Of a DNA stretch of 64,000 bases, positions 1-64,000 are shown piece after piece; the first letter of the stretch is position 1; each line of letters begins with the position of its first letter. The stretch is from NCBI GenBank assembly GCA_016191555.1, contig JACPVX010000073.1, positions 1 through 64,000 on the forward strand, read 5' to 3'. The notes beneath the pieces are model-generated. The model saw only the letters and a list, made by a program, of their open reading frames with translations, ran no database searches and was not told where the DNA came from. The position numbers and the translations under genes were made by a program. The stretch is from Bacteroidota bacterium (lineage in GTDB: Bacteria > Bacteroidota > Bacteroidia > Cytophagales > Cyclobacteriaceae).

Positions 1-514
1 GAAAATGTGGGTTCACCTGATTTTTTAAACTTTCATATTGCGCAGCCACACTTTCTTTTTTCGCGCGTTCGGCATCCACAGCCGATTCTCTCCAATTGAG
101 CAGGAACGAGCGGCTCGTCATAAACATGGTGATGATGAGCGTGATTCCAATAGTGGAGTAGTAAGTTCCATAGAGTTGGTCGCCTACATCAAAACTGAAT
201 ACGTGATTAAAGAGAAATACCAATCCATTCACTGCGCCTACCGTATACACCACCATGCCAATCAAACCGGCTATCAGTCTTTTTAAGGGCTCCTTATGCC
301 ACGAGAAGAAATAATCCAGATACTGGCTGAGATAGGCATTCCCCATCCACAGTGCAATCCACAGAGATGAAGTAAATGCGCCAATCCACAGATAGGCTAC
401 GAACTTGTTGCAACAGTCACGCCAAATAAACCAACTCATCGCAAAGCCCGCCACAACCAGCCAGAAAATGGTGATGCTGTTTTCTTTCAGAAATTTGATG
501 ATGCTGGGTCTCAT
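1..514 (-). CDS. LytS/YehU-type sensor histidine kinase, N-terminal part (runs off the window)
   Basis: This gene is missing from the ORF track because it is cut by the left edge. Translating the minus strand from the ATG at 514 gives about 171 residues: MRPSIIKFL at the start, about four hydrophobic membrane segments, a charged linker, and finally LKNQVNPHF. That last string is the start of the phospho-acceptor motif of the His_kinase (LytS/YehU) family. The ATPase domain lies outside the window. It starts 45 bases after the stop of the preceding minus-strand gene, so it is probably the third gene of an operon after the TonB-dependent receptor and the TPR-like protein. In Bacteroidota such kinases usually precede a LytTR response regulator, which would lie further left; that is inference. 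Confidence 0.85.
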   Translation of the reverse strand, partial: MRPSIIKFLKENSITIFWLVVAGFAMSWFIWRDCCNKFVAYLWIGAFTSSLWIALWMGNAYLSQYLDYFFSWHKEPLKRLIAGLIGMVVYTVGAVNGLVFLFNHVFSFDVGDQLYGTYYSTIGITLIITMFMTSRSFLLNWRESAVDAERAKKESVAAQYESLKNQVNPHF

Positions 515-559
515 GTGCTTACGATTTCACAAGTCAAATTTACAAATGCTGTCTGCTAT

Positions 560-1195
560 TTACTTACAATTTTTAAGTAATCCTTGCGTGATGCTTTTTC
601 CCCAAACAGGCGCCAGCACATTTTCCGATTTGTAGGTCTCAAATTTTTCCAACGCTTTCTTAGCCGTGGCACAAGGCTCTTCGGTTGATGCCCCAAAGAA
701 TTGAGCCGTACCAAATTGCATTTGCGCAAGCAAGCCAAGTGCACGAGGGTTTTCCGGATTTAGGTTGAGCGCTTTGTTGTACGTTTGAAATGCAAGCGAA
801 GAATATTGCTGTCCACGCGTTGCCGGATCCACCGTTACCCGAATCATATAAACAAAACCTTCCAGTGCAATCAACTCCGATTCGTTTGCGTTTATTTTTT
901 TAGCACTTTCAATGGCTGCCATAGCGGCATCCAGATAGCCATCTTTCTTAGCTGCTTCTGTTGAGCGCGTTGCCATCATCAACGATCCGAACGCGCTGTA
1001 GTAGTAAGGCTCCCATTTTGTTTTTTCGGCACTGGCAATGCGATCCAAGGCATTCACAGCAGGCTGCAATTCTTCAATAGTTTCTGATTGGTACACAATT
1101 TGAATTTGCTTTGCCATCTGCTCTTTATACTTCGCATCGTTGGCGAACAAAGTAAGTTGGAGTAACAGAAAAATAGAAAGGATAACTGTTTTCAT
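560..1195 (-). CDS. Exported TPR-like helical-repeat protein of unknown function
   Basis: The 211-residue protein has a clear Sec signal peptide (MKTVILSIFLLLQLTLFAND). The rest is amphipathic helices with TPR-like spacing, including the segment TYNKALNLNPENPRALGLLAQ, so it is probably a periplasmic TPR protein. No catalytic motif is visible. It starts 26 bases downstream of the TonB-dependent receptor stop on the same strand and is followed by the LytS-like kinase, so the three are likely cotranscribed. It may assist the receptor or feed the sensor, but nothing in the sequence shows which. Confidence 0.75.
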   Translation of the reverse strand: MKTVILSIFLLLQLTLFANDAKYKEQMAKQIQIVYQSETIEELQPAVNALDRIASAEKTKWEPYYYSAFGSLMMATRSTEAAKKDGYLDAAMAAIESAKKINANESELIALEGFVYMIRVTVDPATRGQQYSSLAFQTYNKALNLNPENPRALGLLAQMQFGTAQFFGASTEEPCATAKKALEKFETYKSENVLAPVWGKSITQGLLKNCK

Positions 1196-1221
1196 AAGAT
1201 TAAAATTTAAGTATGGAATAA

Positions 1222-3372
1222 TTAAAGATTCGGTAATTGATTGACTGATTTATTTTTGGAAAAAGTGATAAACACTCCGAGAAACACGAACTGATTCGCA
1301 GGTTGCTGAATCGCTCTGCTCTTGTACAATCCGTCATTGGCTTGCGTGTCGCTGTACTGGTAGCCAAAGATGTTGTTGTTGTTCAATAAGTTCGTACACG
1401 AGAAGTAAATGATCAGATTCGGCTTCGGCAAATACGCGAGGTTCACACTCAAGTCGTGGTAATCGGGAGTGCGATCCGAATTAAATTGCGTGTTATTCGG
1501 ATTGGTGTATGGCCTTCCGCTGCTGTAACTGTAGGTGGCGCCCACTTGTGTTTTAAGCGCAGATATAAAGTGCTTGTACACAGCCGAGAAATTATGCTTC
1601 GAAGCAAAAGTCGGTACCGCTGCTGTCGGATAGTTAATGTAATCGCGCTCGGTGTCTAAGTATGAATACGACAGCCAGTAATCCACATTTTTGATGGTCT
1701 CGCTATCTCTCCAGAAAAGCTCCACACCACGCGCATAACCATTGCCCGCATTGTTCAAGTCATTCATATTTCCATTCACGAATTTCACCAGGTTTTTGTA
1801 TTGTTTGTAATATGCTTCTACTCGAAATGTCTTTCGATCTGTAATCACCTGATAGTTCAAAATGAAATGCTCTGCCTTCTCCGATTGCAACGCGTGGTTC
1901 AATCGCACAAATTGATTTTTAGGCGACTGACGAAACATTCCATAAGCAAATGCAAACTGTCCTTTCTTGCCGGGCTTGTACGCAACCGAAAGACGTGGGT
2001 CTACACTCACAGCATTCGTAAGTGAGTTGTACTCAAACCGGCCTCCAGCCTTCGTAATAAATTTAGTGTGTACCAACACTTGCGCTTCGGTAAAACCCGA
2101 AGTGATCACCTCCTGAAAAAATAACTTCTGACTTTCCTGCGTTGTAGTATTTAGCTGGTAAGCCTCATAGTTTCGTTGAATCACCTCACCACCCATGCGC
2201 CATTCCAAATTGTCGTTGGCGGCATATTCCGTCACCACCTTTGTGTGTGTGCCGCTTTCGCGTTCGCCAATCGGTTTGCCATCCAGCAGAATAGCATTCT
2301 CATTATACGTGTACGAAAGCCCCCCACGAATATTCCAATTTTCATTCAGCGGTTGCAGATACGATGCATTGCCATACTGATACGTGTTGGTCAAATCATA
2401 CGATTGCTTTTTAGCAGGTTCTAAAATATCGTGGTTGTACAACTGCATTGAAGAGCGATTGAAGTTGCCGTACAATTTCAACATCCCTTCCTTGCCCACT
2501 TGCGTGCGATAGGCCGCACTTCCTTCCAACGCTTGTGGTGGTGTGATCCAATCAATGCGCTGATCGATTAACCCAAAGTACGGACGAATATCCGTGTACT
2601 GAATTTTCCCGGACAGCGAAGATCGTTTCCAAACTTGCGTGTGCGCCACATCGGCACCCACAGACAAAATACCAATGTCCGTTTGATTCGACTCTGCTTT
2701 ATCTTTCGAGTTCAACACCAATGCTGAAGAAATCGCCTGTCCATATTCAGCCGAATAGCCGCCTGTGCTGAAGCTCGTTCCTTTAAACATAAAGGGCATA
2801 AATCTTCCACGCGAAGGTGTGTTGGGTGCAGCTGCTCCGTACGCATCCAGCACCACCATGCCGTCAACGAACGTGCGTGTTTCATTACCATCGCCACCGC
2901 GCACAAACAACCTTCCACTTTCGCCTACTTTTTGTGTTCCGGGCAACGTGTTCAGCGCACCCGCAATGTCAGCCGTTGCTCCGGCCGTCATCGCAATGTC
3001 GAGGGGCTTCAACACCGTTCTGCGTTTCTCTTCGCCTGCTGTAAACGATCCGGCTGAAATCGTTACACCATCCAGTACATTGGCTTCCTCTTGCAACACA
3101 ATGTTCAACACCACCTCTTTTCCGTCCAGTGTTACGGCTTGCGAGAACGATTTGTATCCCACGAAAGTGGCGACCAAAATGTGCGCACCTTTTTCGTCCG
3201 TCTTAAAAGAAAATTTTCCTTCCGCGTCCGAGCTGGTGCCATCGTACGAATCTTTGATCATTACATTCGCGCCAATCACCACTTCGCCTTGCGTGTCTTT
3301 TACCACACCTGAAACTTTCGTTTGAGCCCACGCACACGTGCTCACTAAAATCAATGCTGCCAGTATCTTCAT
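1222..3372 (-). CDS. TonB-dependent receptor with N-terminal carboxypeptidase-regulatory-like domain
   Basis: This is an outer-membrane active importer of about 716 residues from the chosen start. The ORF is open to 3411, but the ATG at 3372 gives a proper signal peptide (MKILAALILVSTCAWAQ), so I start there. Next comes a CarboxypepD_reg-like beta-sandwich (VSGVVKDTQGEVVIGANV), then a plug domain with the GRLFVRGGDGNETRTFVDG motif, then a barrel ending in aromatic-rich strands. It is shorter than SusC proteins and has no SusD partner, so it looks like a metal, cofactor or small-molecule receptor. The substrate cannot be told. It leads the operon with the TPR protein and the LytS kinase. Confidence 0.88.
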   Translation of the reverse strand: MKILAALILVSTCAWAQTKVSGVVKDTQGEVVIGANVMIKDSYDGTSSDAEGKFSFKTDEKGAHILVATFVGYKSFSQAVTLDGKEVVLNIVLQEEANVLDGVTISAGSFTAGEEKRRTVLKPLDIAMTAGATADIAGALNTLPGTQKVGESGRLFVRGGDGNETRTFVDGMVVLDAYGAAAPNTPSRGRFMPFMFKGTSFSTGGYSAEYGQAISSALVLNSKDKAESNQTDIGILSVGADVAHTQVWKRSSLSGKIQYTDIRPYFGLIDQRIDWITPPQALEGSAAYRTQVGKEGMLKLYGNFNRSSMQLYNHDILEPAKKQSYDLTNTYQYGNASYLQPLNENWNIRGGLSYTYNENAILLDGKPIGERESGTHTKVVTEYAANDNLEWRMGGEVIQRNYEAYQLNTTTQESQKLFFQEVITSGFTEAQVLVHTKFITKAGGRFEYNSLTNAVSVDPRLSVAYKPGKKGQFAFAYGMFRQSPKNQFVRLNHALQSEKAEHFILNYQVITDRKTFRVEAYYKQYKNLVKFVNGNMNDLNNAGNGYARGVELFWRDSETIKNVDYWLSYSYLDTERDYINYPTAAVPTFASKHNFSAVYKHFISALKTQVGATYSYSSGRPYTNPNNTQFNSDRTPDYHDLSVNLAYLPKPNLIIYFSCTNLLNNNNIFGYQYSDTQANDGLYKSRAIQQPANQFVFLGVFITFSKNKSVNQLPNL

Positions 3373-3489
3373 AACTTTTTTTGCTCGATTACACGGTAAA
3401 AGTGTGCGCATCAGTCGAGGTTTTCGAATCGCAGTTACCCGCTTGTGGAAGCAGCCGGATGAGTTGTCAAAAACCGATACTGAAAATTT

Positions 3490-3600
3490 GGGGCCTGGCT
3501 AAGCTGCGCAAAGCCACCGGGCTGTCCGCTACAAGTCCGCCCCCCGCCAGTTCGCTATTGAGTATCGGGGGTGCGGCTTTTCGCTTCCATCCCTGGCCCC
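3490..3600. repeat. GC-rich structured intergenic element (nested inverted repeats)
   Basis: The 350-base gap between the receptor and leuS contains no convincing gene. It holds a GC-rich block with nested complementarity. Outer arms GGGGCC (3490-3495) and GGCCCC (3595-3600) enclose an inner hairpin, CCGCCCCCCG (3537-3546) against CGGGGGTGCGG (3566-3576), with one bulged T and a 19-base loop. The composition differs sharply from the flanks. It resembles the structured mobile or dispersed intergenic repeats I associate with Bacteroidota genomes, possibly attC-like, but I cannot check copy number. The ORF at 3381-3659 through it lacks coding character. Confidence 0.5.
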
Positions 3601-3722
3601 GCCAGCACGTAGTTTCTGCTGATGGAAGTGCTCTTGTCTATTCAAAATTCCCTGAATGAAATTCCCTGCTTTACCTTATTTTTGCTGATTCAAGTATTAC
3701 CAAATTCGAAGAATCAAGCATT

Positions 3723-6521
3723 ATGGCCGACTACAGCAAAGAAGAGATTAAGAAGATCGAGCAAAAATGGCGCGAGGAGTGGCAAAAGCGCTCCGTTTAC
3801 ACCGTCACCAACGATACGACCAAGCCAAAATATTATGTGCTCGACATGTTCCCTTACCCTTCGGGTGCGGGGTTGCACGTAGGCCATCCACTCGGCTACA
3901 TCGCTTCTGATATCGTGGCGCGCTTCAAGCGCATCAAAGGTTTCAATGTGTTGCACCCCATGGGCTTCGATGCATTTGGATTGCCGGCCGAGCAGTATGC
4001 GTTAGAGCACGGCATTCATCCTGCGGTTTCCACAGCCGATAACATCAACAACTTTAAGCGGCAGTTGGGCAACATTGGCTTTAGCTACGATTGGAGTCGC
4101 GAAGTGCAAACCTGTGATCCTAACTATTATCGCTGGACGCAGTGGATCTTCTTGCAAATCTTCGATAGCTGGTTCAATCGCAAAAAGCAAAAGGCAGAGC
4201 GCATTGCCGAGTTGATCAAATTATTTGAAACAGAAGGAAACCAAAACCATCCTGTTCCCAATACAAAATTCAATCCCGAAGGATATCCGGGTCAAAATTT
4301 CACTGCCACGGAATGGAAAAGTTTTGATGAAAAAATACAGCAGGAGATTTTAATGCAATACCGTTTGGCTTACCTCGCTTACACCGATGTGAATTGGTGC
4401 GAAGCGCTGGGAACAGTTTTGGCCAACGATGAAGTAATTAATGGCGTAAGCTATCGTGGTGGATTTCCCGTAGTGAAAAAACAAATGCGCCAATGGAGTT
4501 TGCGCATAACCGAATATGCCGACCGCCTGTTGAAAGGCTTGGAAGAAATCGACTTCAGCGAGTCGATGAAAGACATTCAGCGCAACTGGATTGGCAAGAG
4601 CGTGGGAGCAGAGATAAAATTCTCCATTCATAATTCACAGAACGCAGTCCTTGTCTTCACCACCCGTCCCGATACCATTTTCGGTGTGGACTTTATGGTG
4701 ATTGCACCAGAACACGATTTGGTGAAACAGATTACCACCGAAGCGCAACGTGAGGACATCGAAAAATATTTGAAGTATGTAGAGAGCCGCTCGGAAGTGG
4801 ACCGCATGGCCGAGGTAAAGAAAATTACCGGAGCCTTTACCGGAGCGTATGCCATCAATCCATTGAGCGGGAAACAAATTCCGATTTGGATTAGCGAGTA
4901 TGTGTTGGCCGGATATGGAACCGGAGCCATCATGGCCGTGCCGTGTGGCGATGAGCGCGACCACAAATTTGCCAAGCACTTTAAGTTGCCGATCACGAAC
5001 ATCATCGGTTCGCACTACAATGGCGAAGAAGCCAACGCTACCAAAGATGCGATCTTGGAAAATTCCGATTTCCTCAATGGTGTATTGATGCGCGATGCGG
5101 TGGACATCGTCATTCAAAAGTTGGAAGAAAAGGGAATTGGCAAACGCCAGGTGAATTACAAAATGCGCGATGCCGGTTGGAGCCGTCAGCGCTATTGGGG
5201 CGAACCATTCCCGGTAGTTTTCAAAGACGACATGCCGTATGCCATGAAGGAGAGTGAACTTCCTTTAGAGTTGCCGCCTTCCAATAACTTTAAACCTTCC
5301 GGCAATGGCGAAGGCCCGTTGGCCAACCTGACGGAGTGGATCAACTTTGCACCGAACTCGAAGCGTGACAGCAACACCATGCCTACGCACGCGGGTGCAG
5401 CCTGGTATTTCTTGCGCTACATGGATCCAAAAAATCCAAGCGCATTCGCAGATAAAAAAGCCCTTGACTATTGGGGACAAGTAGATGTGTATGTAGGCGG
5501 AGCTGAACATGCAGTAGCACACTTGCTCTACTCACGCTTGTGGACGAAAGTCCTTCACGATTTAGGTTACCTCAATTTTGACGAGCCTTTCAAGAAGTTG
5601 ATCAATCAAGGAAAGATTACAGGTGATTCGAGGTTTGTTTATCGGGTTAGAGGAACCAATAAGTTTGTTTCATTTGGTTTAAGAGATCAATATCAAACTG
5701 ATGAACTGCATGTAGACATAAGTAGAGTTAATGGGTTGGAATTAGATTTGGAGTCATTTAAAAAGTGGAAACCAGACTTTGCAAGTGCGGAATTCATACT
5801 TGAAGATGGAAAATACATTTGCGGATCTGCTATTGAGAAGATGAGCAAGGCATATTATAACGTAGTCAATCCCGATCAGATCATCGATAACTACGGAGCA
5901 GATACGCTGCGGATGTACGAGATGTTCCTCGGTCCGTTGGAAGCATCGAAGCCGTGGAGTACGCAGGGGATTGATGGCGTTTACAAATTCTTGCGCAGAG
6001 TCTGGAACCTGATGCACGATCAAGCTGGCAACTTTAAAGTGAGTGATGCAGCGCCTTCGCGCGAGGAATTGAAAGTGTTGCACAAAACCATCAAGAAGGT
6101 AGAGCAAGACATTGAGAATTTCTCTTTCAACACTTCGGTGAGTGAGTTTATGATTTGTGTGAATGAGTTGAGTTCACTTAAGTGCAACAAACGCGCCATC
6201 GTAGAACCTTTGATCACTGCCATTTCGCCATTTGCTCCACACATTGCCGAAGAGCTTTGGGAAAAACTCGGACACACTGAAAGCATTCTCACCGGTACCT
6301 TCCCAAAATACGATGAGCAATATCTGGTAGAGAGTACCTTCAGCTACCCGATTTCTATCAACGGAAAAGTACGCGCGCAAATGGAGTTTGCATTGGATAT
6401 GCCTAAGGAGGAAATCGAGCGACTTGTGTTGGCTTCCGATATCGTGCAAAAGTGGACGGAAGGCAAAGCACCCAAGAAGATGATTGTGGTGCAGGGAAGA
6501 ATTGTAAATGTGGTGTTGTAG
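3723..6521 (+). CDS. leuS: Leucine--tRNA ligase (LeuRS)
   Basis: This class I aminoacyl-tRNA synthetase charges tRNA-Leu in the cytoplasm. The 932-residue length fits Bacteroidota LeuRS. The HIGH signature appears as HVGH in YPSGAGLHVGHPLGY near residue 45. The CP1 editing domain follows with TTRPDTIFG and GTGAIMAVP. A catalytic-core insertion (about residues 630-700) precedes the KMSKS loop and the anticodon-binding alpha-helical domain. The loop reads KMSKA, so the last Ser is Ala; the catalytic lysines are kept. Bases about 5600-5830, the insertion, are AT-richer than the rest. The ATG at 3723 begins the expected MADYSKEEI N-terminus. Confidence 0.97.
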   Translation: MADYSKEEIKKIEQKWREEWQKRSVYTVTNDTTKPKYYVLDMFPYPSGAGLHVGHPLGYIASDIVARFKRIKGFNVLHPMGFDAFGLPAEQYALEHGIHPAVSTADNINNFKRQLGNIGFSYDWSREVQTCDPNYYRWTQWIFLQIFDSWFNRKKQKAERIAELIKLFETEGNQNHPVPNTKFNPEGYPGQNFTATEWKSFDEKIQQEILMQYRLAYLAYTDVNWCEALGTVLANDEVINGVSYRGGFPVVKKQMRQWSLRITEYADRLLKGLEEIDFSESMKDIQRNWIGKSVGAEIKFSIHNSQNAVLVFTTRPDTIFGVDFMVIAPEHDLVKQITTEAQREDIEKYLKYVESRSEVDRMAEVKKITGAFTGAYAINPLSGKQIPIWISEYVLAGYGTGAIMAVPCGDERDHKFAKHFKLPITNIIGSHYNGEEANATKDAILENSDFLNGVLMRDAVDIVIQKLEEKGIGKRQVNYKMRDAGWSRQRYWGEPFPVVFKDDMPYAMKESELPLELPPSNNFKPSGNGEGPLANLTEWINFAPNSKRDSNTMPTHAGAAWYFLRYMDPKNPSAFADKKALDYWGQVDVYVGGAEHAVAHLLYSRLWTKVLHDLGYLNFDEPFKKLINQGKITGDSRFVYRVRGTNKFVSFGLRDQYQTDELHVDISRVNGLELDLESFKKWKPDFASAEFILEDGKYICGSAIEKMSKAYYNVVNPDQIIDNYGADTLRMYEMFLGPLEASKPWSTQGIDGVYKFLRRVWNLMHDQAGNFKVSDAAPSREELKVLHKTIKKVEQDIENFSFNTSVSEFMICVNELSSLKCNKRAIVEPLITAISPFAPHIAEELWEKLGHTESILTGTFPKYDEQYLVESTFSYPISINGKVRAQMEFALDMPKEEIERLVLASDIVQKWTEGKAPKKMIVVQGRIVNVVL

Positions 6522-6522
6522 G

Positions 6523-6603
6523 ATTGCACGCAAAGGCGCAAAGAAGTTTTGGAGATAATTAATCGATAGGCTTTCTTAGCGTCTTCGCGCCCTTGTGTGC
6601 AAC
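6523..6603. repeat. Imperfect inverted repeat downstream of leuS
   Basis: A left arm beginning TTGCACGCAAAGGCGCAAAG pairs imperfectly with a right arm reading CTTCGCGCCCTTGTGTGCAA about 40 bases later. The arms flank an AT-rich loop and fill the gap between leuS and the next gene. The element could act as a transcript 3' stem-loop. The 'cgcaaaggcgcaaag' core is a sequence I associate with dispersed repeats in many bacterial genomes; copy number here is unknown. Confidence 0.5.
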
Positions 6604-6618
6604 CGTTATCTTTATTCC

Positions 6619-7641
6619 ATGAAATCAATTCTCCTTCACTACGGCCGACAGTTTGAGAATGCTACCATGGAATTATTATCCGGTGGACTCATCAACCAGA
6701 CATGGAAAGTCGAAGCCAAGGCAGAGAGTTTCATTCTACAGCGCATCAATCAAAATGTTTTTAGTGATCCGCAAAGAATTGCTAACAACGTTCGGTTATT
6801 GGCCAATCACTTACAGTCCACAAATTCAAATTATCATTTAATCGCCCCTATTAAAACCACTACAGGAGCGGAGTTAGTCCACGAGGCCGATGGCTACTTT
6901 CGGTTAACGCCATTTGTAAAGAACTCCAAAACTATTCATGTGGTGGAAACATCCGCGCAAGCGTATGAAGCTGCCTTACAATTCGGACAATTCACGCAGG
7001 CATTTTCTAAATTCAACGCATCACAACTTCAAACAACCATTCCCGATTTTCATAACCTGAAATTTAGGTACGAGCAATTTCTCGATTCCTTACAAAATGG
7101 TAATAGGGAACGCATTCAAGCTTGCACCAAAGAAATAAAGGAAATCGAGCGTTATCATTTTCTGATCGATCAATACAACAGCATTATCCACAATCCTGCA
7201 TTTAAATTACGTGTCGCACATCACGATACTAAAATCAGTAATGTGCTTTTTGACAGCAACGATCAAGGAATTTGCGTGATCGATTTGGACACGGTGATGC
7301 CCGGTTATTTTTTCAGCGATGTGGGCGACATGATGCGCACTTATTTATCTCCGGCCAACGAGGAGGAATCGGATTTTACAAAAATTGAAGTGCGCCCGGA
7401 TTATTATCATTCCATTATGCAAGGCTACTCGGATGCCATGAAAGACGAACTTTCGACAGAAGAGCGCAACGGATTTTTCTATGCAGGCCAGTTTTTGATT
7501 TACATGCAAGCGTTGCGGTTCTTAACCGACTATTTCAATGATGATCGCTATTATGGTGCTAGCTATCCCCAACACAATTTAGTGAGGGCGCAAAATCAGC
7601 TCCAATTGTTGCGCCAATTCTCTACTTTGAATATTCGATGA
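6619..7641 (+). CDS. APH-family phosphotransferase, NahK-like sugar/small-molecule kinase
   Basis: The fold is aminoglycoside-phosphotransferase/choline-kinase-like. The catalytic loop is HHDTKISNVLFD (H-x-D-x4-N) and the metal-binding segment is VIDLDTVMPG. These are very close to the pattern of N-acetylhexosamine 1-kinase and related sugar kinases, so phosphorylation of a free (amino)sugar is the best guess. The ORF opens at 6595, but the ATG at 6619 (MKSILLHYG) fits the family start. It stands alone after leuS and an inverted repeat, with no sugar operon nearby, so the substrate stays open. Confidence 0.75.
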   Translation: MKSILLHYGRQFENATMELLSGGLINQTWKVEAKAESFILQRINQNVFSDPQRIANNVRLLANHLQSTNSNYHLIAPIKTTTGAELVHEADGYFRLTPFVKNSKTIHVVETSAQAYEAALQFGQFTQAFSKFNASQLQTTIPDFHNLKFRYEQFLDSLQNGNRERIQACTKEIKEIERYHFLIDQYNSIIHNPAFKLRVAHHDTKISNVLFDSNDQGICVIDLDTVMPGYFFSDVGDMMRTYLSPANEEESDFTKIEVRPDYYHSIMQGYSDAMKDELSTEERNGFFYAGQFLIYMQALRFLTDYFNDDRYYGASYPQHNLVRAQNQLQLLRQFSTLNIR

Positions 7642-7723
7642 AAGTCGATAATTAAATGGCAGTTAGCGTTGATTTTTTAGTTTTTTCGGACTAGCTTGAC
7701 ATCAAAGACCTAACTCCCTAAAC

Positions 7724-8161
7724 ATGAAATTCACCGATATTCTAGGCGTATTTAAACAAGGAAAGTCTACGGCTCGCAGTCACATGAAAAACCTGATTGA
7801 GATGGCGGCTGTCGATGGAAACTTTGACTCGGCCGAATACGACCTCCTCAAATCTATTGCGAAGCGCAACAGCATTTCAGAAACCCAGTTGAAGGAAATA
7901 AAAAGCAATCCGACAGACGTTGTGTTCGAAGTGCCGAATGATCCGAAGGAAAAATTTGATCAATTATATGATCTAGTGCACATGATGAGTATCGATCAAT
8001 CGATCCATCAGGAAGAGATGAAGCTTTCTCACATTTTTGCCATTAAGTTCGGCTACAAAAAAGAAAATGTAAAGGAGTTGATAGAGACGATTCAAAGCAA
8101 TATCAAAAATGGCCAGAGCCATGCAGAGGCGATGAAGCGCGCTTCATTTTTAATCGGTTAG
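7724..8161 (+). CDS. TerB/DjlA-type helical protein
   Basis: This 145-residue, all-helical soluble protein contains the TerB-like acidic pattern NLIEMAAVDGNFDSAEYDLL followed by a second repeat MMSIDQSIHQEEM. In the TerB family such acidic helices bind divalent metal. It has no signal peptide and no membrane segment. No other ter genes are nearby, so a tellurite-resistance role is not implied. It ends at a bidirectional hairpin terminator shared with the convergent gene. Confidence 0.7.
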   Translation: MKFTDILGVFKQGKSTARSHMKNLIEMAAVDGNFDSAEYDLLKSIAKRNSISETQLKEIKSNPTDVVFEVPNDPKEKFDQLYDLVHMMSIDQSIHQEEMKLSHIFAIKFGYKKENVKELIETIQSNIKNGQSHAEAMKRASFLIG

Positions 8162-8187
8162 CGAACTCAAAAAAGTTAGTCAAATAG

Positions 8188-8211
8188 AAACCTCGATTTT
8201 ATCGGGGTTTT
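8188..8211 (+). terminator. Rho-independent terminator between convergent genes
   Basis: The stem AAACCTCGA / TCGGGGTTT (one mismatch or wobble) with an ATTTTA-type loop runs straight into a T tract. It ends the TerB-like transcript. Its right arm overlaps the last codons and stop of the convergent minus-strand barrel gene, so it may serve both directions. Confidence 0.75.
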
Positions 8212-9092
8212 TTGTTTCGGGGCTTAGGAGCGCCCTTATTTCCGCCACGCTCTCGGATGGTTGTCTTTTTTACTTTTTGTTTCGCTTGACTTTGAATGAT
8301 ATAACTCAATCCAAAATTCACCGATAGATAAACTTCACGTCTTTGTCCGGATAAATCGGGTGCACCGGGAACATTATTGATATCAGGGGCGCCACTCGGT
8401 TTCTTCAACTGATCCAAATAGCTGGTTTGTCGCGGATCAAAGATTCCAAAGTTTACCCGGCCGTCAAAGTTTAGGCTCCAGCTGTCATTCAAATCAAAAT
8501 CAGAATGCAGACCCAAGCCGGCAAAGAGTTGAAAGGCATTGAATTTGTCAGTCGACACATACACTTCTTCATCTACGTTAGGAACGAAAACGCCATCATA
8601 GGCTACAATGTAACCGGGTGTGGTTGGAACGGAGACTCCGGAAGGGTATCGCACCTTGGCGCTGGAGTGCGTGATAATTTCTTTTCCACTAATGAGATAA
8701 TTGAAGTTTAAAGCGGCAACGGCACTCAGTCGAAAGAATGCTAAATCGTTAATGTGCAATTTGAGTGCAATGGGCAAACTGATATAGTCCATTTGAATGT
8801 CGCGGGTACCAATTTCGCCACCAATGGTATTTTTAATATTGTACTTCTGGCCAATTTGCAGGTAGGTGGGAGTAATCAGGTATCCATACCCCAACTTGTC
8901 GATTCCATACGAAAATCCGATAGGAGAGGCCCTCAACGTGAACTGACCAAAGTAGCGGGGATCTTTCTGAAGTCCTTCATCGATGGTGATAGGCGAATTG
9001 AGCCCTACAATAATACCAAACGACTCTACATTCTGGCACCAAACTTTGCCAGTGGATAGTAATATAACTGCTATAGCGATAACGACTCGCAT
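8199..9092 (-). CDS. PorT-like outer-membrane beta-barrel protein
   Basis: The ORF opens at 9122. The internal ATG at 9092 gives a proper signal peptide (MRVVIAIAVILLSTGKVWCQ), so the mature protein begins near NVESFGIIVG. Alternating hydrophobic strands (FFRLSAVAALNFNYLISG, FQLFAGLGLHSDFDL, YLSVNFGLSYII) indicate a small barrel of the PorT/outer-membrane-protein type common in Bacteroidota. An unusual, strongly basic tail (KQKVKKTTIRERGGNKG) of about 30 residues follows the last strand. No specific function can be assigned. Confidence 0.75.
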   Translation of the reverse strand: MRVVIAIAVILLSTGKVWCQNVESFGIIVGLNSPITIDEGLQKDPRYFGQFTLRASPIGFSYGIDKLGYGYLITPTYLQIGQKYNIKNTIGGEIGTRDIQMDYISLPIALKLHINDLAFFRLSAVAALNFNYLISGKEIITHSSAKVRYPSGVSVPTTPGYIVAYDGVFVPNVDEEVYVSTDKFNAFQLFAGLGLHSDFDLNDSWSLNFDGRVNFGIFDPRQTSYLDQLKKPSGAPDINNVPGAPDLSGQRREVYLSVNFGLSYIIQSQAKQKVKKTTIRERGGNKGAPKPRNKKPR

Positions 9093-9230
9093 CGTGGGGT
9101 TTTGTTTAGCGGATCCAATCAACGGACAACCAGGTTAAAAGCAGCCAGTTGGTTTTCACAACTAACAAAACTAAGACAATTAATCAAATACACATGGTCT
9201 TTACATTTTGAATAGCTTATTTTGAGGCAC

Positions 9231-11219
9231 ATGAAGGGATTTTTTACTGAAAATAAGAACGATCTGAAGCTAAAGGGAAATATATACATCACCCTGATTT
9301 TGAGTCTGACTTTGGTCATGATTTTATACTCCGTTAGCCGGATAGGCTTTTTCCTGTTCAATACCGCTTTTTTTCCGGAAATGACCTCGAGCCGTATGCT
9401 ATTGATTATGTGGGGTGGCTTGCGGTTTGATTTGGCGGCTACACTCTATTCCAACTCACTCTTTATCCTCCTGCTGATCATTCCTTTGGCTATTCGATTT
9501 AAATGGCTCTATCAGAAAATAGCTTGGTGGGTTTTTGTCATCACCAATTCGCTGGCGATGGCCGTGAATTCGGCAGACATCGTTTACTATCGCTTCACAT
9601 TGCGGAGAACGACCCTTAGCGTATTAGATCAATTTGAAAACGAGACGAATCTGGGCACGTTGTTCTTTCGTTTTTTAATTGACTATTGGTACGTTTTTAT
9701 TTTTTTCATCGCCCTCGTTTTTATTCTTGTTTGGGGTGCACGAAAGTTGATTCGATACGAAGGCCCACAAATCAAAAGTCCGGTTGCTTTTTATGGATTG
9801 GGAACGCTGGGATTTCTTTTGTCGATCGGTCTTTTTGTGGGAGGGGCACGTGGTGGCTTTCGCGAAAGCACACGACCCATTACGCTGAGCAATGCGGCTG
9901 CGTATGCCACGGAACCCAAAGATGTAAATCTGGTGTTGAATACACCTTTCGCCTTGATGCGAACAGCCAAGGCCAACGTCATCCAGAAAGTAAATTACTT
10001 TACCAATGAGGAGGAGTTGAATAAAGTTTTTTCACCACTTCGTTTACCGGATACAACTCGTACGTTCACCAAAAAAAATGTGGTGGTGATTATTTTGGAA
10101 AGTTTTTCGAAAGAGTTTGTCGGAGCCTACCATCCGGATAAAAAAAATCATCCGGGCTACACACCGTTTTTAGATTCATTGATCCGTGTGAGTCATGCCT
10201 TTCAATATTCGATGGCGAATGGCCGCAAATCGATCGATGCCATGCCTTCGGTGATTGCAAGCATTCCTTCCATTGAAGTGCCTTTTGTGCTTTCTCATTT
10301 TTCTGGAAATAAAATCAACAGCTTGCCTAATTTATTACGAGAGAAGGGATACTACAGCGCGTTTTTTCACGGAGCACCGAATGGCTCGATGGGCTTTGAT
10401 GCCTTTGCCCGCCAAAGTGGGTTTAATGATTATTTCGGAAAGGATGAATACAATCACAATGAAGATTTCGATGGCATCTGGGGAATCTGGGATGAGAAGT
10501 TTATGCAGTACTTCGCTAAGAAAATGAATGCGTTTCAACAGCCGTTTTATGCAAACCTGTTCACACTTTCATCGCATCATCCTTATCAATTGCCTGAAGA
10601 GTACGAAAATGCATTCAAGGGCGGGCCTCGTCTCGTGCATCGCACCATTGAATACACAGACATGGCTTTGAGAAAATTCTTTGCTACTGCCTCTACGATG
10701 CCGTGGTTCAAGAACACATTGTTTGTTCTTACGGCCGATCACGCTTCCGCGGAAATTGTGCATCCGGAGTACAACACAGCCTGGGGTTATTTTTCGATTC
10801 CGATCATCTTTTATGAACCGAGTGAATCCAAAGGTTCATTTCAAAATCAGCTCATTCAACAGGTAGATATTATGCCAACAGTGCTTTCGCAACTTGGTTA
10901 TGACCGACCGTATGTTTCGTTTGGTAGAGATGTATTGACTAATCAGGAGGTGCCTTTTGCCTTTACCTATTTAAACAACATGTATCAGCTTTTTCAAGGC
11001 GATTACCTGTTGCAATTTGACGGAAGTAAGTCTGTAGCTTTGTATGATTTCAAAACCGATTTGTATTTGAAGAATAACTTACTTGCCGCGCAACCAGATA
11101 CCGTGAGCAATATGGAAACAAAGCTGAAAGCTTTTATTCAGCAGTATAACAACCGCATGGTAGATGATAACCTGACCCTTGAGGGAAGCCAGATGAAGTT
11201 GGCGCGACCGAAACAGTAA
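9231..11219 (+). CDS. LTA-synthase-like (LtaS/MdoB superfamily) membrane phosphotransferase or sulfatase
   Basis: The N-terminal third has about five hydrophobic segments. The C-terminal two thirds form an extracytoplasmic sulfatase/alkaline-phosphatase fold. Visible motifs are VVIILESFSKEF (first metal ligand Glu), NGRKSIDAMPS (position of the nucleophilic Ser/Thr), FTLSSHHPYQLP and LTADHAS. Relatives transfer phosphoglycerol or phosphoethanolamine to envelope glycans. As Bacteroidota lack lipoteichoic acid, a lipid or glycan modification is more likely; that is inference. The track start is a TTG at 9222; I prefer the ATG at 9231 (MKGFFTEN). Confidence 0.85.
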   Translation: MKGFFTENKNDLKLKGNIYITLILSLTLVMILYSVSRIGFFLFNTAFFPEMTSSRMLLIMWGGLRFDLAATLYSNSLFILLLIIPLAIRFKWLYQKIAWWVFVITNSLAMAVNSADIVYYRFTLRRTTLSVLDQFENETNLGTLFFRFLIDYWYVFIFFIALVFILVWGARKLIRYEGPQIKSPVAFYGLGTLGFLLSIGLFVGGARGGFRESTRPITLSNAAAYATEPKDVNLVLNTPFALMRTAKANVIQKVNYFTNEEELNKVFSPLRLPDTTRTFTKKNVVVIILESFSKEFVGAYHPDKKNHPGYTPFLDSLIRVSHAFQYSMANGRKSIDAMPSVIASIPSIEVPFVLSHFSGNKINSLPNLLREKGYYSAFFHGAPNGSMGFDAFARQSGFNDYFGKDEYNHNEDFDGIWGIWDEKFMQYFAKKMNAFQQPFYANLFTLSSHHPYQLPEEYENAFKGGPRLVHRTIEYTDMALRKFFATASTMPWFKNTLFVLTADHASAEIVHPEYNTAWGYFSIPIIFYEPSESKGSFQNQLIQQVDIMPTVLSQLGYDRPYVSFGRDVLTNQEVPFAFTYLNNMYQLFQGDYLLQFDGSKSVALYDFKTDLYLKNNLLAAQPDTVSNMETKLKAFIQQYNNRMVDDNLTLEGSQMKLARPKQ

Positions 11220-11222
11220 ACC

Positions 11223-11930
11223 TTACGCCAGGTTGTGATACACGTTTTGAACGTCATCATCCGCTTCGAGCGCTTCAATGCATTTGAGCACTTCATCTTG
11301 TTCGGCTTCGCCTAATTCTTTGGTGGTGTTGGGAATGTATTGCAACTCCGAACTTTTGGCTTCAAGCTTCTTGGATTCTAAAAACTTCACCATGTGTCCA
11401 AACTCGGCAAACTTGGTGTAGATGATGGTTTCCTCCGCATCGCGTTGAATGTCTTCGGCACCGGCATCAATCAGATCCAATTCTAGCTCATCTAAATTAA
11501 GCTTGGATGGCTCAAATTTGAAAACACCTTTACGTTCAAACATGAATGACACCGAGCCGGAATTGCCCATGCTGCCGTCATTCTTTGAAAACTGTAGTCG
11601 AATATTCGCAACTGTGCGCGTTGGATTGTCAGTGGCGCATTCTACTAACACAGGAATGCCGTGAGGGGCATAGCCCTCATAAACAATCTCTTGAAAATCT
11701 TTTTCTTCTTTGGATGAAGCCCTCTTGATAGCGGCCTCTACTCTATCCTTCGGCATGTTTACGCCCTTTGCGTTGCGGATCGCCATCCTTAGCTTCGGGT
11801 TGTTATCCGGATTGGGGCCACCATTTTTCACAGCCATCGCTATGTCTTTGCCGATGCGAGTAAATGCTTTCGCCATCCTGTCAAAGCGGGCAAACATGGT
11901 GTGTTTTCTTTTCTCAAATACGCGTCCCAT
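11223..11930 (-). CDS. YebC/PmpR (TACO1-like) family protein
   Basis: The 235-residue protein matches the family throughout: FARFDRMAKAFTRIGKDI near the N-terminus, NPKLRMAIRNAKGVNMPKD, and the conserved YEGYAPHGIPVLVECATDN segment. Members bind DNA or act on translating ribosomes; the role here is not resolved. It converges on the LtaS-like gene with 3 bases between stops. The N-terminal MGRVFEKRKHTMF variant is normal for Bacteroidota homologues. Confidence 0.93.
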   Translation of the reverse strand: MGRVFEKRKHTMFARFDRMAKAFTRIGKDIAMAVKNGGPNPDNNPKLRMAIRNAKGVNMPKDRVEAAIKRASSKEEKDFQEIVYEGYAPHGIPVLVECATDNPTRTVANIRLQFSKNDGSMGNSGSVSFMFERKGVFKFEPSKLNLDELELDLIDAGAEDIQRDAEETIIYTKFAEFGHMVKFLESKKLEAKSSELQYIPNTTKELGEAEQDEVLKCIEALEADDDVQNVYHNLA

Positions 11931-12011
11931 TGTGTTAAATCAGTTTATTGAGCAAAAATAGAAGGAGATTTTTAGAATCAAAAGTTGACATTCAAAGTTC
12001 GTTCGAAGCGA

Positions 12012-12872
12012 TTATAAGTTATCGGTAGAAAAAGTATCACCTTGCGCCATATCTCCGGTTTTAAATCCTTTCGAAAACCATCGCACACGTTGTTCTGAAG
12101 TGCCATGCGTAAATGAATCGGGCACTACGGTGCCCTGAAATTGCTTTTGCAAGCGGTCGTCACCAATGGCGGCAGCAGCATTCAAAGCTTCTTCAATATC
12201 ATCTTCTTCAATAAAACCGCGATCGTCTTTTGCATAGTGTGCCCACATCCCCGCAAGGAAATCAGCTTGAAGCTCTAACTTCACGGATAGCTTGTTGTAT
12301 TCTTCATCGCTTAGTTTATCACGCATGGCATGTACTTTATCGGTAATGCCGCGCAGGTGTTGAATATGGTGACCCACCTCGTGTGCAATCACATACGCTT
12401 GCGCAAAATCGCCCGGGGCATTCAGTTGGTTTTTTAGCTCTTCATAAAAACTAAGGTCGATGTACACCCTCTCATCTTGGCTGCAATAGAAAGGACCGGA
12501 TGAAGACGTAGCGGAACCACAACCGGATTGAGTTTGGCCGCGAAATAATTCTAAAGTGGGGTCGCGATACCCCTGCAATTGCGCATGCCACACATCTTCC
12601 GTCGAGGCTAAAACCACAGATACAAATTTAGCCAACTCTTCTTCTTCCGGACTGGCACCTAACGTAACCGATTGGGTTGAACCCGCATCAAGATCCGTTT
12701 GCTGAAGTAACGAAAGTGGATTTGTGCCGGTAAGCCAACTTAAAAGCAATACCACCACAATTGTTCCGAGTCCCCCTTTGGTCAGAAGCCCGCCCGGCAA
12801 TCGGCCGCCACCACCGCTGCTGCCGCGTTGGTCATCTACGTTTGAACTTTCTCGTCTTCCAGTCCATTTCAT
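12012..12872 (-). CDS. Neutral zinc metallopeptidase (YpfJ/zn_peptidase family)
   Basis: The 286-residue protein begins MKWTGRRESSNVDDQRG, has a glycine-rich stretch and one transmembrane segment (GLGTIVVVLLLSWLTG), then a catalytic domain with HEVGHHIQHL (HExxH zinc site) and the downstream ELQADFLAGMWAHY helix. This arrangement is that of the YpfJ family, anchored with the active domain outside the cytoplasm. Substrates are not known. It is followed by the M28 peptidase gene on the same strand, but that gene lies upstream in transcription. Confidence 0.92.
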   Translation of the reverse strand: MKWTGRRESSNVDDQRGSSGGGGRLPGGLLTKGGLGTIVVVLLLSWLTGTNPLSLLQQTDLDAGSTQSVTLGASPEEEELAKFVSVVLASTEDVWHAQLQGYRDPTLELFRGQTQSGCGSATSSSGPFYCSQDERVYIDLSFYEELKNQLNAPGDFAQAYVIAHEVGHHIQHLRGITDKVHAMRDKLSDEEYNKLSVKLELQADFLAGMWAHYAKDDRGFIEEDDIEEALNAAAAIGDDRLQKQFQGTVVPDSFTHGTSEQRVRWFSKGFKTGDMAQGDTFSTDNL

Positions 12873-12903
12873 AGTTTCTTTTTTTTAGTCTAAAATCTGA
12901 TTT

Positions 12904-14121
12904 TTAGAAAGTAACAGGTACGGTTACAATGTCATTTCCTCTTTTCACTTTCACCGGCACAGTTTGTCCTTTTTCAAATTTGCTCAATGAATCCATATAT
13001 GCTTGAATATCTTTGATTGGATAGTCACCGATTTGCACGATTACATCTCCGGTAAGAATGCCAGCTTTCTGAGCAGGCTTTCCTTCGCTTACACCATCTA
13101 CTTTTAACCCTTCATCTGTGGAGGTATAGCTCGGCATTACGCCCATGGTCACTTTAAAGGAACGGGATGAGCTCATCGATTTATTTTTTGTAGTGAGGAA
13201 AGCTAGCTTGGGTTGACCGTTTAGTTTCTCTGTAAGACGAATGATTAAGTCCAGAATTTCTTTTTCACCAGCTACATTGATTTTCTCCGCGTCATCCGAA
13301 GGTTTATGATAGTCGCTGTGCGAACCGGTGAAAAAGTGAAGCACCGGAATGTTTTTTAGGTAGAATGAGGTGTGATCAGATGGCCCCACTCCGGCTGAGT
13401 CGGTTTTGATTTTCAACTTGTCGCTTGAAAGATTTTTGAGCAGAGGCTCCCACACAGGACTTGTGCCAGTGCCACTTACGGCCAAGCTTTTAGTAGCGGG
13501 ATCCAAACGACCTATCATATCCATATTGATCATGTAGGTTATTTTATCCAATGGTATGGTGGGTTGCTCGGTAAAATATTTTGAACCGTATAACCCCAGC
13601 TCTTCGCCACTAAAGCAGATGAATAAAAAGTTGGTGGATTCCTTCACCTTGTTCGTTTGAAAGTAACGCGCCAATTCTATCACCCCCGCTACGCCCGAAG
13701 CATTATCATCGGCACCATTATGAATTTTATTTTGTGGATTCGCATCCAGCGAGCTTCCCTGGTTTCCTAAGCCGAGGTGATCGAAGTGTGCACCAATCAC
13801 CACAGTATAAGGTGCCTTGTTGTCGATATACCCTACCACATTGTAAGCCGTGCCTTCCGCTCCTGTGCCATGTGCACCGGATTTGAAAGTGAATTTTTGG
13901 CTGTAGCCTTTTCCGTCTCCTTTGGGGAGGACACCCAGTTCTTTCCATTGCGATTGAATGTAATGCAATGCCAGTTTCTCTCCGGCCGTTCCGGTGCCTC
14001 TTCCTTCCAATGAATCGCTCGACAAAATTTGAATGTGCGTTTTGATCTTGCTTGAATTGATTTGGGCAGAAAGGCTGGTGAAGATGAATGATCCGATCAG
14101 TATTAGTAAGGCTTGGCGCAT
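12904..14121 (-). CDS. Exported M28 aminopeptidase with C-terminal PDZ domain
   Basis: The ORF opens at 14184; the ATG at 14121 gives the signal peptide MRQALLILIGSFIFTSLSAQ. Zinc ligands of family M28 are visible in order: GAHFDHLG (His), NGADDNASGVAG (bridging Asp), FSGEELGLYG (catalytic Glu pair), MINMDMIGRL (Asp) and HSDYHKPSDD (His). A PDZ domain occupies the last 90 or so residues (GVSEGKPAQKAGILTGDVIVQIG). It likely trims peptides in the periplasm. It precedes the YpfJ-type peptidase by 32 bases, so the two may form a peptidase operon. Confidence 0.93.
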   Translation of the reverse strand: MRQALLILIGSFIFTSLSAQINSSKIKTHIQILSSDSLEGRGTGTAGEKLALHYIQSQWKELGVLPKGDGKGYSQKFTFKSGAHGTGAEGTAYNVVGYIDNKAPYTVVIGAHFDHLGLGNQGSSLDANPQNKIHNGADDNASGVAGVIELARYFQTNKVKESTNFLFICFSGEELGLYGSKYFTEQPTIPLDKITYMINMDMIGRLDPATKSLAVSGTGTSPVWEPLLKNLSSDKLKIKTDSAGVGPSDHTSFYLKNIPVLHFFTGSHSDYHKPSDDAEKINVAGEKEILDLIIRLTEKLNGQPKLAFLTTKNKSMSSSRSFKVTMGVMPSYTSTDEGLKVDGVSEGKPAQKAGILTGDVIVQIGDYPIKDIQAYMDSLSKFEKGQTVPVKVKRGNDIVTVPVTF

Positions 14122-14215
14122 GGTGAAATCGTTTGTTATCGAGTGGAAATTTACATCCTTAATCTCTTTTTTGCTGCCCGCCAATGGTTTATTTTTGAAT
14201 TATTCCTTTAAGCAT

Positions 14216-15046
14216 ATGCCAACACCCAAGCTCGTTTTGCTCACCGATTTTTCTGAATTGTCAAAAATAGCCATCAAGTTTGCCATACAAATGGCGGCAC
14301 CGGTTCAGGCGGAGTTTACCATTCTTAACATTATTCGCTTTGATGGCGTGCAGAAAACGAATTTGCGCATGAAGCAAATTGAAAAATCGATGGTGCAAGT
14401 AGCCGAAGAGGAGGGAAGAGAATTGATTGAAGAATTGCGCAAGGAAATTAAAGGCAATTATAAAATTGAGTTTAAAGCGATTCGCTCTCATACTGTGGCT
14501 GAGATGGTGAAGCGCTATACGGATAAGAACAGAACGAACATTGTGGTGATGGGCTCGCGCGGAGCCAGTGCCTTGAAGAAAGTGCGGTTAGGCGGAACTA
14601 CCGTTTCGGTAATTGATGATTGTAATGTGCCGGTGATGGCCATTCCGGAATTTGCCAAGTATAAAAATCTGGAGCATATAGTCTATGCCTCTGATTTGAA
14701 AGACACCCAGAAAGAACTCGATCTGATTGTGGAGTTTGCTCAGATATACGGATCGAGCGTTCATATGATTCATGTCACGCCCAGCATCGATAAAAAAGTA
14801 GAGGCGGCTAAAGCTCAGGTCGAAGAAATTATCAAGAAGGTTAACTACAAGAAGTTAGATTTCAAGCTGATTTTGGAAGATGATATTCCAAAAGCAATCG
14901 ACAATTACATCAAGCTAACGAATGCGGATTTGCTGACTACGTTTACACACAAGCTTAGTTTAGAAGAGAAGCTATTCGCGAAAAGCGTAACGCGCACCTT
15001 GGCTTATCTGGGCTCGATACCGCTCTTAGCTATTAAGCGGAAGTAG
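14216..15046 (+). CDS. Universal stress protein with two tandem UspA domains
   Basis: The open frame extends upstream to 14033, but the first 61 codons overlap the M28 gene and do not look coding. The ATG at 14216 starts MPTPKLVLLTDFSELSK, a normal Usp beginning. Domain 1 ends with the nucleotide-binding pattern VMGSRGASALKKVRLGGTT. Domain 2 (from about residue 150) is more divergent and lacks a clear G-2x-G-9x-G loop. Such proteins bind ATP/AMP and help in stress survival. The gene diverges from the M28 gene with about 95 bases between starts. Confidence 0.88.
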   Translation: MPTPKLVLLTDFSELSKIAIKFAIQMAAPVQAEFTILNIIRFDGVQKTNLRMKQIEKSMVQVAEEEGRELIEELRKEIKGNYKIEFKAIRSHTVAEMVKRYTDKNRTNIVVMGSRGASALKKVRLGGTTVSVIDDCNVPVMAIPEFAKYKNLEHIVYASDLKDTQKELDLIVEFAQIYGSSVHMIHVTPSIDKKVEAAKAQVEEIIKKVNYKKLDFKLILEDDIPKAIDNYIKLTNADLLTTFTHKLSLEEKLFAKSVTRTLAYLGSIPLLAIKRK

Positions 15047-15047
15047 G

Positions 15048-15593
15048 TTATTTTTTGACTCGCTTAAAAACAGCGAAGCGATAAACGGCCAAACCTACAA
15101 TCACAAGGCAGCACAACAGCACAAATAACTTTTCGGCATCCAACCAATCGATGGGGCGATCTTGCAATTTAGGATCGGTGATGATGCTATGCAGCACCAA
15201 TGGCACAATCGCAAAATAGGAGAGGTAGTGGAACTTGCGCCACACCGATGATTGGATTTGCTGCTTGAAGTACGAACTGATCACTACCATCCCCAACAAA
15301 TAAAAAGCAACTGAGCCAAATGTATTGGCCAATGGTTGATGTTGTGTCCAGGCGGGCAGGAGCAAATCGCCCCAGCTAAAGCCCGAAAGCGGATCAAGTG
15401 GAATTAAAACGATGTGTAATAGAATGGCGATGGCAGCCGAATATCCGGTGAACTTATGCAGTTGCAGGAAGGTGATGCCTTTTGGTAAAGCATAAGAGAC
15501 ATTAGCCCAAATGCAAATGCCTACTATGAAGTTGGCTGCCAGAGCTGCTAAGCCAATCATGCCAATGATGCCGGATATCTCTATGGTTTCCAT
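15048..15593 (-). CDS. Ferric-reductase-like transmembrane protein
   Basis: The 181-residue protein has about five hydrophobic helices. Histidines are placed as in the heme-binding core of the ferric reductase-like family (FLQLHKFTGY, AILLHIVLI, WRKFHYLSYF, VLHSIITD). No FAD or NAD(P)H domain is fused, so it resembles the MsrQ/YedZ-like membrane cytochrome rather than a full reductase. No MsrP partner is adjacent. It lies 5 bases downstream of asnS on the same strand, so readthrough expression is likely. Confidence 0.78.
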   Translation of the reverse strand: METIEISGIIGMIGLAALAANFIVGICIWANVSYALPKGITFLQLHKFTGYSAAIAILLHIVLIPLDPLSGFSWGDLLLPAWTQHQPLANTFGSVAFYLLGMVVISSYFKQQIQSSVWRKFHYLSYFAIVPLVLHSIITDPKLQDRPIDWLDAEKLFVLLCCLVIVGLAVYRFAVFKRVKK

Positions 15594-15598
15594 ATCAA

Positions 15599-17032
15599 TT
15601 AAAATTCAGCGCTTTTTGGAAAACGTGGGAAAGGAATCACATCACGAATATTGGTCATGCCGGTTACAAAAAGCATGAGTCGCTCAAAGCCCAGCCCGAA
15701 ACCACTGTGTGGTGCTGTTCCAAACTTTCGTAATTCCATATACCACCACAAATCTTTTTCTGGAAGTTTCAATTCTTCTACCCGTTTCGCCAGATTTTCA
15801 TAGCGCTCTTCGCGCTGTGATCCGCCAATGATTTCTCCAATGCCCGGAAAGAGCACATCCATGGCAGCTACCGTTTTCCCATCCTCATTTTGGCGCATGT
15901 AAAATGATTTGATTTCTTTCGGATAGTTATAGAGAATCACCGGTTTTTTAAAATGCTTTTCGACCAGATAGCGCTCATGTTCCGATTGCAAATCGGCACC
16001 CCATTGGTCGATCAGATATTGGAACTTCTTTTTCTTGTTCGGAGTAGAGTTTCTGAGAATGTCAATGGCTTCTGTATAGGTGAGTCGCTGAAAGTCATTT
16101 TCAACCACAAACTTCAAACGCTCGAGCAAACTGAGTTCGTTCCTCTGGTCTTGAGGCTTGGCGGCATCTTCTTCCTGCGCTCGCTTGTTCAGAAACTCCA
16201 GATCATCGGCACAATTAGTAAGCGCATACTTCACCAAGTATTGAAGCATATCGGTGGCTAATTGCATGTTGTCTTCAATATCATAGAAAGCCATCTCTGG
16301 TTCGATCATCCAAAACTCAGCCAGGTGGCGTGTGGTATTAGAGTTTTCGGCACGGAAGGTGGGCCCGAATGTATAAATCTCGCCTAACGCCATCGCGTAT
16401 GTTTCTCCTTCCAACTGACCCGACACCGTCAGGTTAGTTTCTTTACCGAAGAAGTCTTCTTTATGGTTAATGTGTCCGTCTTCGGTACGAGGCGGTTGGT
16501 TGATATCCAGCGTAGTGACCCGAAACATATCTCCGGCACCTTCAGCATCAGATCCGGTGATGATAGGTGTGTGTACATATTTGAACCCGCGATCGTTGAA
16601 GAACTGATGAATGGCAAAGGCCATGGCGTGGCGAATGCGCATCACCGCGCTGATGGTATTGGTGCGCGGGCGCAGATGGGCAATTTCACGAAGAAATTCC
16701 AGTGAGTGCTTTTTGGGTTGAAGCGGGAATTTCTCTGCATCGCTATCGCCCAATATTTCCAATTGATTCACTTTCACTTCTGCTGTTTGCCCTTTTCCTA
16801 GCGATGGTATGAGTTCACCAGTTACGGAAAGACACGACCCAGTTGTGATTCGCTTTAAAGTAGATTCATCAATTGAATCAAGAGCTACCACGGCCTGCAC
16901 ATTGTGAATGCACGAGCCGTCATTGATGGCAATAAACTGATTGTTGCGAAAGGTGCGCACCCAGCCCTGTACTATTACCTGCTGCCCCTCCGGGGTCATG
17001 GCAAGCAATTCTTTGATTCGAGTTCTCTTCAT
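15599..17032 (-). CDS. asnS: Asparagine--tRNA ligase
   Basis: This class IIb synthetase charges tRNA-Asn. An N-terminal OB-fold anticodon-binding domain ([20 protein letters not shown]) is followed by the catalytic core with motif 2 ([21 protein letters not shown]) and motif 3 ([15 protein letters not shown]). [17 protein letters not shown] distinguishes AsnRS from AspRS. The ORF runs upstream to 17086; the ATG at 17032 ([10 protein letters not shown]) fits the family and is used here. About 200 bases separate it from the divergent rpoN gene. Confidence 0.96.
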
Positions 17033-17238
17033 TTGCTTCGGTTTTTGAAAGGTAACACTTTGAAAGTGTGACGGATCGCAAAACAAGGCATTTTGATTTT
17101 TTAATCAAAGTGAAAATCCGACCAGAAGTAATAAAAACAGAACATTTCCCATCACTATTGACATCCCCTACTTCGCCCAACTAATAACCACTTAACTATT
17201 TCGCATCATCTGTCGAATTGATAACTTGCAAGCTGAAT

Positions 17239-18738
17239 ATGCAGCGTTTAGGACTAAATCAATCACTTCAGCAAAAACTGTCTCCCCAACAGATTCAGTT
17301 TATCAAGTTATTGCAAGTGCCTACTGCAGAGTTGGAAAACCGGATTGAAGAAGAATTGGAGATAAATCCCGTTCTCGAACAAGGCGAAGACGATGATCGG
17401 ATAGATGATAACCATCCGGATGAAGTTCCAACTGATGATTTGCCCGATGGTGATGCTCCTGTTGAAGAGGTGAATCCCAATGATGAAATCGATATCAACG
17501 ATTACCTGCGGGATGACGACTATGGTAGCTACAAAACCTACAATGATGGCGATGATGAAGATGAGCGTGAATCGCCCGTAGCAACTTCTACGTCTTTGCA
17601 TGAAACGTTGATGACCCAATTAGGATTTTTGGGTTTAGACGATAAAAATTATACCATCGGCAAACAATTAATTGGCAGCATTGAAGGTGATGGTTATATC
17701 CGTAGAGAACTTGATTCGATCGTAAATGATCTGGCCTTTTCGCAACGAGTAGAGACCAATATCGAGGAAGTAGAATCAATCCTCCGAAAAATTCAGTCTT
17801 TTGATCCTGCCGGTATCGCAGCTCGCAATCTGCAAGAATGCCTGCTGCTGCAACTGGATAGAATGGATGATGGGCAAGATGTAGACGTGATTGTAGCTAA
17901 GCGCATTTTAAATGAGTGCTACGAAGAGTTTACCAGAAAGCATTACCCGCGCATTTTGAAGAAACTCGATTTGGATGATGAAGATTACATCAAAGATGCC
18001 ATCGAGCTGATTGTGCGCCTCAACCCCAAGCCGGGAGGCGAAGTAGCCTCTGGAATGGTGAAAAATCAATATGTCATTCCCGATTTTATTTTAGTCAATA
18101 ATAATGGCAAGCTCGAGCTTTCACTCAACTCGCGCAATGCCCCTGAGTTACGCATCAGCCGATCGTACAATGAGATGTTCCACGCCTACGAAAAGAGTGA
18201 TAAAAAGGACAAAAAGCTTCGCGAGGCAGTCGCATTTGTCAAGCAGAAATTAGACTCGGCCCGGTGGTTTATCGATGCCATTCGTCAACGTCAGATCACT
18301 TTATTGAAAACCATGCGTGCGATCGTTGATTTTCAGTATGACTATTTTTTGGAAGGTGACGAGACGAAGCTAAAACCGATGATTTTAAAGGATGTGGCCG
18401 GTATGATCGGTATGGACATATCTACGGTAAGCCGGGTGGCTAGTAGCAAAACCGTGCAAACTGATTTCGGCATCTTTCCGCTGAAGTATTTTTTCTCCGA
18501 GGGTATCACCACCGATTCTGGCGAAGAAGTGAGTAGCCGCGAGGTAAAACAGATTATCAAAGATATCATTGACGCTGAGGATAAGAATAAACCTTTGGCA
18601 GATGATAAGCTGGAGGAAATGCTCAACGAGAAGGGTTATAACATTGCCCGCAGAACAGTTGCTAAATACCGGGAGCACCTAAATATACCGGTGGCACGAT
18701 TACGAAGAGAATTTAAATCAGGTGAAGAGCGCAGCTAA
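17239..18738 (+). CDS. rpoN: RNA polymerase sigma-54 factor
   Basis: RpoN directs RNA polymerase to -24/-12 promoters and needs an AAA+ activator to open them. The start is the ATG at 17239 (MQRLGLNQSLQQKLSPQQ); the track opens earlier at a TTG. Region I is glutamine-rich and leads into a very acidic linker (residues about 50-120, rich in DD and DE). The core-binding domain, helix-turn-helix (VAGMIGMDISTVSRVASSK) and RpoN box (ARRTVAKYRE) follow. A cognate activator and several -24/-12 promoters lie in the same window at 53-64 kb. Confidence 0.97.
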   Translation: MQRLGLNQSLQQKLSPQQIQFIKLLQVPTAELENRIEEELEINPVLEQGEDDDRIDDNHPDEVPTDDLPDGDAPVEEVNPNDEIDINDYLRDDDYGSYKTYNDGDDEDERESPVATSTSLHETLMTQLGFLGLDDKNYTIGKQLIGSIEGDGYIRRELDSIVNDLAFSQRVETNIEEVESILRKIQSFDPAGIAARNLQECLLLQLDRMDDGQDVDVIVAKRILNECYEEFTRKHYPRILKKLDLDDEDYIKDAIELIVRLNPKPGGEVASGMVKNQYVIPDFILVNNNGKLELSLNSRNAPELRISRSYNEMFHAYEKSDKKDKKLREAVAFVKQKLDSARWFIDAIRQRQITLLKTMRAIVDFQYDYFLEGDETKLKPMILKDVAGMIGMDISTVSRVASSKTVQTDFGIFPLKYFFSEGITTDSGEEVSSREVKQIIKDIIDAEDKNKPLADDKLEEMLNEKGYNIARRTVAKYREHLNIPVARLRREFKSGEERS

Positions 18739-19336
18739 AATAATAGCCATCATTTTTCATCCCCTGCTGTTGCCAACTTATTTGGTATTGCTACTGCAGC
18801 TGTATTTGCCTTCCATGCTTGGGATTCGTGCTGAGTACAGTTTGACCATAATCGGTTTAATCTTTGTTTTCACTTTTGTGATGCCTGTACTCAATCTTTT
18901 GATGCTGAAGTTTTTTGGGAATGTGAATAGCCTCACATTGGAATTGCGCCAGCAACGGGTGCTTCCATTTACTTTTATCATGCTCTTGTATGCGCTCGTC
19001 ACATTTCTTTTTTATTATAAACTACCCTTCAGTCAGAATTTCAATAAATTAATGGTCATCATCACGGCAATGGTCATGGTGACATGGGCAGTTACATTCT
19101 TTTATAAGATCAGTGTGCATAGCCTGGCCATTTGTGGCGGTTTGGGCATTTTATTACCACTCAACCAGGCTACCGAACAGCAAGATTTACTAATGCCTAC
19201 TGTGGCGACAATAATAATCAGTGGATTGGTAATGTCATCAAGATTGCTTTTGGATGCACACTCTCCACGCGAAGTCATGTACGGTGGTGTGGTCGGATTT
19301 TTAATCGGCTTTGGCGGGATGACTATTTTGTTTTAA
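18722..19336 (+). CDS. PAP2-like integral membrane protein
   Basis: The protein of about 204 residues has roughly six hydrophobic helices. KISVHSLAICGG and SRLLLDAHSPREVMYGGVVG sit where PAP2 phosphatases carry their SGH and S-R-x5-H-x3-D motifs. The first motif (KX6RP) is missing or degenerate and the last Asp is replaced, so catalysis is uncertain. The only in-frame start near the beginning is GTG at 18722, which overlaps rpoN by 17 bases and suggests translational coupling. It may be a lipid-phosphate-handling protein. Confidence 0.65.
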   Translation: MKSAAKIIAIIFHPLLLPTYLVLLLQLYLPSMLGIRAEYSLTIIGLIFVFTFVMPVLNLLMLKFFGNVNSLTLELRQQRVLPFTFIMLLYALVTFLFYYKLPFSQNFNKLMVIITAMVMVTWAVTFFYKISVHSLAICGGLGILLPLNQATEQQDLLMPTVATIIISGLVMSSRLLLDAHSPREVMYGGVVGFLIGFGGMTILF

Positions 19337-19365
19337 GACTCATTGGTCAATTTAACTTTCCAATT

Positions 19366-20148
19366 ATGAACTTTCAATTTCTTACCTACCAGGTACAAAA
19401 CGGAGTGGCGCTAGTAAAACTCAATCGCCCGGATGTTTATAATGCCCTTAATGACGCGATTACTTTTGAATTACAAGATGCGTTGAAAGCCGTAGCGAAA
19501 GACGATCAGGTGCGGGTAATGGTTTTGACAGGAGAGGGCAAAGCGTTTTGTTCCGGCCAGGATTTGAAGGACAGTGCTACGAAGGGAAAAAGATCGTTTA
19601 TGGATTCGCTCACCAAAAGATACAATCCCATCATCAGCGCTATGCGCCAATTACCCAAACCGATTGTTTGTCGGTTAAATGGTGTTGCAGCCGGTGCCGG
19701 TTGCTCGTTGGCATTGGCATGCGACATCATTGTAGCATCTGAAGAGGCAACGATGATCGAAGTATTCATTAATATAGGCCTAGTACCCGATTCGGGTTCG
19801 GCTTATTTTCTACCCAGATTGGTGGGCATGGCTAAAGCATTTGAGTTGTGCAGCATGGGAAGCAGGGTAAAAGCTACTGAAGCTTTATCGTTGGGATTAG
19901 TTAATAAAGTAGTACCCGTTGAAAAACTGGATGAAGCGGTTAGCGAATACACTACCTATTTCGCGGCAGCGCCTACCAAAGCAATCGGGCTCATCAAAAA
20001 GATGTTGAATAAATCTACTACCTCGACTTTAGATGAGATGCTGGAATATGAAGCTTACAGTCAGGAGATTGCAGGCGCCACCAGCGACCACAAGGAAGGA
20101 GTGCAGGCCTTCTTGGAAAAAAGAAAGCCGGCTTTCACCGGCAAATAA
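19366..20148 (+). CDS. Enoyl-CoA hydratase/isomerase (PaaG-like)
   Basis: The track opens at 19132 inside the PAP2-like gene; the ATG at 19366 gives the family start MNFQFLTYQVQNGVALVKLN. Crotonase signatures are clear: oxyanion-hole segments GKAFCSGQDLKD and NGVAAGAGCSLALACD, then VPDSGSAYFLPRLVG. This variant is commonest in PaaG/PaaB-type isomerases of phenylacetate degradation, but no other paa genes are adjacent. It is 260 residues, the usual length. It probably acts in fatty-acid or aromatic acyl-CoA turnover in the cytoplasm. Confidence 0.88.
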   Translation: MNFQFLTYQVQNGVALVKLNRPDVYNALNDAITFELQDALKAVAKDDQVRVMVLTGEGKAFCSGQDLKDSATKGKRSFMDSLTKRYNPIISAMRQLPKPIVCRLNGVAAGAGCSLALACDIIVASEEATMIEVFINIGLVPDSGSAYFLPRLVGMAKAFELCSMGSRVKATEALSLGLVNKVVPVEKLDEAVSEYTTYFAAAPTKAIGLIKKMLNKSTTSTLDEMLEYEAYSQEIAGATSDHKEGVQAFLEKRKPAFTGK

Positions 20149-20149
20149 C

Positions 20150-20872
20150 TTAGAATCCGCTTAATGAAATACCAATGGTGAGGGTATTCATTTTTGTTTG
20201 ACTGGGTCCTTTATTTTCCTGAAAAACAGGAGTGGCGTTATAATAGCCAAACAAGCTAAATGATCCGACCCCCACTTTTCCATAATAACCAAAGCGAACA
20301 GGGCTTATTCCATGCGATTGTGCATCTTTAGAGGTCACGCTTTCGCCATTGAGAGCATAATTTACTTTCGTGTGAGTTTCAAATAACACGCCAAGCCGGA
20401 TACCAGCAGAGATATGAACACTACGGCCCGGATCATTGGGTTTGGTATCAAAACGAAATTCTGCTGGCATAACTTCTAAGTAGTTCATTATCACCATACT
20501 TTTGTCGGCATTGGGCATACCCAAATCACTGGCTGGCACCAGACGGTAGGTGCCATCACCGCTGATCTGCTTATCTAATGTGTAATTGTTAGTCAATTTA
20601 TAGCGTTCAAAGCTAAAACCTGCGGCAGGACGGTAGCTGAACTTCGATTTCCATAACCGAATGGGGTATTGGTAGTATAAGTTAAGTGTACGTGAACCCC
20701 AAAATCCTTGTTCAAAATTTGTGGGTGTACTTCCTTGAGCCCTGTTAAATCCAAATTCCACCAGAAAAGCTCCGGGCAGGTCTGGTCGTTTTACTCTTTG
20801 TTTCTTTTCTTGGGCTTGCAAAGAAAAAGCCATGAACAAGAGGAGGAAGGAAGCTGAAATGATGCGAAACAT
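20150..20872 (-). CDS. Exported outer-membrane beta-barrel protein of unknown function
   Basis: The 240-residue protein has a signal peptide (MFRIISASFLLLFMAFSLQAQ) and then alternating beta-strand patterns ending in an aromatic C-terminus (TLTIGISLSGF), as in small outer-membrane barrels. Segments such as GFWGSRTLNLYYQYPIRLW are strand-like. No enzymatic motif is visible. It converges with the enoyl-CoA hydratase gene, the stops being one base apart. A signal peptide plus a C-terminal Phe supports an outer-membrane location. Confidence 0.7.
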   Translation of the reverse strand: MFRIISASFLLLFMAFSLQAQEKKQRVKRPDLPGAFLVEFGFNRAQGSTPTNFEQGFWGSRTLNLYYQYPIRLWKSKFSYRPAAGFSFERYKLTNNYTLDKQISGDGTYRLVPASDLGMPNADKSMVIMNYLEVMPAEFRFDTKPNDPGRSVHISAGIRLGVLFETHTKVNYALNGESVTSKDAQSHGISPVRFGYYGKVGVGSFSLFGYYNATPVFQENKGPSQTKMNTLTIGISLSGF

Positions 20873-21028
20873 AGGTTTTTTTAAATTTGGAACGGCAAAA
20901 ATACGCGATTAGTACTCAGTGGCCAAAATCAACACTTGCCTTACGGATTTATTCTATTAAATTTGCCGACCAATTACTGAACTAATGATGCAGACGGTCA
21001 TCAATTAGTTTTGAAAGAATGGTGAAAT

Positions 21029-21102
21029 GGGCCTGTAGCTTAACTGAATAGAGCATCTGACTACGGATCAGAAGGTTGGGGGTTTGAATCCCTCCAAGCC
21101 CA
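21029..21102 (+). tRNA. tRNA-Arg (anticodon ACG)
   Basis: A 74-base cloverleaf is visible. The acceptor stem GGGCCTG pairs with CAAGCCC (one C-A mismatch). The anticodon stem TCTGA/TCAGA carries the loop CTACGGA, whose central triplet ACG reads CGU-type Arg codons after A-to-I editing. The T arm is GGGGG-TTTGAAT-CCCTC. The CCA end is not encoded. A T tract follows at once and probably terminates transcription. Confidence 0.93.
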
Positions 21103-21205
21103 CTTTTTTAATCTCAGACAATAATTATAGTATTGTCACTGTTATTTTAACGATTTTAAAACTTTCCTGTCAATCAATCAGTCTTAGGTGAGCTGAATAT
21201 TTTAA

Positions 21206-22606
21206 ATGGATAGAAAGGCTAAGGATATGTATAAGGGGTTAATCGTTTTATTTTTCGCTTCTTCAGCGCTGTTAACCACTTCGTGTGACGATCAAGGTCT
21301 GCTCAAGGCAGATGAGAATTTTAGTTCAGGTGGCCTTGAAACTGTTTATGTTGATACCTTTTCTGTAGTCACCTCTACCGTATTAATGGATTCAATTCCA
21401 TCTTCGTCCAAAGGAACGCTGATCGTTGGTGGATATAAAGATGATTTATTAGGTAAAATCACATCCTCCACGTATTTCCAAATCGGTTATTTTAGTGCCT
21501 TCACTCCAGAGACTTCAAGCATTTACGATTCAATCGGGCTTATACTTCCTTACAATCACCAATCATATGGCGATACGACCAAAACAATGACAATCAATGT
21601 AAGTGAATTGACCGATGCTGTTAATCAGCGATATCTTCCACCTTACGTTCCCAACGACAAAGTTTCAATTCTCAATCCAACATTTGCGCTTTATAATACC
21701 AGCAAAGTAAACTATTCTAACACGGTTATGGCCTCTAAGACATTGGCCACCACTCCACTTAAAGATTCCATTTTTATTAAACTGCCGGATGCGTTGGGTA
21801 TGAAATTCTATTCCATACAAAATAATATTCCGGACGTAGTTAAGTATCAGGCTTCGAGCAACTTCGCGGTAATTTCAAATTGGTTTATCGAAAGTTATTT
21901 TAAGGGTTTTAATTTGTCAGTTCCCACCAATACAGATGCAAGCATTGTGGGATTCAATTCCGCTAAAGTGAGAGTGCGACTTTTTTATCGCAAATATGTG
22001 AATGATATATTGACGAATACGTATATCGATTTTCCGTTGACTAACTCTTTTAATCAATTCAATAATATTAGTGCGGATCGTACAGGAACTCCCGTAGCAA
22101 CGTTAAGTACTGCTAAAATTTTACCAAGTGTTGCAACAGGCAATGTTTCTTTTGTTCAATCGGGTGTTGGTCTTTACACAAAAGTGGAGTTCCCATTTGT
22201 AAAGGGTTTCCTAAAGAAGAATAGATATGTCATACTCGATGCCATCTTAGAAGTTCCATTAGCTCCGGATACCTATTTTGGTTCAACACCTCCGATGAGC
22301 GTTCTGGCAAGCTATACAACCGATGTTTCAAATATTATTTCAGGGGGAGTGCCGGGAAATGGAAATGATGTGTTGAAAGCTTCCGTTCGCTATGACAAAG
22401 AATACACAACTAATACCAAGTACTCGTTTTCGATGACTACTTTCTTTAATACGGAAATAAAAACCAATGCTCCCGTGATTACCCCATTAGCATTAGTTTC
22501 GCCCAATCTATTTGCGGAAGTGAATCGTGTGGTTATTGGAAATAGATTTCACCCTACTAATAAAATTAAACTGAAAATCTACTATACTCAATATGGAACA
22601 AATTAG
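21206..22606 (+). CDS. DUF4270 family lipoprotein
   Basis: The protein of about 466 residues has a lipoprotein signal ending in the lipobox LLTTSC, so it is anchored by the Cys. The body is beta-rich with the DUF4270 pattern (VDTFSVVTSTVLMDSIP and TLIVGGYKDDLLGKITSSTYFQ). DUF4270 proteins are surface or periplasmic lipoproteins of Bacteroidota with unknown role. Two starts are possible, 21206 (MDRKAKD) and 21227 (MYKGLIV); both yield a workable signal. It is followed closely by the Kelch lipoprotein gene, so the pair is likely cotranscribed. Confidence 0.85.
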   Translation: MDRKAKDMYKGLIVLFFASSALLTTSCDDQGLLKADENFSSGGLETVYVDTFSVVTSTVLMDSIPSSSKGTLIVGGYKDDLLGKITSSTYFQIGYFSAFTPETSSIYDSIGLILPYNHQSYGDTTKTMTINVSELTDAVNQRYLPPYVPNDKVSILNPTFALYNTSKVNYSNTVMASKTLATTPLKDSIFIKLPDALGMKFYSIQNNIPDVVKYQASSNFAVISNWFIESYFKGFNLSVPTNTDASIVGFNSAKVRVRLFYRKYVNDILTNTYIDFPLTNSFNQFNNISADRTGTPVATLSTAKILPSVATGNVSFVQSGVGLYTKVEFPFVKGFLKKNRYVILDAILEVPLAPDTYFGSTPPMSVLASYTTDVSNIISGGVPGNGNDVLKASVRYDKEYTTNTKYSFSMTTFFNTEIKTNAPVITPLALVSPNLFAEVNRVVIGNRFHPTNKIKLKIYYTQYGTN

Positions 22607-22613
22607 TAATGCA

Positions 22614-23672
22614 ATGAGAAAAATATCCTTCGTATTCTCAGTAGGAGCCATCAGTATGTTAGCGCTAATGCTTTCATCTTGTGGAAGTGATTCTACGACC
22701 ACAACCACCAAGAAAGGTTCTTGGGATAAAAAAGCAGACTTTGGTGGTATCACCAGAGGTAATGCCGTTGGTTTTGTGATTGAAAATAAAGCCTATGTGG
22801 TTGGCGGCTATAATGCAGATGGTAATAAGCGTCTCAATGACATGTGGCAATATGATGCAACTGCAAACAGTTGGATTAAGAAAGCAGACTTTCCGGGCAC
22901 AGCCAGAAGTCAGGCGGTTGCTTTTGTAATTGGAGGCAAGGGTTACGTGGGTACAGGTTTAGATGATGCTTCAAACAAGCTAAAGGATTTTTATGAGTAT
23001 AATCCGGCTACCAATCAGTGGACAAAAATTGCGGATTTCGCAGATGGCACTTCATTCGGTGCTCGTTATGGTTGCGTAGCGTTTTCAGTGAGTAACAGAG
23101 GATTTGTAGGTGCCGGTTATAATGGTAATGCACAAAGTGACTTGTGGGAATATTTGCCTGGAACCAATACTTGGGTGCAACGTGCAAGTCTTTCTGCCAA
23201 GCGTGTAAATGCCGCCGCTTTTGTAATTGATAATGCGGCCTATGTAATTGGTGGAACCAACAATAACACCACTGTAAAGAATGTTGAGAAATATGTACCA
23301 GCCGCGGATGCGGCAGGAGCGTGGGAGCAAAAAGCACAGCTAACACAGCGCGATAAAAACGGAAATACCATTACACAACCTCTTTCAAGAGACTTTGCGG
23401 GCACATTTACTATTGACGGAATGGGTTATGTCACTACTGGTTCAGTAGGCGGAGCCGCTTTTGGTGACACTTGGCAATATGATCCTGCTACTGATTTATG
23501 GGTAGAGTACTACTCGTTGAGCAAAGAGGCATCATCCAGAGATGGAGCCGTAACATTTGCTATCGGCAAGTTTGGCTATATTACTACTGGTAGAGCAGGA
23601 AGCTCACGCTTTGATGATACATGGGTGTTCGATCCACTCGGTGACGAAGGAACCAACGGAAACGGATTATAG
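22614..23672 (+). CDS. Kelch-repeat lipoprotein
   Basis: The track opens at 22593, overlapping the DUF4270 gene; the ATG at 22614 (MRKISFVFSV) gives a clean lipoprotein signal with lipobox MLSSCG. The mature part contains about six Kelch-type repeats of the form (A)FVIxxxxYVVGGYN...W(Q/E)YDP, e.g. AYVVGGYNADGN and GYVGTGLDDASNK. Kelch blades form a beta-propeller used for carbohydrate or protein binding. It is 8 bases downstream of the DUF4270 gene and probably works with it at the cell surface. Confidence 0.85.
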   Translation: MRKISFVFSVGAISMLALMLSSCGSDSTTTTTKKGSWDKKADFGGITRGNAVGFVIENKAYVVGGYNADGNKRLNDMWQYDATANSWIKKADFPGTARSQAVAFVIGGKGYVGTGLDDASNKLKDFYEYNPATNQWTKIADFADGTSFGARYGCVAFSVSNRGFVGAGYNGNAQSDLWEYLPGTNTWVQRASLSAKRVNAAAFVIDNAAYVIGGTNNNTTVKNVEKYVPAADAAGAWEQKAQLTQRDKNGNTITQPLSRDFAGTFTIDGMGYVTTGSVGGAAFGDTWQYDPATDLWVEYYSLSKEASSRDGAVTFAIGKFGYITTGRAGSSRFDDTWVFDPLGDEGTNGNGL

Positions 23673-23688
23673 TAAGATATTATCAATT

Positions 23689-24252
23689 TTAAGAAGAGGC
23701 CAAGGCATGATATGCTTTGGCCTTTATCATTTCTAAGTCGATAAGAGGAGTGTTTATCTCCTTCGCCAGTTCATCCCATTTTCTCAATTGAATGCTGGCT
23801 TCAAAAAGAGGGTCTTGCTCAAATCGTTCAGCCTCTTTCTCTGACATCTTCCCGCCTTGAAATTCAAGTGTTCGCTTACTCGCTTCCGATAGATTATTAT
23901 AATAATCAGGATAGCGGTACGTCAAATATCTTTTTGCTTCTACATGGTTTTCGACCAGTTTGGCGATTCTCTCCGAGAAGCCTTTCTCGCGTAAATAGTC
24001 AGCTCCGATTTTCTCCTGGCTTTTCACTCCGAAGCCACCCATGTTTTCGGCAGCATTTCGACTCACACAGATATGTCCAATATCGTGGAAGAAAGCAGCT
24101 AAGATCACTTCGTCATCAAATCCACCCTCAATGGCCAATTGAGCGGACTGAGACATGTGTTCGATTTGTGAGATCGCTTCACCGATATAATCATCGTTGC
24201 CAAACTTTTCATACAAAGAAAAAATCTCCTTAATAGTATCTTGAGAATTCAT
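23689..24252 (-). CDS. PhnZ-like HD-domain oxygenase of phosphonate degradation
   Basis: PhnZ oxidatively cleaves the C-P bond of 1-hydroxy-2-aminoethylphosphonate, giving glycine and phosphate, with a di-iron centre. This 187-residue protein has the PhnZ-type YIGE motif (Tyr22, Glu25, which in PhnZ bind iron or substrate), His32, and the HD pair His56-Asp57 in FFHDIGHI. A further His follows in VENHVEAKRYL. The annotated family is the phosphonate-operon HDIG protein. It diverges from the phosphonatase-like hydrolase gene with 138 bases between starts. No PhnY-type 2-oxoglutarate dioxygenase is in the window, so the substrate route differs from classical PhnY-PhnZ. Confidence 0.82.
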   Translation of the reverse strand: MNSQDTIKEIFSLYEKFGNDDYIGEAISQIEHMSQSAQLAIEGGFDDEVILAAFFHDIGHICVSRNAAENMGGFGVKSQEKIGADYLREKGFSERIAKLVENHVEAKRYLTYRYPDYYNNLSEASKRTLEFQGGKMSEKEAERFEQDPLFEASIQLRKWDELAKEINTPLIDLEMIKAKAYHALASS

Positions 24253-24390
24253 AGGTGGTAATTTAAGTCATCTAATTTAGACCAGGTCGAGTAAGGAAGT
24301 GATTAATACACATTAAGAAATAATTAATTCGTTCAGCAATGAGTGGAAATGGATAATTTTATCTCCTTCTTGTTTCAAATTTAAGTGACC

Positions 24391-25074
24391 ATGATTGATT
24401 TAATTGTGTTTGACCTTGCGGGAACTACCGTAAAAGAAAATTTTGATGTACAGCGTGTACTGAAAAATTCGTTTGAGAAAGTGGGATTGTCAATTTCCAT
24501 AGAGCAAGCAAACAAGGTCATGGGGATACCAAAGCCAGTTGCCATATTACAATTATTAGAATCACTCCACTATCCAAACATCTCAGAAGAGTTTATTCGA
24601 CAAATTCATGTGGACTTTGTTAGTAATATGATTTCATTCTATCAGAACGACTCAACGGTAGAGGAGAATGCAGGCGTGAGCGAGACATTTAGAGTTTTAA
24701 AAAAACATGGAATCAAGGTAATGGTGGATACCGGGTTTGATAGGCCCATTGTAAATTCTTTGCTGATTCGAATGGCTTGGTTAGAAAACGGATTAATCGA
24801 TGGGAGCATTACCAGCGATGAAGTGCCCAATGGAAGACCTCATCCCGACATGATTTATAAAGCAATGCAAATGTCTGGTGTAACGGATGTGAAGAGAGTA
24901 GCAAAGGTAGGTGACACGCTTTCAGATTTAGGAGAAGGCAATTCAGCTGGTTGTGGTTTTGTAGTCGGTATTACTTCAGGTTCTTTCACGCGTGAACAAT
25001 TAGCGGCACTACCTCATACACACATCATTCAACACATTCCCGAAATTTTGAAAATAGTAGGAATCGAAAATTAA
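24391..25074 (+). CDS. Phosphonatase-like HAD hydrolase (PhnX-like)
   Basis: This HAD-superfamily enzyme has the phosphonatase signature DLAGTT (nucleophile Asp8) instead of DxDxT, and Arg-x-AKVGDTLSDLGEG near the C-terminus. The cap segment MGIPKPVAI carries a lysine at the expected region for Schiff-base chemistry. It closely resembles the 'phosphonatase-like hydrolase' family found beside FAD oxidoreductases. The expected reaction is hydrolysis of a phosphonoaldehyde to phosphate. The start chosen is ATG 24391 (MIDLIVFD); a GTG at 24385 is also in frame. Its stop overlaps that of the convergent permease gene by 4 bases. Confidence 0.85.
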   Translation: MIDLIVFDLAGTTVKENFDVQRVLKNSFEKVGLSISIEQANKVMGIPKPVAILQLLESLHYPNISEEFIRQIHVDFVSNMISFYQNDSTVEENAGVSETFRVLKKHGIKVMVDTGFDRPIVNSLLIRMAWLENGLIDGSITSDEVPNGRPHPDMIYKAMQMSGVTDVKRVAKVGDTLSDLGEGNSAGCGFVVGITSGSFTREQLAALPHTHIIQHIPEILKIVGIEN

Positions 25075-26366
25075 TGTAATGAGGCTGCCCATGATTTATG
25101 CTTGTAGTGAAAGTAAATCATCGATCCGGTTATTAGTAGCGTGCCAGTTGCGGAAACGATGTATCCACCGGATAGAAAAAAATTAAGCCAGCTGAGATTT
25201 GCATAACCAAACTCTTTAAAGAAAAGTACACTCACACTTCCTAAGTATCCAAACGAATCGGCTACATACATGATAAAGCCAACAGTACTTGTGTACTTGA
25301 ACGCAGCAATAAGTCGATCAAAGAAAATACTATTGAAAGGGATGTAGCCTAAATACAGGCCAAGCCCGATTAGTACCATCCATGTCTTCGGCTCAATCAG
25401 CTGTTGTTGAAAAAAGTAATTCGCGACACCAATCAGTAGCATACCAAATGCGATGACAATGTGATTGATCATCAATGCAAGTTGATTGTTTTTAATGAGC
25501 ATCAAGCTGCCCATACAGATAAGCACAATGATAGAGACTGGTATTTCAGTACTTGTATAAATCGAGGGGTCGCCACCCATGTTCAGCGATTTCCAAATCT
25601 CAGCTGAAAAGTTATCACGAAAATCACGGAAAGCAGTTAAGAGAACATAGGCCAGTACAAATAAAATAATTCCCGGCAAAAAGGTCGAGATAAAAGCCTT
25701 TCGTTCATCAGCGTTCATCGGTGCGCGTTTGGTGCGAAGTTGTTCATCTAATTCTGATGGAGGCGGTACTTGATTAAGTAGATAGAGAAAAAGAAGGAGT
25801 GGCAAAGCAAACAGACAGCTTGTTACAAATGGCATCCAATATTCTGACGTGCCCCAGTCGCGCATGATGTAAGCGCCCACGGAGCGACAAAATCCTGCGG
25901 AGAAAATAAAGCTAACCGCAAGAGAAGCACCGAGTACCTCCGTCATTCGCCTGCCCTCTAAATAGCCAAATACCATTCCCCATACCATACCGAGTGGTAA
26001 TCCATTGAAGAACAGAAAAATGATATTGTAGGGAGCCGGAACTAACGCAAACAAGAGCCAAGATGCACCAGCAATGCTAGTCATAAGTAAAATGCCAAAT
26101 GCTCGCGAATGTGCTTTTAGCTCAGAGATGACTTTGATGCCAATAAACTTTGATAAGGCATAACCAATTACCTGAAACGTGACCAGCCACACCTTGTAAC
26201 TAACACCAGCGAATAGGAGTCCTTCAAATGTAGCTGCTGCGAATGTTTTGCGAAACGCATAAACACATGTGTACAAGCAAAAGGCTGCCAACGAAGTGTA
26301 AATTGTAAACCAAATGCCGTGAGTTTGTTTCAGCCAATTGCTGATGGTGGATGTAGTAGGTTTCAA
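25071..26366 (-). CDS. DUF5690/MFS-type inner-membrane transporter
   Basis: The 431-residue protein has about 12 hydrophobic helices in a major-facilitator layout. It matches the Bacteroidota DUF5690 family (VYAFRKTFAAATFEG near the N-terminus, LGMVWGMVFGYLEGRRMTEVLG in the middle). The family's substrate is unknown; position in this operon suggests import of the phosphonate or phosphoester. The start codon is TTG at 26366 and overlaps the TGA of the PHP gene (TTGA), so translation is probably coupled. No ATG start gives a full-length protein. Confidence 0.85.
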   Translation of the reverse strand: MKPTTSTISNWLKQTHGIWFTIYTSLAAFCLYTCVYAFRKTFAAATFEGLLFAGVSYKVWLVTFQVIGYALSKFIGIKVISELKAHSRAFGILLMTSIAGASWLLFALVPAPYNIIFLFFNGLPLGMVWGMVFGYLEGRRMTEVLGASLAVSFIFSAGFCRSVGAYIMRDWGTSEYWMPFVTSCLFALPLLLFLYLLNQVPPPSELDEQLRTKRAPMNADERKAFISTFLPGIILFVLAYVLLTAFRDFRDNFSAEIWKSLNMGGDPSIYTSTEIPVSIIVLICMGSLMLIKNNQLALMINHIVIAFGMLLIGVANYFFQQQLIEPKTWMVLIGLGLYLGYIPFNSIFFDRLIAAFKYTSTVGFIMYVADSFGYLGSVSVLFFKEFGYANLSWLNFFLSGGYIVSATGTLLITGSMIYFHYKHKSWAASLH

Positions 26367-27211
26367 AATACGATTCCTTTTTCATTAAAGTTAAAAGGTT
26401 TCCACTCACCATGGTATAGAATGTGGATTTTTTTAAAGCCAATTTCAGATAATAATCGCGCTGTGGGTTCAAACTGGTTGATTAGATCATCAGCATGATG
26501 TGCATCTGAACTTATTGTGATCGGGATATTTGCATTTAATAATAACTGCAATATCCATGGGCTTGGATAAGTGGTATCGGACTTTTTTTGGTACAAGCCA
26601 CGGGTGTTCACTTCTACAATCGCAGCTGTTTTGCTAATTGCACGAATTGTTTCTTTTACTTGTTCCTGATACCAAGATTCATTTTCTGAGAAGAATTTAT
26701 TGCTCTGATTTTGAATTTTCATTTTATCTAAATGACCGATCACAGTTGGACAATCGAATTGAATCATTTCGCGCGTCAACTCAAAATAACGTGTAAATGC
26801 TTTCTGGTAGTCATTCTTGAAAATTTTCTCGAGCCCATCTAAGAATAGAGTATGTAACCCATCTATTTCCCAATGCTTTCCGCTTTCATATGAATCAACA
26901 AAATGGATCGAACCAATGGTGTAATCCAATAAATGTGAAAATTGTTTGGGACCGATTACATCAGGAATGAAGTCTACCTCCAGGCCTGCATAAATTTCAA
27001 GTGAATTGTTTTCTGATTTTAAATCTTGAATCGTTTTGACGTAGTCATTCAAGGCGTTTGATTTCATGCACCAAAGACATTCAAATGGAACAGGTGCATG
27101 CGATGAAAAACCCAATGCACTTAATTGAAGCTGCTTCGCAATTTGAATATGTTCTGCGAATGAACTTTTACCATCGCAATAATTGCTATGTGTATGAAAG
27201 TTGGCCCACAT
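26363..27211 (-). CDS. PHP-domain phosphoesterase (histidinol-phosphatase-like)
   Basis: The 282-residue protein follows the HisJ-type PHP pattern: NFHTHSNYCDGK gives the first metal ligands (His6, His8, Asp), then GLEVDF, IGSIHFVD, VIGHLDKMK and SSDAHHADD. PHP enzymes hydrolyse phosphate esters using a trinuclear metal site. Here the gene sits between the FAD oxidase and the permease in a tight operon, with no his genes nearby, so a phosphoester or phosphonate ester made or imported by this locus is more likely the substrate than histidinol phosphate. Confidence 0.85.
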   Translation of the reverse strand: MWANFHTHSNYCDGKSSFAEHIQIAKQLQLSALGFSSHAPVPFECLWCMKSNALNDYVKTIQDLKSENNSLEIYAGLEVDFIPDVIGPKQFSHLLDYTIGSIHFVDSYESGKHWEIDGLHTLFLDGLEKIFKNDYQKAFTRYFELTREMIQFDCPTVIGHLDKMKIQNQSNKFFSENESWYQEQVKETIRAISKTAAIVEVNTRGLYQKKSDTTYPSPWILQLLLNANIPITISSDAHHADDLINQFEPTARLLSEIGFKKIHILYHGEWKPFNFNEKGIVF

Positions 27212-27213
27212 AC

Positions 27214-28371
27214 CTATGAATTCATAATTTTCTTGATGCTTTCTTCAGCATAACCTGCCGCAGTGGTCATGCCCTTTCCTCCAATGGCTGTGCGAATGTG
27301 AATACGTTTATCAATATCCATTTCCACGATGTCTTTTTCGTTGTGCTGCGGATAAAATCCAGACCAACTTTGTGCAATTTGGGTTACATCAAAAGTAACA
27401 ATTCGTTTGGCTTCGTTCAACATCAGCTGATTAATGTACTCACTTTGTGAAAATCCAAGGTCATCTGTGTTGCTAGCTTCCGCATATTCGTGAGAGTCGC
27501 CAATGATCAGGGAACCATCTGTAGCCTTTTTAAACAGAATATGAATTCCCCATTTTTTTAATTCGGTGAGGTGTTCTGGTGTAGATAGAGATTGATAGGA
27601 AGGACATTCCTGAAATGACTCATACCTGCGGATGGTGAGACCTGTCAGAATATTCCCCTCCAAGTCTACTTGCGGCATGGGTTTAGTGCGCAGCATTTGC
27701 AGCTTGCTGACGATAATGCCGCTGCTTCTGAAGTAATTACCAAAAAGTAATTTGAATTCGCCACCATTGCAAACGATCACATGATCGGCAGTAAATTTTT
27801 CTTTTAGATGACTGATTACGTTTACGTGATCTCCGTTCGTTTCGCAATCAATAATGGTAGTAGATGGACGATACGTAAACTGAGGAAATTTTTGAGAACT
27901 ATAAATCAACAACCGATGAATGAGTGTTTCGGGTTCGGCACTTAGCTCTTGTGGAAAAAACAGGGCTTCCTTGCAATAGTTACTATTCAAGGCGGGCCAT
28001 TTTTCAATGCATTGAGCGGTTGTTAATAATTGAGCATCGTAGCTGCGACTATCCATCACTTTCTTTAGTTCATGAATTAATTGAAGTTCGTCATCATCCG
28101 ATGCAATGTATACACTTCCATTGTTTCTAATCGATATATCAAACTCAGATTGAATTTGCTGGTAGGTGGAAATGCCTTTCAATCCATAGTTAAACCATTC
28201 AGATCCCATGCCGGAGGGAACCACTTGGCCAAAATTCCGAACGGTGGCTTGTGTGGGATATTGATCTTTTTCAGTGAGTAGCACTTTTTTTCCTGATCGA
28301 GCAGCATGATACGCATGGAAAGTACCAAGAACACCTGCGCCAACAACAATGACATCGTAATGATTTTGCAT
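27214..28371 (-). CDS. FAD-dependent oxidoreductase of the phosphonatase-associated family
   Basis: This DAO-superfamily flavoenzyme has the Rossmann FAD motif VVGAGVLGTFHAYHAARSG. The distinctive ATVRNFGQV string marks the family found beside phosphonatase-like hydrolases (TIGR03364 type). The proposed reaction is oxidative deamination of an aminoalkylphosphonate (2-aminoethylphosphonate or a methylated or hydroxylated form) to the aldehyde that the HAD hydrolase cleaves. The 385 residues match the family length. It is the first gene of the minus-strand operon; the PHP gene starts 2 bases after its stop. No signal peptide is visible, so it is cytoplasmic. Confidence 0.85.
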   Translation of the reverse strand: MQNHYDVIVVGAGVLGTFHAYHAARSGKKVLLTEKDQYPTQATVRNFGQVVPSGMGSEWFNYGLKGISTYQQIQSEFDISIRNNGSVYIASDDDELQLIHELKKVMDSRSYDAQLLTTAQCIEKWPALNSNYCKEALFFPQELSAEPETLIHRLLIYSSQKFPQFTYRPSTTIIDCETNGDHVNVISHLKEKFTADHVIVCNGGEFKLLFGNYFRSSGIIVSKLQMLRTKPMPQVDLEGNILTGLTIRRYESFQECPSYQSLSTPEHLTELKKWGIHILFKKATDGSLIIGDSHEYAEASNTDDLGFSQSEYINQLMLNEAKRIVTFDVTQIAQSWSGFYPQHNEKDIVEMDIDKRIHIRTAIGGKGMTTAAGYAEESIKKIMNS

Positions 28372-28435
28372 AATTCTAAAAATAGTGAGCCAATATGCTC
28401 AAACTTTGTTATGTGCTGGTTACTGAATTGAGAAT

Positions 28436-29011
28436 TTATTTGAGTGTAAGAAAATAAATGACGAGCATCACCACCTTTCTCTTAGAGTTGTTTATCGGAT
28501 AATGAGGTTTAGAGGCATCAAAAAAGATGGAATCCCCTTCGCGCAAGGAGATTTTCTCCTCTTGGATAAAATAATCGCAATCTCCGGATAGGATAAATTT
28601 GAATTCAAAACCATCCGTAGTCGTGGGTTTAGATTTGGCATGAGGCTTTAGTGCAAGTAAAACAGTTTCCATGGTACAACCTTGGAGCGAGTGCGCAAAG
28701 ATGTGACGGTATTCAAAACCTGGCCGGTCTTCTTTTTTAATTTGACGATATTCTTTTTTCTTAAAGTGAAAATAAAATTGATTTTGAGTAACACTCATCG
28801 CCTCAAAAAAATCACTCGGCTTGATTTCTAGGGCATGAATTAGCGTAAAAAATACTGGTAGTGAGGGAATTGTGCGCGAGTTTTCAATTTTTGAAATAAG
28901 CCCTTTCGTAAGGTTGGTCCGCTCGCTTAATGTTTGCAGAGTGATACCTTTTCCTAACCGAAGTGTTTTAATTCGTTTAGCGACATGTGTAATCAGTTCT
29001 TCATGTATCAT
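28436..29011 (-). CDS. XRE-family regulator with C-terminal cupin domain
   Basis: The N-terminal helix-turn-helix (ITLQTLSERTNLTKGLISKIENS) is of the XRE type. It is followed by a cupin (GFEFKFILSGDCDYFIQEEKISLREGDSIFFDASKPH), the usual layout of regulators that sense a small metabolite. The ORF extends to 29038; the ATG at 29011 (MIHEELITHVAKRIK) fits family starts. It lies upstream of the minus-strand operon by 64 bases, so it may be its first gene, and diverges from the SusC gene across about 260 bases. It is a good candidate local regulator of both arms. Confidence 0.88.
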   Translation of the reverse strand: MIHEELITHVAKRIKTLRLGKGITLQTLSERTNLTKGLISKIENSRTIPSLPVFFTLIHALEIKPSDFFEAMSVTQNQFYFHFKKKEYRQIKKEDRPGFEYRHIFAHSLQGCTMETVLLALKPHAKSKPTTTDGFEFKFILSGDCDYFIQEEKISLREGDSIFFDASKPHYPINNSKRKVVMLVIYFLTLK

Positions 29012-29273
29012 GATTCGCAGTTTACTATTTGTAAACATTTGGTTGAGCGAGCAAGGTAATTCGCAGATGTTATGTGATTGTTACTTAAAAGACATCATTA
29101 TTCGAGGAGAAAAGGGATTTTTCCTACTTGTCCTTTAAGCCACTATTAATTTTCGGCCGGCTATCGACTGAATCTTAACCGATCAATAACCTTACTCTAA
29201 ACTCAACGTCAATTGATAACCCAATCTTTGAGCAAGCTAATCTGACTAGCGAAAAACTAAACCAATCACACTT

Positions 29274-32200
29274 ATGCTTCAATTTTTACGATTCAAACTT
29301 CGTAATCAACATCTGGTACAGCGTCTTCTGCCAGTATTGTTTACGATCATGGCGGCCACCTCTGCCATGGCACAGTATTCGGTATCCGGGAAAGTACTTT
29401 CCGGAGAAGATCAAAGCCCGCTACCGGGTGTTAACATTATTGTAAAAGGTACAACCAATGGTACCATTACGGATGGAGACGGCTCATTTGTTATCAATGC
29501 CGCTTCCGCAAACGATGTGCTTTTATTTTCATTTGTAGGCTATGCCACTCAAGAAGTAGCAATCAGCAATAGAACTACAATTGAAGTTGTATTGGCACCA
29601 GATGCTAAGCAATTGAGCGAGGTGGTGGTAACTGCATTAGGTGTTGAAAAGGAAGCTGCTAGACTCGGTTATTCTCAACAAAAAGTTTTGGGTTCTGATT
29701 TGACCAAAGCACGCGAAGCTAACCCACTCAACTCGTTAGTTGGAAAAGTGGCTGGATTAACCGTTGGGCCATCATCAGAGATGCTTGGTAGACCACAATT
29801 AGTATTAAGGGGTGAAACAAACCTATTAATAATTGTAGATGGAATTCCTGTTGTGTCTGACTCATGGAATCTTAGCCCAGATGATATCGATACGTATACC
29901 GTACTAAAAGGACCTGCGGCTGCAGCCCTTTATGGTTCACGTGGTCAAAATGGTGCAATCATGATCACTACAAAAAAGGGAACAAAAGATCAACGTGGTT
30001 TTTCTATTGAGTTTAACTCCAGTACAATGATAGAAAATGGGTTTATCACAATTCCTAAAGTTCAAAATGAATATGGTGGCGGTGAATATAATACCTATAA
30101 ATTTGGTAATGATGATTTAGGACAAGCAGGTGGATATAATCAAAATGACTACGATGTGTGGGGACCCCGTTTTGCGGGACAATTGATTTCACAGTATGAT
30201 AGCCCTGTTGATCCTGCTACAGGTATACGCACTTCAACTCCTTATACAGCGAGAGGAGCCGATAACCTCCAGAAATTCCTTCGCCCAGGTGTGTTGTCAA
30301 CAAATAATATTGCCATAGCTGCATCTGGAGAGAAATACGATGTTCGTGCTTCCGTATCTCATTCGCACCAAGGCGGCATTATCCCTAATACTGAGTTAAA
30401 CATTACTAACTTCAATATTTCTTACGGATATAACTTTAGTAAACGGTTAAGATTAGAATCAAATTTAAATTATAGCCGTCAATACACAGATAATATTCCA
30501 GATGTTAATTATGGACCTAATAGTATTATCTACAATTTGGATGTTTGGTCAGGTGCCGATTACGATGTTAATGATTTAAAGAATTATTGGCAGCCTGGCA
30601 AAGTGGGAGTGCAGCAACGCAACTTCGAATATATTCGTTATAACAATCCTTACTTTCAAGCATATGAGTGGCTTCGTGGTCACCACAAAACCGACATCTA
30701 CGGGTATATCGCTCTTAAGTATAAGATTACCGATTGGTTGAATGCTTCGGTTAGAACTCAGGTTACTAGCTGGGATGTGCTACGCAGCGAGAAATTTCCA
30801 TTCTCAGCTTCTGCTTATGACCGTGATCAGAAATCGGGCGACTATCGCGAAGATAAACGCACTCTGTTTGAAAACAATACAGATATATTGTTAGACTTCA
30901 ATAAGAATGTTACACCTGATTTTAACGTTTCCGGACTTGTAGGAGGTAATCTAAGAACCTACATGTACAATTCGAGCTATGTAACCACCGATTATTTGAT
31001 CGTTCCGAATGTATACAATTTTGGAAATTCCAAAAATCCTGTAAAAGCATACAATTATACAGCTCCAATGCAAGTTGGAAGCTTGTATTACTCGCTTGAC
31101 TTTTCGTTCCGCAATTACGTAACAGTATCTACTACGGGTCGCTATGATAAATTCTCCAACTTACCTTCCGGAAACAATGACGGATTTTATCCATCCGTTG
31201 GATTTAGTACGGTATTAAGCGAATACATTAAACTCCCTGAAGTAATTTCCTTTTTGAAATTAAGAGCTACATACGCCAATGTAAAGAATACGAATACCTC
31301 TTCAAATATTGGTCCGGCATGGTCAGCTAGTGGTTATGGAAATCCTCTTGGCTATGGAGATGTTTACTCATCTGCGTATGACGGACCGAATTATACCACT
31401 ACCAATCCTTACACGATATCGAGACCTTATAATAATGAGCCAGCAGCTTACTATACTACTCAGCTAGCAAATGCGAATACAAAACCTAATTCGAATGAAA
31501 CGACTGAATTTGGTGCAGCTATTAAGTTCTTGCAAAATCGTATCGGCTTAGATGTTACCTACTTTGAAGCACTCAGAGGACCCGGCACCGTAAGGTCTCA
31601 GGCGTCAGAAGCTTCTGGTTTCTTTGGCGGAACTATAAACGGAGTAGTGACTCAGAAGAAAGGATGGGAATTATCTATTAGCGGTACGCCATTGAAAAGT
31701 GCTAGCGGTGTTACTTGGAACGTGTTAGCTAACTGGTCTACGTATACAGAAACCTATAAAGAATTCTTCAATGGATTAACTTCTGTGAATGGTGGGGTAA
31801 TTGGTAATGACGGAAGGATTACTTATAAAATTGGTGATCGCGTAGATGGAAACTATGGTTATAAATTCTATAGAGATAACAGTGGCAACATCATTCACAA
31901 AAGCAATGGGGATGTATTTAGAAGTAACTTAGTAGCGCAGAAATTAGGTAATTACAATCCGGATTGGGTATGGTCTGTAGTGAATACCATTAGCTACAAA
32001 AATTTCTCGCTGAATTTCCAATTTGATGGAAGAGTTGGTGGTGTAGGACAGGATTACGTTTATAAGAAACTTTTACAGGGTGGTCGCGAAATCTCTACGG
32101 TTGAAGGTGCTTATGGTGCCGCGCGATTGGCTGAATTTAACGCTAATCCTAATAATGATCCTAATAAGGTTACTGCCACTTATACTGGACAGGGAGTTGC

Positions 32201-32588
32201 TTTAACTACCGATTCTCCACTTCCTGTTATTGATCCAAGTACTGGCCAGATCACAAACTTCAGTGCACTTAAACTTGAAACAAATAAGACACCTTACACG
32301 CTTCAAGATTATATTGGTTCTGAAACTAAGTTTGATGAGCGCTACTTGATCAGCAAGACATTCTCAAAGCTGAGACAAGTAACAATTACCTATAATTTCC
32401 CTGCGAGCACCTTGAAGAAGACTCCATTTGTTAAGGCAAGCGTTTCGTTAGTTGGAAGAGACTTATTCTATTTTGCTGAGCGTACAGATATCGACTGGGA
32501 TTCTTTCATCGGTACTTATACCTCAGCTCAGGATTTACGCTCACCGACTCAACGCAAGTATGGTATTAACATTAACCTGACATTTTAA
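29274..32588 (+). CDS. SusC/RagA-family TonB-linked outer-membrane protein
   Basis: The 1104-residue outer-membrane transporter has a signal peptide, a carboxypeptidase-regulatory-like domain (VSGKVLSGEDQSPLPGVNI), a plug domain with the SusC hallmarks (LVLRGETNLLIIVDGIPV, and YTVLKGPAAAALYGSRGQNGAI) and a long barrel. It works with the SusD lipoprotein whose gene starts 21 bases later to import large or complex ligands using TonB energy. The region from 29012 to 29273 between it and the divergent XRE gene has no gene and should hold both promoters. Confidence 0.95.
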   Translation: MLQFLRFKLRNQHLVQRLLPVLFTIMAATSAMAQYSVSGKVLSGEDQSPLPGVNIIVKGTTNGTITDGDGSFVINAASANDVLLFSFVGYATQEVAISNRTTIEVVLAPDAKQLSEVVVTALGVEKEAARLGYSQQKVLGSDLTKAREANPLNSLVGKVAGLTVGPSSEMLGRPQLVLRGETNLLIIVDGIPVVSDSWNLSPDDIDTYTVLKGPAAAALYGSRGQNGAIMITTKKGTKDQRGFSIEFNSSTMIENGFITIPKVQNEYGGGEYNTYKFGNDDLGQAGGYNQNDYDVWGPRFAGQLISQYDSPVDPATGIRTSTPYTARGADNLQKFLRPGVLSTNNIAIAASGEKYDVRASVSHSHQGGIIPNTELNITNFNISYGYNFSKRLRLESNLNYSRQYTDNIPDVNYGPNSIIYNLDVWSGADYDVNDLKNYWQPGKVGVQQRNFEYIRYNNPYFQAYEWLRGHHKTDIYGYIALKYKITDWLNASVRTQVTSWDVLRSEKFPFSASAYDRDQKSGDYREDKRTLFENNTDILLDFNKNVTPDFNVSGLVGGNLRTYMYNSSYVTTDYLIVPNVYNFGNSKNPVKAYNYTAPMQVGSLYYSLDFSFRNYVTVSTTGRYDKFSNLPSGNNDGFYPSVGFSTVLSEYIKLPEVISFLKLRATYANVKNTNTSSNIGPAWSASGYGNPLGYGDVYSSAYDGPNYTTTNPYTISRPYNNEPAAYYTTQLANANTKPNSNETTEFGAAIKFLQNRIGLDVTYFEALRGPGTVRSQASEASGFFGGTINGVVTQKKGWELSISGTPLKSASGVTWNVLANWSTYTETYKEFFNGLTSVNGGVIGNDGRITYKIGDRVDGNYGYKFYRDNSGNIIHKSNGDVFRSNLVAQKLGNYNPDWVWSVVNTISYKNFSLNFQFDGRVGGVGQDYVYKKLLQGGREISTVEGAYGAARLAEFNANPNNDPNKVTATYTGQGVALTTDSPLPVIDPSTGQITNFSALKLETNKTPYTLQDYIGSETKFDERYLISKTFSKLRQVTITYNFPASTLKKTPFVKASVSLVGRDLFYFAERTDIDWDSFIGTYTSAQDLRSPTQRKYGININLTF

Positions 32589-32608
32589 TCAGACATTTTA
32601 ATTGACTA

Positions 32609-34453
32609 ATGATTATGAAATTAAATATAAAAATAGTTACAGCTCTATTCAGCCTTTTGGTGCTGGGTAGTTGCCAAGACTTCGATGAATTAGTGAAGAA
32701 TCCGAATCTTCCAACTTCTGTCCCTCCTTCACTTCTCTTAACTGGCGCACTAAATAGAATGAACGACCAAAATGCTTGGGATGGTAAGCAAGGCTCTATG
32801 AGCGCAGCGCAATTTTATTTAAGTACATACGATTATTATGGAACGAATAACTATGACCAGGAGCCATTTACGAATACCAAGAATAACTTTGAATACACTA
32901 CTGTACTAGAAAATTTGGTGCGCATGGATATTGAAGCAAAAAATGCCGGAAAGCCAGATCTGAACCCTTACAGTGCAATCGGTAAGTTTTTAAAAGCTTA
33001 CTATTTTCATTTGATGTCTCAAAAGCTGGGAGATATACCTGTGTCTGAGGCATTGCTTGCCGAAAAGAACACAGCGCCAAAGTACGATTCGCAAAAAGAG
33101 GTTTATAAGCAAGTACTAGCATTGCTCGAAGCTTCAAATACGGATTTGGGTAAACTGATTGCGAATAATGATGGAACCTTGCAGGGCGATATCTATCTTG
33201 GAAATGACCTTAGAAAATGGCAAAAAATTGTCAATTCATTCACCCTGCGTGTTTTAATCAGCTTGAGTAAAAAAGAAGCGGACACTGATTTAAATATAAA
33301 ACAAAAGTTTTCTTCCATTGTAAATGACCCTGCGAAGTATCCGGTGATGTCTGGTAATGTTGATAATTTACAATATGCATTTAATGCAGCGTATAATCCT
33401 TATCCAAAAAATCCAACCAGTTTAGGAAGAGATGGTACCAGAGAGAATGTTGGCTCTGTTTATTTGGGCTTAACTTCATCTCTAAATGATCCAAGAACTT
33501 TCGTTGCTGCAACGCCAGCACCTAGACAATTGGAAAACAACATCCTGAAAATCACTTCTGGAGGTACAACAGAAGCGACAGTGACTTTCAAGAAAAAGCA
33601 AGCACATGATTTGAAAGTAGGTCAAACCGTAAAAATTAGTGCAGATGGATTGAGTCCTATCCCGGCAGATTATTTAACAAACAATGCAATCATATTATCA
33701 GTACCAACAGATACTACATTTACATACGCTGTTCCTGCAGGTTTGGCGGATGTTAGTTACAAGATTGTCGATAAAGCATTCGTTCCTGTTGCTAAGTCAA
33801 ATAAGAGCTATACTGATTTTACAGCTTACATTGGAGCGGAAGCGGGTGCATCAATGAGTAGTTTAGGTACTGATGCCCAAGGTGGTAGATTCTCGTATAT
33901 TAATGCTCTACGTTATTCATTTGACTTTGGAGGTACAAAAGCCGAATCAGCCATAATCATTGGTTACCCAGAGCTCTGCTTTAATATAGCGGAGGGTATC
34001 AATCGCGGATGGGCAGCAGGAAATGCAGGGACTTGGTATACAAACGGTATAAAAGCATCCATGGCCTTTTTGGGCTTAGCAGATGGTAGTTCGATTCCTG
34101 TAGGTAACCTTACTGGTACGACAACCTATGGAACCATTTCTGTTTCAGTTACAAATTATTTGGCTCAGCCTTCTGTTCAATATCAAGGTGGTTCAGCTGG
34201 TTTAACTCAAATTTTAAATCAGAAATACATAGCTTTTTGGCAGAATTCGAATTGGGAAGCATTCTTCAATCAACGTAGAACTGGTGTTCCTGTATTTTCA
34301 GAAGGTGTTGGCAATGGCAATGGAAACAAGATTGCTAAGCGCTGGCAATATCCTCGCGCTGAAGCGGATGCTAACAGCGTTAATTATAATGCCGCTGTGG
34401 CAAGTCAATATGGAAAAGATGACTTGGGTGGAGTTATGTGGATTCTACAATAA
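32609..34453 (+). CDS. SusD/RagB-like substrate-binding lipoprotein with an inserted domain
   Basis: The 614-residue lipoprotein (lipobox LVLGSCQ) belongs to the SusD-like_2 type: NPNLPTSVPPSLLLTGALNRM near the N-terminus and FNQRRTGVPVFSEG near the C-terminus. It is longer than most because about 75 residues (near 310-390) form a beta-rich insert, with AHDLKVGQTVKISADG and PTDTTFTYAVPAG. That pattern resembles small domains seen in phage and surface proteins rather than SusD itself. It likely binds the ligand passed to SusC, and may contact an extra partner through the insert. Confidence 0.92.
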   Translation: MIMKLNIKIVTALFSLLVLGSCQDFDELVKNPNLPTSVPPSLLLTGALNRMNDQNAWDGKQGSMSAAQFYLSTYDYYGTNNYDQEPFTNTKNNFEYTTVLENLVRMDIEAKNAGKPDLNPYSAIGKFLKAYYFHLMSQKLGDIPVSEALLAEKNTAPKYDSQKEVYKQVLALLEASNTDLGKLIANNDGTLQGDIYLGNDLRKWQKIVNSFTLRVLISLSKKEADTDLNIKQKFSSIVNDPAKYPVMSGNVDNLQYAFNAAYNPYPKNPTSLGRDGTRENVGSVYLGLTSSLNDPRTFVAATPAPRQLENNILKITSGGTTEATVTFKKKQAHDLKVGQTVKISADGLSPIPADYLTNNAIILSVPTDTTFTYAVPAGLADVSYKIVDKAFVPVAKSNKSYTDFTAYIGAEAGASMSSLGTDAQGGRFSYINALRYSFDFGGTKAESAIIIGYPELCFNIAEGINRGWAAGNAGTWYTNGIKASMAFLGLADGSSIPVGNLTGTTTYGTISVSVTNYLAQPSVQYQGGSAGLTQILNQKYIAFWQNSNWEAFFNQRRTGVPVFSEGVGNGNGNKIAKRWQYPRAEADANSVNYNAAVASQYGKDDLGGVMWILQ

Positions 34454-34480
34454 TTATTTGCTTCGTGTTTTAATCAAATT

Positions 34481-34506
34481 ATCCGGGGTTCGCCCCGGAT
34501 TTTTTG
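34481..34506 (+). terminator. Rho-independent terminator after susD
   Basis: The perfect 8-base stem ATCCGGGG / CCCCGGAT with a TTCG tetraloop is followed by TTTTTT. It lies 28 bases after the SusD stop and separates the SusCD transcript from the phosphatase gene that follows. Confidence 0.92.
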
Positions 34507-34542
34507 CTCTATACCAGTTCATTCATCATTAATAGAAATAAA

Positions 34543-35628
34543 ATGAAATTATACCTATCTATTTTTGCATTATGCTCCTTTGCATTTACAATCGAGGCAC
34601 AGCAAAAAACAAAAACAGAGAATGTCATCCTTATCACGCTGGATGGCATGCGCTGGCAGGAAGTATTCAATGGTGCCGATTCTTCTTTCATGCGCCAGCA
34701 ACAGCATTTGAAAGACGGAAACCTGAAAGCAAAATATTGGCGCAATGATTTGACCGAAAGAAGGAAAGCCTTGTTTCCTTTTTTCTGGAATACAATCGCC
34801 AAGCAGGGGCAGTTGTACGGCAATCGTGTCATTGGAAGTAAAGTAGATATCACTAACAACCAGCTGTTTTCATATCCAGGCTACAATGAAATACTAACAG
34901 GCCGTGCGGATAATGAACGGATCAACAGCAATGATAAATTTTACAACCCCAATAAAAATGTGCTGGAGTATTTTAACTCGTTGCCTGCATTTAAAAATAA
35001 AGTAGCGGCTTTTACTTCATGGGATGTTTTTCCTTACATCATCAACGATAAAAGAAGCGGAGTTTATGTAAGTACAGGGTGGGAACCTGTTAAAGATAAG
35101 AGACTTAATGACCGAGAACAAATGATGAATCAATTGACGCAGTCATTGCCTAATCCGCTGGGTGATGTTCGCCTGGATGGCTTTACATTTTATTACGGTA
35201 TGGAGTACATGAAGAAGAATAAGCCGCGAGTGATGTTTTTTGCTTTTGATGAAACGGACGACTTTGCACATGGTGGGGAATATGCGGCTTACCTCAACTC
35301 AGCGCACTATACGGATCGCTTCATTAGTGAATTGTGGGACTACATTCAATCAGATCCAACTTATAAAAACAAAACGACACTCATCATTACCTGCGACCAC
35401 GGTCGTGGCGCGGATGCGGAAGGATGGAAACACCACGGACAAAAAATACCTGAGGCGACACAAATCTGGTTTGCGTTTTTAGGTCCGGATACACCGGCAT
35501 TGGGCGAAGTGAAAACTGGACAGGCTTATCAAAGTCAGATTGCCAAAACCATGGCTGCATTACTCGGACTGAATTACACAAGCGAGCAACCGGTGGGAGA
35601 GGTTTTGACTGATGTAATTAAAAAGTGA
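34543..35628 (+). CDS. Exported alkaline-phosphatase-superfamily phosphodiesterase/phosphatase
   Basis: The protein of about 361 residues has a signal peptide (MKLYLSIFALCSFAFTIEAQ) and a metal-dependent sulfatase/phosphodiesterase fold. Visible are the first metal site VILITLDGMRWQEVFNG, the nucleophile-region string SYPGYNEILTG, and TLIITCDHGRGA with a following HHGQ. This resembles the periplasmic phosphodiesterase/phosphoglyceromutase-like class rather than PhoA. The track opens at a TTG at 34504; the ATG at 34543 is used. It follows the susD terminator and is thought to cleave the phosphoester or phosphonate ester delivered by SusCD. Confidence 0.85.
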   Translation: MKLYLSIFALCSFAFTIEAQQKTKTENVILITLDGMRWQEVFNGADSSFMRQQQHLKDGNLKAKYWRNDLTERRKALFPFFWNTIAKQGQLYGNRVIGSKVDITNNQLFSYPGYNEILTGRADNERINSNDKFYNPNKNVLEYFNSLPAFKNKVAAFTSWDVFPYIINDKRSGVYVSTGWEPVKDKRLNDREQMMNQLTQSLPNPLGDVRLDGFTFYYGMEYMKKNKPRVMFFAFDETDDFAHGGEYAAYLNSAHYTDRFISELWDYIQSDPTYKNKTTLIITCDHGRGADAEGWKHHGQKIPEATQIWFAFLGPDTPALGEVKTGQAYQSQIAKTMAALLGLNYTSEQPVGEVLTDVIKK

Positions 35629-35658
35629 TTGAAGTAATCCTGTCATTTAAACTAGTTC

Positions 35659-35695
35659 AAAAGCCAAGCAGTATCATGGTACTGTTTGGCTTTTC
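35659..35695 (+). terminator. Hairpin terminator after the phosphodiesterase gene
   Basis: A long, imperfect hairpin (AAAAGCCAA...TTGGCTTTT, with inner CAGTA/TACTG) is followed by TTTT. It sits about 30 bases past the stop and precedes the propeller-phosphoesterase gene. Confidence 0.75.
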
Positions 35696-35762
35696 TGATT
35701 AGTTAGTGAAATGAAGTCACAAAAGTTTATTTAGATTTGATGTGTAACCTAAGCCAAAATGT

Positions 35763-38576
35763 ATGCTAGCTTTTTCTCGTGATTGCAATAAGTATCTTTT
35801 CGTTTTACTTTTCGCTCTATTTCTTTGGTCGTGCACACAATCTGAAAACAAGCCTTCAAAAAATATTTGGATGGCCACCGCACCTGCGGGCGATCGCTAC
35901 ACGCAAATAGATCGGGTAAATGAAACGGTTCTACCCAATGGTCGCATCATTACGCCAGCTGGAAAACAAATCACGGTAGCGCCTCATCCATTTGGTTTAA
36001 CTCTTAGTCCAGATGGAAAAACAATTATCACTGCAAATTCGGGCACAGGCCCTTTTTCCATTTCGATTATTACCAATTTTAATTCAGCAACTCCTTTGAT
36101 AAAACAAATCCCGGAATCCGCCAGCGCTGAGAAGGGGTTGCTCGAGGCAACCTTTATGGGATTGGCTATATCACCGGATAATCAAAAAGTATATGTGGCA
36201 GGCGGACAACAAAATCGAATTTATGTTTTCGATTTAAAGACAAATAAAAAGTTAGCCGAGATCAATTGCAACAAAACGTTTGATGGAACTGATTATAGTG
36301 ATGGATACATTGGCGATCTGGTATTGAGTAGCGATGGTTCGCGATTATACGCAGTGGATCAAATAGGTTTTCGCATGATCACAATTGATACTAAAACCAG
36401 TCAAGTAATTTCAAATGTGGAAACAGGTCGCTATCCTTTTGGAATTGCTTTATCGCCCGATCAGAAAACTGTTTTCGTTGCCAACGTGGGCATGTTTGAG
36501 TACAGTTACATCAAAAGCCTTGATAAAAAGAAACTGAAGGAAACAGCTGCGAAGTATCCTACTTCTGCTTATGGTTCGAAAGAGATGCGCGAAGGAGTTA
36601 AAAATGATTCGATTGAGTTTGAAGGGTTAGGGGATCCGAATGCTCCCGAATCTTTTTCGGTGTGGTCAATTGATGTGAGTAAATCGAAGCCCGAAGTAGT
36701 TGCCAAAGTCAAAACCGGTATTTTGGTAGGAGAGGAAGTAGAGGGAATTTCTGCTGTTGGTGGGTCAAGCCCCAATTCATTAGTAGCGACAGACGATTTT
36801 GTTTTTGTGAGCAATGGAAACAATGATAACATATCGGTAATCGATGTTGCAAAGAGTAAGGTGATCGAAAGCATTGAGTTGAAACTCGATGAGCGACTAA
36901 GCAATTTGAAGGGAGTTATCCCATTTGGTTTAACTATTTCTCCAGATAAAAAAAGATTATATGCTGCCGAAGCAGGAATCAATGCAGTAGCTGTTATTGA
37001 TTTACCAACAAGAAAAGTAATCGGACACATTCCTACAGGTTGGTTTCCTTCTAAATTAAAAGTTACACCCGATGGAAAGCAACTGATTGTTTCCAATGCA
37101 AAGGGTTTTGGCAGTGGCCCGAATGGTGGAGCCGATTTTGAATCGACACACAAGGATCAATCCAGTTACATTGGTTCATTGATGTTAGGAACTGTTTCTG
37201 TGATTGATATTCCTTCCGATGAAGTGATTCAGTCGCTTACGCAGAAAGTTTTGGAGAATAATTTCCATTTGAGAGAACTTGCTTCATCATCAGACGAAAA
37301 TCCAATTCCAAGTTTCCCAACAGAAAAAGAATCGCCTATCAAATACATTGTTTTCATTTCGAAAGAGAATAGAACGTATGATGAGGTGTTTGGCCAGTTG
37401 CCTTCCGGTAACGGAGATGCTTCGCTCGCGCATTATGCTAAAAATGTTTCGTTCACCAATCGCAGCAAGACGTTGAAAGTAGAGAACGCTACCGTCATGC
37501 CAAACCACTTAGCTTTGGCAGAACGCTTTAGCATCAGCGACAATTTTTATGTTGATGCAGATGTGTCAGCCGATGGGCATGTGTGGTTGACGAATACGTA
37601 TCCCAATCAATGGATGGAAACACATCATCCCGCTGCTTACGGAGGTAGGCGTGAGCAACGAGAAGAATCGAAAGCACCGGGCAAGTTTGGAATGACAGGT
37701 GCAGCGGGGGCGATTTTTCCGGAGAGTTATAACCAGGCAGGTTCTATGTGGGAGAATTTAGAACGACATGGAATTGAGTTTTATAATTTTGGATTCGGAG
37801 TAGAGTTTGATGCGGGCAGCTTTGCAGACTCTACATTTAAGTATGGAGGTGTGCGCTATCTGGTAAACTATCCATTGCCTGGCCCGCTGTATGATCGCAC
37901 GTCACGTAAGTTTCCTACATTCAACATGGCAATACCAGATCAATTCAGGACGGATATATTTATTGAAGAAATTACCGAGAAGTATATTCAACGGAAGCGT
38001 GAATTGCCTTCTGTCATCACACTTCAATTATTAAATGATCACGGAGCAGGTGAACGACCCGCTGCCGGGTTTCCATTCAACGAAAGTTATATGGCAGATA
38101 ATGATTTGGCTTTGGGACGTGTAGTGGAATTTCTGAGCCATACACCGTATTGGAAAAACATGATGATTATTGTGACTGAAGACGATGCGCAGGGCGGAAC
38201 AGATCACATTGATGCCCATCGCAGTTTGTTGATGGTGATTTCTCCTTATGCCAAGAAAAGTTTTAATAGCCACCTGCATTACAGTTTTGGAAGCATTTTT
38301 AAAACATTTTGGAATGTATTGGGAACTTCGTACCTAAATCAATATGACTTTGGCGTGAATGATTTAAGCGATTGTTTCTCCAATAAGCCTGACTTTACTC
38401 CCTACAATGCCGTGGCGGTTGATCCACGCATTTTCGATCCTGCGAAAGCAATGACCCCATTGCATGAGAATTTCGATTGGGAAGCATTTCGTAAATCTCC
38501 CGAGTTAGATGATCCGGAGGATATGAAGGAAAATGCAAAGCGAAAAGATGATGGCAGAACAAAGGTAAATCATTGA
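35763..38576 (+). CDS. Lipoprotein with YncE-like beta-propeller and phosphoesterase domain
   Basis: The 937-residue protein has a lipoprotein signal (FLWSCTQ). The N-terminal half is a seven-bladed-propeller type with repeated FGLTxSPDxK and VIDLPTRKVIGHIPTGWFP segments, as in YncE. The C-terminal half is a phosphoesterase/acid-phosphatase domain starting YIVFISKENRTYDEVFGQL, with NHLALAERFSISDNFYVDADVS and ITEDDAQGGTDHIDAHRS motifs. Such fusions occur as 'bifunctional YncE/alkaline phosphatase' proteins in Bacteroidota. A TAGATTTG box at 35732-35739 resembles the Bacteroidota -7 element TAnnTTTG. It probably hydrolyses phosphoesters outside the cytoplasm. Confidence 0.87.
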   Translation: MLAFSRDCNKYLFVLLFALFLWSCTQSENKPSKNIWMATAPAGDRYTQIDRVNETVLPNGRIITPAGKQITVAPHPFGLTLSPDGKTIITANSGTGPFSISIITNFNSATPLIKQIPESASAEKGLLEATFMGLAISPDNQKVYVAGGQQNRIYVFDLKTNKKLAEINCNKTFDGTDYSDGYIGDLVLSSDGSRLYAVDQIGFRMITIDTKTSQVISNVETGRYPFGIALSPDQKTVFVANVGMFEYSYIKSLDKKKLKETAAKYPTSAYGSKEMREGVKNDSIEFEGLGDPNAPESFSVWSIDVSKSKPEVVAKVKTGILVGEEVEGISAVGGSSPNSLVATDDFVFVSNGNNDNISVIDVAKSKVIESIELKLDERLSNLKGVIPFGLTISPDKKRLYAAEAGINAVAVIDLPTRKVIGHIPTGWFPSKLKVTPDGKQLIVSNAKGFGSGPNGGADFESTHKDQSSYIGSLMLGTVSVIDIPSDEVIQSLTQKVLENNFHLRELASSSDENPIPSFPTEKESPIKYIVFISKENRTYDEVFGQLPSGNGDASLAHYAKNVSFTNRSKTLKVENATVMPNHLALAERFSISDNFYVDADVSADGHVWLTNTYPNQWMETHHPAAYGGRREQREESKAPGKFGMTGAAGAIFPESYNQAGSMWENLERHGIEFYNFGFGVEFDAGSFADSTFKYGGVRYLVNYPLPGPLYDRTSRKFPTFNMAIPDQFRTDIFIEEITEKYIQRKRELPSVITLQLLNDHGAGERPAAGFPFNESYMADNDLALGRVVEFLSHTPYWKNMMIIVTEDDAQGGTDHIDAHRSLLMVISPYAKKSFNSHLHYSFGSIFKTFWNVLGTSYLNQYDFGVNDLSDCFSNKPDFTPYNAVAVDPRIFDPAKAMTPLHENFDWEAFRKSPELDDPEDMKENAKRKDDGRTKVNH

Positions 38577-38590
38577 GGATATTTTATTCA

Positions 38591-38622
38591 ACATCCCGAA
38601 GCCGTTGTTGTCTTCGGGATGT
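38591..38622. terminator. Convergent hairpin terminator
   Basis: An 11-base perfect stem, ACATCCCGAAG / CTTCGGGATGT, lies between the stops of the propeller-phosphoesterase and the TonB-like gene. It can fold from either strand; T-rich flanks are seen on both sides. Confidence 0.8.
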
Positions 38623-38633
38623 TTGATGAAATT

Positions 38634-39329
38634 TTAGTTACTCAGCTTAAAGTACACAGGCAATACCATTTTCACGCGCACGGGCTTGCCACGTTGTTTG
38701 CCGGGCTCCCATTTAGTAAGAGCAAGTATTCGCATGGCTTCTTCATCGCAGCCGGAACCAATGCCTTTCAAAATTTTCAAATCAGAAGGTTCACCATTCT
38801 TGTTGATGATAAATTCTACAAATACTTTTCCTTCGGTGCCGATACTCTTAGCCTGTCTTGGATATTTAATCATTTTTCCAAGCTGCTCATAGAAAGCTTT
38901 GTAGCCGTTGATAGGTTCTGGCTGGTGTTCCGCAAACACCACAATATCCTCACCAGTTTCCACATCAGTAATAATTGGTAAAGAGTTAGTAGTGTTCTCT
39001 GTGTAGTCGATAGTGGGTACGACCTGATCGGGAGTGGTTTGGTTGCTTGTTTCTATAATGGTAACAGCTAAAACGGGATCTGTTTGTTTCTGAATAGGTT
39101 GTTTTATTTCTGCTTGAACAGGAATGACAGGTGATTCTGTTTTTACCTCCGGAATATAAAAGATTGGTTCTGTGATCACCTCATTATATTCTTTTGACTT
39201 TGGTTGAACCTTCACAGTTGTCCACTCAAAAGCAGAAATAGCAAGTCCAATACTAATCGAGAGCCCGATCAAGAAAAACTTGTTACGTTGTCGACTCAAA
39301 TCATACGCGGGATTTTTCTTCGCTTCCAT
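38634..39329 (-). CDS. TonB-family protein
   Basis: The 231-residue protein has one N-terminal membrane helix (FFLIGLSISIGLAISAFEW), a Pro/Glu/Thr-rich periplasmic spacer, and a TonB C-terminal domain (GKVFVEFIINKNGEPSDLKILKGIG, ending MVLPVYFKLSN). It would couple the ExbBD proton motive force to outer-membrane receptors such as SusC. It has no ExbBD neighbours, so it may be a dedicated TonB paralogue. The 39330-39501 gap next to it holds only a weak TTGAAGA/TCTTCAA inverted repeat. Confidence 0.9.
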   Translation of the reverse strand: MEAKKNPAYDLSRQRNKFFLIGLSISIGLAISAFEWTTVKVQPKSKEYNEVITEPIFYIPEVKTESPVIPVQAEIKQPIQKQTDPVLAVTIIETSNQTTPDQVVPTIDYTENTTNSLPIITDVETGEDIVVFAEHQPEPINGYKAFYEQLGKMIKYPRQAKSIGTEGKVFVEFIINKNGEPSDLKILKGIGSGCDEEAMRILALTKWEPGKQRGKPVRVKMVLPVYFKLSN

Positions 39330-39501
39330 AAGTTTTATTGTTTAAGTTTTGTGTTCATAATCCATGATAAGGATAATGGTCACATACATTGCAAATAATA
39401 AAAATCGCGGATGGAATAAATGAGGCTTATAAGTACGAACGATGACTTCGACTATTTAGTAGATATAGATAAGGATTGGTTTTGAAGATATTCTCTTCAA
39501 C

Positions 39502-39753
39502 CTAGCGATTGCTTTTGATGCGCACCTCTTTCTTAGGCACATCTTTACTTTTTACTTTCTTTTCCCACCGGTTGACCATCACATACAATACGATGATTCC
39601 GGCAATCAAAACGAAAAATGTAAACACACGAACAATTTTCTTCATTCGTTTTTCCTGCTCATGCTGGCGCAATACCGCATCGTAGTTGCGAAACCGTTCG
39701 GTGCCGCGAGCGGTGAGCCGTTGCCTACGCATTCGTATTTCGTGTTTACCCAT
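39502..39753 (-). CDS. Small single-pass membrane protein after an ECF sigma factor
   Basis: The 83-residue protein has an arginine-rich N-terminal part (HEIRMRRQRLTARGTERFRN), a single membrane helix (IVRVFTFFVLIAGIIVLYVMV) and a lysine-rich C-terminus. Its start overlaps the sigma-factor gene by 8 bases. It has no recognised anti-sigma domain. Its coupling to the sigma gene suggests a regulatory partner, but that is inference. No homologue is recognised. Confidence 0.6.
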   Translation of the reverse strand: MGKHEIRMRRQRLTARGTERFRNYDAVLRQHEQEKRMKKIVRVFTFFVLIAGIIVLYVMVNRWEKKVKSKDVPKKEVRIKSNR

Positions 39754-40306
39754 TGTATTTTACTTTGATGTGGAAGTGCGTCCGCAATTTGTCCAAGGCC
39801 CGGTACGTCCGCATTTTCGCACCACTTTCTGTAATATCTAAAATAAATGCAATTTCTTTAAAGTCTTTGTCTTCAAAAAATCGCAACTCCAAAACCTGAA
39901 TCATATCGGTGGGCAACTCATTCATGTAGTTGATCACCTTATTGACCATCTCTTCATCCCAGCCATCGCTGGCTTGTTCCACCAATTCTTTCACTTTCAG
40001 CTCTTCAATGCTGAAGACTTTTTTGCCTTTGCTTTTGCGGTAATGTTTGTTCACCTCATTACCTGCAATTTTATAAAGCCACGCAGAAAAAGGAAAGCCC
40101 CTGAACTCATATTTGTGTAAATGATTCAACGCATTCACAAATGTCTGCGAACAAAGGTCGCCCGCCAGTTCTTCATCATCCGTTTGTCGGTAGATGTAAT
40201 TAAAAATCCGATCAAAATAATGCTCATAGATTTCTCCAAAAGCCTGAGGCTCTTTTTTCGATCGTTCGATCACTTCTTGCTCTTTTCGGATTTCAGCTTC
40301 CGACAT
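39746..40306 (-). CDS. ECF-type sigma-70 family RNA polymerase sigma factor
   Basis: The 186-residue protein has sigma region 2 (FDRIFNYIYRQTDDEELAGDLCSQTFVNALNHLHKYEFRGFPFSAWLYKIA) and region 4 (DMIQVLELRFFEDKDFKEIAFILDITESGAKMRTYRALDKLR), the ECF layout. It overlaps by 8 bases with the small membrane protein gene, so the pair is translationally coupled. Its target genes cannot be read from this window. Confidence 0.9.
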   Translation of the reverse strand: MSEAEIRKEQEVIERSKKEPQAFGEIYEHYFDRIFNYIYRQTDDEELAGDLCSQTFVNALNHLHKYEFRGFPFSAWLYKIAGNEVNKHYRKSKGKKVFSIEELKVKELVEQASDGWDEEMVNKVINYMNELPTDMIQVLELRFFEDKDFKEIAFILDITESGAKMRTYRALDKLRTHFHIKVKYNG

Positions 40307-40448
40307 GCGATAGGCGGTTTATAGTCTAATAATGCAAAGGATTTCATAAAGTCACAACTTTTATTTCGTTGGTTTCACTTTACGACAAACGGCTTTTTCA
40401 TACTTTGATGCAAATGCACTATTTTGCCACGACCAAAGAAAAAAATCG

Positions 40449-40799
40449 ATGAATCAGAAGCCAATCACATTATATCGACCAGTAAATCAGAAAGAGCTCG
40501 ACTTAATTGAAGCGTCAGGATGGAAGAAGTTTCCACCCCGTTTAACGGAGCAACCCATATTTTATCCGGTTACGAATTTGGAGTATGGCCGCCAAATTTC
40601 TAAAATGTGGAATGTGCCTGCGTATGGAGTGGGTTATGTTACTAGGTTTGATGTAGATGCAAACTATGCCAGTAAGTTCCCAATCCAAAATGTAGGTGGA
40701 CATATCCATAATGAACTGTAGGTGCCTGCCGAAGAGTTGGAGGAATTTAATTCGCATATTATTGGATTGATTGAAGTAGTTGAAACCCATCATAAATAA
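40449..40799 (+). pseudogene. Disrupted ADP-ribosylation/crystallin J1-named protein gene (in-frame TAG)
   Basis: The ORF track stops at 40721 after 90 residues ending GGHIHNEL. The next codon is TAG, and reading on gives VPAEELEEFNSHIIGL for 25 more codons to a TAA at 40797-40799. Members of this family, often named ADP-ribosylation/crystallin J1, have a Trp here (ELWVPAEELEEFN), so one TGG-to-TAG change would explain the break. The frame, codon use and family pattern are intact on both sides. It may be a recent nonsense mutation, a sequencing error, or less likely a readthrough codon. Function of the family is not known. Confidence 0.75.
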
Positions 40800-40804
40800 T
40801 TAGT

Positions 40805-41524
40805 ATGAAAACATACCATTCATTGTTATTAGTGATTCTCACAATTTTATTGGCGAATTGCACAGTTACACGACCAACGCCCTATGCAAATCCGGCCGCT
40901 GGCTCGCATGATCAAGAAACGATTACGAGTTCTCTCTTTACTGATAAGGAAAGTACCATTTCTGAGTCGGCCATCCAACGATTATTGAACGGTAAAATCC
41001 GTTTGCCGGATACTGTTCGAGTAGTGGTTTTCAAATACGGCAGTTCATCGATCAGCCGTTACTTTTCATATTGGCAATCGGATGAAGAATACCTTCGGAC
41101 ACAACAAGCTTTTGTGGATGAGTTGATCGATAAGATTGGCCAATCTTCAAAAGTAAAAAAAGTTATACCGGTGCCATCGCTGATGGTCACGGCCAAGCCA
41201 ACGATGACGCAGCTTCGGGAAACCGCTGTTCGCTTACAAGCAGATGTTTTGATTGTCTATTCAATGACAAGCGACATCTATTATAAATACAGGCTGTTTA
41301 AGAAAAGCGAGGCAAAAGCATTTGCTACAACAGAAACTATTTTGATGGATACAAGAACAGGTGTGATCCCACATTCATCCGTGATTACAAGAGATAAAAT
41401 AGTAATGAAGGTTCAGGAAGATTTGTCAGATGAAGAAACCAGAAAGAATGCGGAGCGTGAAGCCATTATGGCTACATTAACTGAAACTGGAAATCGCATA
41501 GCTCAATTCTTAAGTAAAAAATGA
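40805..41524 (+). CDS. Hypothetical lipoprotein
   Basis: The 239-residue protein starts with a lipoprotein signal (MKTYHSLLLVILTILLANCT, lipobox LLANC). The mature part is mixed alpha/beta with a possible nucleotide-binding-like strand (QADVLIVYSMTSDIYYK) and no catalytic motif I recognise. It starts 5 bases after the broken family gene and 1 base before the DinB-like gene, so the three may be one transcript. Function unknown. Confidence 0.7.
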   Translation: MKTYHSLLLVILTILLANCTVTRPTPYANPAAGSHDQETITSSLFTDKESTISESAIQRLLNGKIRLPDTVRVVVFKYGSSSISRYFSYWQSDEEYLRTQQAFVDELIDKIGQSSKVKKVIPVPSLMVTAKPTMTQLRETAVRLQADVLIVYSMTSDIYYKYRLFKKSEAKAFATTETILMDTRTGVIPHSSVITRDKIVMKVQEDLSDEETRKNAEREAIMATLTETGNRIAQFLSKK

Positions 41525-41525
41525 G

Positions 41526-42098
41526 ATGAAAAATTTGACGGATTGGATCCCTGAGATTCAAAATTTTATTGAAACGACTTTCCGGCAAATCGATTACTGG
41601 TTTGATATGGCTGAACCTTGTCGGCAATATAAACCTTTGAATGGTGGTTGGTCCATTGATCAGATATTGGAACATATTTCTTTAACAAACCATTTTCTTT
41701 TGATTCTCATTTTAAAGGCAACGAAAAAATCGTTGGAGAAAAAAGCATCCACACTGGATTGGCAACAAGAAGTTACTAATTATTCTTTTCAATTAGAAAA
41801 ATTGCAACAAATAGGCATACACAAATCTTTTTGTTGGATGCGGCCGGAGCACATGGAGCCAAAGGGTGATATTACATTAGTTGAAGTGCGTCAAAAATTA
41901 AAGGAACAATTGCATCAATGTTTGCAAGTGTTGGATCAATTAAAGAATGGAGAAGGTGCCTTGCATAAAACTACCATGACAGTTAATTCCTTAGGAAAGA
42001 TGGATGTTTATGAGTACCTCTACTTTTTAGCTCAACATGGTCAGCGACACGTCACCCAAATGGAGAACAATAGGACTGAGTTCGAGAGCCTTGGCTAG
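41526..42098 (+). CDS. DinB-like metal-binding four-helix protein
   Basis: The 190-residue protein is all-helical and carries histidines in the spacing of the DinB/YfiT superfamily (QILEHISLTNHFLL and ALYFLAQHGQRHVTQMENN). Such proteins bind a divalent metal and many act as small-molecule thiol transferases. No signal peptide is present. Its start follows the lipoprotein stop by one base. A gap of about 140 bases, with nothing recognisable, precedes the metalloprotease. Confidence 0.75.
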   Translation: MKNLTDWIPEIQNFIETTFRQIDYWFDMAEPCRQYKPLNGGWSIDQILEHISLTNHFLLILILKATKKSLEKKASTLDWQQEVTNYSFQLEKLQQIGIHKSFCWMRPEHMEPKGDITLVEVRQKLKEQLHQCLQVLDQLKNGEGALHKTTMTVNSLGKMDVYEYLYFLAQHGQRHVTQMENNRTEFESLG

Positions 42099-42236
42099 CG
42101 AAACAAGTATTTGAATAGCGCTCATCCGCATTTTGTCTGGTAGTTTCCGGAGATTTCAAAACTTGGATAGACCATTCATCAATTTAGCTGGTATACCACC
42201 AAATATTTTTTTAGATTACCTCTAAATCATTTTTCT

Positions 42237-44708
42237 ATGAATCGAATACTCTTGCTCTTAGCCATGTTCACCTCATTGGGCGTTTATGCTCAAAAGAAGA
42301 ATCAGGATGCTCCACCGTCCACACCGGCACCATCATCGCCCATCGAGGCAAAGGTGGCTGGTCTGAAAAAGTTTCCAGGCTTTATTGAATTCTATTATGA
42401 CGAAAAGCAAGACAAAATATACTTGCTTATTGATAAATGGGATACAGAATTGATTTATGTAGAATCGATCACCGCAGGAGTTGGGTCCAACGACATAGGC
42501 TTAGACCGAAATCAATTGGGTGGAGAGCGAATCGTAAGGTTTGAAAGACGAGGCCCTAAAGTATTTATGACCCAGCCGAATTATTTCTATCGCGCCATCA
42601 GCAATAATCCGTCAGAAGTAAAAGCCGTTCAGGAGTCGTTTGCCACATCGGTGTTGTGGGGCTTTACCATCGCGGCCGAAGAAAACGGAAAAGTATTGGT
42701 AGATGCATCCGATTTTTTGATGCAAGATGCACATGATGTCATAGGCACATTGAAATCTGCACAACAAGGAAATTATTCTTTAGATAAAACGCGCTCGGCA
42801 TTTTACTTGCCTCGAACCAAAAATTTTCCTCAGAACACAGAATTCGAGACTACACTTACATTCACAGGCCAACCGACAGGTGGTTTTATTCGCAGTGTCA
42901 CACCAACGCCTTCTATCGTTACTGTTCGTGAACATCATTCTTTTGTGCAATTGCCGGACGCCAATTTTAAACCGCGCAGGTTTGATCCGCGAGCCGGTTA
43001 TTTTTCGACTTCCTATTATGATTACGCCACACCGATCAGCGAATCTTTGGAGAAGCGTTTGATCACACGCCATCGTCTCCAAAAGAAAGACCCGAATGCC
43101 GCTATGAGTGACCCAGTTAAGCCAATCGTTTATTATATGGATCCCGGTGCACCGGAACCGATTCGCAGTGCATTGATGGAAGGCGCTCGTTGGTGGAATC
43201 AGGCATTTGAAGCAGCTGGCTACAAAGATGCATTTCGGGTAGAGCTTTTGCCACCCGATGCCGACCCCATGGACGTTCGCTACAACATGATCAATTGGGT
43301 ACATCGCTCTACGCGTGGTTGGTCGTATGGTGGTGGTGTTAATGATCCGCGCACAGGTGAGATCATCAAAGGTCATGTTGTTTTGGGATCACTACGCGTG
43401 CGTCAGGATTATTTGATTGCTGAAGGTTTGTTGGCTCCCTATGAAGAAGGCAAACCGGTGTCAAAAGAAATGGAAGAGATGGCGCTGGCACGCTTGCGCC
43501 AATTAGCGGCTCATGAGGTTGGTCACACGCTTGGGTTAGCTCACGCCTATTCATCAAGTGCCGAAAATATGTCTTCGGTGATGGACTATCCGCATCCCGT
43601 TGCTAAAATTAAGAATGGCAAAATCGATTTGAGTGAAGCCTACGATACCAAAATCGGTTCGTTTGATAAAGTTTCGATTACGTGGGGCTATCAGGATTTT
43701 CCGCAAGGAACAAATGAAGAAAGCACACTCGAGCAAATCATTCAAAGTTCGTTGAAGGCAGGTCTAACATTTTTATCCGATCAGGATGCGCGCCCGCTAG
43801 GAGGTGCACACCCCTACACGCACTTGTGGGACAATGGCAAAGATCCGGTCGATGAATTGAATCGTGTAATGGAAATTCGATCGTTGGCACTCAAAAATTT
43901 CGGAGAGAAAAATATCAAGCCGGGAGCGCCCATGGCGATGTTGGAAGAAGTGCTGGTGCCCATGTATTTTTTCCATCGCTACCAGGCAGAAGCAGCTGTA
44001 AAAATGATCGGTGGGCTGAATTATCGCTATGCTCTTCGCGGAGATGGGCAGCCGGTTGCCGAATTGCTTTCACCACAACAGGAAATCAAAGCATTGGAGG
44101 CTTTACTAAAAACAGTTGATCCAGCGTCACTTGCACTACCAGAGTCATTGCTCAAAATTATTCCACCAAGGCCGCTCGGCTACTCCCGTCACCGAGAGTT
44201 AATCAAGTTAAAGACCGAATTGACATTTGATCCATTGTCTGCAGCAGAAACAGCTTCCGATCTTACATTCAGTATGATTCTCCATCCGGCCAGAGCCAAC
44301 CGATTGATTGAGCACCATGCTCGTAATTCGAATTTGCCCGGATTGGAAAATGTGGTGGACAGAATAATCGCTAGCACAGTAAAAGCAACCCCTAAACCGG
44401 GTATGGAAGGTGCCATTCAAATGACAACGAATTACACATTGTTTACTAATATGGCTAAGCTGGCTCTATCAAAATCATCATCGGCCGAGGCAAAAGCAAT
44501 TATGTTTTTGAAATTAGATCAGCTAAAAGCATGGCTACAGTTGAAAGTAACATCGGATGAAGAATGGAAAGCTCACTACCGTTTCATGGCTAAGCAAATC
44601 AATTCTTTGCAAACCGATCCTGATGAATTCAAAAGTGAGGAGTTCTTGGCAGCACCTCCGGGCATGCCCATTGGAAGTGAAGAAGAGAATTTTTGCAACC
44701 ACAATTAA
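42237..44708 (+). CDS. Exported zinc metalloprotease of the DUF5117/DUF5118 type
   Basis: The 823-residue protein has a signal peptide (MNRILLLLAMFTSLGVYAQ). The long beta-rich N-terminal region is followed by a metzincin catalytic site HEVGHTLGLAH near residues 424-434 and a later Met (SSVMDYPHP), the expected Met-turn. This is the Bacteroidota zinc-dependent metalloprotease family with DUF5117. It probably digests proteins outside the cytoplasm. No protease inhibitor or partner is adjacent. Confidence 0.88.
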   Translation: MNRILLLLAMFTSLGVYAQKKNQDAPPSTPAPSSPIEAKVAGLKKFPGFIEFYYDEKQDKIYLLIDKWDTELIYVESITAGVGSNDIGLDRNQLGGERIVRFERRGPKVFMTQPNYFYRAISNNPSEVKAVQESFATSVLWGFTIAAEENGKVLVDASDFLMQDAHDVIGTLKSAQQGNYSLDKTRSAFYLPRTKNFPQNTEFETTLTFTGQPTGGFIRSVTPTPSIVTVREHHSFVQLPDANFKPRRFDPRAGYFSTSYYDYATPISESLEKRLITRHRLQKKDPNAAMSDPVKPIVYYMDPGAPEPIRSALMEGARWWNQAFEAAGYKDAFRVELLPPDADPMDVRYNMINWVHRSTRGWSYGGGVNDPRTGEIIKGHVVLGSLRVRQDYLIAEGLLAPYEEGKPVSKEMEEMALARLRQLAAHEVGHTLGLAHAYSSSAENMSSVMDYPHPVAKIKNGKIDLSEAYDTKIGSFDKVSITWGYQDFPQGTNEESTLEQIIQSSLKAGLTFLSDQDARPLGGAHPYTHLWDNGKDPVDELNRVMEIRSLALKNFGEKNIKPGAPMAMLEEVLVPMYFFHRYQAEAAVKMIGGLNYRYALRGDGQPVAELLSPQQEIKALEALLKTVDPASLALPESLLKIIPPRPLGYSRHRELIKLKTELTFDPLSAAETASDLTFSMILHPARANRLIEHHARNSNLPGLENVVDRIIASTVKATPKPGMEGAIQMTTNYTLFTNMAKLALSKSSSAEAKAIMFLKLDQLKAWLQLKVTSDEEWKAHYRFMAKQINSLQTDPDEFKSEEFLAAPPGMPIGSEEENFCNHN

Positions 44709-44815
44709 TGAATTTAGTATAGAAAGGTATTGTATGTAGGGTTTCAGACAATTTTTAAGGTTTGGATCGTTCGTTAAGAATTAATTTTACCACTTAAGTT
44801 GGATTGATTTGTAGC

Positions 44816-46702
44816 ATGGTGAGGTTAGTTCTTTTTATTCTACTGTTTTCGCCCCTGTTTAGCATTAGCCAATCGCAGGATAGCTTGCTTTTGCTTGCAC
44901 GGGCGGCCAGGCCGGATACCACCAAAGTAAGGTTGTTAAACAAAGCGGCTGTTGCTTTGCGCGAAACAGATAGCAATGTGGCACTTCGGTATGCCGAACA
45001 GGCGCGGGGCCTTGCCGATAGTTTGAATGATCAACGCGGATTGGGTGAAGTCTTAGCAAATATCGGTTGGATTTATTATCGCAAAGGAATCTATTCGAAG
45101 GCTCTTGAATTAACCACGAGCGCGATGGTGATCAATAAGCTATTAAATAATAAATCAGAGATAGCCGCATGTTTAAACACGATGGGTGCCATTCAGTTTG
45201 AACAAAATGATTTTGATGAAGCGATCTCTTCATTTAAAGAAGCTTACAGGCTGGCTAAAAGCGTGAATCATCGCGTAAACATGAGCCGAAGCCTGAATAA
45301 CATTTCCTTTTCCTTTCTTCGACTGAAAAACTACGACTCTGCGCGCTACTACGTAAACCGTTCTGTCACCGAGCATGTCAACGATAATTTTAGATTGGCC
45401 TTCTCTAATCGAATACTAGGAGATATCTTTTTTGAAGAAGGAAAATATACGGAGGCTTTGAAGAGTTATGATATCTGTTTGGCAAGCGCCAGCGATCAAA
45501 ATAACAATTTTTTAAAAGCGTCTACGCTTTATCGTATCGGCAAAACATATTTAAAGCTACGTGACACGGATAAAGCGCTAGCCGTACTTAATCAGAACTT
45601 GTTTCTCTCCAATCGCTTTGGCTTTAAGGGCGAGCAAGAAACTACGCTTCAATTAATGTCCGAAGCTTTTGCCATGCGAAAGGATTATGCTAATGCGTAT
45701 GATTTTCAAAGTCGATTTGTAGCTCTTCATGATTCGTTACTCGACCAGCGTGGAGGCGAACAGATCAATTTGCTGGAGACACAGTATAAATTGGATTTGA
45801 AGAATTCGCAGATCGATATACTGACAAAGGAAACTCGCTACAAAGAGCAAGAAATTCGAATACAGCGCATCGGTATTTATGTAGCACTTGTTTGGCTGGC
45901 TTGTATGCTACTCTTAATAATTATTTTATTTCGTACCAATGGACGAGCGAGAGCAGCTAATCGATTATTGAAAGAAAAGAATGAGTTAATCGGGCTGCAA
46001 TCGGAACAACTTATTGGATTAAATACAACGAAAGATAAATTACTATCTATTATTGGGCATGATTTGCGCGGGCCATTAAATAGCCTTCGCGGAATGATGG
46101 ATCTTTTGAATAAATCGGTGATCACCCAAGATGAATTCATTGAATTTTCTAAGAAGATTAAAGCCAATGTGGATTTTGTGTACACCGATTTAGAAAACCT
46201 GCTTAGTTGGGCGCAAGCTCAACAGAAGGGACTCAAAACAATTTTCGAAAAAGTTATTCTTCAGCAAGCTGTAAAAAATAAAGTAGACCTGTTTCAGGAG
46301 GCTATCAATTCGAAGCAATTAAAAATAGAAACTGAGATTGAGCCAAGTATCGAAGTACTTGCTGACAAGAATCAACTGGATCTAATCTTGCGAAACTTAA
46401 TCAGCAATGCTATCAAGTTTAGCTATGCCGGTGGCACCATAGTGATCGGAGCAAATGTGGAATCAGATAATCTCGTCCGCATTTTTGTCAAGGATAATGG
46501 TACAGGAATGGAGCCAGCTGACCTTGATAAGTTATTAAGCAGCAATTTTCATTTTACTAAACCCGGCACACGAAACGAAAAGGGAATGGGGCTGGGTTTA
46601 TTGTTGGTCAAAGAATTTGTTGAGTTGAATAAGGGTAAGCTCGTCATTCAAAGCATACCGGGTCAAGGGTCTACATTTTCATTTACATTACAGGCTGATT
46701 GA
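44816..46702 (+). CDS. TPR-containing sensor histidine kinase
   Basis: The track begins at a TTG at 44804; the ATG at 44816 (MVRLVLFILLFSPLFSIS) gives a signal sequence. Roughly 350 residues of TPR repeats (e.g. AANIGWIYYRKGIYSKALEL) face the periplasm, then one membrane helix, then a histidine kinase core with H box (IIGHDLRGPLNSLRGMM), N box (NLISNAIKFSYAGG) and G box (GMGLGLLLVKEF). The partner response regulator is not adjacent. TPR kinases of this kind are common in Cytophagales and often sense envelope proteins. Confidence 0.9.
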   Translation: MVRLVLFILLFSPLFSISQSQDSLLLLARAARPDTTKVRLLNKAAVALRETDSNVALRYAEQARGLADSLNDQRGLGEVLANIGWIYYRKGIYSKALELTTSAMVINKLLNNKSEIAACLNTMGAIQFEQNDFDEAISSFKEAYRLAKSVNHRVNMSRSLNNISFSFLRLKNYDSARYYVNRSVTEHVNDNFRLAFSNRILGDIFFEEGKYTEALKSYDICLASASDQNNNFLKASTLYRIGKTYLKLRDTDKALAVLNQNLFLSNRFGFKGEQETTLQLMSEAFAMRKDYANAYDFQSRFVALHDSLLDQRGGEQINLLETQYKLDLKNSQIDILTKETRYKEQEIRIQRIGIYVALVWLACMLLLIIILFRTNGRARAANRLLKEKNELIGLQSEQLIGLNTTKDKLLSIIGHDLRGPLNSLRGMMDLLNKSVITQDEFIEFSKKIKANVDFVYTDLENLLSWAQAQQKGLKTIFEKVILQQAVKNKVDLFQEAINSKQLKIETEIEPSIEVLADKNQLDLILRNLISNAIKFSYAGGTIVIGANVESDNLVRIFVKDNGTGMEPADLDKLLSSNFHFTKPGTRNEKGMGLGLLLVKEFVELNKGKLVIQSIPGQGSTFSFTLQAD

Positions 46703-46798
46703 TCAAGACATCCACTTGCCAAATTCTAAAGCCACTCCTGTAAGGAAATTCTTATACTGGCCTTTTCTTGCTATCTTTTCAACCTAAGATAAAAAGAT

Positions 46799-48529
46799 AT
46801 GATTACAAAAAATAGAATGCTTCCGGGGGTAAGCGGGCTGATCATTTTGATGCTCGTCTCTTGTTCATTATTAGCTCAGGAAGAAAAAGAGCTTAAGCCT
46901 GTTACAAGGACCTACGCGATTACGAATGTCAATGTAGTGCAGGCACCGGGAAGGAAGATGGATATGGCGACCGTGTTAATTAAAGACGGTTTGATTGTAT
47001 CGGTAGGCAAAGGTATTTCTATTCCGGGCGATGCGATCGTTATTAAAGCGGACTCCATGTTTATGTATGCCGGATTTATTGATGGCCTTTCGCGTGTTGG
47101 CGTTGCAAGGCCGAAAGAAGAACCGAGCCGTGATCGTGTGAAGGACCCGGGCAACCCTACTCCAGAGCGCGCAGGCATAACACCGCAAAATGATGTTCGC
47201 TACTCTTTGAATCCGTCTGATAAGTCGGTGGAAGATTTGCGCAACATCGGGTTTACTGTAGCGCAAGTTGCTCCTTACGGGAATTTGCTTCCTGGTCAGA
47301 GCAGCATCATTCTATTAAGTGGAAAATCGATTGATCAGATGGTATTGGTCAGCAACGCATCACTTTACTCAGAGTTGTCAGGCGCTAATAACGTTTACCC
47401 AAACACAACAATGGCTGTGATGGCGAAATGGCGAGAGCTTTATCGCCAGGCATCACAGGCAAAATCCTATCAAAGTTTATATGCCTCGAATCGCAATGGA
47501 CTAGAGCGTCCAGCCAGCGATCGGGTGTTGGAAGCATTCTATCCTGTTATTGACCAAAAGATGCCGGTCGTTTTTAAATCAGAAAAAATGTTAGAATCAC
47601 ATCGTATTCTTAGTTTGAAAAATGATTTAGGTTTCAACCTTACGTTGGGCGAAGTGAAGGAAGGTTGGCCATTGATTAGCAAGATAAAAGCATCTGGAGC
47701 AAAAGTATTTTTAGCATTGGATTTGCCCGAGGAAGTAAAGAAAGAGGAGAAGAAGGACGATAAGAAAACGGATAAAAAAGCAGACTCCACCAAAACCAAA
47801 GAAGTTGCCAAACCAAAGACAGCTGCCGATTTGGAAAAAGAAGCATTGGAAAAAAGAAAAGCCGAAGCGATCGCTAATTACACTTCACAAGCAAGTGCCT
47901 TTGCAAAAGCTGGTGTTCCTTTTGGATTTTCTACACTTACTGCAAAACCAAAAGACATCCCCGCCAACCTACGTAGAATGATCAGCGCAGGCTTATCGGA
48001 AGATGCAGCGCTTGCCGCACTCACAACAACTCCGGCACAACTGCTGGGTCTATCAGATCGATTGGGTACAGTAGATGCGGGGAAGATGGCCAACTTGGTG
48101 ATCTCCGACAAATCATACTTTAATGAAAAATCTAAAGTGAGATATGTTTTTGTGGATGGCACAATGTATAAGATGGAAGTGAAGGAAGAAAAGAAGTCCG
48201 ATCCCAACGCAAAAGTTGAAATAGAAGGAAGCTGGTCTACGGTCACGCAAACACCCCAAGGAAGTAATGATGGTAAAGCTACTTTCAAAAAGGAAGGAAG
48301 CAGTTATAAAGGAACTGTTTCAGGCGGCAGGCTACCTTCTCCGGTGGACATGACTTCTGTAACATTGGAAGGGAATAAACTCTCCTATTCGTATTCGCTA
48401 AGCTTTGGTGGCAACTCGATTAAGGTAGACGTAGAAGTTACCGTAGAAGGCGATACATTTAAAGGCAGTGCCAGCATTGGTGCACGTGGAAGTTTCTCGA
48501 TTGAGGGAACAAAGAATCCAAAAAACTAA
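46799..48529 (+). CDS. Amidohydrolase-family protein lacking the N-terminal metal motif
   Basis: This exported 576-residue protein has an amidohydrolase fold with the usual composite beta domain (TYAITNVNVVQAPG) and the C-terminal segment GLSDRLGTVDAGKMANLVI. The metal-binding HxH that should follow the GFIDGL segment is absent (GFIDGLSRVGVARP), and a charged linker rich in Lys and Glu sits at 310-355. A C-terminal beta extension of about 130 residues follows. It is therefore probably not a normal hydrolase. The next gene, with an intact motif, starts 12 bases after its stop. Confidence 0.8.
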   Translation: MITKNRMLPGVSGLIILMLVSCSLLAQEEKELKPVTRTYAITNVNVVQAPGRKMDMATVLIKDGLIVSVGKGISIPGDAIVIKADSMFMYAGFIDGLSRVGVARPKEEPSRDRVKDPGNPTPERAGITPQNDVRYSLNPSDKSVEDLRNIGFTVAQVAPYGNLLPGQSSIILLSGKSIDQMVLVSNASLYSELSGANNVYPNTTMAVMAKWRELYRQASQAKSYQSLYASNRNGLERPASDRVLEAFYPVIDQKMPVVFKSEKMLESHRILSLKNDLGFNLTLGEVKEGWPLISKIKASGAKVFLALDLPEEVKKEEKKDDKKTDKKADSTKTKEVAKPKTAADLEKEALEKRKAEAIANYTSQASAFAKAGVPFGFSTLTAKPKDIPANLRRMISAGLSEDAALAALTTTPAQLLGLSDRLGTVDAGKMANLVISDKSYFNEKSKVRYVFVDGTMYKMEVKEEKKSDPNAKVEIEGSWSTVTQTPQGSNDGKATFKKEGSSYKGTVSGGRLPSPVDMTSVTLEGNKLSYSYSLSFGGNSIKVDVEVTVEGDTFKGSASIGARGSFSIEGTKNPKN

Positions 48530-48541
48530 GAGCTACGATTT

Positions 48542-49924
48542 ATGAAGAAAATAATAACACTCCTCTTTTCAAGTCTTGCACTGTTCAGCGCGAAGGCTCA
48601 GGTCGATAAAGGAAATATGCTGATTAAGAATGGCACGGTCATTACCATTACGAAAGGCAACCTTGAGCAAACTGATGTGTTGATCAAAGATGGTAAGATT
48701 GCTCAAATAGCTAAGAATATTCAAGCACCGGCAGGCGTACGCGTGATTGACGCGACAGGGCACTATGTGATGCCTGGAATCATTGATGCGCACTCGCACA
48801 TTGCTTTAGATGGTATAAACGAAGGGACTAACCCTATTACTCCTGAAGTAAATGAGAGCGATGTGATCAATCCTTTCCAAATAGGAATCTATCGCGCTTT
48901 GGGTGGTGGCATCACTACTGTACATGCCATGCACGGTTCTGCAAATGCCATTGGCGGTCAATGTGAGACAATTAAATTACGTTATGGCACCTTTGATCCT
49001 GAGGTGCTGAAAATGGAAGGAGCACCACGAACCATCAAGTTTGCGTTGGGCGAAAATCCAACCCGTAGTCATGGAGAGGCGAGTGGAATAGTGCCTCGCA
49101 CGCGTATGGGAGTGGAGTTTGTCATTCGCCAGGCGTTTTCAGAAGCAAAGGAATATGCCGAAGCGTGGAACAAATACAATAAGAACAAATTGGTGAAAGG
49201 ATTTCGTGGAGCACCACCTGCCTACAGCTATCGCCATGAAGTATTGTCTGATATCTTAAATGATAAGATCATTGTTCACTGCCACAGTTATCGCGCAGAC
49301 GAAATTTATATGATGTTAAAAGTGTGCAAAGATTTTGGTATTAAACGTATCGTGTTTCAACACGTGAACGAGGGTTTCAAAGTAGCACCTGAGTTGGCAG
49401 CGCAAGGAGCAATGGCCTCCGTGTTTTCAGATTGGTGGGCATATAAGTTCGAAGTGTATTACTCCACAGCTTATAATGCAGCTATCCTGACGCGTAATGG
49501 AGTGGTTACTTCCATTAATTCAGACGATGCGGAAATGATGCGCCACTTGTACCACGAAGCAGGTAAAACACAAAAGTATGGCGCGCTTACAGATGATGAA
49601 GCACTCGCACTCATCACTATCAACCCTGCCAAGCAATTAGGAATTGACAGTCGGGTAGGTTCGTTAGAAGTGGGCAAAGAGGGCGATGTGGTTATTTTCA
49701 AAAATCATCCGCTGTCAATCTATGGTGTTCCCATGTATACAATCGTAGATGGAATTGTTCGCTTCGATCGAGAAAAAGATCCGGATGACATGCGGTTAAT
49801 GGTAGATCCTAAACAAACCATCGAATCTGCTACGCTTCGTGATAAACACAATGACCAAGACCACTGCATGGAAGGAGCAGAGTTTATTTTAGATTCAGAA
49901 TTGTTTAATGCAAACAAGAAATAA
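48542..49924 (+). CDS. Exported amidohydrolase with intact metal motif
   Basis: The 460-residue protein has a signal peptide (MKKIITLLFSSLALFSAKAQ). It carries the amidohydrolase HxH motif in GIIDAHSHIALDG, later His residues in KIIVHCHSYRADE and RIVFQHVNEG, and the metal-ligand Asp region TSINSDDAEM, as in imidazolonepropionase-like enzymes. Its position between two degenerate paralogues suggests a heteromeric assembly. Substrates may be peptides or cyclic amides; nothing local fixes which. Confidence 0.9.
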   Translation: MKKIITLLFSSLALFSAKAQVDKGNMLIKNGTVITITKGNLEQTDVLIKDGKIAQIAKNIQAPAGVRVIDATGHYVMPGIIDAHSHIALDGINEGTNPITPEVNESDVINPFQIGIYRALGGGITTVHAMHGSANAIGGQCETIKLRYGTFDPEVLKMEGAPRTIKFALGENPTRSHGEASGIVPRTRMGVEFVIRQAFSEAKEYAEAWNKYNKNKLVKGFRGAPPAYSYRHEVLSDILNDKIIVHCHSYRADEIYMMLKVCKDFGIKRIVFQHVNEGFKVAPELAAQGAMASVFSDWWAYKFEVYYSTAYNAAILTRNGVVTSINSDDAEMMRHLYHEAGKTQKYGALTDDEALALITINPAKQLGIDSRVGSLEVGKEGDVVIFKNHPLSIYGVPMYTIVDGIVRFDREKDPDDMRLMVDPKQTIESATLRDKHNDQDHCMEGAEFILDSELFNANKK

Positions 49925-49925
49925 T

Positions 49926-51239
49926 ATGAAGGGCTTACAAACAATCATCGGGTTAGCTACGGCTATTGTGTGTGGAGTAGTGATGCACACACAGGCTCAA
50001 AGCCCCAAAGGCAAATATGTAAATGTGGCCTTAACCAATGCTACTATTGAAACAGTAACGAAAGGAACCATTCAGAATGGAACGGTCGTCATCACTGATG
50101 GGAAGATTTCAGCTGTTGGCACAAATGTTTCCATCCCGGCAGGTACAGAAATCATTGACTGTAAAGGAAAGTTTATCTATCCGGGAATGATCGATGCAGG
50201 AACTAACCTCGGCTTGAATGAGATCAGCGCAGTAGCGCGCACCACCGACTTCAATGAAATCGGTGAGGTGATTCCGCAAATGAAAGCGCTCACAGCGGTC
50301 AACCCAAATGCCAGTGCGATTCCTGTCACACGTGTGAGTGGCGTTACAACCGCATTAACAATTCCAACAGGAGGTATGCTTTCCGGAACGGCTGCCCTAA
50401 TCAACCTACACGGTTATACACCCGATCAAATGTATGCTGGCTTTGAAGGAATTGTTTTAAATTTTCCTAACACAGGCCGCAGAGGTTTCTTCGATCGGAG
50501 AACGGATGACGACATTAAGAAGGCATCTGAAAAAGCATTAGCTAGTTTGAATGATGTGTGGGACAAAGCTACTCAGTACCATAAACTGGATTCAGCTACA
50601 AAAAGTAAAGCCGGATATTATCCGGAATTGCAGGCACTCGTTCCCGTGATTCGTGGAGAACAAACTTTATTAGTAGAAGCTAACACGTCCAAAGATATTC
50701 AAGCTGCTCTTAAGTGGGTAAAGGAGAAGAAAGTGAAGAAAGTAATTTTAACAGGAGTAGCTGAGGGCTGGCGCGTAGCAGATGAAATTGCAAAAGCAGG
50801 AATTCCGGTAATAACAGGTGGTGTTTTGGAATTACCTACACGTGATTATGATCGATATGACAAAGCTTACGCGAATGCCGGGTTACTAAAAAAGGCTGGT
50901 GTAAAGGTCGCAATCAAATCAGAAAGCGGTAACAACAACTACCGCAACTTGCCCTATCACGCAGGATTTGCAGTGGCTTATGGCATGAATAGAGAAGATG
51001 CTTTAAAAGCAATCACGATTGTTCCGGCCGAGCTTTTTGGTGTTGCTGAAAAGCTCGGATCCATTGAAGTAGGGAAGAGTGCCACTCTTTTCATTTGCAC
51101 AGGTGATCCATTCGAAACCAAAACCAATGTGTCCCATGTATTTATTGACGGATGGCAAATGCCGATGGTAAGCCGCCAAACAGAATTGTATGATGAGTTT
51201 TTAAAACGCGATCCTGGAGTGAGCAAAACGAAAAAGTAA
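49926..51239 (+). CDS. Amidohydrolase-family protein, third of the tandem set, motif degenerate
   Basis: The 437-residue protein begins MKGLQTIIGLATAIVCGVVMHTQAQ, a signal sequence; the track start (49908) overlaps the previous gene and is less likely. The composite domain and C-terminal IEVGKSATLFICTGDPFE segment are amidohydrolase-like. The expected HxH reads GMIDAGTNLGLNE, so the two metal His are gone. Like the first member of the trio it is probably a non-catalytic or altered partner of the middle gene. A strong terminator follows. Confidence 0.82.
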   Translation: MKGLQTIIGLATAIVCGVVMHTQAQSPKGKYVNVALTNATIETVTKGTIQNGTVVITDGKISAVGTNVSIPAGTEIIDCKGKFIYPGMIDAGTNLGLNEISAVARTTDFNEIGEVIPQMKALTAVNPNASAIPVTRVSGVTTALTIPTGGMLSGTAALINLHGYTPDQMYAGFEGIVLNFPNTGRRGFFDRRTDDDIKKASEKALASLNDVWDKATQYHKLDSATKSKAGYYPELQALVPVIRGEQTLLVEANTSKDIQAALKWVKEKKVKKVILTGVAEGWRVADEIAKAGIPVITGGVLELPTRDYDRYDKAYANAGLLKKAGVKVAIKSESGNNNYRNLPYHAGFAVAYGMNREDALKAITIVPAELFGVAEKLGSIEVGKSATLFICTGDPFETKTNVSHVFIDGWQMPMVSRQTELYDEFLKRDPGVSKTKK

Positions 51240-51265
51240 CAAATTCGAAACTTGAGAATTACAGG

Positions 51266-51292
51266 CAGCCGCTTGAAAGAGCGGCTGTTTTT
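51266..51292 (+). terminator. Rho-independent terminator after the amidohydrolase trio
   Basis: The perfect 8-base stem CAGCCGCT / AGCGGCTG with a TGAAAG loop is followed by TTTTT. It ends the plus-strand amidohydrolase transcript just before the convergent TrmH-type gene. Confidence 0.92.
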
Positions 51293-52091
51293 ATTTATGA
51301 ACTTGGAAGTTACGTTGTCGCATGGCCTCATAAACGACCACCGCAGCAGCATTCGAAACATTCATGCTATCAATTTTGCCGAGCATGGGAATGATAATAT
51401 TGGCAGAAGAATTTTTCACCCATATATCGGAGAGTCCGGTGGCTTCTGTCCCCATTACAATAGCCGATGCTTTTGTAAAATCGGTTTGATGATACGGCTT
51501 CGAGGCTTTCAGATACGTGCAGTATATAGAGATGTCATTCTTTTTGAGCCAGGCAATCGTTTCGTCAGATGAAGCCGCTGCCAGTTGATTGGTAAAAACG
51601 CAACCAACGCTGGATCGGATGACATTCGGATTATAGAAATCAGTTTGTGGATCGCAGATGATAACCGCATCCACATGGGCAGCATCGGCTGTGCGTAAAA
51701 CGGCCCCAAGGTTTCCGGGCTTTTCAACACCTTCTAAAATAAGTATAAGAGGATTTTTACTTAAGCGGATACCATCCAGCCGATGAGTCTTTTGCTCGGC
51801 TACTGCCAGCAACCCTCCGGTGCTTTCACGCATCGCAATTTTTTCAAAAACTTCTTTAGAGACTGGAATCAAAAGTTTGTCTTCGAGAGGGAGAGTGGCG
51901 AGTTCACTTTCGGTTACAATCTCATCGCAAAAAAACAGGTTGCCAATTTTGTATCCAGCCTCTAGTGCCAAGGCAATTTCGCGCTGGCCTTCGATAATAA
52001 ACAGTTGTTGTTTTCTGCGTTCACGCGGTTTCTCCAGAGCCATCAGGCTCTTTACCTTAGGGTTTTGCGTGCTGGTAATTTTAAAATGCAT
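51291..52091 (-). CDS. TrmH/SpoU-family RNA 2'-O-methyltransferase
   Basis: The 266-residue protein begins with the TrmH-family substrate-binding segment (ITSTQNPKVKSLMALEKPRERR) and has the SpoU knot motifs VEKPGNLGAVLRTADA, VMGTEATGLSDIW and IPMLGKIDSMNVSNAAAV. It methylates rRNA or tRNA ribose using S-adenosylmethionine; the target nucleotide cannot be told. It converges on the amidohydrolase trio and diverges from the methyltransferase gene that follows. Confidence 0.93.
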   Translation of the reverse strand: MHFKITSTQNPKVKSLMALEKPRERRKQQLFIIEGQREIALALEAGYKIGNLFFCDEIVTESELATLPLEDKLLIPVSKEVFEKIAMRESTGGLLAVAEQKTHRLDGIRLSKNPLILILEGVEKPGNLGAVLRTADAAHVDAVIICDPQTDFYNPNVIRSSVGCVFTNQLAAASSDETIAWLKKNDISIYCTYLKASKPYHQTDFTKASAIVMGTEATGLSDIWVKNSSANIIIPMLGKIDSMNVSNAAAVVVYEAMRQRNFQVHK

Positions 52092-52228
52092 AGACTCAAA
52101 AGTAAGGATTCGATGCCGTAATTTATAGAGCTGCTCGTTTCACCCTAAAAGTGAGTATTTGGCGGCTGCATAAGAAAGGCTGGCGTTTTGAATATTGGAC
52201 TATCTTTGCAACTTCAAATAAAGAACTG

Positions 52229-53125
52229 ATGAAGCTATTGAGCCCCACCTCCTGGACAGAATATGAATTACTAGATTCAGGTGATTTTGAAAAGCTAGAA
52301 CGTTTTGGGAAGTATATTCTAATTCGCCCTGAACCCCAGGCCATCTGGGAGAGATCACTAAGTCAACAAGAATGGCTCCAGTTATCACATGCTCACTTTA
52401 CGCGCGAACAGAAAGACAACTTTCGATTTGGAGAAGAGATTAAGGGAGGTTGGAAAAAATACAAGACGATGCCCGATAGCTGGGATATCAATTATCAATA
52501 TGGAAAGCTGAAATTGAAGTTACGTCTCGCATTGACAAATTTTGGGCACGTTGGGATGTTTCCAGAGCAAGGTCAGAATTGGAATTTTATTTACGATACC
52601 GTCACTTCATGGAATATTCAGGATGCACGAGTTTTAAACCTCTTCGCATATACTGGTGCAGCTTCGGTAGTGGCCAAAGCAGCAGGAGCGGATGTAACCC
52701 ATGTTGATGCCTCCCGACCTGGTTTAAACTGGGCAAATCAAAATATGCAAGCCAACCAGCTCAACGATATTCGTTGGGTGCATGAAGACGCCCTCAAGTT
52801 TGTGAAGCGTGAAGCCAAACGGGGAAAGAAATACAATGGAATCATTATGGATCCTCCACCTTACGGGCGCGGTCCAGAAGGGGAAAAGTGGACATTGGAA
52901 GAAAAATTAAGTGAATTACTTTCATTGAGTAGTCAGCTATTGGAAGACAAACATTCTTTTTTAATCTTATCCATGTATGCTGTTGGATTTTCGCCATTGG
53001 TTGGATTAAATGTTGCTAGGACTTACTTTAAAAATATTGAGCCTGAGTTTGGCGAATTCTTTTTACCCGGTAAAGAGGGCAAAGATTTGCCGATGGGTAC
53101 TTTTTTAAGATTTGCTTCTAGATAA
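52229..53125 (+). CDS. Class I SAM-dependent methyltransferase (RlmI/RlmK-like)
   Basis: The ORF starts at 52151; the ATG at 52229 (MKLLSPTSWTEYELLDSG) fits the family better. The SAM-binding fold is clear from VLNLFAYTGAASVVAKAAGADVTHVD (motif I), and the catalytic motif IIMDPPPYGRGPEGEKW is of the rRNA cytosine methyltransferase type. It lacks the N-terminal PUA domain, so it is a shorter relative of RlmI/RlmK. RNA is the likely substrate. Confidence 0.9.
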   Translation: MKLLSPTSWTEYELLDSGDFEKLERFGKYILIRPEPQAIWERSLSQQEWLQLSHAHFTREQKDNFRFGEEIKGGWKKYKTMPDSWDINYQYGKLKLKLRLALTNFGHVGMFPEQGQNWNFIYDTVTSWNIQDARVLNLFAYTGAASVVAKAAGADVTHVDASRPGLNWANQNMQANQLNDIRWVHEDALKFVKREAKRGKKYNGIIMDPPPYGRGPEGEKWTLEEKLSELLSLSSQLLEDKHSFLILSMYAVGFSPLVGLNVARTYFKNIEPEFGEFFLPGKEGKDLPMGTFLRFASR

Positions 53126-53260
53126 TTCAAACAGTCAGCCCATATTTTCTTCGAAGGAATAAGCGCAATTTATTTTTGAAATACTCTGACTAGCATCTTT
53201 CATAGGCTAATCCAGGCATAAGAAAATCAAATCTCAGCGGCCTGCAAATACCTCAGTTTA

Positions 53261-53298
53261 CTAACGAAAAAACGAAAAAATTAACGATATATCGTTAG
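53261..53298. promoter_or_regulatory. Candidate activator-binding site (UAS) for the peptide gene
   Basis: Between 53126 and 53394, 269 bases without a gene, two elements stand out. The first is this one: CTAACGAAAAAACG followed by the perfect 16-base palindrome TAACGATATATCGTTA (53282-53297). It ends about 50 bases upstream of a -24/-12 promoter and shares the TTTCGTT core with sites before the other units of this region. The rest of the gap shows nothing else. Confidence 0.6.
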
Positions 53299-53345
53299 TC
53301 CTAAAAACCCGACCTCGTTTCCAGCTCAATTTCGCAGATTTTCGA

Positions 53346-53362
53346 TTGGTATGACTTTTGCC
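53346..53362 (+). promoter_or_regulatory. Sigma-54 (-24/-12) promoter of the peptide gene
   Basis: TTGGTATGACTTTTGCC has GG and GC separated by exactly ten bases, the sigma-54 rule. The predicted start is near 53373, 22 bases before the small ORF. Three other copies of TTGGTAY-N-TTTGC type lie in the following 10 kb. Confidence 0.8.
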
Positions 53363-53394
53363 TAGAGAATTTGTACAAAGCTGAAATAAATTCA

Positions 53395-53517
53395 ATGGTT
53401 TTACGAATAGCGGTCTTATCCATAATATTTCTACCTACAGTGATAATAGTTGTTGTTGATGTAATGAGTAGCGTTAAGAAAAGTGAATTGGATAAGATGA
53501 AATATTCTAACAAGTAA
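53395..53517 (+). CDS. 40-residue membrane peptide (small gene)
   Basis: This ORF is too short for the track and lies 22 bases after a predicted sigma-54 start. It encodes a strongly hydrophobic N-terminal helix (IAVLSIIFLPTVIIVVVDV) and a charged C-terminus (KKSELDKMKYSNK), so it should insert in the inner membrane. It is followed by an 8-base stem-loop and then a strong terminator at about 53605. Translation is not proven: the transcript could instead be a small RNA. The antisense ORF at 53301-53513 overlaps it and has no promoter evidence. Confidence 0.55.
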   Translation: MVLRIAVLSIIFLPTVIIVVVDVMSSVKKSELDKMKYSNK

Positions 53518-53540
53518 TCTACCTGCCATGGTAGTAAAAG

Positions 53541-53605
53541 TGCTCAACGAGGTTTTGGGGAAGACTAATGTTGAGCAAGCCCTCCGAAAGGAGGGCTTTT
53601 TTTTT
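53541..53605 (+). terminator. Structured 3' end: stem-loop plus strong rho-independent terminator
   Basis: Stem 1 is TGCTCAAC (53541-53548) with GTTGAGCA (53570-53577). Stem 2 is AAGCCCTCC / GGAGGGCTT (53577-53585, 53590-53598) closed by a GAAA tetraloop and followed by a long T run. Together they end a transcript of about 230 bases from the sigma-54 promoter. The ORF at 53568-53756 runs through it and is discounted. Confidence 0.85.
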
Positions 53606-53647
53606 ATTGATGCCCCAGAAGAAGCTTAAAACCTCCCCAAAACTTAC

Positions 53648-53690
53648 TTTTTCGTTAAATAAAAACAGTCATTTCGTTTTTAGAAACGAA
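53648..53690. promoter_or_regulatory. Candidate UAS upstream of the glycosyltransferase
   Basis: The gap 53606-53787 contains TTTTTCGTTAAATAAAAAC and, 20 bases on, ATTTCGTTTTTAGAAACGAA. The same two motifs occur, in the opposite order, upstream of the first surface-protein gene (57.9 kb). The site ends about 70 bases before a weak -24/-12 match. Confidence 0.6.
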
Positions 53691-53759
53691 TTATGGGAAA
53701 AAATAGAAGCTGGAAAGACAGAAAAGTTGATAATTAGCTCAATTTCGATGGTTTAAAAA

Positions 53760-53776
53760 CTGGCCTTTAATTTGAT
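53760..53776 (+). promoter_or_regulatory. Weak -24/-12-like site before the glycosyltransferase
   Basis: CTGGCCTTTAATTTGAT has the ten-base GG-to-G spacing, but the -12 element is GA instead of GC. The predicted transcript start falls at 53787, at the ATG itself, so the message would be leaderless. I regard it as unproven; it is recorded because it lies at the expected distance from the UAS. Confidence 0.3.
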
Positions 53777-53787
53777 AACGTCTGCGT

Positions 53788-54954
53788 ATGAAAATAGCAA
53801 TTGTTATCAATACAACTTGGAACATCTTTAATTTCCGAATGGGATTATTAGAAGCGCTTCAAAGTGATGGTCATGAAATTCACGCGATTTCACCTGCAGA
53901 TGAATATGTAACTCATTTAGTCGATACAGGGATTATCCACCACCATGTGTCGATCAGTGCACATGGAAGCAATCCAATTAAAGATTGTGCACTATTAATG
54001 GATCTAATGCGTCTCTATATCAAAATCAAACCCGATGTGATTCTTCACTATACCATAAAGCCCAACATCTATGGTTCATTGGCGGCTGCAATATTAAAAA
54101 TACCTGTTGTCAATAACGTATCTGGTCTGGGCTCTGCATTTCATCGCAAAACGATCACATATTACATGGTTCAACTGCTCTATAAACTTGCTTTTATAAA
54201 TGCTGACAAGATTTTCTTTCAAAACAACGAAGACAGAAATTTCTTTGTCCAGAAGAAATTAGTTCGAAGTGCAAAAACTGACCTCCTGCCCGGTTCTGGA
54301 ATCAATTTGCGTAAATTTCATCCGGTTCATTATCAGAAAGGATCTCCATTTGTTTTTTTAATGGTTGCCAGACTTATTTCGGATAAAGGCATTTTTGAAT
54401 ATGTAGAGGCAATACGGCATTTAAGAAGCAAAGGATACCAAGCTAAATTTCAGTTGCTGGGTGCTTTTGATGCTAAGCCGGACCGTGCAGTGAAACCAGA
54501 AATGATAGATGCTTGGGAAAAAGAAGGTTTGTTAGAATATTTAGGCGTCACAGATCATGTGCAGGAAATCATGTCCCAATCGCATTGTGTCGTGCTACCT
54601 TCCTATCGGGAAGGAACTCCACGAGTGCTGCTAGAAGCAGGTAGCCTATGCAAACCAATCGTTGCAACGGACGTTGCCGGTTGCCATCATGTGGTGAAAG
54701 ATGGGTGCAATGGATTTTTATGCAAACCAATGGATTCCATTGACCTAGCAAACAAAATGCAACTTATTTTAGAGTCTCCGGAAGAACAACTTCGAAAAAT
54801 GGGTGAAAATGGTCGCCAATTAATAGAAACTACATTTGATGAAAATAGAGTAATTGATAAATATCGTCAAGCGATATTTCAATTTGACATCCCTCTACCT
54901 TTCAGTCTCCAGAAACGAGTGCAAAGCTTAACTGATACGATTACTGTTGGGTAG
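53788..54954 (+). CDS. GT4-family glycosyltransferase
   Basis: The 388-residue enzyme starts with the GT4 pattern IAIVINTTWNIFNFRMGLLEAL and has the GT-B acceptor/donor domains. The C-terminal half shows the E-x7-E type element (YREGTPRVLLEAGSLCKPIVATDVAG) and the RLISDKGIFEYVEAI region, as in capsule and exopolysaccharide transferases. It would add a sugar from a nucleotide donor at the cytoplasmic membrane. No other polysaccharide genes lie within the window, so it may decorate a surface glycan or glycoprotein of this regulon. Confidence 0.9.
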   Translation: MKIAIVINTTWNIFNFRMGLLEALQSDGHEIHAISPADEYVTHLVDTGIIHHHVSISAHGSNPIKDCALLMDLMRLYIKIKPDVILHYTIKPNIYGSLAAAILKIPVVNNVSGLGSAFHRKTITYYMVQLLYKLAFINADKIFFQNNEDRNFFVQKKLVRSAKTDLLPGSGINLRKFHPVHYQKGSPFVFLMVARLISDKGIFEYVEAIRHLRSKGYQAKFQLLGAFDAKPDRAVKPEMIDAWEKEGLLEYLGVTDHVQEIMSQSHCVVLPSYREGTPRVLLEAGSLCKPIVATDVAGCHHVVKDGCNGFLCKPMDSIDLANKMQLILESPEEQLRKMGENGRQLIETTFDENRVIDKYRQAIFQFDIPLPFSLQKRVQSLTDTITVG

Positions 54955-55006
54955 GTCGGCTGTTTAGAAGTAGAATTTTAAATTTCCGATAGCTTAACCA
55001 CCGGAT

Positions 55007-55372
55007 TCAGGGCTTCAAGAATTTAGCTATTTGTAATTCCAATCGATTAAAGCCGATCGTTACCAATCCTCTATTGGTATTTTCAAATCGTATATAGCAT
55101 ATTTCAGTTTTGGTACTTCTCCAGGTTATGTAGCTTCCATGTATTTCCTGCGTGAACAGTATTTCTCGTTTACTATTTAATAACGTAAACCTGCCTGAAT
55201 GCATATTTTTTAAGTCAAGGCAATAGTTGGTCCCTTTAGTCAAAGGATAGGAGACTTCAGTACCGCCTTCGCGAATAGTCCATTCTTTGAGAGGATAGAA
55301 CCATAAGGGTGCACTTTGTGCATGGCTAACGAGAGATAAAAATAGAGATGCGATGAATAGGATATTCTTCAT
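55007..55372 (-). CDS. Small exported protein of unknown function
   Basis: The 121-residue protein has a signal peptide (MKNILFIASLFLSLVSHAQ) and is otherwise beta-rich (EGGTEVSYPLTKGTNYCLDL, RFENTNRGLVTIGFNRLELQI). No motif or homologue is recognised. A -24/-12-like string (TTGG, ten bases, GA at 55410-55423 on the minus strand) lies 38 bases upstream, too weak to call. It follows the small lipoprotein gene on the same strand with 69 bases between. Confidence 0.6.
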   Translation of the reverse strand: MKNILFIASLFLSLVSHAQSAPLWFYPLKEWTIREGGTEVSYPLTKGTNYCLDLKNMHSGRFTLLNSKREILFTQEIHGSYITWRSTKTEICYIRFENTNRGLVTIGFNRLELQIAKFLKP

Positions 55373-55441
55373 TGATTAAATGATTAACAGGTGCCACAAA
55401 ATATTTCAGTCAAAAAGCAAACCAAGGACTTCTCTCTGTTG

Positions 55442-55627
55442 CTAGAATCGAAAAGGTGGGCTAAATGTTTTGCGGCCATATTTTTTTTGTTTCTTCTCGC
55501 CATACGTAGTGAGCTTTTTGCCCGCTCCATAAGTAGGACAGACTGTATAGACTGTTGTGCTGCATGATGTGATTAGGAGAGCTAATCCGATGATTAAATA
55601 CTTTCCTGTGTGATTGAAATTTTTCAT
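55442..55627 (-). CDS. 61-residue lipoprotein
   Basis: The short protein has a lipoprotein signal (YLIIGLALLITSC, lipobox ITSC) and a lysine-rich, aromatic mature part of about 40 residues (KQKKYGRKTFSPPF). No homologue is recognised. It is preceded by a -24/-12-like site and a TTTCGTTTTATATAAAC UAS at about 55739, the same arrangement as the other units here, so it likely belongs to the same regulon. Confidence 0.65.
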   Translation of the reverse strand: MKNFNHTGKYLIIGLALLITSCSTTVYTVCPTYGAGKKLTTYGEKKQKKYGRKTFSPPFRF

Positions 55628-55656
55628 AATGAATTTTGTTTTTTGCTCAATCCTCT

Positions 55657-55675
55657 ATTCAAATTGCGAGCCAAA
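55657..55675 (-). promoter_or_regulatory. -24/-12-like site for the 61-residue lipoprotein
   Basis: On the minus strand TTTGGCTCGCAATTTGAAT has GG and GA ten bases apart, with the -12 C replaced by A. The predicted start near 55647 leaves a 20-base leader. It lies about 65 bases from the UAS at 55739-55765, the same spacing as in the stronger copies. Confidence 0.4.
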
Positions 55676-55738
55676 AACAAAAACCCTTTAATTCAATTGG
55701 AAAGCGTGTTTTTGATCTTTTTCCATTTATAAAAAACT

Positions 55739-55765
55739 GGTTTTTCGTTTTATATAAACAAAAAA
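55739..55765. promoter_or_regulatory. Candidate UAS before the 61-residue lipoprotein
   Basis: GTTTTTCGTTTTATATAAAC matches the consensus of this region. The gap 55628-56112 holds two such sites facing two genes in opposite directions; this one serves the minus strand. The remainder of the gap has no gene. Confidence 0.55.
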
Positions 55766-55950
55766 ATGTTTGCTAAAAGCGAAAATGGGTTATCTCAACC
55801 TTGGTGAAGTAAGCAGATACGGTAGTGAATCAGAATCTTTGAGATCATTCTACTTTTTATTTTTTCCAACATCGAAAATTGATTTTCATTTTAGCTCTAG
55901 CGTGCTATAAAACTCACCTAGTGGGTATACTTAGAGGCTCGAAAATGAGC

Positions 55951-56006
55951 TTTTTTCGTTTTTAGAAAACAGTGATTTCGTTATATATCGTAAAAACCAC
56001 TTTTTC
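55951..56006. promoter_or_regulatory. Candidate UAS before the outer-membrane gene
   Basis: TTTTTTCGTTTTTAGAAAAC is followed after 8 bases by TTTCGTTATATATCGTAAA and TTTTTCG. The block ends about 50 bases before the -24/-12 match. The ORF at 56010-56198 through this region is a shadow. Confidence 0.6.
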
Positions 56007-56052
56007 GATTTGCTGAAAATGGCGTTTTTAGCTCAAAAACAGCGTTTTCGAG

Positions 56053-56072
56053 TTTGGCATAATGCTTGGTAT
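56053..56072 (+). promoter_or_regulatory. Degenerate -24/-12 site of the outer-membrane gene
   Basis: TTTGGCATAATGCTTGGTAT has the correct ten-base spacing but GG in place of GC at -12. The predicted start near 56081 leaves a 32-base leader before the ATG at 56113. Confidence 0.5.
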
Positions 56073-56112
56073 GCACCACACGTCTTCAAACATTTTTTGA
56101 AGGCAAATATTT

Positions 56113-57183
56113 ATGCCAACTACAATAAAAAAGTTTCGATTCATTTTAGTGCTGGTCATCGTAGGCTTCTTTGTGGAAGATGCCTTTGCCCAATTTAAAG
56201 GTGCTCGCAAAATTAAAAGGTATAATTTGGTTTACAAGAAGAAGCGTAAGCGGCTAGTACGTGAAAATACATACACGGCCGTTGGCTTGTCAATGAATGC
56301 CTTAAACTATTATGGAGACTTAGCCCCTCTCCCCACCAGACTTAGCACCGATATTGGATTCACTCACCCTGGTTTTGGTCTTACATTTGTTCATCGTTAT
56401 GGCCCCAGATATACTTTTTTGGCTGAATTTTTAGTAGGTCAATTAGAAGGGTCAGATGCACAGTCGGCTGATATGAATACATCTGATGGAAAATATCGAA
56501 AGCAACGAAACGCATCCTTCAGAAATCCGATTCAAGAAATCACCGCGGTTGCCATTTTTGACTTGTTTCCTAATAAGGGTAATTATTTACATCGGGTGAA
56601 TTGGACTCCATATGTTTTTGCAGGAGTCACTCTATTTAAACATAACCCGCAAGCCCAAGCTCCGGCAACTTACTTGGATGGAACACCAAATCCACAAGCC
56701 GGTCAATGGATAGACTTACAACCGCTGGGTACGGAAGGTCAGTATTCAACTCTTTTACCAACGGACGCGAATTATGGAATTAAGCCGTATAACCTAATGC
56801 AAGTGGCAATTCCATTTGGTGTCGGAGCACGCATTCGCATTGGTGAGTACGTTGATGTGTGGGCTGACATGAGTATGCGATTCACGTTTACAGATTATTT
56901 AGATGACGTGAGTAGAAATTATGTTGATCTTAACCGAATCAAAGACCCGCTGACACAAGCCTTCTCATACAGATCCAATGAAATTCCAAATGTCGGTTTG
57001 CCAACAATAAGTCAAAATATAAATGTCAACGGTGAGATCAAACCTATATCACTAGTGAACGGTTATGGCAGCGAGTACAAGACAAATATTCGTGGCAATT
57101 CAAAGCAAAATGACATTTACACAGTAGCGTCCATTAAAGTAACCTACATCATTACCAGGCTTGGTAAAGCAAAACATAGATAA
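56113..57183 (+). CDS. DUF6089-like outer-membrane beta-barrel protein
   Basis: The 356-residue protein has a signal peptide (PTTIKKFRFILVLVIVGFFVEDAFAQ) followed by a basic segment (RKIKRYNLVYKKKRKR) and beta strands typical of DUF6089 outer-membrane proteins (YTAVGLSMNALNYYGDLAPL, VPYVFAGVTLFKH-type). Relatives are often near T9SS genes in Bacteroidota. The receiver-like gene starts 28 bases after its stop with no terminator, so they are likely cotranscribed from the sigma-54-like promoter. Confidence 0.75.
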   Translation: MPTTIKKFRFILVLVIVGFFVEDAFAQFKGARKIKRYNLVYKKKRKRLVRENTYTAVGLSMNALNYYGDLAPLPTRLSTDIGFTHPGFGLTFVHRYGPRYTFLAEFLVGQLEGSDAQSADMNTSDGKYRKQRNASFRNPIQEITAVAIFDLFPNKGNYLHRVNWTPYVFAGVTLFKHNPQAQAPATYLDGTPNPQAGQWIDLQPLGTEGQYSTLLPTDANYGIKPYNLMQVAIPFGVGARIRIGEYVDVWADMSMRFTFTDYLDDVSRNYVDLNRIKDPLTQAFSYRSNEIPNVGLPTISQNINVNGEIKPISLVNGYGSEYKTNIRGNSKQNDIYTVASIKVTYIITRLGKAKHR

Positions 57184-57211
57184 CTATTACCATAATTTAA
57201 AATAAAATAAA

Positions 57212-57643
57212 ATGAACGAAGAAACTAAATTGCCAATCGTCATGGTGCTAGACCAGGACGAGATATTCCATTTCATTGTCACGAAGGTTCTCAACCGAGA
57301 CGGCATCAACTGTAATGTGATAAATTATAATAGCATCACTTCGGCAGTTTCTTATTTGCTGGAGAATGCGGAAAGCGAGGCTGAATTACCTGATTTGATT
57401 TTATTGGAGTTATATTTTCATTCAGATCAGGATGGATGGGTGTTTATTGAGTTGTTTGAAAAGATTAAGCAACGCCTGATCAAGCAGCCGAAGGTCCTCA
57501 TTGTTTCGTATACTATGAAACATGCCGACATGACAAGGGTGAGTTCCCATCAAACTATCTTTGATTTTGTTTCTAAACCATTAGATACCGATAGTATTGA
57601 TTATATCCGTGATTTGCTCAAGCCAGCCAATGAAATGAATTAA
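57212..57643 (+). CDS. Stand-alone receiver-domain protein with Glu at the phospho-acceptor site
   Basis: The 143-residue protein is a single REC domain: VMVLDQDEIFHFI (acidic pocket), LILLELYFHSDQDGW (phospho-acceptor strand) and FDFVSKPLD (conserved Lys). The usual Asp of 'LLDL' is replaced by Glu, which could mimic the phosphorylated state or block phosphorylation. No output domain is present. It is the second gene after the outer-membrane protein and may act as a signalling or scaffold partner for the sigma-54 activator. Confidence 0.8.
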   Translation: MNEETKLPIVMVLDQDEIFHFIVTKVLNRDGINCNVINYNSITSAVSYLLENAESEAELPDLILLELYFHSDQDGWVFIELFEKIKQRLIKQPKVLIVSYTMKHADMTRVSSHQTIFDFVSKPLDTDSIDYIRDLLKPANEMN

Positions 57644-57941
57644 CCCTGGGAGTTTCATTTATTATTCTCCCCTTAACTGCTTAAATCAGCAGGCATAATC
57701 CGTTATTTTCTGAAGTTCACAAATTCTTTGTGCTCGGGAACTATTTTTTTTAAAGTTCCTGAATAGTTGATTGATCCCCTCTCGTAGCGACCGACTTGTA
57801 GTCTGTAAATACTCTGGGTCAATTCATCTCCTATCTATTTTCTGTATTCGTGCCTATCGTTCAAGTCTTTGCGCGCAACTTATTTTTTATGATGAGAACT
57901 CGAATCAAGAATTCCTATCCTATGGCCCACCTATAATTTGA

Positions 57942-58005
57942 TTTTTCGTTTTTAGGAAACAGTCATTTTCGTTAAATAAAAACAATCAAGTTTTATTTCG
58001 TTACG
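57942..58005. promoter_or_regulatory. Candidate UAS before the first surface-protein gene
   Basis: Of the 467-base gap 57644-58110, the left 300 bases show only a weak GGAACT/AGTTCC inverted repeat near 57740. This block then contains TTTTTCGTTTTTAGGAAAC, TTTTCGTTAAATAAAAAC and ATTTCGTTACG in a row. It ends about 60 bases before the -24/-12 promoter. Confidence 0.6.
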
Positions 58006-58064
58006 CCTCTCGTTTCAAATCACGTTTTTCAACTGGATTTCGCACTTTTTTTGATTTGTAATTT

Positions 58065-58081
58065 TTGGTACAGGATTTGCC
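58065..58081 (+). promoter_or_regulatory. Sigma-54 promoter of the first surface-protein gene
   Basis: TTGGTACAGGATTTGCC fits the -24/-12 consensus, with GG and GC ten bases apart. The predicted start near 58092 leaves a 19-base leader before the ATG. Confidence 0.85.
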
Positions 58082-58110
58082 AAGGCTTTTTGTAAAAAAA
58101 CATCAATACA

Positions 58111-60282
58111 ATGAGCAACCAACAAACCTCTACTAACAGTAAATGGAGCATAGCATTTGCAGCTGTCCTCTTAATTTGCGCTCCCCAGGTATGGGCACAG
58201 ACATTGGGCGATTATCGTTCCATTGCAACCGGCAACTGGAGTTCCAATTCTACATGGCAAAGCTATAATGGTTCTGCATGGGTCGCGGCCACAAGCTATC
58301 CGGGGCAGTCGGCCACGGCTCCGATAGTGACTATACAAACTCCTCATACAATTACTTTAAATATAAACCCACCGCTTATAGTTGCGGATCAATTAATTAT
58401 CAATGCCGGCGCTTCTTTGGTAGACTCACCAGCTTCTCCTAGCTATACGTTGTGGACTCAAGCTCGCTTAGATGTATACGGCAATCTAAACTTTACCAAT
58501 ACGCTTACTGCAACGTCAGGCGTTCAGTCGAATTTTATATTTATATATGCAGGGGCTTTGTTTTCAGTACACACCATAAGAATAGATCGATTTGTGTCCA
58601 ACTCAGGAACGGCAACTGTAACTACTGATGTAATCAATCTCTTGCCAATTTCAACTACTTTACCATTCCCAACAGGTACGTGGATTAATCAGCCCGGTGG
58701 AACTTTCAACTTTTTGGGAGCGGCAATTACTGCGGGCCTTCACGCAAATTTTTTCAATAATACCGTTAACTACGCCTCTGCTAACACGAATCAAACAGTA
58801 AGAATTCCGGCATCGTCCTACTTTAGCCTGACAATATCGGGCAATGGAGGTAGAACAAAAACACTCCCTGCATCCACAGTTGTTTTAGAGACTGTTGCCG
58901 TACAAGGAAATTCAAATTTTAGTCTAGGGGGCTTCGATTTATTTGTGGGTGGTGATTGGAACTATTCAAGTTCAGGAAATTTTATAGCCGCTGCAAATAC
59001 CACTGTCACGCTAAACGGATCCAGTCAACAAAACATAATCAATACCGGCAATAGCTCGGGGACAATTTTCAGCAACTTTACTATCAATAATGATTTTGCA
59101 ACTTCGCCACAAATAAATGTGCAGGCCACAACGTGGGTTGACCGAACACTTACGATGTTGCAAGGAAACATCAACTTAAACGGCAATTCGTTCAATCATG
59201 GGCCTGTGGCTGGCTCGTTGACTACGCTTGTGCATAGTGGACTTGCCTCGGCCGGATGGATTTATGGAGGTCCGTATCGCAGAACTTTTCAGAATGGTGC
59301 CACGATTGCCGATGGATCTATCAGCGGTATGTTTCCGGTAGGTACAAGCCAGTACTTCCGTCCAATTTATATTTCTAGCCCTACTGTTGCAATCAATAAC
59401 CAAGCACCTACAGTTACTGTTAGCTCAGCTTCCAATGTAACCGATGTAACCATTCCGGATACCGGGGGCCCGATTGTACGACAGCATCAAGGTGCGTGGC
59501 AAATTCTTTCGCTAATCGGTGCGACTGGCGCCTATAATATAAATGCAGGCGGTTTCGGCTTTTTATACATTGGAGATGTAAACGATTTAAGGTTGAGCTT
59601 AGCGTCTTCAGTTGTAGGTGGTGCTGGTGTAAATTCTGGTACTACAACTATTCCTTTTGTACAGCGCACCGGTTTGACACCTGCCCAATTGGGTAATACA
59701 TTTTATTTGGGATCAGTAAACAAAACCAGATCTCCTCTGCCGGTTGAACTAATCGCATTTAATGGAGAAGCCGAAGGTGGCGCAGTTAACCTGAATTGGA
59801 TCACGCGCACAGAGTTGAACTGTGATTACTTTACAGTCTATCGTTCGCGCAATGGTATTGATTTTCTGCCCTTAGGAACCAAAAAGGGTGTGGGCACAAC
59901 TAAGGAACAACGCTCCTATGAAATACAAGATCAGAACCCATGGCAAGGAATCAATTATTACCGATTGGAACAAACGGATTTTGATGGAACCAAAAGTAGC
60001 GTAGCCATGATTTCTGTAGAGGCTAATGGCGCTGAGGCGATTCAATTTTATCCTTCGCACTTAATTAGTGGCCAAAATATTCACTTGCAATTACAAGGAT
60101 TAGCTCCTCAGGCTCAGATGGAAATTTATTTGGTGAATGCCACGGGCCAAACGATTGAACAGTATATTATTAACACTGATCAAGAGGGTAGGTTTTATGG
60201 AGATATCCGAATTGGGGATATCTCTGCTGGATTTTATTATCTAAAACTAAATCAGATTATTATGAAGATTCTGATTAACTAA
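58111..60282 (+). CDS. Large T9SS-type surface protein, copy 1
   Basis: The 723-residue exported protein has a signal peptide ending PQVWAQ, an N-terminal module (YRSIATGNWSSNSTWQSYNG), glycine/asparagine/threonine-rich beta strands (FSLGGFDLFVGGDWNYSSS), and a C-terminal region (VELIAFNGEAEGGAVNLNW, followed by YYLKLNQIIMKILIN) that resembles T9SS-dependent sorting domains. It is a paralogue of the next gene. It is probably secreted and attached to the cell surface; adhesion or matrix formation is inference. Confidence 0.85.
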   Translation: MSNQQTSTNSKWSIAFAAVLLICAPQVWAQTLGDYRSIATGNWSSNSTWQSYNGSAWVAATSYPGQSATAPIVTIQTPHTITLNINPPLIVADQLIINAGASLVDSPASPSYTLWTQARLDVYGNLNFTNTLTATSGVQSNFIFIYAGALFSVHTIRIDRFVSNSGTATVTTDVINLLPISTTLPFPTGTWINQPGGTFNFLGAAITAGLHANFFNNTVNYASANTNQTVRIPASSYFSLTISGNGGRTKTLPASTVVLETVAVQGNSNFSLGGFDLFVGGDWNYSSSGNFIAAANTTVTLNGSSQQNIINTGNSSGTIFSNFTINNDFATSPQINVQATTWVDRTLTMLQGNINLNGNSFNHGPVAGSLTTLVHSGLASAGWIYGGPYRRTFQNGATIADGSISGMFPVGTSQYFRPIYISSPTVAINNQAPTVTVSSASNVTDVTIPDTGGPIVRQHQGAWQILSLIGATGAYNINAGGFGFLYIGDVNDLRLSLASSVVGGAGVNSGTTTIPFVQRTGLTPAQLGNTFYLGSVNKTRSPLPVELIAFNGEAEGGAVNLNWITRTELNCDYFTVYRSRNGIDFLPLGTKKGVGTTKEQRSYEIQDQNPWQGINYYRLEQTDFDGTKSSVAMISVEANGAEAIQFYPSHLISGQNIHLQLQGLAPQAQMEIYLVNATGQTIEQYIINTDQEGRFYGDIRIGDISAGFYYLKLNQIIMKILIN

Positions 60283-60295
60283 CTTACTTATATAT

Positions 60296-60342
60296 GTTTT
60301 TCGTTATTAGTCGTTAGTGTTTTTCGTTGTATTTCGTAAAAG
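60296..60342. promoter_or_regulatory. Candidate UAS before the second surface-protein gene
   Basis: TTTTTCGTTATTAGTCGTTAG is followed by TTTTTCGTTGTATTTCGTAAA. It lies about 60 bases upstream of the -24/-12 site. ATTAGTCGTTAGTG recurs before the activator gene at 62.6 kb. Confidence 0.6.
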
Positions 60343-60398
60343 CGCCTTTTTCAAAATTTAAAAAGGCCATTTTTAACAGCATAAATAAGGTTTTAGGT

Positions 60399-60415
60399 AT
60401 GGTATAATATTTGCC
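60399..60415 (+). promoter_or_regulatory. Sigma-54 promoter of the second surface-protein gene
   Basis: ATGGTATAATATTTGCC has GG and GC exactly ten bases apart. The predicted start near 60426 leaves an 18-base leader. Confidence 0.8.
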
Positions 60416-60443
60416 TAGGGTGCTCCTTAAATTGGATTAATTT

Positions 60444-62609
60444 ATGAGAGCATTGAAGATTATTTGCCTTAGTGTTTGTTTTAGTTTATGGGTTAACGCA
60501 TCAGTTCAACTACAAGCACAAAGTTTAGGAGATTATCGGTCTGTCGCTACGGGTGATTGGGGCACGCCATCAACATGGCAATATTACAACGGTTCGGCTT
60601 GGGTGCCATCTACTACCTATCCGGGTCAGATAGCAGCCGTTAATAATGTTACTCTGCAGAGCCCGTTTATTGTGACAGTGGATGTTAATCCCGGTTCCTT
60701 CACCAATCAAATGAATAGTCTTAGGGTGAATAATGGGGCTACCTTGAAAGACAAAGTTGGTGCGCTGTATTATGACATATCGCCCGCAGGCCAATTGGTT
60801 GTAGATGGAACAGTTAATTTGACCAATACGACAGACGTAACAGCGCGGGTGGTAGCCGCTAACTGTATTATTTCCCCTACAGGCAATCTATCTGCACATG
60901 TGTTGTGGATGGTGACTACATTTAACTATGGTATAGCAACCATCACTCATGATGTAGTTAATCTGGTTGCAATTAACCCCCTTTCAAATGTTGGCGTTTG
61001 GGCTAATCAAACAAACTCTGTTTTTAATTTTGGGGGCTCTTCGATGACCGCTGGATTACGAGCGGAATCGGATGGCAATACTGTAAACTACTATTCATCA
61101 TCGAGCAATCAGATCGTAAGAGCACCGGTTACCACCTATTATAATTTAACATTGTCAGGAACTGGTGGCACAACTAAGTCTTTATCTGCAAATACCATAC
61201 TATCAGGAACACTATCCATTCAAGGAAGTTCTAGCTTTAGCTTGGGAGGGTTTGACTTATCAGTTGCTGGTGATTGGAATAACTCCAGTACAAACACGTT
61301 AGCATTAGCAAATTCTTTGGGTATAGTTACTTTCAATGGATCAACAAATCAATCTATCATTAATACGGGAAATTATTCAGGTACTTCTTTTTACTATTTA
61401 AACATTGCTAATACTTCTGCAACGATACCTCAGATTACAATCAGTAATTCAAGTGGACAACCTACCAGGGTGGCAAATTCCTTAATCATGACTTCGGGCG
61501 TAATTAATTTGAACGGGGGGGGCTTTACTTTTGGTTCAAATTATACTAATCCAGTTGTATTTACTCATTCCGGCACATCGGCCTCCGGATGGTTTTACAA
61601 TGGAGTAGTTTATAGGTTATTAATAACAAGTTCTGCAATTGCCGCGGGATCGAATTCCGGTTTGTTTCCAATAGGAGTAAGCACGGAATTCCGGCCATTT
61701 TATATTTCAACGGTTCTTCCTTCGACTACTCCTACTTTAGTCAGCATCACAGCTCCAGGCACTTCTACTTTTGCAAATGTTTCTCTCATTGATGGTGCAT
61801 CTACTATTCGTAGGCAAAACCGTAGTGGTTGGTTAGCAAGCTCCTTTGGAAATGGTATATATAACATACGAGCCGGTGGTACAGGTTTAGGTGTCATTGG
61901 GAATATTGCAGATTTACGTTTAACTCCGGCAACTTTGGTGCTAGGAACTGCAGGGACAAATACGGGCACTACATCCAATCCGCTGGTCGAAAGAACAGGC
62001 ATAACACTTGCGGATCTTAACACAACATTTTATGTGGGGTCAGTTAACTTAATAAGCTCTCCGCTTCCGGTAGAATTGATTTCATTTAGCGGAGAAGCTG
62101 AAGGCTCAGTTGTTAATTTAAATTGGATTACAAGGTCTGAATTGCACTGTGACTATTTCACTGTTTATCGATCGCTAAATGGTATTGACTTTGTTGCAAT
62201 AGGAAACAAAAAAGGATCCGGAACAACAAAAGAGCTGAACAAATACGACCTTCAAGATACAACCCCGTTGAATGGTAATAATTACTATCGGTTGGAGCAA
62301 ACGGATTGGGATGGCTCGAAAACAATCCTTTCAATAATATCAGTTGAAGCAAATGGATCAGAAGCAATACAAGTTTATCCAAATCCTATTGAAGATGGAC
62401 AATCCGCTGAATTGAAGTTGCAGGGATTGGCATCTAATACATTTCAGTCCATTTATGTTTTTGATCAATTAGGAAGGCAAGTATTAAATTCAAAGATTCC
62501 TGTTGATGAGACTGGTGGTTTTAACGGCAAGCTCAAATTGCCGCAACTTCCCGCTGGTTGTTATTTCCTAAAGATCAACAACAATACGAAGCGCCTAATA
62601 ATACGATAA
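60444..62609 (+). CDS. Large T9SS-type surface protein, copy 2
   Basis: This 721-residue paralogue shares the N-terminal module (GDYRSVATGDWGTPSTWQYY), the FSLGGFDLSVAGDWNNSS segment and the C-terminal VELISFSGEAEGSVVNLNWITR and YRLEQTDWDG regions with its neighbour. Its signal peptide is MRALKIICLSVCFSLWVNASV. The two genes, each with its own sigma-54 promoter, appear to be a tandem duplication that has diverged throughout the middle. The C-terminal CYFLKINNNTKRLIIR resembles a sorting signal. Confidence 0.85.
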   Translation: MRALKIICLSVCFSLWVNASVQLQAQSLGDYRSVATGDWGTPSTWQYYNGSAWVPSTTYPGQIAAVNNVTLQSPFIVTVDVNPGSFTNQMNSLRVNNGATLKDKVGALYYDISPAGQLVVDGTVNLTNTTDVTARVVAANCIISPTGNLSAHVLWMVTTFNYGIATITHDVVNLVAINPLSNVGVWANQTNSVFNFGGSSMTAGLRAESDGNTVNYYSSSSNQIVRAPVTTYYNLTLSGTGGTTKSLSANTILSGTLSIQGSSSFSLGGFDLSVAGDWNNSSTNTLALANSLGIVTFNGSTNQSIINTGNYSGTSFYYLNIANTSATIPQITISNSSGQPTRVANSLIMTSGVINLNGGGFTFGSNYTNPVVFTHSGTSASGWFYNGVVYRLLITSSAIAAGSNSGLFPIGVSTEFRPFYISTVLPSTTPTLVSITAPGTSTFANVSLIDGASTIRRQNRSGWLASSFGNGIYNIRAGGTGLGVIGNIADLRLTPATLVLGTAGTNTGTTSNPLVERTGITLADLNTTFYVGSVNLISSPLPVELISFSGEAEGSVVNLNWITRSELHCDYFTVYRSLNGIDFVAIGNKKGSGTTKELNKYDLQDTTPLNGNNYYRLEQTDWDGSKTILSIISVEANGSEAIQVYPNPIEDGQSAELKLQGLASNTFQSIYVFDQLGRQVLNSKIPVDETGGFNGKLKLPQLPAGCYFLKINNNTKRLIIR

Positions 62610-62630
62610 GTGCGGGCTGAATTTTGAGCT

Positions 62631-62675
62631 TTTTGTTGATTAGTCGTTAGTGATTTCGTTATATATAAACAAATT
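62631..62675. promoter_or_regulatory. Candidate UAS before the activator gene
   Basis: The gap 62610-62860 begins with GATTAGTCGTTAGTG and TTTCGTTATATATAAAC, both found upstream of other units. It ends about 58 bases before the -24/-12 match. The ORF at 62650-62844 is not coding. Confidence 0.6.
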
Positions 62676-62730
62676 GATTATTCTAAAATCGAAAAAGTGC
62701 GAATTTGGCCTTTTTAGGCGGTTTTTAGTT

Positions 62731-62748
62731 TTGGTACAGCTTTTGTTA
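62731..62748 (+). promoter_or_regulatory. Sigma-54-like promoter of the activator gene
   Basis: TTGGTACAGCTTTTGTTA has the correct ten-base spacing; the -12 C is T. The predicted start near 62758 gives a leader of about 100 bases. It implies autoregulation. Confidence 0.65.
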
Positions 62749-62860
62749 AGCAAAGTGCAGAAACAAGCACATTTTAAATCGTTGAACGCCATCAAAATTG
62801 TGGTTCGACTAATAAACTTAAGAGCATTTTATCTAACTTTTTAAAACTAAACCCTAACTC

Positions 62861-64000
62861 ATGAACCTCCCTAATCCCAACATTCTTTATTTGGATGACG
62901 AAGAAGATAACTTGACTGTCTTCAAATCAACATTCCGTCAAAAATTCAATGTATTAACGGCTACTACTGCACAAGCTGCAATGTCCTTACTTCAGCAAGT
63001 ACCAGTAGGCGTTGTTTTATCGGATTTTAGATTGCGCGAAACGACAGGAATTGATTTCCTTAAAACTGTTTCGGAGTTGTATCCAAACACCGTGCGCATT
63101 TTGATTAGTGCCTATGGCGAAAAAGAAACCGTCATTCGGTCTATCAACGAGGCCAAGGTATTCAGCTTTATTACCAAGCCATGGGATAAAGAGGATATTG
63201 AGCGAGTGATTAGCAGCGCTGTTAATTTGTATCACTTGAAGTTCAAGAATGAGGAGTTAATCACCAATCTGACTATGACGATTGATGAACTAACCATTGC
63301 CAATAAAGAGATTAAGGTACTAAAGGCTAAGCTCCAAAAAGAAAATGAATACTTACGCAGAGAGATTGATAATAACCGCGGAAGTATAGAATGGATTGGT
63401 GCGGGTGAAAAAATGCAATTGGTTAAACAAAAAGTTAGTCAAGTAGCGAAGTTAAATACCGTTGTGTTGATAAAGGGTGAAACAGGAACCGGCAAGGATT
63501 TGGTAGCCAGATCCATTCACGCTTTTAGTAATCGAGCAGCAGCACCCTTTGTCACGTTGAATTGCTCAGCTCTTCCGGGGAACTTAATTGAAAGTGAGCT
63601 ATTTGGTTTTGAGAAGGGTTCTTTTACTGGAGCTTTGAATAATAAAGAAGGCCTTTTTGAATTAGCAGATGGCGGCACCATATTTTTGGATGAGATAGGA
63701 GAGATGTCCATTGAATTTCAGGCGAAGTTACTAAGAGTACTTCAAAACGGTGAGTTCTATCGCATTGGTGGCTTAAAGCCGATCAATGTAGATGTTCGAA
63801 TCATAGCAGCAACCAATCGCGATCTGGAAGATTCAATGAACACGGGAAGATTTCGAACTGATTTGTTTTATAGACTTAATATTTTCCCGATTAGTTTACC
63901 GCCATTACGAGAGCGACAAGAAGATATTCCTGAATTGGTAAAGCACTTTTTGGATAAGTTTCAGAAAAAGCTAGGAATTGAAGTTACATCTGTTTCAGAT
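62861..64000 (+). CDS. NtrC-type sigma-54-dependent response regulator (partial, runs off the window)
   Basis: The ORF track has no entry because the frame runs off the right edge. Reading from the ATG at 62861 gives 380 residues. Residues 1-120 are a receiver (ILYLDDEEDN, phospho-acceptor VVLSDFRL, and SFITKPWD Lys). A coiled-coil linker follows, then the sigma-54 interaction AAA+ domain: Walker A (GETGTGKDLVARSIH), the sigma-54 loop as GSFTGA, Walker B (GGTIFLDEIGEM), and FRTDLFYRLNIFP. The DNA-binding helix-turn-helix should follow outside the window. A sigma-54-like promoter precedes it. Confidence 0.95.
   Translation, partial: MNLPNPNILYLDDEEDNLTVFKSTFRQKFNVLTATTAQAAMSLLQQVPVGVVLSDFRLRETTGIDFLKTVSELYPNTVRILISAYGEKETVIRSINEAKVFSFITKPWDKEDIERVISSAVNLYHLKFKNEELITNLTMTIDELTIANKEIKVLKAKLQKENEYLRREIDNNRGSIEWIGAGEKMQLVKQKVSQVAKLNTVVLIKGETGTGKDLVARSIHAFSNRAAAPFVTLNCSALPGNLIESELFGFEKGSFTGALNNKEGLFELADGGTIFLDEIGEMSIEFQAKLLRVLQNGEFYRIGGLKPINVDVRIIAATNRDLEDSMNTGRFRTDLFYRLNIFPISLPPLRERQEDIPELVKHFLDKFQKKLGIEVTSVSD

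Follow-up and report, generated by a model that had tools for sequence, protein, structure and literature searches.

What can a receiver protein do once glutamate has taken the place of its phospho-acceptor aspartate? The question is raised by a 143-residue protein encoded in the window, by which we mean the whole stretch of 64,000 nucleotides analysed here (contig JACPVX010000073.1 of a Cyclobacteriaceae genome, assembly GCA_016191555.1). A sequence-only reading had described it as a single-domain receiver-like protein with Glu at the acceptor position, cotranscribed with an outer-membrane protein in a sigma-54 region, and had suggested that it would act as a non-phosphorylated signalling part. 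The genes on which our account draws are as follows.

17218..18738, + strand: rpoN (sigma-54), about 40 kb away
53788..54954, + strand: group 4 glycosyltransferase, the conserved left border of the locus (domain match, locus comparison)
55007..55372, - strand: 121-aa protein with an apparent signal peptide, kept here in all three loci
56113..57183, + strand: PorG-like/DUF6089 outer-membrane protein, first gene of a putative operon (score above the DUF6089 cut-off; paralogue comparison)
57212..57643, + strand: single-domain pseudo-receiver, 143 aa (PF00072 match, alignments, AlphaFold model, PDB fold matches)
58111..60282, + strand: large surface protein 1, 723 aa, with N-terminal repeats and a C-terminal tail that resemble those of surface protein 2
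60444..62609, + strand: large surface protein 2, 721 aa, carrying Por_Secre_tail, a sorting domain of type IX secretion (domain match)
62861..64000, + strand: enhancer-binding activator (receiver plus Sigma54_activat), 491 aa, continuing past the window end to contig base ~64336 (domain matches)

Neither the 121-aa protein (in Pfam) nor surface protein 1 (in the libraries searched) has a match of its own, and no Rfam family was found at the locus. The same gene order, from the glycosyltransferase through the opposite-strand 121-aa protein, the PorG-like protein and the pseudo-receiver to the large repeat proteins, is present in the window's genome (G000) and in two others, G207 (locus L034) and G223.

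The protein encoded at 57212-57643 is a receiver by both sequence and predicted fold, as had been read from the letters. PF00072 covers residues 10-129 with 31.2 bits against a cut-off of 30.2 and is the only family to exceed its own cut-off. Eight sequences from the window and locus went into an AlphaFold model with a mean pLDDT of 85 and a pTM of 0.84 (a two-sequence input gave a pLDDT of 43); its strands and helices follow the order of receivers, a (beta-alpha)5 fold. When this model was used to search the PDB, receivers ranked best with TM scores of ~0.7-0.8, including 3ilh from Cytophaga hutchinsonii (0.77/0.82). The viral contigs searched contained no close relative of the protein.

The phosphorylation site is altered at several positions at once. 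The codons concerned are listed below.

57254..57256, + strand: Gln15, in place of DD2, the direct metal ligand (ungapped alignment; kept in all three orthologues)
57407..57409, + strand: Glu66 (gag), at the phospho-acceptor (D) position (alignments; kept in both orthologues)
57509..57511, + strand: Tyr100, at T+1, a position usually taken by a small residue; the T position before it is retained as Ser99 (alignment, orthologues)
57575..57577, + strand: the retained Lys122 (alignment, orthologues)

In alignments with the solved receivers 4xlt and 3ilh, Glu66 falls in the column of their phospho-Asp, and in the model it directly follows strand beta3 (62-65). The same column holds Asp in 32/32 of the nearest canonical receivers from related genomes, and alignment to these 32 relatives and to the solved receivers places no alternative Asp there, which would have contradicted the substitution. 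The Asp-to-Glu assignment is thus borne out, as is the retention of the conserved Lys (Lys122), which accompanies that of Ser99 and the aromatic Phe119 (K-3). The claim that the acidic pocket remains does not survive the alignment: the DD pair reads Asp14-Gln15, so that DD1 is kept and DD2 is lost. Further, the beta3-alpha3 loop reads ELYFHSDQDGW where relatives have DINMPxxDGW, with the Pro at D+4 gone and one residue extra, and Tyr occupies T+1, a small residue in the relatives. Measured against a canonical phosphorylatable receiver (DD pair, D, T/S and K), the protein has replaced DD2 and D, two of the five catalytic residues, in all three orthologues. We note that the receivers L023 and L030, otherwise canonical single-domain proteins with Asp at the site, carry Asn at DD2 (WIIDNDPM).

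On these residues the protein is a pseudo-receiver (aspartate-less receiver) under a published definition, for which phosphorylation-independent regulation is predicted (PMC12632262). Aspartate-less proteins make up ~4% of receivers (cited in PMC12632262), and Glu is the commonest replacement among them, at 26% (PMC4395418). Multiplying the two, we estimate that roughly 1% of receivers carry Glu at the acceptor position, so the Glu66 substitution alone is unremarkable. In ~80% of pseudo-receivers DD2 is a non-acidic residue, and as a class they are depleted of small residues at T+1 (PMC12632262). The suggestion of a non-phosphorylated signalling part is supported by the loss of two of five catalytic residues. 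The companion suggestion, that Glu mimics phospho-Asp, fares less well: a Glu does occupy the site, but the changes at DD2, in the loop and at T+1 make a simple mimic doubtful.

Orthologues of the pseudo-receiver, all three members of the group being from one genus, were found in L034 (the G207 locus, from a Cyclobacteriaceae MAG; 76% identical) and in G223 (58-59%); no others turned up among 63 genus genomes or 391 genomes sampled from the order. All of the pocket changes, Glu included, are common to the three. Synonymous sites are near saturation (pS 0.90 against pN 0.155), indicating strong purifying selection, and the pocket-loop positions are invariant at 25/25 (hypergeometric p 4e-8). 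Because Glu66 is kept in both orthologues despite near-saturated synonymous sites, it is neither a chance change nor a sequencing error. A decaying, non-functional receiver might be suspected from the lost catalytic residues and the low Pfam score; with the frame intact, pN/pS far below 1 and the altered pocket invariant in three species, we reject this reading as barely credible. In a tree, the three orthologues cluster together with full support, on a long branch that arises among single-domain Asp receivers. The group lies with receivers of the DDDxIFQ type, although its exact neighbour is unsure, and far from the receivers of the activator and of the kinase. A paralogue that retains the Asp is encoded at G000:C82:31505-31870.

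The gene that precedes the pseudo-receiver encodes a specialised relative of a known secretion protein. The canonical porG-type gene, on contig C5, is a paralogue (50%) of the one that encodes the outer-membrane protein at 56113-57183. The score of this protein against T9SS_PorG (NCBIfam), 96.9 bits with an E value of 1e-27, falls below the curated cut-off of 130 bits, and we therefore name it PorG-like only. The canonical gene adjoins what we take to be NAD kinase-like, uppS-like and bamA-like genes, and no receiver lies within ~1.5 kb of the canonical porG loci of the genus. In the window, the gap between the outer-membrane gene and the receiver gene is 28 nt and holds no promoter- or terminator-like site, from which the two are probably cotranscribed, as had been proposed; cotranscription is less certain at the other two loci, where 126-139 nt lie between the outer-membrane gene and the start of the receiver.

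The sigma-54 setting proposed for this locus holds up: -24/-12 sites are paired with upstream elements (UAS), an activator gene lies nearby, and the operon's -24/-12 site is conserved in both orthologous loci. The sites in the window are as follows.

55952..55996, + strand: UAS of the outer-membrane protein/receiver operon (element model, 43.8 bits, E 1e-10)
56054..56069, + strand: sigma-54 -24/-12 site TTGGCATAATGCTTGG, 43 bp before the outer-membrane ATG (pattern match)
57942..57987, + strand: UAS of surface-protein gene 1 (element model)
58065..58080, + strand: sigma-54 -24/-12 site TTGGTACAGGATTTGC of surface-protein gene 1, with ~20 bp longer spacing
60297..60343, + strand: UAS of surface-protein gene 2 (element model)
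60400..60414, + strand: sigma-54 -24/-12 site TGGTATAATATTTGC of surface-protein gene 2
62630..62676, + strand: UAS of the activator gene (element model)
62732..62746, + strand: sigma-54-like site TGGTACAGCTTTTGT of the activator gene

A common 45-bp element (TTTTTCGTTTTTAGTCGTTAGTGATTTCGTTATATA...) thus precedes the operon, the two surface-protein genes and the activator gene. The distance from its first TTYGTT to the T of the -24 box is 100 bp, or 120-121 bp in some surface-protein promoters, and the operon itself has both parts in phase (55952-55996 and 56054-56069). The pattern TTGGCAYNNNNNTTGS occurs once in the window, at the operon promoter, and once at the same place in each orthologous locus. 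Nothing above chance was found with the strict form TGGCAC-N5-TTGCW, and the operon site is therefore a TTGGYAY-N5-TTG variant. Since the bare -24/-12 pattern has many other matches genome-wide that fall inside genes, it is weak evidence by itself, and the paired upstream element carries the weight. A sequence-only model of the element, made from nine copies and run on three whole genomes, returned ~10 more strong sites per genome. We counted 21 of the 30 best sites as not used in the model. At 16 of these 21, a strict -24/-12 match lies 99-105 or 119-126 bp away, where ~0.003 per site would be expected at that spacing; two more have one at 92 and 143 bp, spaced, once more, by roughly whole turns of the helix. 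The ~140 bp of non-coding DNA that hold the operon's element and promoter (55952-56093) are 84% identical to L034 despite saturated synonymous sites.

Outside the locus, the element and a -24/-12 site also precede genes at G000:C83:227643, C56:30081, C36:60200 and C85:32243 and their G207 equivalents. These genes encode two small-protein families (~164 aa and ~124-150 aa), which, judging from their upstream sequences, apparently also belong to the regulon; for one of these proteins, a 70-aa segment gave no Pfam match. Copies in reverse orientation lie at G000:C52:23437-23483 and C16:77978-78024, with ~136 bp from their centre to the -24 box of a TTGGCATGAGAGTTGG site on the other strand.

With genes for both rpoN and an activator present, the operon is apparently controlled by sigma-54 and an enhancer-binding activator. 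The activator at 62861, whose own receiver keeps DD, D, S and K, is the natural candidate. The element precedes its gene here and that of its G207 orthologue, and its orthologues, found in 4/63 genomes of the genus, include all three with the pseudo-receiver; on both grounds we infer that it binds the UAS. The activator gene would also be putatively autoregulated. The co-occurrence with the pseudo-receiver may reflect shared descent, as the genomes possibly form one clade. In the fourth genome with the activator, G202, the receiver is absent, which is uninformative because the contigs break on both sides of its expected place, beside the glycosyltransferase and inside a surface-protein gene. 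A receiver-histidine kinase adjoins the activator beyond the window. In G207, a 1090-aa sensor kinase (L143:2463-5735; Reg_prop, Y_Y_Y, HisKA, HATPase) lies between the activator and the receiver-kinase; it is absent from that position in the window's genome.

Taken together, these observations suggested to us that the protein is a phosphate-blind docking receiver whose amount is the signal, set by the sigma-54 promoter and coupled to the PorG-like and surface proteins, a reading to which we assign a probability of about two in three. Glu66 at the acceptor position, Gln15 at DD2, Tyr at T+1 and the rebuilt beta3-alpha3 loop would abolish aspartyl phosphotransfer, leaving a docking module that works independently of phosphorylation and carries its information in the quantity made. 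That quantity would be set by the sigma-54 promoter and its upstream element in helical phase, to which the 62861 activator most likely binds, and the common control would couple the pseudo-receiver to the PorG-like protein and to the large surface proteins of the type IX secretion type. The outer-membrane protein itself cannot directly partner a cytoplasmic receiver. Our guess for the docking partner is an inner-membrane component of type IX secretion, much as PorX binds the cytoplasmic domain of PorL in that system (PMC5005315); with a secretion-type outer-membrane protein sharing the operon, we find such a partner slightly more likely than the local two-component proteins. The retained Ser99, Phe119 and Lys122 would be compatible, too, with a receiver still able to switch conformation. 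A bolder version builds the pseudo-receiver into a sigma-54 circuit specific to the lineage, for feedback or docking: made together with a specialised PorG paralogue from the promoter with the phased enhancer, it would steer surface-protein load to type IX secretion, and the quantity of a receiver blind to phosphate would serve the cell as the signal. We regard this version as rather improbable.

The main rival reading keeps the protein within its own regulon: it would bind the receiver of the activator, or the neighbouring receiver-kinase, and thereby tune the genes with which it is expressed. Membership in the same regulon as an apparently autoregulated activator speaks for this, as do the adjoining receiver-histidine kinase and the precedents and models of CmrT and WhiI/BldM (PMC12632262); its distance in the tree from the activator and kinase receivers speaks against it, and we regard the reading as rather improbable. 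Pseudo-receivers that act through partners, such as FrzS and WhiI/BldM (PMC12632262), are precedents for docking as such.

It is unlikely, in our estimation, that Glu66 imitates phospho-Asp and holds the protein in a permanently active conformation with the output of a phosphorylated CheY-like protein. This would accord with the frequency of Glu in aspartate-less receivers noted above and with the retained Lys122, Ser99 and Phe119, the last being an aromatic needed for Y-T coupling. Yet the usual metal site is gone with Gln at DD2, and the lost Pro at D+4, the one-residue insertion and the Tyr at T+1 leave a pocket that is not that of an ordinary receiver with one change; moreover, Asp-to-Glu alone is often not activating (PMC4395418). 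That the protein is still phosphorylated, on Glu66 or on a nearby acid (Asp72 or Asp74), we hold to be very improbable. Its loop is acidic (SDQDGW) and a phosphorylatable Glu is on record (cited in PMC4395418), but the DD2 metal ligand is lost, T+1 is bulky, and Asp74 is the family's ordinary DG Asp, present in Asp-bearing receivers too.

The type of protein is already known; what merits a test is the setting, a pseudo-receiver gene in a surface-protein regulon with phased enhancers, for which we found no earlier description in a limited open-access literature. A 2025 review describes the switching of bacterial pseudo-receivers on and off as a mystery (PMC12632262). Here a stand-alone pseudo-receiver has its control readable from the DNA, in an enhancer and promoter architecture common to the activator and surface-protein genes. 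With this shared architecture, the idea of a signal carried by protein amount can be put to a direct test, and pseudo-receivers become linked to type IX secretion.

Known systems share parts of this arrangement. In Flavobacterium psychrophilum, another of the Bacteroidota, a gliding/type IX adhesin operon is transcribed from sigma-54 promoters, and -24/-12 promoters likewise stand on gliding and type IX surface-protein genes (PMC9723704); set beside the published description of that regulon, the present locus differs in having a conserved 45-bp element at fixed spacing and a pseudo-receiver gene. The nearest relatives in sequence and fold are the Cytophagales single-domain receivers (3ilh, 4xlt), which share 24-32% identity, a similar length and the PD-ILLD/DGW frame, but in these the phospho-Asp is present, DD2 and the Pro are missing from very few, and T+1 is never Tyr. 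PorX, a phosphorylatable CheY-like regulator, is similar in being a receiver protein tied to type IX secretion; it differs in having a second domain, and the link to a PorL-type partner here is a guess. The PF00072 pseudo-receivers, for example ChxR (with Glu at D), FrzS and RitR, are as a class alike in having the receiver fold with Asp replaced, a non-acidic DD2, a T+1 residue that is not small and the Lys kept. In contrast to these, the protein described here stands alone with no effector, has the D, DD2, loop and T+1 changes fixed together, and is paired with a PorG-like gene under a sigma-54 promoter.
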